Of a DNA stretch of 25,225 bases, positions 1-25,225 are shown in pieces; the first letter of the stretch is position 1, and every line of letters starts with the position of its first letter. The position numbers and the translations under genes are program-made. The notes beneath the pieces were generated by a model. The model did no database searches, was not told the DNA's origin, and saw only the letters and a list, made by a program, of their open reading frames with translations. The stretch is from positions 9,806-35,030 of the forward strand of contig FN648810.1 of assembly GCA_000310025.1 (NCBI GenBank), read 5' to 3'. The DNA comes from Ectocarpus siliculosus. Its lineage: Eukaryota > Sar > Phaeophyceae > Ectocarpales > Ectocarpaceae.

Positions 1-79
1 AAAAAAAAAAGGTCCCATCAGACCCGACCGAAGGATTACATATCTCACACCCGAATCCAACATCTCTCTCATCTCTCAC

Positions 80-2967
80 ATCAGTCAGCTTGGCCTCCAG
101 CCCGTCGCCGCTCCACGGAATGGACGGCACCTTGGCGGTCTGCGCGAGGATGTTCGCGGCGATCTTGTCCCCGAGCACTGACATCACCGGGGCGGTGGGG
201 CCGATGAACTTGATGCCGTTGTCCGTCAGGCGGGTGGGCAGCTGGGGGTTCTCCGAGGCGTGTCCCCACCCGGGCCACACGGCGTCCACGCCCTGTTCGT
301 CGGAGATGTTGGGGGGGGGGAGGGGGGTGTACTCATGTAAGCGAATGCCGTGGATATGTTGTAGCGGTTGGGTGTCAGTGACCCCGCAGGATTGTCTACA
401 AGGCTGGAACGGGGTATGTACCTCATTGACCAGCCCCGATATTCCTCTACTACCCAAGGCCGTACGTGACCACGCCTATGTAGAGCAACACGGAGTGGGC
501 CAGAGAAACAAGCAGTCGCTTAGAGGAACAGCAAGTGGCCTCGAGCAGCAAGCAGTGTCCTCGAGCAACTGCAAGTGGCTTAGAGCAACAGGGAGTGGGC
601 AAGGGGTTCAACAGGCACTGGGTTGTGCAAGTAACATTTAACTGGACATACGAGAGCGCGACATCACCGGTCGGGGTCGTCGGGAACAGAGTAGTAATCA
701 AACACCGATAAGTGCGCCCCCAGTACCCAACGCCACACTCCGTCGATGCCCCGCCTACAGCCGACGTGCACCTAAATCATGGCATCATCCGTTAAAAACA
801 CACAACGGCTTTTGTTTCGTGCATGGATGTGTACTGCAAGTCTCTCAAGGGGCCCCGCGCCACGAGGGGGGCGCTCCGCGGCACCACCGACCTGTTTGAT
901 GGCGGTGTCGACGATGAGGTCGACGTTGGCGTAGTTGTTGCTGTTCTTTCCCCCGGGGACCTCTACGATGGCGTCCGCCAGGCGGATGAACTCCGCGTTC
1001 GCAAGAAGGTCCTGCAGAAAAGAAAAGACATGACATGACATGGCATTGCGAAAACGTCCAAGGAACCGCAAAAAAAAAGAAAAAGAAGCGGACGGTTTCA
1101 TATGGGGAAACAAGCACTGCAGAAAAGACATGGCATTGCGAAAACGTCCAAGGAACCGCAAAAAAAAAAAAGCGGAACGGTGTCATGTGGGGAAACAGCA
1201 CAAGATTTTAGTTGCTACTCTCCCAAGGGTGAAAAAAAACGAGAAACGTCGAAAGAAGAAGAAGAAGAAGAAGCGAACGGCGGTGTTTGTAGAGATAAGG
1301 AGTCGCTGTTCTTCCAAGTGCCTTTTAAGATGCTCCAAGCACACCATCAGAGAGCGACCGCAATCTCTTCGCCCGAAGAAACACTCTCCCAATAGCCACA
1401 ACGGCAGCGCGTACCGAACATCAACAAGTGTGTATATTCCCGCCCTCTTTCGTACACGAATGTAGAAAACTAAACAAAACCTTCTTGAAAGCCGCGATCG
1501 TAGACCATGCGGGCTCCGCCATGCTCGGGAACGACCAGGCCCTCTACCCCCTCCCCCCTCTCTTCTTCTACCGTCCCGGCTTTGCAGGGATGCGAGGTCA
1601 ACGGTCAAACGACTACGGCATGCACCACTATGAGTACACCCCCCCCCCTTCTTCTATACCCTTGATACCACAAATGGCGCCGCCCTTTCTCCGTAAACAT
1701 CAAGCCTTGCACCGCCAACAATAACAGACAGCAGCAGCTACATTCTACCCTTGGTAACACAATGCTTCTGCCCGTTTACCCCTGCACTATCCAAGCCGTA
1801 ACCCTGCAACAATAGAGAGGGCAGAAGGGTGGAGACCACCACCCACGCCCCGCTCCCCCCGTCCGCTCACCTCCGGGGTCGCCATGGCGACGAACTCCAC
1901 GGCCTTCTCGTCCCCCAGCTCTAGGTAGCACCACTGCCGCATCGACAGGATCGCTTTCGTGCCCGCCATGCCGTTGTTGGCGATCAGAATCTGCTCCGGC
2001 GAAAAAAAAGAAAGAAAGAGGCGGCGAAACAAACGCCCAAGAGTATATCTCAACCTCGCGCCGTTAGCCGTCGGCACGGAAGAGATGCCGCTGACCAAGA
2101 TTCCAGCAAAACCTGTCGCGTCAACCCGCAACTTGTGCTGAAGCAACAGTCACAGCGGCGGCTCACTACCGTGTGGCAACTTGTGCTGAAGCAACACCCT
2201 TAGTAGCGGCTCACCGCTGCAACTTGTGTTGAATCAATGGCCACAGCGTGGCTGACTTTTTGACACTAGCAGGTGGTTCGGACCCGCAGAGACTAGCCGC
2301 ACGGCTCTTGCAGGTTTGCGACACCCCCCCCCACCCGATCCGCATCACCCCTACCTCAAGCCGCGTCACCCCTACTTAACAAGCCCATCAGCATGAACGG
2401 CTGGTTTGGAGACGTTGTTGGAGAAATAAACACACCAAATCTCGCTGACCACACAGCGCGCGCCCATACACATTCAGTATTTTTACAAAAACGCATGCAC
2501 AATTTTTCGTGCTTTACTCGAAACTGCCATACTACAATAAGTATATCACACCATGGACAATAGAAGAACAATGGTCTACTGGGTCCACATCCCTTGTCAG
2601 GGACAATAGTACATGTTTCGGCGTCCCAAAAAAAAAAAAAACTCACCTTTCGGATAGGAAGAGATCCGCCCCGGTTCTTGATGTACTCCCCCATCTTGTC
2701 CTCCTCGCCCTGCGGGGAGATGACGTCAGTGCTCTCAGCCGCGGCAACCGCCTTTAGACCTCTAACGCCGCCCAGATCACTACCACGTCCCCGCGCTGTG
2801 GCTGGGATAGACGAGGTTGCCGCGAAGCTCGACGAGTGAGCCGCGCCCTGGATGTTGGCCGCCTTGGGCACCATCAGCGATGCTGGGATGAAGGCTGGGG
2901 GTGCCGTGGGCGACAAGACGGGGGGGGGAAGGGGTGGGGGCGAGCACGCTGCAATCAGGGTTTGCAC
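80..2967 (-). CDS. ACC: Acetyl-CoA carboxylase, homomeric type, 5' part (N-terminus and start of biotin carboxylase domain)
   Basis: This gene encodes the multidomain enzyme that carboxylates acetyl-CoA to malonyl-CoA, the committed step of fatty-acid synthesis. Four exons read in one frame: 2967-2647, 1990-1871, 1011-892 and 292-80. All have GT-AG borders and all introns are phase 0 (656, 859 and 599 bp; a fourth runs off the left edge, with its GTGAGA donor at 79). Joined, they give the biotin carboxylase N-terminus: [10 protein letters not shown], then [76 protein letters not shown] and [23 protein letters not shown]. The order matches eukaryotic ACCs. The ATP-grasp core, biotin carrier and carboxyltransferase domains lie outside the window. 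The start is uncertain: Met at 2967 is the furthest upstream, but a CATCCCAG acceptor-like site precedes Met 2874-2872. The first ~80 residues are Ala/Pro/Ser-rich with no clear signal peptide or plastid ASAFAP motif, so cytosolic versus plastid targeting is undecided. Confidence 0.93.
483..602. repeat. Six-copy 20-bp minisatellite in ACC intron 3
   Basis: Six consecutive imperfect 20-bp units, each starting GAG(C/A/G)A and carrying a (C/G)AGTG-like core, fill 483-602. There are no spacers between units. The array sits inside the intron at 293-891 of the carboxylase gene. Confidence 0.85.
1012..1201. repeat. Tandem duplication (~100 bp x 2) containing the intron 2 splice acceptor of ACC
   Basis: The stretch beginning CTGCAGAAAAGA at 1012 recurs at 1117. 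Both copies share CATGGCATTGCGAAAACG, TCCAAGGAACCGC, a poly-A run and TGGGGAAACA. On the minus strand each copy supplies a polypyrimidine tract ending in TTTTCTGCAG. The copy adjoining 1011 is the one used to join the ATPE and DLLANAEF segments of the carboxylase. Confidence 0.85.
1251..1273. repeat. GAA microsatellite in ACC intron 2
   Basis: A short run of GAA triplets follows several poly-A tracts. On the minus (transcribed) strand it becomes a TTC-rich pyrimidine tract inside the intron at 1012-1870. Confidence 0.7.
2130..2265. repeat. Three-copy ~45-bp tandem repeat in ACC intron 1
   Basis: AACTTGTG(C/T)TGAA(G/T)CAA recurs at 2130, 2178 and 2221. Each copy is followed by a related GGC(T)CAC segment. 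Spacing is 48 and 43 bp and divergence is visible, so this is an old small tandem array inside the first carboxylase intron (1991-2646). Confidence 0.8.
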
Positions 2968-5590
2968 AAGAAATGCCTGCTATGTGAGACGCTGGGCAAA
3001 GAGCAGCACGGGCAGGAAACCCGGTGTTAAAAGGTTGTTTTCGATTGGATGAAAAAAAACTCGGTGTGTATGCTGCAGTAGTCGGACTACTGCTGTGAGG
3101 AAGAGAAAGTTGTTTAGGTGTCGCGCGAGTGGAACGACAAGGGGCGGCAGCGCGGCGGGGGTAATTGTACCAAGGGCTGGTGGGTGGTCTATACCACAAA
3201 GCACAAATGTACGCGCGACATAGTTCGAGTTGCACTGGTCGTTCATCAGACATACCAATGCGTCAGAACAGCGGTTGGTCGGCGAGCGTTTTACTTCTAT
3301 TAGCTCTGCCGCTCGCTCATCCCAACCTTGCTTCTGCTGGGGCAAGGACACTCGAGGGTGCTGACCGGTCACGGCATCTCACGTATGCATCATAAGGAAG
3401 TACACTACAAAGGTGATCTAAGCGGTGTTTGGTGTTTTGATACTCAGTCATATGCGCTCGCTAGAGAGAGGGGAAACTGCAGTGCGAATGGCACCGGAGC
3501 AAGATCGACGCCTGGTGAAATTGTAGCGCAATCCAACGACCATCAAGCTTGGTGGGTGTTTTTTCGCCAAGGCTGCAGTGGATCCACGTTAACTCTTGAC
3601 CGTGGAATATTTGAACACCGGCATACTTCCAACGCACACAAGTTCACAGCAGTAGTGACTTGAAAATGGCGTTAACGAAGACATTCTTCGTGGACTTCCC
3701 AAGGAAGAGGGGGCTGAGTAGCATACGGAATGGCGGAGAATCTCTTTCCGGAATGTTGTCGTTGATTTACGTGGTAGAGTCTCGCAAAGGAAATGTTGTT
3801 GCAACCTCTGTCTGTTACTTTGTAACCAATGGGTGTAGTGTATGCACAATGAGCTGCTACAGATGGTATTATAGTACGTAGAAAAACAATAACCTCGCAA
3901 TCGCGGGAAAAGATGTCAAAAAGTCATCGAGACAGCACACGAGTAATAATATGGCACTTGCTAACAGGCTGAAGTATATACAACAATAGGTTCCACTGCC
4001 AAGCCTTCCGACTCTTGAGCAAAACAGAACATGCCCCGTTGAGGCCGGTGGTACGGGTTTACCGGCCAACCGCATCAAACTCTCCACAAACACGGAACGC
4101 AACAACAAAACCAACATCACGTATGCATACGAGTAGTAGTGGAAGGGCGCATCGCACCCTGCCCTTTCGCTACGACAGGACAGCCTACGCAAAAAAGGAC
4201 CAGGGACGGGGGGCACGCAGACGCTAACCCTAACCCTGCCCCAACTAACTAGCTTCTAACTTTATCCAGAATGCATTGTATGCATACATGTACACGAAAA
4301 AAAAAACCTGCGTAGACTTGTGCTACTAGTGGTGCAATGCAGGCGGCTGGCGTTGGTTTAATTTCGTCGACGTGTCTTCGGTAAACATGCCCGCCAGATA
4401 GAAAGATGGAGACGTGGACGCCGCACACAGCAGAACCAACACGAGACATTCCTGTTGACTACTGCTGCTGCTGTATTTACTCGACAAGAGGAGCGGAGGC
4501 CGTTGCTCGACCGCTGCATATAGAGCTGCAGAGGCAACGGCATGAAACTTGTCACATTTTTTTTCAAGGAAAGCCACAGAATGCAAGCAATGCTACAAGA
4601 GCCAACAGACAGAGCACGTGCCGTGCGCAAAACGTCCAGAGGTTGACTGCCGCACGCCGATACCCTTCTTGTTGCACAACCCGTCACGGCGGCGTGAAGC
4701 GATCGTTGTTGAAGAACACGCCCACCACCGCTTTCGTTTTTTTTTTTTTTAGTTACAGATTTACAGAATGATTTTTTGCCATCACACACCACCTCCACCA
4801 CCGCACATCACGCAACAGCGCGGATGTATATATTATTGGCTGTGCATATAGAAAAAAGAGTCCGTTCTTTTTCTCTCTCTGGTTGTAGGCCGATCAACGC
4901 CCCGCGGGTGAACGCCTGTCCCATGGTAGGCAGCAGCTTGTGGTGCGTGGCTGCTAGTCCGCATACACAGGCGTTGCAAGCTAATTTTATCTCGTTGTCC
5001 AACTTCAAGGAACCCCTGGGGTTGATAATAATGATGGGAGCTGGTTGTAGCGAACAAGGGTGTAGGGCAGTGCCCTCCTCCCCCCGCCAGCCGTTCGGGC
5101 GCTGCTATGCGTAGCCTTTACCAGAAGCTGGGGGCGGCGGTATGCATATGCTCAAAACGTACGGTAAGCTTTTCCGGGGGATGTGTGTGCTGCTGCCGGC
5201 GTCTCCGGAAGTGTCGTCTCTCTCTCCCCCTGCAGGATCTCAGCGTTTGCATGCGCAATTATTATTCATGTGTGTGTGCTGCTTATTTTTCTTGGGACTG
5301 CGCGAAATCTTTGGAGTGTGTGGGGGTACAATTTCGCCACGCGGTGAGCAGGCAGCGGCGCGCTGCGCACTACTCCTGCGGCCGGCCCTACCAGTAGATT
5401 GCACCAGGGATGGTGTCGGCTGGAGTTGCTAGAGCAACGAGCGTGAGCGGTGGGCCAAAGAGTACGTACGAGATGAAAAAATTAGAGCTGCACATAAAAT
5501 ATCTAAAAGGTTGGGGGGGAGCATGTCGGCGCGTGCTTGAGAGTTGCACAGCCGTCGCAAGCTGCGCACCGGAGGAAGAGTACTCACGCG
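2968..5590. other. Intergenic stretch without a recognisable gene
   Basis: I see no protein family on either strand here; open frames are short and mutually overlapping. It must contain the 5' flank of the carboxylase gene, and possibly an upstream non-coding or targeting exon, but I cannot place a promoter. Visible small features are two 12-bp palindromes centred on TATGCATA (4120-4131 and 4277-4288), a telomere-like 17-mer (4222-4238) and long A or T homopolymers near 3050, 4300 and 4740. Confidence 0.5.
4222..4238 (-). repeat. Interstitial telomere-like motif (TTAGGG type)
   Basis: The minus strand reads CAGGGTTAGGGTTAGCG, just over two TTAGGG units. The same 17-mer occurs on the plus strand at 23777-23793. 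It is too short to be a telomere. Confidence 0.7.
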
Positions 5591-5591
5591 C

Positions 5592-6007
5592 TCACGGTAA
5601 AAAAGAAGAGAAATGCAGCCACCTGCACTGCTGCCCAAGAAGACTGCTGCATGCAGACAGAGATACCGTCTCTGGCACACACCTTGCTGGATACCCACGC
5701 GCAAGCACCAGCAGGAGCCAACCCAAAAGTTCCAGCAGTCGATGGAGCAAGATCACACCAAGAAACGCATGCCGGGACGCTGCGCTCACCTGACCCATGA
5801 CCAACCAGCCGAGATATGAGGAGTGCTGCGAGAGCGCCTCCTCCATGCCTCCTTCCATGCATGGTCTCTGCCGCTACGCTGCTGCTGCTGCTGCTGCGTG
5901 TCCCTGCCTGCTGCACCCAACGTAGAGCCACTGTTGTTCCTAACCGCGGCAGTCGATCTCCCAGCTTGCCCGCGGACGACGGCAGCACAGCTCTGAAGTG
6001 CAGCCAC
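5592..6007 (-). other. Candidate exon region of an unidentified minus-strand gene
   Basis: Between 6007 and 5798 all three minus-strand frames are open, ending at a good donor, CAG|GTGAGC, with the exon's last base at 5798. One frame starts with an Ala/Arg/Ser-rich segment (Met 6007) followed by a six-Gln run encoded by the CAG repeat. Another contains HSSYLGWLVMGQ directly before the donor. Downstream, 5790-5592 includes hydrophobic stretches such as LLELLGWLLLVLA. I recognise no family and cannot choose a frame. It may be a first exon, or chance openness in GC-rich DNA. A (CTG)6-type microsatellite lies at 5878-5897. Confidence 0.2.
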
Positions 6008-6009
6008 GC

Positions 6010-7800
6010 CGTTGGCTCGCCTCAGCCCGCCAGAAAGCTACTACCACGCAACGCGTTGCGTTACGGAACTCTCTCGCTCTCTCCCTGTCTGTGAGAACCA
6101 CGAAGGGGTGAGCGGCTATCGCTCTATCCTCCTCATTCTTGGAACAGGAGGGGGTACGCAATGTAATCGACCCCCCCCCCCGAAAAAACGCGCCAACCCG
6201 CCGCACACATGTCTGATGTGTGCATCTTCATGCAGACCATCGACAGATCACCTTTTCACCGACGTAGAGCTCGTCTCTACATCTTCAAGAGTACGTCTGT
6301 GCGATTTCAACTGATCTCAAAAGTTGTGGGCGTTCTTCAGGCAGTCTTACAACGAAAAAATGGAACGTAACGAGCAGCGCACAAACGTATCACACTACAG
6401 ATCCGCTCGCTCATACAAATCGACCCCGTGTGTAAGGTGCACTGCACATGTACATGTACTACCTACCGCATGCAGCATTACTGCTGTGTACATGTAACCC
6501 CTGTACATGTAACTCAACCCAAGATCGAGAAGAGGAAGCAGATACGGTAACGGCAGAAACTTGGTCTTTTCGAGCACACAATCTACAGCAGTGCAACATT
6601 GTGGGGGGAAGACAATATGTGCTGCTGGGTGCATGTAGATAGTCGACGTACAAAAATATTTTCGCCTTTCAGAGAACGACTCGCTCTCCAACTATGTACA
6701 CATGTTGTACATGTATGGAGGTGCTGAGTAAGGCTTGCTCAGATGTTGTATTGTAGGCGAAGCAGGTCAGACGGGTGGCGTCGAACATGCTCAACATGAG
6801 TCCTGTACCAGTTGCAGAGTGCCTACAGTACCTCACCATCTTATAGCTGCCAGTTTACTTCTCAGTCGGTGGCCCTCGTTGGGGCATGATCCCCAGCGTC
6901 AAGGGGAACAGGAAAAACAAACGTCCCCACAAAAGTGTTTTTCATCAATCTTAGCCCCAAGCAACGGGAGATCTGCCGGCACTCTCATCAGAATTGAATG
7001 TTGGAATACTTACGTCGACGCCATCCTTCCATGGCGGGGCTTACATTGTGCAATGCAGTAGTAATCAAGGTACGACTGCCAGACGTACAGTATAGAGATT
7101 GACAGTTTTATTCTGTCGCAGGGATTGCAAGAGCTCACACATTGACCCATATATTCAAACACACAGGCTGCTTTCGTCCACGTCGGCACCCTCCCACCGA
7201 CGACGACCTGCGTCAGATGTTTCTACATCTCGCTGCTGAACGAAAGCATTGTAGGGGCGGGGATTCGCATACCACTTCAAGAACAAAAACCAAGAAAGAA
7301 CAGAATGGAGACTACTCAAAGAGACAGCAAGACGGGCTCAAGCAAGCCTTGAAATACTTCAACCTTCCAGGCCAGGAAATCTCTGCAACAAACCCAACGT
7401 CGGAAACTCTCGACGTTGTATTGTGATCGGATGGATTGTATCTACCCGCCAAAGAAGCACGACAACGAAATCCAGGGTTGGGCCGGACACACGCCGCAAA
7501 CACACCAATATACTTTTACAAAAAGAATAGCAGCGGTGCAGCCATCGGTAAAGACACCTTTTTTTCACAGGCATGGTGGTGCTCCGCAGGATGCACAGGG
7601 GTATCAGTCTTAAGGACTCTACCCCGGCTTAATAAGGACACATGTTGTGACGAAACCACGGGTGTCCTTAGCACGATGTATTCATACCCCAGCGCGTAGG
7701 CGAGCAGCCCCCCCCAACTAACTTCCCGCCCCTCTCGCCCGGCAATGTAGCTCTCGCCCCGGCCGTGACCGCACGAATCACTTTGGCTTCCCTCGAGAAC
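6010..7800. other. Intergenic stretch; TGTACATGTA cluster and 3' flank of the LC8-like gene
   Basis: No named gene. The palindrome TGTACATGTA occurs exactly four times at 6449-6458, 6487-6496, 6502-6511 and 6706-6715. A hydrophilic open stretch at about 7200-7426 on the plus strand (Lys/Arg/Gln-rich, ending before TGA) has no recognisable relatives and is probably chance or a 3' untranslated region. The right part should contain the 3' untranslated region of the dynein light chain gene. Confidence 0.4.
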
Positions 7801-7802
7801 GG

Positions 7803-9158
7803 CTATCCGGCTTTGTACAGACAGAACGCCATCTTCCCGTGGTAGAAGAAAACGAAGTGCTTGCTCTCGTGCGTGACGAAAGCTTTGAAGTCCGTGCCAA
7901 CGATACAGTGCCATGTTGGGCCGTACTTGACCTCGAACTTCGACTGTCAAAAGGGGTTTTGAACGAGTGCGGGACGACGAGCGTTCAAGAAAACGGCCAA
8001 GAAACCAATACGCATAGGCAAGGTGTACCCACCTCTTTGAAAGCCGAGGCTAGGTATTTCTCAAATATTGGCACAGTAGCTTGGTTATCGGATTTGGACA
8101 ATAGACTATGTAGAGGCCACTTGATAGTGCCCTAGGACCCTTGGACTAGCAACTCCACAGATACGGCTGCTGTGACGTGAGACTGAACTGCTCTGCGAAG
8201 GTGTACACGTCGATGCCACATAACATCAAGTGCAGTTTCCATGTCGAGACCCGCGTTGAGCGGAGGTGAGGGGCGCCCGCGTGCTGTTAGTCCTGTGGAC
8301 ATTTTACCACATACCTTCCAAAGGCCCAGCTAACCTTCTGAACCCTACGAGAAATACGGCAAACAGTATAGGTCGTTGATTCTATGTTGTCAACATGTTC
8401 GCTTCTTCCTTGTTAGCGTTTTTGGGCCTAGCACTTATATCCAAGTGAGTACAGCGACCGTTATTTCCTTAGAAATGAACCATCTTCATTTCTCCTTCCC
8501 CCCCTCTCTCTCCCTGTCTCCCTCCCCTCCTAATCTCTTCCTCGCCTGGCCATTTAGGATTCAACAGAGAATCAGTGTCGAACCAGCAATTTTCTTCACC
8601 ATATGCGTCACATGTTGCAACATTCTGTTTCTTTCTTTCTGAGAAGCCCCCGCTTGTCTAGCTGTGTAGCACCCCACATGACGTACGTATAGGAGGAATT
8701 TTTACATTGGTCACCCGTACGATGAAATTGAAGCTCGTCATCAGATTGTTGAAATCCAAAAGTTGGCTGCGAAAGCATGTGGTTACGCTACAACAAACTA
8801 TGCCAGTGGCACCTACTATCTACGATGCATGTCGATCGGTCGTTGATACTGTGCTGTTGCTGGTGTCAGGGGATGAAGAGTGAGCAGATGTTCAGACGAA
8901 CCCCACGAGTGGAGCCACCCTCCAATGAGCAAGTTCCGAACGAATACTCCTGTCTTCTCGGCGAATGATTTTCGCAGGTAGCTGATCATCCGGAGCCGCT
9001 TGCGTCGACAGCAGTAGTGAGAGGAGACTGCGATACTTCGGTCGTAGATACGGTGCACACCTTTATAGCTCTTGATATCTCCTTTTCGTCGCTTTTGCTC
9101 TCTATCGCTGCTGCTGCCCAGTTCTGTGCGTCGACTCGCATCTCGCCATGGTCATCCA
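7803..9158 (-). CDS. LC8-like dynein light chain (divergent DYNLL family), two clear exons
   Basis: LC8 light chains are small dimeric hub proteins that bind dynein intermediate chains and many other partners. The terminal exon 7943-7803 (acceptor TTTTGACAG, stop TAG) encodes 46 residues with the family signature: KFEVKYGPTWHCIVG, then FVTHESKHFVFFYHGKMAF and a C-terminal LYKAG. Canonical LC8 has KYNPTWHCIVG, YVTHETKHFIYFYLGQVAI and LFKSG. The preceding exon 9158-9061 (acceptor CCAACAG, donor AAAG|GTGTGC) encodes the helical part, including GEMRVDAQNWAAAAIES and DEKEISRAIK. The join is phase 0 across an 1117-bp intron and restores the AIK-SKFEVKY stretch that aligns with IKKEFDKKY. The helices are much less conserved than the strand region, so this is probably a divergent paralogue rather than the canonical axonemal or cytoplasmic copy. 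The usual N-terminal VIKNADM strand is not found. The 9158 exon needs one upstream base to complete its first codon. Confidence 0.88.
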
Positions 9159-9851
9159 CTGTTGGCAAAACGAACGTGTGGGTATAAGAAGATAGTCTCG
9201 AAGGCCGTAAGATTGAAGGGTATTTTACTACGCTGTCAAGATGGTGTCCCTTTTTCGAACGCTCGTGCCTACCAAAGGACTGTGCTTCGCATTGCACACG
9301 ATATTGTACGTAAGAACCTCGCCTTTTGTCAGTCGGAGGAAGGTGATCCCTCTTTGACGCCGAAAAATTCATAAACCTTCTCTGAAATACACGACAGATG
9401 GGTATATCAGGAACGTCCAAAACTTTCTAGAACCCCTAGATCGCATGGGTTGTGCAGGTACGAAGGTGTTTGGTGAGTTCAAGTTCATTGTGTGACCAAG
9501 CAAGGCATATGTAGGAGAACACACGGGCACAGCAATGGCGCCGCTATTGGCGTGAACACTGTACATAATTTGTCTGAGAGTCGACAGCAGACCCACGCTA
9601 CCATACCGACAAGGCCTCCACATCAACACTCAAACCGATATCAACAATGATCGCAAGCAGACTTACACCGTTGTTGGCCTGACGTGCATCTTCCAGAACG
9701 TTGTTTGCACTGGACTTGTGCATATGAAAAGAGGATCGACAGCAGATGTGTAGACTAGTCTAAATGAATCTGCCCGATCCGTGAGCAGTAAGATATATTG
9801 TTCAGTATTGTTGGTAGCGTAGTAGAACGGACACGGAAAGAGGGCACTTAC

Positions 9852-9864
9852 TGTCAGATACCAT
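9852..9864 (-). other. Candidate first coding exon of the LC8-like gene
   Basis: ATG GTA TCT GAC A is followed by a perfect GTAAGT donor. It ends in phase 1, which is exactly what the exon at 9158 requires, and the encoded MVSD resembles LC8 starts such as MSD. The direct join would lack the VIKNADM strand, so either a further exon is missing or this copy is N-terminally shortened. Confidence 0.4.
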
Positions 9865-9869
9865 CTTCG

Positions 9870-10865
9870 CTGAGACACCCGAGCTCTCCATGGTGTTTCG
9901 ACAAAACTCGTCTCGCTTGATCTGGCCTTCTACCTGTCACAACCGTCCTCAGATCGGCCTCTTCTTCGTCAGTTGTACACGACACGCTGTAGTCTATACT
10001 TGGGGCTCTTTTTCGACTGAATGTCATCAGCCGATCTGAAGAGCATGCAATAGCCCTCAAAGGTTACAGTTTCATTCACGACGTCACATTTTGCGCGCCC
10101 TGTGTTCAATACAACAAGAGCAGTCTCGTGATCAGCGGTGCGTACACGTACATTGCAATAGGTTTGCCTTGCGCGCACCCCGGTGCGTGTGCGGGGGAAA
10201 GACGCACGTGCACGACGAAGCAGGTGCACACACAAAATAGACTATATGTAGCTAGCCATGCACCAGCTAGATGCCATCTGTCTAGTACGGACACCAAACC
10301 TCGTACTTATACATGAACGGTATAGGGTTGTCAAGGTTGTGAAGGGTCGAGGCTCGAAAGACTAGCTAGACGACCAAGAATTTCGGTTTGACGGTTACAT
10401 GCGGCGGGACTTGTATTTTTTTTTCTCGCCGCACAGGAGGGGCATCGGGCATCCGGGGGCATCGCATGTCTCGTGATCCCGCGAGGATTTTGGAACTCCT
10501 GGCTATGGTTGTGGGCTGATTCCACGCACACGCACCAGCGGGGGATGGAAAATATACCCTATCAAAGCTCATGTACGTTCTTCACGTGTGGCCGTGCACA
10601 GCACTCTCTCTCGGCAGTACCTCGGGACAAGATTTTCTGCGCGTCCGCGAAAATAGCTTTTCGTTCCTCCTCTCCACATTCTCTACTTGTGGTGGCACCG
10701 ATAATCCTACACACAGCGGATCGAAAAGGGCTGGGATTTTTTTGTTATTTTCCTACCGCGAGGAGTGCGCATGCAGCAATTCCGGTTGGAGAACGCCACG
10801 GAGGGGCCTACACTTTTTTCTTTTCAGTCTATACTACTGTGGTCTGCTGCAGTACAAAACCGAAA
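9870..10865. other. Intergenic stretch, no gene seen
   Basis: Open frames here are short, overlapping and unlike known families. It probably contains the upstream flank of the LC8-like gene. I find no further part of the reverse-transcriptase relic upstream of about 10870, consistent with 5' truncation. Confidence 0.4.
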
Positions 10866-10869
10866 AGTG

Positions 10870-11803
10870 AGCGCCGCCACCGCCATCCACACCACCTACG
10901 GCGGCACCGCTGGTGATCGCAGCAGCGGAACAGAAGTACACCCAGAACGCGGAGTTCCGAGATATTATCTGGGTGGTCGGGTCAGAGATAATGATGAACT
11001 CTCCCAGGAGATCAATCAACGGAGCAGAGCAGCAGCATGGGCGTGCCTCCGGAAGTACACCGGGGAGCTCTTCGACAGGCCGACAGCACTGGGGAGTAAA
11101 GGTCCGTCCGGCTCCTAAAAGCGGAAGCGATGGAAGCCCTGCTGTACGGATGTATGACGTGAGTCCCGCGCTGCAAGCACTACGACCTGCTGACGATTAC
11201 ACACTACCGGCTTCTGCTACGGGTTATCGGTTACCCCTTCACGTGCGGCCAATATCGGCAGTTCTCATTCGCCCAAGCCCTCAGAAAGGTCGGATGCCAA
11301 AGCATGGAGGCTACTGTCCGACTACGGCGACTACCGTTTGCTGGAGCATTGGCCAGACACCCGGACGGGCGACTCTCCCGAAGCGATCGACGTTCGGAGA
11401 TATCGTGCGGGGGAAGGACCAGGCAGAGGGCACCCGGAAAATAATTGGGTGTTGTGCTTGAAGGACGACTTTGTAGAGTTCGGTGCCAACGCCGAATCCA
11501 CGGATGACGACCTCAGGACGTTCGGGATATCGCGTGGCTGCTGGCCTATCGCAGCGAAGGTGGAAAAACGGGTGCCGTGGTAAAAAAGCGTGATAGGGAG
11601 CGGAGAAGTTCATGGTCAACTGGCACAAGGAGGAAGAGAAGCTACGCAGACCGTGCGAGGAGGAACGGAACAAGAAAAACACCGGACAGAAGACCAAAAG
11701 GACAGCAGCAGAGCAAGCGGGGGAAGGGGACACGGGTGGGGAAACGTCGAAAGATAGAAAGCACGACTGCAGCCGAAGAAAGCAGGACGGGGATGACTGA
11801 ACG
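10870..11803 (+). mobile_element. Decayed 3' end of a LINE-type (non-LTR) retrotransposon reverse-transcriptase ORF
   Basis: Read across shifting plus-strand frames, this segment matches the C-terminal part of non-LTR reverse transcriptases. In order: IAAAEQKYTQNAEF, YLGGRVRDNDELSQEINQRSRAA, YTGELFDRPTA, EALLYGCMT, HYRLLLRVIGY, SFAQALRKVGCQSMEATVRLRRLPFAGALARH, GRPENNWVLCLKDDF, and a basic tail starting FMVNWHKEEEKL that ends at a stop near 11803. Lesions: frameshifts near 10960, 11110, 11385 and 11430, and TGA at 11160-11162 where the family has Trp (YGCxTW). The polymerase core is absent, as expected for a 5'-truncated insertion. CTAACCCTCCCCCCC at about 11892 may mark the 3' terminus. The long minus-strand frame here is only its antisense. 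Confidence 0.85.
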
Positions 11804-12334
11804 GATAGAGAGATATTCTCCGGGCTGATGATGATGGAGGCGATGGAACGAGTACCAGTCGGACGTATCCCTAAAATTTCCGTCGTGCCGCTAACCCTCC
11901 CCCCCACGTTTTAATTGCTCTTTGAAAGGAGATGACACGACTTCGTCCCAGCACAGATATCTGATGCAGGTTGTTGGTGGTTCTCTTTGGTCAGAGCGAC
12001 GGCACCACCGTTCGCTCGGTACCCCGATCATAGGCCGTGGACCTCATCGTGTGTACGGACTCTGTGACCTCTGAGATGGATATCCAACAAACGTATCCGT
12101 GTAAAAAAGATACATTGCGCGAACAAAAACTCGGCTGTGAAACCAAGAACAACAACTAAGGACAGAAGCGAAACACTCTCTTCGCGGGAAGTGGATGGTG
12201 CAAACAACAGGGAAAACGTACACACACGTCTGCAAACGGCTGGAGCCCGCCCATACACTAAACACCATCGAGAGGAACGCACCCAAACACGTTTGTTGTC
12301 AGATTCTTAACAAAGGGCGTGCAATGCTTAGATC
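11804..12334. other. Intergenic stretch between retroelement relic and dehalogenase-like gene
   Basis: Nothing recognisable. It should hold the 3' remnant of the retroelement on the plus strand and the 3' untranslated region of the minus-strand hydrolase-like gene. Confidence 0.4.
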
Positions 12335-14179
12335 TCAATGGTAGGTAGGCAGCCAGTTGATGATGGCTGCAACGATCTCGGCCGGGGAGTCCTCCTGGAT
12401 AAAGTGGGATCCAGCCACCGTAACCTTCGTAACATTGGGCCAGCCGCGGCAGACGCCACGCGCGTGGCCCACCAAGAAGGCTCCTGGCTCCACGTTTATG
12501 AAAAGCTTGGGGACCGGGGATGCGGCAAGCCAGGCACCATAGGCCTCAATGATAGCCACAGAGTCGGCAGGGTCTCCTTAGAAGGGAAGTGAGCGAGGCC
12601 CCGCAAGGGGGGGCCTGTGCTTTGCCGGCTTCGAGGAAAGGCTTGCGGTAGGCTGCGTGCTCTTCTTCCCGAGAGGCCACGAAGAATGGCCCCCGGTAGA
12701 AGCTTTTCGATGAAGAAATTGTGTTCCAGCGCCATCTTCTCGCCTTCGGGTCCTCGAAGCTGCTTGATAGGGCCGTGGAGTTCCTTGTTGAAGTGGTCCC
12801 ATGTCGGGAAGGTAGTGACAATACCTGACGGTCGATCAATGACAGGGGACGGACAGAATCAGCACACAGCCACCAGTGTGTTCAGGCTTTACGCGTGCCA
12901 AAAGCTCCATGTCAATCCCCCGCAAGGTTACTATTTGACTATTTGCCGTTCAGCGCCGGCAAACCGTGGCCTCCAAAAGATAAGCGAGGGTGGGCTGACC
13001 TTATGCCCAACTTCCTTCGTGGAATTGTTATGTCATCTCACCCAAGAGAACGGTTGGACAAAATTTCAAATGGGTTGAGTTTACGTACAACAATCTGCCA
13101 TGCGCCTCTCACATAGGACCGCAATGCAAGCAGAGACAACCCGCACCACAACTGCCACCAGAGTTAGTACATTATTATCACGCATGCCGTAGTCGTTCGG
13201 CCTACACTCCGTATCCCAACAACGCACGGACGGAGAACATCGGGGTGTCGCTGGACCAGCATCGCATTCACCAAGCGCGAAGTGCCGATACGTGTTCGGC
13301 GAGTCGCATGAAGGGTGAGCTGCATTCCGCTAAGAGTGTTTTGCGTAGATCTAAAAAGTGGTGTTTTTGTATGGATGACAAGCCTGGAATGGTCTCTCTT
13401 CCGGAGACAGCCATAGGATACACTTCCTCGTGGTGCTTCACCACATGAACACTGTGTGGTACGATCATCCCCCGTGAGTGGAGTTAAAGTTCCCCACCAC
13501 GCACAAGCATGATCCAAAATCCCACTCATTCGGGTACCGCGAAACCCCCCCCCCACAGTGCGACTGGCGCATTCTGCAGTATCGACGCAACCTCACGCCC
13601 ATCCCCGTGGGTGCCACCAGGCCGGTGCATTTAATTTGAGAGGATGAGGAGGCATGCTACGAGGGGGGGGAGCGAGGAAGGCAAGGCGCACGGCGATCAG
13701 GTTGTTCGGAATGGCAGTCAGGCTAAGTGCGTACATCATCGTCTTCTGCCATACAATTCCCTGCACGTCACGATTCACCCCACCTTCCATGAACGCAATG
13801 CCTTTTACCGCGTTCCTGTGCGTCTCCGCCCAGTGGAAGCCTAGCCCGGACCCCCGGTCGTGGATCACAAGCGTTACCTTTTCTGTCACGCCAAGCGCCT
13901 CTAAAAGCGCGAACAGCAAACGCGCATGTTCGGGGATGGTGTAGCTGTTCGGTCCCGAGTTGTCGATCTTTTCCGAGTCGCCCATGCCGATGGGATCAGA
14001 AGCAACCAGGCGTTCCTGCCCTCGAAAGCTGGCATGACGTTACGCCACAGGTAGGATGACGGCAGGACGCCATGCAGAAACACGATCGGATCGCCGGTGC
14101 CGTGCTCCATGTAGGCCATTTCCTTGCCATGGATCGTCTTGTATTTTTTCTCGTATGGGAGAACTGCGACAAGCGACAT
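12335..14179 (-). pseudogene. Haloalkane dehalogenase-like alpha/beta hydrolase (LinB/DhaA type), two exons, disrupted
   Basis: Haloalkane dehalogenases cleave carbon-halogen bonds through an Asp nucleophile. Exon 1 (14179-13784) starts [21 protein letters not shown], like LinB, then [49 protein letters not shown] and GIAFME. A phase-1 GT-AG intron (13783-12825) joins it to exon 2 (12824-12335): FPTWDHFNKELHG, ALEHNFFIEKLLPGAIL, HAAYRKPFLEAGK, AIIEAYGAWLA, PVPKLFINVEPGAF and VTVAGSHFIQEDSPAEI, then a TGA stop. Catalytic Asp (VIHD), Glu (FME) and His (SHFIQ) are all present. Four lesions break the frame: a missing base near 14003-14011, an extra base in GGG (12670-12668), an extra base in AAA (12623-12621), and TAA at 12580-12578 where GAA is expected. 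Two halide-binding positions also differ: HGNP-type Asn is Val, and the Trp after the nucleophile is Arg. Decay is likelier than four sequencing errors, but three lesions are single-base indels. Confidence 0.85.
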
Positions 14180-14189
14180 ACCAAACAAT

Positions 14190-15171
14190 CCGCCGGTACT
14201 GTTATGTGTTGCGTGTGCTTGCGAATGGTGTTATCAGGAGAGGCAACGCCAATTTACGACACGAAGAACACGATGGATCGATCGAAGCGCTATCTACCCA
14301 ACCACTTGCATGTAGATAGCCTACAAGTAACCCGATGGATTTTGACTCAGGCGACGCACCTCGGAAATACCGAATCAAGAGTAGACCTCGGAAACGACTT
14401 GTTGCACCGAATTTGACGTTTCAACGAAGGTGTTCTCAACTGGATAGCAATTGATGTTGAGGAGACTTGAAAACACAGAAAAGAAGAGCGGTATCCGACA
14501 AATCCCACTCGAAGCTAGGTGAACGATACAGTGAAAGGAAAACAGCACGCTTGTTGAAGAAGGATGTCTGCGCACGTTTCTTGAATTAGAGTGCAGCGGA
14601 GTATGAAGTGTACTTTGTCTGTCGAAGCCGGACAATGAACAACAAGACGGATGGTTCTCGTTTCGAAACCAGCCGCGGAGGAAAATAACGGTCCAACCAG
14701 CCTCGGATTCAGAGTACAGTAAGTGCCTGCTGTGTGTACAAGATAAGACGACACATCACCACCACCTGCTATTGTAATCCTCGTGGCGAGTGCTACTGTA
14801 GTGACGTGTCCCCGATGTCGTTTGGGGTTTGGGGTTGGGGCCCCCACGGTGTTGGGGGAGAGACAGGTCTTTTTTTGGGGGGATGCCTGTCACTGTACAC
14901 ATGAAACAACAACCATTGGTTGCCAGTCAAACTCTTGCCAAAAAAACAATACCGACTGTGAAGAGACAGACACAGTATGGCGACTGTGCCGTCGCCAAAC
15001 TCTCGCGGAAAAAAAACACAAATGGTGTACATGTATGACAGGCACTGTGAAGCTGGAACACATCGTCAGATATGCCAGCCAAACATTGCACCATGCCTCC
15101 ATTCAGCCGATTGGTGCTGGTTCTATATCTGTGCGTCAAAAACCACCCATTTGGTCTGCGCCACAAACAGC
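14190..15171. other. Intergenic stretch with a G-rich tract and a weak inverted-repeat element
   Basis: No gene recognised. TTTGGGGTTTGGGGTTGGGG at 14821-14840, followed by another G5 run near 14855, could form a G-quadruplex. TGCCTGTCA near 14884 and its complement TGACAGGCA near 15036 bracket about 160 bp with two related internal segments, a possible small inverted-repeat element. The longest plus-strand frame (from 14783) runs into the repeat array and has no coding character. Confidence 0.4.
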
Positions 15172-15690
15172 GGCCATATTTACGACACCGCGCGAAACTT
15201 CCGAACACACCTCCAATAAGCACGAAATTAATTGCACTGTGTTCCCAGGGCCCCCAGCTGTCACGCAAGCCGTCGTTTGGCCGAAACTAATGTGCGGTTC
15301 CCGAGATACACCCAAGAATGTGGCCGCAGCACCACCTCGGCGGTGTCGTAAATATGCCTTATTTACGACACCGCGCGAACCTTTCCGAGAACACATCCCA
15401 ATAGACACGAAATCGAATGCACTGAGTTCCTAGGGCCCCCAGCTGTCACACTAGCCATCCTTTGGTCAAGCCTATTTATGGTTCCCGAGATACGCCCAAG
15501 AATGTGGCCGTAGCACCACCTCTCCGGTGTCGTAAACAAGACACCGCGCGAACCTTTCCGATAACACATCCTATGGGCACTAAACACATTTTGCTGTGTC
15601 CCCACGCCCACCAGCTGTTGTGTAAGCCGGTCTTCGACCGCAATCAAAATCAACATGTGGGTCCCGAGATACATGTAGGCCAATGTTGCC
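15172..15690. mobile_element. Three tandem copies of a ~180-bp MITE-like element with terminal inverted repeats
   Basis: Copies begin near 15178, 15361 and 15534. Shared landmarks in order: TTTACGACACCGCGCGAA, ACACATCC, GGGCCCCCAGCTGT, GGTTCCCGAGATAC, CCCAAGAATGTGGCCG, AGCACCACCTC and CGGTGTCGTAAA. Each full unit therefore starts and ends with the same sequence inverted. At the junction of copies 1 and 2 this gives a 14-bp palindrome with a 7-nt spacer (15340-15353 and 15361-15374). The third copy is diverged and loses the right end. No transposase is present, so these would be non-autonomous elements. Confidence 0.7.
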
Positions 15691-16199
15691 TTTGTAGACG
15701 GCCTTACGATGGCCGAGAACGAGGGCGCAGGTGGATGGGAGAAAAATAGATAGAACAAAATGGAGAAGAAATGGGATTACAGAAAAGGAGACAGTGGGGT
15801 TGGCAAGGCCCCCCGGGAAGAAGGTGGAACGCAGACGGGGGGCACATGAACAACAGAGGCGGAAACGGATGGAATATCTGCAGGAGGTTGGCGTACGGGC
15901 CGCAAGGGGTTACCATCACTTGCCCACGGGGTTGGGCGAAGCGGGCAGCCTTCAGTTTCAACGAGCCAAGGGTGAGAGGAGGATGGGGGGTAGAAAGCCA
16001 AACACGACCTTCGCCGAGTGCGCCGGAGGGTATCAGCGACGGAAACGCCGCAGCGGAGGAACATCAACAACAGCGTGCGGGCCGGAAACTGCTTCGGACG
16101 GTCCATACGTTTCGGAGAAATGCCATAGGGCGCGAGCGAAAGGTGGGTTTACCGACGATATTTTCCCCGCTTGTCACCGCTGGTGTAGGGGATTTCTCG
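15691..16199 (+). other. Open but unrecognised stretch
   Basis: Two overlapping plus-strand frames (from 15731, about 159 codons; from 15771, about 165 codons) and a minus-strand frame are open over purine-rich DNA. The first frame is Arg/Lys/Glu-rich, the second Gly/Arg-rich. Neither shows a family motif, they cannot both be coding, and the purine bias alone explains the openness. It may be part of a mobile element between the two repeat arrays. Confidence 0.2.
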
Positions 16200-17455
16200 A
16201 ATACCGTTGAATCTGCTGCGAATTTCATGGACAGAACGAGTGAATTGGTCCGGTCCGTTTCCATGTAGGCCACATATTCCACGACGTGGTACCATTTTAC
16301 ACTGGATCATCGTGTTGGTTTCGCAGTACTTCCACATACAAACATTCAAGAGTGTTGTGCGACTGAAGTACTGAAAAGGCAGAGATTTGGCTCCAGATGC
16401 ACATCGGTTTCCTCGACGAGAAAGCCTCCTCGACTTACTGACAGTGAAACATGTTTTTGGACAATGCCCCGCCTGCGATGTAATGCCTCTAATTCGATCG
16501 AACTAGGGAGATATGCGTGTCGGAGTCGGGAGTCGGTGCGACACCGGGACTTCGGGTGCAGACGGCCCTCGATGTGAATGTCATGGACAAGAACGAAGGA
16601 GCGAAATTTTCACGTAGGGTGTTACCACGGTGAAACACAGTGTTTTGAAGAAGTCGGGACTCGGTTCACACCGAAACTTGAGACACCGAAAGCCCTGCCC
16701 TTGAATGTCATCGAAGAATATGGATGAATGAACTTCGTCAAGACTGTATTTCCGTGGAGCTCTATTTCTTCGACGATATGGTACCATTTTCTTTGGGATG
16801 TAACAGATTTTAACGAACGTTCACTCCGACTTCGACCACCGTGTCGTGCTACCGAAATCGCAGAGTATTTGCTTCTGGTGCATATGGGTCCTTTCGACGA
16901 GGGACCCTCCTCGAAGCCGATAGTGAAAAAATATGCTTTGGGCGATGACACCCTGCGATGTGATGCCTTTGATTCGATCAAACCACTGAGATCGGAGTCG
17001 GGAGTCGGTGCGACACCGGGACCTCTGGCACAGACAGCCCTCGATATGAGTGTCATTGACAAGAATGAATGAGTGAGATTCTCACTCAGGGTTTCGACAG
17101 TGAAACAGCATGTTTGGAAGTAGTCGGGACTCGGTTTCACACCCCAACATGGGACACCGAAAGCCCGGCCTATGCATGTCATCGAAGGATATGAATGAGA
17201 GGACTTCGTCAAGAATGTATTTCGGTGGAGCTCTATTTCTTCAACGACATGGTACCATTTTCTTTCAGATGCTACATAACTTTTTCAACGTTTTCACTGC
17301 GACTTCGACCACCGTGTCGGGCTACAAACGACGTAGAGTTCTGTTTCAGATGCATTTGAGTTCTCTCGACAAGTAACTCTCCTCGCTGACAGTGAAACAT
17401 GTTTTGGGCAATGATGCCCTGCGATGTTATGCCTTTGATTCGATGTTACTATGTA
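16200..17455. repeat. ~475-bp satellite-like tandem repeat, about 2.6 copies
   Basis: CGGAGTCGGGAGTCGGTGCG occurs at 16521 and 16993. AGTGAAA(C/A)A...TGCGATGT(A/G/T)ATGCCT...TTCGAT recurs near 16443, 16923 and 17391. TGGTACCATTTT recurs near 16286, 16780 and 17250. The period is 469-480 bp. Within one period two halves resemble each other (AGTCGGGA(G/C)TCGGT..., GACACCG..., AATGTCAT...), so it is a higher-order repeat built on a shorter ancestral unit. A 196-codon minus-strand frame crossing it is repeat-derived, not a gene. Confidence 0.85.
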
Positions 17456-17468
17456 GTTTGTGGGATTA

Positions 17469-17565
17469 GGGGGCCCCTGCAGGGGGCTAAAATGCTGCAA
17501 CACGCCTTCGGCGTGGTGTTGCGGCAACCTGCGGCAGGTTGCCGCATATTAGGCCTGCGGCCTAT
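17469..17565. repeat. Cluster of four compact palindromes/hairpins
   Basis: In under 100 bp: CCCCTGCAGGGG (17474-17485, perfect palindrome); CACGCC-TTC-GGCGTG inside a longer imperfect CAACAC...GTGTTG stem (17498-17521); GCGGCAACCTG-CGG-CAGGTTGCCGC (17521-17545, 11-bp perfect stem); and TAGGCC-TGC-GGCCTA (17550-17564). Three of the four have 3-nt loops. They lie just right of the satellite array. Confidence 0.85.
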
Positions 17566-17569
17566 CTGA

Positions 17570-18399
17570 AACGCTGGGAGAGGGGGCGTACCTGGCAGTG
17601 GGTTAAAACAATGTTTGGGTTCGGGGCGGGCCGCGGCGCAACCTGCAACAGCGGTATCTCGTCACCACGTGCTTCGATTGACCTCGAATTTGTTTATGGG
17701 CATCGTCTGGGTCGAAAACACTCATGGTGGTTCGAAAACTCGTGCAAGGATCAGAAACGAGATTTATTTCCAAAAATGATGAGAGATAACACCCCATGTG
17801 GCCAAAATTCCAAATTGCGGTTCTCCGCGCCACCAATGGCGAGAGATTTTGTACCAAGGGGACCGGAGTGAGCTCTGAGTACACCAAGAATAGATCCGTC
17901 CCGAAAAGACGGTCATGCCCTACATTGATTCCCTACACAGACTTGGCGTGTCCGCTAGTCGAACTCGTGCCGTTGTGGCCACGGCATGTGTGGCAGGCTG
18001 AAGCTGCGCCCCCTCCGAAGGTGCCGCTCCACACTCGACCTTTGCGTCGTTCATTCCCTGTCTGGGTGCTTGCAGCGTCGTCCTGATGATGGCAACGAGA
18101 AAATGTTGACTCAAAACCTTGATTCTTCGAGAGCGAATAAGGAGCTTGGGAGGCTCGCCCGGGTAGCGGGGGGTTCCGCCCGCAAACCACATAACAACCG
18201 CATATCCACCTGTTTGGGTGCGGTAGCCCGTCAGAGGCCGAAAGAGAAAGAAGGTTGACTCAAGACCTTGGTTGATTAGAGAGTGAGAGACATGCGGTAG
18301 GCAACACCATCGCCATGCGGCATGCCCATCAACACATTTCATCCGCGTATCCCCCGGAGGTCCCGTAGACAGTATACTCTGCCGAGCACCCCAAACACC
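17570..18399. other. Intergenic stretch, no gene recognised
   Basis: A 161-codon minus-strand frame (18405-17920) is open but has no familiar motif. A short duplicated segment, GTTGACTCAA(A/G)ACCTTG, occurs near 18105 and 18255. Nothing else stands out. Confidence 0.35.
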
Positions 18400-19110
18400 A
18401 CCCAATCGTCAGACATCAAACGATCCAATCGTCTGCAAAAAATGCTCTCCTCCAAACTCCTGACGCTCATCAACGAACGTCTCTACCAAGAAAAAACATT
18501 CTCCATCACCCACTTCTCTGAACTTCAATGTCATTCATTCGTCGTTTCCCTACGAATCAATCAATTTCAACAATTCTCAATGTGACGGTGAAAACAAACT
18601 CAGATCTTGTCCGAACATAACGTCCGAGCACAATTCTCAAATTCAAACCCTATCTCAACATATTGTCCAACTCAACACAAGCCACGCAAGCACATACTGT
18701 AGGTAGCTCCACCTAGCACTCATCAGAACATGACGAACCCTTCATCCGACAAAATACCCACAAGCAGAAACAGGTATGAATAGGGAGGCAGCAATAAAGT
18801 AAAGATTGCGGCGTCATGAAACGCTCATGGAAACCTCCCCCGATCCTGCGTTAATACCAAAAACGCGCCGATGCCCAAATAGCCCAGAAAAACAAATCAA
18901 TCAATCGTCAACATGAGAAAGTTGTAGGAAGTCCAGTATGTCCGTGTTGTGGAACGTTCTCCAATTTCACCTCAATAATATGCCCCAAACATCAAATTTG
19001 CGACTATTGATGCTCGCAGGCAAAGCAGACAGGAGATAAAACCCACCCAACGTGTAGAGACGTCGGAAAAAACTTCATCAACAATATACCCGCTGCAACC
19101 TCAAGCTAGA
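18400..19110 (+). other. Decayed coding-like stretch with Cys/His zinc-binding-like pattern
   Basis: This C-rich, more A+T-rich block reads like a broken coding region on the plus strand. A first segment (to 18585) has MLSSKLLTLINERLYQEKTF. After a frame change near 18575, SQIQTLSQHIVQLNTSH looks helical. At 18939-19001, CPCC, then CPKHQIC, give a C-x2-C...C-x2-H-x2-C arrangement followed by TGA (19008-19010) and another Cys. Stops and frame changes interrupt it. It may be a transposon or other mobile-gene relic. I recognise no specific family, and composition is the main support. Confidence 0.3.
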
Positions 19111-19177
19111 ATTCCAATTCACCCCGTGACCCAATTTCAATTCACCCAGAATCACGTGCTGAAACCATAACATGAAA

Positions 19178-19350
19178 TTATCCGACCCAGCTGGTTATGC
19201 GGCTACAATCAAGGCAGCAATGTCTCGAGTAAGGACAATCTGAGTGGCTGATCGGGGCTTCGATGAAAAAATGTCGCCCTTCTGCATCACCTCCTCGAGG
19301 GCGTCCTTCTGCACAAGCAACACAGCACCAAGATGTGGAAGCGGTTAAAT
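19178..19350 (-). other. Coding-like minus-strand stretch, possibly a cytochrome P450 fragment
   Basis: One minus-strand frame reads LPHLGAVLLVQKDALEEV, then MQKGDIFSSKPRSATQIV, ending at TAA. The arrangement (hydrophobic strand, ALEEVMQKGDIFSSKPR) recalls the region around the B helix of cytochromes P450 (xALxxxxDxFSxRPx), but no heme-binding or I-helix motif is in the window. It lies downstream of the flavoprotein gene on the same strand and could be a relic or a further exon. Confidence 0.2.
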
Positions 19351-19692
19351 GGTACAACCGGGGCTCGACTTTTACTGATATTGGGGTCGCGCCAACGGTG
19401 GCGAATGGGTTCACGGGACGGTAAGCAGGAACGGATGAGGTTTTGGAGGGTCGACACCAGGCACTGAGGAATCCAAATGAATAGGAGTATTGGGCAACGC
19501 ACTAGGAGGGGGGCGAGAACAATTTTGAACCCTGAGTCGTGCTTCCCAATGCAACGTAGACAACGTCATTTGGGAATGTCCGATCGGCCTCACAAAGAAA
19601 GCGCGGTGTCTCCAGCTACGACCAAAGGTGTGCTTGGCATAGGCTCTGATCCCACGTGCAGACCGAGGGCATTATCGGCGCGGGTCTGATAC

Positions 19693-22496
19693 TCACCAGC
19701 TGGTCTTCCGCTTCTTCGCGCTGGGGCCTTCTTGACCATCCGACGAATCGAGCTGGACCGTGAAGGGTGTGTGGAAGACGTCTTTTGGGTCCACGTCTCC
19801 CTTGAGCTTCTGCAGACGCTGGTACAGTCCGCTATCGCCGTAGTAACTCTCCCACATTTTCTCCATTTTGATTTCGCCGAAGGAGCCCCACGTCATCCGA
19901 ATATCTTTGCCTTTGCTGAAGGACGGAAGCAGCGCTCCGAATTTCTTGTGAAGTTTGTTCGCGATATCCTTGCCATCTTTCTCGTAGAAGACATCGAACA
20001 CGATGCCGATGACGTTGTTGCGGTGGGGGATTGACGTGATGCCTTTCGTGCCGTTTCCTTCGTAGGCGCCGCCTCCCATCACCATCTGGAACACCAGCTT
20101 GACCTCGCGTGTTGTGATGGCTTCATGAACGAGGTCGATGAATTTCTGGACGAACTCGTCGGTCAGTGTATCGGTTGTGCAGTTCAGGCGCTTCACATAG
20201 GGGAACTTGTACTCGCGCCCGTCCCTTGTCATCCCAGTGTTCCGCACGAAAGCGTTGCTCATAAATGACAGTGTGCGGGGGGATCCTAGATCGAAGTCGT
20301 TGGACGTAGGAATTTTCGACAACAACATCCAGGGCTTGGCGTTCTTGATCTTCGTGATTTCGTCCTCCATTCGTTCAATATCACTGGTCGGCAACGGAGT
20401 ATCGTGGACGTTACCGTGCACCATCTCCACCAGGATAACCGCGGGTTTGAAAGTTCCTCCCGAAAGGTCGCCACTGTTCGACATGGCTGTGATCATCAGA
20501 TCGCAGTCTTTAGACAGTGCCCCCTTAGTCAACGGACCTGTGCGGTCTTGTACAACCTGCTGGGTCCGCCTCTGCACCACCCCCATGGCCTCCTCGAAAC
20601 GACCCTTCGAGTACCGATACACGCCATTGTATCCCCGTGAAAACCGGTGGGCCGCATCCTTAATACACTCGAACTCAATCTCGGTGATGACGCCAAAGCT
20701 TCCCGGTCCACCGCCCAGAACGCCCCAGTAGATGCGGTCCTCGATGCTTGATTTCTCGTCCACTTTCTTGGAGGGTCGCTTGATGGTGTAGGTCGACACG
20801 TGGCCGTTCAGGTCAAGCACAATCTCGAACGAATTGACGTGGTCGAGGGCGAGGCCGTAGCTGCGCAGGAGATGACCGAAACCACCGGACTGGACATGAC
20901 CACCGATGCAAACTTCAGGACACTCGCCGTGTGGGATGGTGACCCCGTTCTTCTTCAACTCTGCTGCCAGGTTAGTAAGGCGAGCGCCGGGGCCCAGCCG
21001 AGCCATCACTTTCTGCTGCGGGGCATTGAAGACAGTGACGTCATGGAGGAGGTCCATGCTCAACAGCATGGTGTCTTCACCGCCGGACGACAGCCCGCAG
21101 TACTGATGGCCACCGCTGCGAGCGACGACCTTCTTCCCTTTGTCGATAGCATACTTCACAAACGCGACCACGTCGGCCTTGTTCTCGGGATAGCCAATGA
21201 CGAAGGGGTGCATGCGCTCACGATCTTTCTCCTCAGTGTACGATGTGGTGGCGTACTGAGTCGCCTTGTTCTCGTACTCCTTCTCCGTCTTATCGAATAC
21301 TTCCCCACCGAAGCCCGGGATATCGCAACAGACGGTCTTTCCCTTGTCGACAGAGGGCGGAACCGCAGGCAAATCTTCAAGCTGTAGAGAGGGCTCGGGC
21401 ACAGAGGGAAGTATGGCATCGAAGTCTCGATGGAGTTTTTTGTCGTCCGGTGTCTGGAAGGAGGGGGATGGTCCGTGCAGCGAAACAGAGACCGTGAGGC
21501 TACCCTCTTCCTCGACACGCAGGGAAGATGACACCTTCACGCTGAGTGCTTGGGTGGGGCTGGAGCCGAAGACCCTATCGACGGCAGTGAAGTAGTCGGA
21601 GTATTGGTCGGGTGTCGTGACTATGCCGGCGTAATGCGTGCGGTGCTCTTCATAGAAGTACTGCTTGTCTGGCCCTCCTCCGCGACAGCCTGCACGATTT
21701 CCACCCCTTCCGCCGAGGCCTTGTCCAACATGAGCTCCTCCACGTACTGTTCTTTCTCCTTCAGCTTTTGTATCATCTTGTCGGTATACTCTGAAGAGCC
21801 CTCCTTGCACATCGTCGTCACCGTGAACATGGCCATACCGTATGCGCCGCTGAAGACGAGAACGGCGCATCGGGTCGAGTGCCCAGGTTTGTGAGAAACT
21901 AGGTGGTCCACCACACGCCTGAAGTGGTCTGTGGTGTACACGAAGGTCAAGCGCGTCATCTTGTAGTGTTTAGCGGCTTCCGTAGACAGCAGTGCATTGA
22001 ACACCACATTGGTGATGACGTGATTCTTCGCCTCGGTCACGTCCTTCGTTTCGATGGGCTGAGCACTCTCCTTCGCGACATACGTGCAGCTCTCCACGAA
22101 CGCGCTCAGGAGGTCATGATGAACGAGGTCGTTTACGGTGGACAGGGCGTTGGAGAGGACGCTTTTGTCCGGATTCCCATCCAGGGGCAGGAAGAGCCCT
22201 TTTTCCATGAGCTTGACGGCCAGGTCATACGTAGTAGCCCCTGCACCGACAGACACTTTTTCCCCGTCGATCTCCACAGCGGCGAATTTGCGAAGGTTCA
22301 CCACTACAGCGGCCGTGCCATCGACGCGTCCACTGTCAGCAGCATGCCGACCGCTGCGTACCAGCGCCGGGGCGTCGGGTTTGTAGTTCAGCGCCGCGTG
22401 CACCTCGGCACACGTGGTAGGGTAGAGAACCGTGTGCTCACCACTCACGTCGCTTTCTTTGCGATGCGGATCGATGCTTGAGCTAACAACACGCAT
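19693..22496 (-). CDS. Tandem FAD-binding (PCMH/berberine bridge enzyme-like) oxidoreductase, one frameshift
   Basis: The protein of about 934 residues is in two overlapping frames: 22496 to about 21673, then 21672 to 19693. One missing base in the GGGCC run near 21672-21675 separates them. The second half is a complete FAD-linked oxidase: VVARSGGHQYCG (His for flavin attachment, ~21110), GECPEVCIGGHVQSGGFG (second attachment Cys, ~20920), then YGLALDHV and WGVLGGGPGSFGVITE, and near the end DPKDVFHTPF as in berberine-bridge-like enzymes. Such enzymes oxidise alcohols, sugars or alkaloids and pass electrons to oxygen; the substrate here is unknown. The first half has a related module (VRSGRHAADSGR, VSVGAGATTYDLAVKL), but the Gly-rich GxGGxxxGG segment is missing, so it probably cannot hold flavin normally. 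The chosen Met (22496) follows a CCCTGCAG acceptor ending at 22505, suggesting a 5' untranslated intron. The stop TGA overlaps a perfect GTGAGT donor (19696-19691), so another exon may follow. The tail contains KKRK. Confidence 0.85.
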
Positions 22497-22509
22497 GGTT
22501 GGCTCTGCA

Positions 22510-23607
22510 GGGACACATACATACATGAATACGTACAAGGAGAAACGGTGGGTCATGACTTAGCATTAGCACTACAGAAGATTGTTCATTGAGCGTCCAT
22601 CTACATTTACACTCTGTACCAATAGCTGAGCGTAACAGGTAGTGTATTTGATACAAATGCGGAAATGGCGGCCATGTACGGCGAACGCATAACAGTTTGT
22701 GCCGTTCTCAGGTTTGAGCACCTTTCGTGCGTAATAGGGTGTGCACGGGTCGTTGCTACTGCTGCCGTCGTATGAAATGGTGCATGCAATGAAGGGGATT
22801 GACAGATCCACATTCGTGTTATTTTGGGACTCGTATGGTACAGGGCATGGGATAGACTACGTCGTCGTTGGAAAGCTCTGTTTCAGGCGCATCGACTGGG
22901 CGCAAGAGATATGGTTTGGTAAGTTTAAGAGGTCCAGAAAACGCACTTTCGAGAACACTTGTGATGTTTAGTTATGCGCCGTTAGTTATGTCTTATGATA
23001 GCACCTCGAAAGGATTGGTCGTCTTTTTTCAAACACCGGATTTGACCGTGTCACCCCGATGGGCACCTGTTGATCCAACCTGTGTTTTATTTTGATCCTG
23101 CGATGTTATCTCAAATCCGACCGCACTGCTAAACGTCGTCACTCACTGCTGCGGAGTTCATGTATCCAGACCTGAAAAACGACTGAACAGGATTAAATGT
23201 ACGCGGTGGCCCAACGAGCAGACCAACTATCTCTAGTGGTAGCTATTGTACCAGCCGACCAACACAGCGTCAGCATATGTGCTGCCACGGCAGCAGTACT
23301 ACAGCAGTAGCAGTCGCTTGCCGGGCTGCTGTTTTCTGTGAGTTTGGCCGGTTGAAAAATATCTTTGGTTGCGTGCGTGTCCAAGTTGCAGTGTTGGGTG
23401 GACAGGCTTGGTGGCGGCCCATGAACCCTACGGACCCTGTGGAATTCTGCCGGCCCTCTATTGCATGCAAGACATGTGAAAAAAACGTGAGGTTGAGACA
23501 AGAGTTGCTTTATTTTTTGGAAGGAAATACAACCAAACCCATCGCTATCAGTGGATAATGGTCCAAGATAAATTAGCGGTGCATTCACAATCTCTCACAC
23601 TACTGAC
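22510..23607. other. Intergenic stretch, 5' flank of the flavoprotein gene
   Basis: No recognisable protein on either strand. It should include the promoter and a 5' untranslated exon of the minus-strand flavoprotein gene, but I cannot place them. Confidence 0.4.
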
Positions 23608-23610
23608 AGT

Positions 23611-24006
23611 TTTGCTAAACCGCCCATCCATGGGTGACCCATGGGCGGCCCATGAAGTGCCCACGCTCTTCAACCTAGAACTTCGTCACCGGCCAACCTA
23701 GAACTTAGCCACCTGCACATCCATCTAGAAGTTAGCCACCAGCACCAACCTAGCACGTATCGTATGGGCTTGGGGTCAGGGTTAGGGTTAGCGTTGGATT
23801 CTAGCCGCTATCAAGCCCGTTCCAAAGCAGATACTCTATTGTTTAGGAGTACACTGGTTCCGGTTGAAGGGCTCTCATTGGCCGCCCATGGGCTTCCCAT
23901 GGGTTGCCATGGGCTTACCACGGGCTACCCATGGGCATGCCCATGGGTCAACCATGGGCATCAAAGTACCCACGGACGGGTGGTACCCATGGGCGTTTTA
24001 GCAAAG
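23611..24006. mobile_element. ~400-bp inverted-repeat element with CCCATGGG arrays
   Basis: The left end TTTGCTAAACCGCCCAT and the complement of the right end, TTTGCTAAAACGCCCAT, are terminal inverted repeats. Inside, CCATGGG occurs twice near the left end (23628-23646) and seven times near the right end (23885-23995). Between them lie about 3.5 units of a ~25-bp repeat (CAACCTAGAACTTAGCCACC-type, 23671-23755) and CAGGGTTAGGGTTAGCG (23777-23793). No transposase and no clear target-site duplication are visible. It is best described as a non-autonomous element or foldback structure. Confidence 0.55.
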
Positions 24007-24209
24007 CTGCAGAAAGCGTGGGAGACCCTGCATTCATGATGTTGATATTCCCGGTGTATTGTGAGGAACGGAGATGGGAAATGATAAAATCGTGCCCGGC
24101 TCTGTCACGCAATAAAGAGACAATATTTGAGAAAGCCAGATGCGCCAACCCTGTTCCCACAGGAAAACAGATAAGAGAGTGCTCTGTTGAGACCGTTCAG
24201 TCGTCAGCC

Positions 24210-24321
24210 AGCACGCCCCTGTCCACTGGCCCTGGGGCTTTGCAGCTGAATCGACTTGGTAGAAGCCCCCATCCCAGTCGTCGTATTTCAGGATCGCCTG
24301 CGGTGGCAGCTTCACAATAGC
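24210..24321 (-). other. Exon-like minus-strand stretch of unknown identity
   Basis: After a GTGCTAG acceptor-like site (exon base 24321), one frame reads VKLPPQAILKYDDWDGGFYQVD and then SAAKPQGQWTG. The residue mix is more protein-like than the neighbouring frames, but no donor is convincing and I do not recognise a family. Confidence 0.2.
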
Positions 24322-24402
24322 CTAGCACTATACCTTCCCTGTTTTTCTCTCTTCGGCATATCCACACACCATCCACCAGTGATAAGTGCCCCCAACATCA
24401 CC

Positions 24403-24489
24403 ATGGCCACGGCCACACCACCCTCCAGTGTCGAAGAAATCGGCAAGGTCGTCTCTATCTTGGCTCAGTTGTTCTCCAACAAACTTATC
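24403..24489 (+). CDS. Likely first coding exon of an unidentified plus-strand gene
   Basis: ATG lies in a strong context (CATCACCATGGCC) and opens a 29-codon frame, MATATPPSSVEEIGKVVSIL then AQLFSNKLI. The exon ends in phase 0 at a GTGAGG donor (24490). The N-terminus is typical of a soluble protein: an acetylatable Ala after Met, a short Thr/Pro/Ser stretch, then an amphipathic helix. No later exon is identifiable before the window ends. If the donor is not used, the frame stops ten codons later at 24520-24522. I do not recognise the product. Confidence 0.4.
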
Positions 24490-24501
24490 GTGAGGAGTTT
24501 G

Positions 24502-24540
24502 GAAATGAGTGTCAATCGCTAAGTAGTGGACACTCATTTC
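24502..24540. repeat. 12-bp perfect inverted repeat just downstream of the candidate donor
   Basis: GAAATGAGTGTC (24502-24513) and GACACTCATTTC (24529-24540) are separated by 15 nt. In RNA this would fold into a stem-loop 12 nt past the GTGAGG donor. Confidence 0.8.
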
Positions 24541-24982
24541 TCTTCCTCTATTCACGAGGAGTGGATACACCGACCGTGGAAGGTAATGCCACTGTTTGAT
24601 CCCATACTATCTGAGGAGAAGAACTGCCGTGAAAGTAGTGATGGGTAACAGGCTCAACAAGACATTTTGGTTGTCATCTTTTGTGTATGTGACTGTGTAC
24701 TTTGTTGCATGGGGTAGAGGGATATGTATCTCAGATATGGGTTCGTTCTATCCGTGTACCCGTAGAATATTGAGTGCAATTTCATACGTGATTCCATGGT
24801 TTTGATTTATCTGTTTATCCCTCCGTGTTTGGGTTGTCGTGTTTGTGGTGGGTGTTGGTGTTGTACATCTGCAATCCTGCACGATGTGGCAGTTAGCTCT
24901 CATTTCCTGTTCGCGTGTCGGCAGTGTCTTCATACATGTGAAGTGGCGGGCTTGTTCAACCAGATGTTTCACATCTTGTACC
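24541..24982. other. Stretch without recognisable gene (possible intron)
   Basis: T/G-rich on the plus strand with no convincing coding frame. It is consistent with the first intron of the gene that may start at 24403. Confidence 0.3.
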
Positions 24983-25072
24983 TATTAGATAAAATTAGAC
25001 TGACTGATCAGATGGTCTAATTTTATCTAATAAAAGATATGCGGTCTAATTTTATCTAATAAAAGATATGCG
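24983..25072. repeat. A+T-rich inverted repeat plus two direct 29-bp repeats
   Basis: TATTAGATAAAATTAGAC (24983-25000) is exactly inverted at 25015-25032, an 18-bp stem with a 14-nt spacer. The right arm begins two perfect direct 29-bp units (25015-25043 and 25044-25072) starting GTCTAATTTTATCTAATAAA. The surrounding DNA is much richer in G+C. Confidence 0.9.
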
Positions 25073-25225
25073 CTGAGCTCGTTAGCACCCGGCCGGATCA
25101 CATGGGCTTGAGGCTGTTAGAAGGTTAATCTTTGGGATTGAGCGTAGAGATCTCCGGGGACGGACCCCTCGCCAGGCGTTGCTGTTTTGACAATAGTGAC
25201 ATAATTTCATGCAGAGAAAAGTGAC

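Follow-up and report, generated by a model that had tools for sequence, protein, structure and literature searches.

The AA7/BBE-like oxidases belong to the VAO superfamily and combine PF01565 with PF08031. According to a survey of oomycete AA7 proteins, berberine bridge enzymes (BBEs) contribute to the synthesis of alkaloids, antibiotics and steroids, and mono- and oligosaccharides are also among the compounds that they oxidise (PMC12537922). The domain layout given in that survey is a single F domain with a single S domain; only proteins of 400–650 residues were retained, so that a protein of about 930 residues would be left out (PMC12537922). Some AA7/BBE-like proteins are mono-covalent; FgCelDH7C and AtBBE-like 28 have lost the flavin-linking Cys and keep FAD, as reported in two papers (PMC8035211, PMC4898691).

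Here we describe a locus of Ectocarpus siliculosus that departs from the arrangement of one F and one S domain per chain. Two FAD_binding_4 matches occur in the window, in two frames, and two occur within a single chain in each of the bacterial relatives L017 and L124. We give a probability of roughly 55% to the reading that this is a single gene for a two-module flavoprotein, in which an active bicovalent C-terminal module would have a flavin-less N-terminal module as its partner in cis.

Layout of the locus

Within the window, by which we mean the whole stretch of 25,225 nucleotides that was analysed, the gene occupies the minus strand from an ATG at 22496 to a stop at 19693. Its N part is open in one frame (P0001, 22556–21621) and its C part in another (P0002, about 21690–19693), both on the minus strand. 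The preliminary description had given 19693–22496 as one oxidase with two tandem modules; the two modules were recovered, but the span is not one open frame, a point that description did not raise. The features are as follows.

21672–22496, minus strand: N-module, first 275 codons, frame A, from the ATG at 22496; degenerate PCMH FAD domain and the first part of the following cap
22140–22430, minus strand: FAD_binding_4-matching stretch of the N-module (profile positions 4–105 of 139, E 1.3e-9)
22344–22358, minus strand: RSGRH in place of RSGGH, the second Gly changed to Arg and the His retained
22128–22163, minus strand: SVLSNALSTVND at the place of the Gly-rich loop (GGxG...R in aligned single-module relatives); loop deleted
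21661–21705, minus strand: place of the frame change between the N part and the C part (error, lesion or short intron)
21336–21672, minus strand: frame-B segment leading from the frame change to the C-module, presumably the remainder of the cap plus a linker; no detectable match to bacterial caps
19753–21321, minus strand: C-module, complete BBE-like (AA7) oxidase with F domain and S domain
21106–21108, minus strand: His codon of RSGGH, expected 8-alpha-histidyl FAD link
20920–20922, minus strand: Cys codon of GECPEV, expected 6-S-cysteinyl FAD link
19765–19857, minus strand: C-terminal BBE motif (PF08031)

A second in-frame ATG is found upstream of the N-module at 22556. It is followed by a hydrophobic stretch (22496–22556, minus strand), and the other end of the gene encodes a basic C-terminus, AKKRKTSW (19696–19719, minus strand); these two features suggest different locations for the protein.

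Elsewhere in the window, exons of an acetyl-CoA-carboxylase-like biotin carboxylase lie at 2–1903 on the minus strand, one recognized by Biotin_carb_N (6.2e-12, Pfam), one weakly (E 0.14) and one by reading only. The first runs into a GT, the second has an AG before it and a GT after it, and the third is preceded by an AG; borders of this kind support a eukaryotic host. An ORF at 13593–13985, minus strand, has an alpha/beta hydrolase match (Abhydrolase_1, E 1.7e-8), and a 196-aa ORF at 16622–17212, minus strand, has an apparent repeated peptide pattern and no Pfam match.

The oxidase half and the degenerate module

In Pfam searches, the C part scored 76.9 bits against FAD_binding_4 (cut-off 26.4; E 1.6e-21; profile positions 5–135 of 139) and 23.6 bits against the BBE motif PF08031 (cut-off 20.6); the latter fell below its cut-off in the bacterial two-module relatives L017 (15.8 bits) and L124 (17.7 bits). 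RSGGH and GECPEV are both present in the window translation, which bears out the earlier statement that this module keeps both covalent flavin residues. The His and Cys predicted to bond FAD bicovalently are likewise present in L017, L124, L016 and L018, and in L125 in two frames; wherever a row of the C-clade covers the place, His, Cys and Gly loop are all kept. Among PDB sequences the C part found 62 at E 0.001, mainly over the F domain, the best being chitooligosaccharide oxidase 6y0r. Profile matches and motifs together mark the C-module as complete, a BBE-like (AA7) oxidase module that retains both flavin-anchoring residues.

The YxNY motif marks the place of the catalytic-base Tyr. That place holds Phe in the window and L124, Tyr in L017 and L125, and, in the other 89 rows, Phe in 45, Tyr in 37 and another letter or a gap in seven. 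An altered oxidase, considered on account of the Phe, was dropped, since Phe is the commoner letter among the relatives. Given the varied roles of BBEs (PMC12537922), the range of candidate substrates for the C-module is wide.

The N part scored 38 bits against FAD_binding_4 (curated cut-off 26.4; E 1.6e-9; profile positions 4–105 of 139; Pfam), and a profile check of N residues 1–275 also recognized the domain (E 1.3e-9); in NCBIfam the N part gave no match above a cut-off. A chance match was rejected, because the score exceeds the curated cut-off and the match is repeated in relatives. The motifs are in the state first described, with the VGAGAT strand kept, RSGRH present and the Gly-rich loop missing.

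The same picture extends to all five N-modules found. Three features, namely the flavin Cys, the second Gly in RSGGH and an entire Gly-rich loop, are each kept by 0/5; the loop is deleted in the window N-module and replaced in the others, and the His of RSGGH is retained, by that alignment, in two of the five, window copy included. The module that had been called apparently dead is therefore degenerate in every member, and not specially so in the window copy. Among 90 other relatives (L015, with no match, and L054, with a short frame, having been excluded), the first two loop Gly are present in 90/90, the Cys in 62/90, and the second Gly and His of RSGGH in 90/90, this last count being partly due to selection because one of the two scan patterns ends in RSGGH, while the loop lies outside the pattern. 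By these comparisons the N-module belongs to the same family but has diverged, with neither the Cys nor the Gly-rich loop and with the second Gly gone from RSGGH. Identity between L017 and the bacterial relative L125 at codon positions 1, 2 and 3 was 0.65, 0.75 and 0.41 in the N-module, and 0.72, 0.75 and 0.47 in the C-module. Third positions differ more than first and second positions, so both bacterial modules look kept as protein, and the bacterial N-modules appear to be constrained at that level.

Searched as a single sequence against the PDB, the window N part found no flavoprotein, its one match being an adenoviral fibre (E 2.2); a profile of the five N-modules found 33 sequences at E ≤1, the best a flavin-dependent oxidase (2.2e-8). 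A model of the window N part built with 21 further rows, namely L017 and 20 other related loci that include single-module relatives, had a pLDDT of 70.8 and a pTM of 0.67. Its ten-residue means were 81–94 over most of residues 21–110 and 161–200, and dropped to 51 at residues 51–60 and to 38–60 at residues 121–160, the region of the lost loop. A model from two rows, without single-module relatives, reached pLDDT 43 and was not used for the fold claim. Foldseek returned 75 PDB matches to the larger model at E ≤0.001; the best 50 of the 75 have query TM-scores of 0.39–0.59 and are all, to judge by their names, PCMH-type flavoproteins, among them cytokinin oxidases, D-lactate dehydrogenases, BBE-like proteins, GilR, EncM and MurB. 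The profile match and this model of moderate confidence thus favour the earlier suggestion that the N half folds as a PCMH domain. Because the helping rows share the fold, the model indicates compatibility with it rather than independent proof. In whole-chain alignments, MAFFT placed the window N-module against the C-module.

Relatives of the two modules and their history

One scan of bacterial genome contigs found 353 relatives, of which the best 80 were kept. Three of these stood out: L017, with 36% identity over the C-module (E 2e-92), and L016 and L018, with 41% and 47% over part of it; the remaining 77 of the best 80 showed 26–37% over part. L017 is a protein of 911 aa that carries both modules, as two FAD_binding_4 stretches, in one frame. 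The window C part is identical to it at 197 of 541 positions and the window N part at 62 of 267 (pairwise E 3e-11). A general two-module habit among the relatives was considered and rejected, as 12 of the 80 loci have at least 250 residues before the match, and Pfam scanning of all 12 gave a second FAD_binding_4 in L017 only.

An N-profile made from the window and L017 (A4) was then run against 377 genomes from the phylum that L017 comes from. At E 0.001, 51 genomes gave a match of some kind, and in four it was strong (8.0e-52 or better), G001, G045, G198 and G340, the first being L017's own genome and hence a row of the profile; the next genome stood at 4.4e-7. In G340, a 13.2-Mb contig encodes L124, an intact two-module protein of 985 aa that aligns with L017 at 41% over L017 residues 10–911. 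In G045, L125 carries the two modules, its C-module being interrupted by a shift of frame, and in G198, L126 (whole 11-kb contig) consists of an N-module only, with a stop codon, and no C-module on the contig. Genome size and kinases prompt the guess that the hosts are myxobacteria. The architecture proposed for the window gene is thus found elsewhere, intact in bacterial L017 and L124 and with a frame change in L125.

Further profile searches scored only a few candidates per genome, in phyla named from seed loci. For the N-profile A5 the limit was set at 1e-15, because A5 picks up ordinary oxidases as well, with values as low as 3.1e-12 across the first 110 of its positions. At this limit it found 2 of 289 genomes in the class of G340, both already known, 1 of 5 in the family of G001, itself, and 0 of 398 in Pseudomonadota (phylum of G380). 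The C-profile A6 at 1e-40 found none in Bacteroidota (phylum of G379, 0/247), Pseudomonadota (0/378) or Actinomycetota (phylum of G381, 0/198); the empty searches count as weak evidence, the known positives being partly rows of the profiles themselves.

Viral contigs scanned with P0002, P0001 and A6 gave no relative, within the reach of single-protein scans, which extends to close relatives only, and a viral origin of the gene was rejected on these scans. Scanning with A1 found seven loci on viral contigs, six with frames of 431–538 aa and the seventh (L015) unmatched by P0002. Scans with P0002 found no relative in phages and 98 records in plasmids, none covering 80% of the query. A literature search for a tandem with a dead PCMH module showed none among the papers listed, subscription papers being largely outside its range.

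The alphaproteobacterial MAG ZH-15may19-298 (G002, 1.2 Mb) has C-module genes without a preceding N-module. The N-module, carried by L017, L124 and L125, is accordingly not present in every branch, being absent from these close relatives of the C half. L016 starts with a signal-like stretch (by reading), L018 has an internal stop, and a third C-module piece of G002 lies on another contig; at E 1e-30 the family occurs in one of 42 genomes of the order, that of G002 itself. These copies look broken or cut. Downstream, L016 and L018 both enter the same stop-containing sequence, as might happen at a repeat joint or a mobile element.

In a tree of 100 F domains, midpoint-rooted, made without the two C pieces of L125 and having long branches, with window N filling 49% of the columns, a single branch (100/98) sets the five N-modules apart. 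A second branch (100/100) does so for the C-modules together with the alphaproteobacterial genes, and window C groups with the alphaproteobacterial genes (95/83). Holding N and C together in the tree was not rejected (p-AU 0.349). Compared directly by BLAST, the two window halves do not resemble each other (best pairwise E 6.8), and a recent internal duplication was discarded on this ground, although the N-module of L017 is recovered by window C at 4e-5. An old duplication may be the origin of the two modules. The rarity of the pair (4 strong of 377; 0/398 at 1e-15) hints at gene transfer, as does the relatedness of the oxidase halves found in a eukaryote, in an alphaproteobacterium and in bacteria with large genomes.

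The frame change, the proposed protein and known systems

In coding scores over 150-base windows, the first frame leads as far as the one that begins at 21,780 and the second takes over with the one at 21,720, and protein-like text, read by eye in the translations, changes frame at about 21,660–21,705. Near the break there are 21 GT–AG pairs, 23–215 bases apart, whose length would produce this frame change, and for this reason a short intron is possible; the cause may be a sequence error, a real lesion or such an intron. The residues before the C-module number 275 plus about 115 in the window, against 392 before the match in L017, and these lengths agree with an unbroken two-module layout. The stretch after the change had no match to bacterial caps (−3.0 bits), and the piece before it was also weak (4.3 bits); the former is thus at most a candidate for a kept cap.

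The alternative that survives best treats the eukaryotic copy as a gene in decay, possibly acquired by transfer, in which the frame change prevents a working protein, while the bacterial two-module protein is real. We regard this as unlikely, though deserving serious attention. The frame change falls inside the N-module, damage is likewise seen at two of the four bacterial loci that have an N-module (the frame change of L125; the stop and lack of a C-module on the contig of L126), and this 2.8-kb gene is without a large intron in a window whose carboxylase exons are split by about 860 and 600 bases (by reading). Coding signal nevertheless continues on both sides of the break, with a third-position G+C of 0.72 in the N part and the C-module and 0.65 between them. 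Apart from the break there is no stop across some 930 codons of the gene span, so that any decay would be young, and an assembly error accounts for the break equally well.

More improbable still, to our minds, is an N-module that binds FAD or another nucleotide noncovalently, for electron transfer or sensing. The kept fold, RSG and VGAGAT-type strand, and the His retained in the window copy, are what such binding would draw on, and known AA7 and BBE-like proteins hold FAD without the Cys, as two papers report (PMC8035211, PMC4898691). In all five N-modules, however, both the second Gly of RSGGH and the loop, whose first two Gly are present in 90/90 elsewhere, are missing or replaced. That the two modules are separate proteins from overlapping frames is very hard to credit, for although the C frame has an in-frame ATG at 21870 that opens a 725-aa ORF, the roughly 60 codons from there to the frame change overlie the N-module, whose frame scores better, and L017 and L124 carry both modules in one frame.

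We therefore return to the single two-module flavoprotein. Several points weigh against it. The window copy is not one open frame, so a broken gene or a misassembly is possible, and what follows the frame change bears no detectable likeness to bacterial caps. The C half has single-module relatives, and the N model is poor without single-module rows (pLDDT 43) and at 38–60 over residues 121–160 with them. The occurrence of the same pair in a few bacteria implies that the dead half may be retained for a purpose. Most probably, the chain pairs an ordinary oxidase half with a pseudo-oxidase half, devoid of flavin, that would hold or gate it. The C-module would oxidise a small or oligomeric substrate with its bicovalent FAD, and its electrons would pass to O2, yielding H2O2. 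The N-module would bind no FAD and, in cis, would act as a pseudo-dimer partner, a term suggested by fold kinship, that stabilises the active module, shapes its entrance or docks it. Because L017 and L124 carry the active and the dead module in one intact chain, removal of the latter could reveal its role directly.

A bolder reading, which we hold tentatively, is of a rare undescribed flavoenzyme lineage in a eukaryote and a few bacteria, in which an AA7 pseudoenzyme has been kept in cis, as a built-in regulatory or pseudo-dimer subunit, to control its active bicovalent twin and the pair has moved between domains of life as a unit. Pseudoenzyme partners are well known for kinases and proteases; we know of none for covalent-flavin oxidases. 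Surveys filtered by length would miss such two-module proteins.

Of the known systems, the AA7/BBE-like oxidases share with the window C-module FAD_binding_4, the RSGGH His, the GxCP Cys and the BBE motif; the window gene differs from them by a second, degenerate module of the same kind fused in front. The mono-covalent FgCelDH7C and AtBBE-like 28 are likewise without the Cys but keep FAD, whereas the window N-module is also missing the Gly-rich loop and has an intact module next to it. BBE-like oxidases of 850–923 aa in Kordia and a Chitinophagales MAG (L019–L023, L027, L039) resemble the window gene in having an extra N-terminal domain, but there the domain is a laminin-G-like lectin, not a dead oxidase, and only one FAD_binding_4 stretch is present. 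Kordia algicida kills algae. The GlcD and GlcE subunits of glycolate oxidase are two related PCMH-type chains that work as partners; they differ from the present case in being separate chains of another family, and the window N part matched nothing in NCBIfam above a cut-off. Judged from its sequence, the two-module protein is an AA7/BBE-like oxidase with an extra, apparently dead module.
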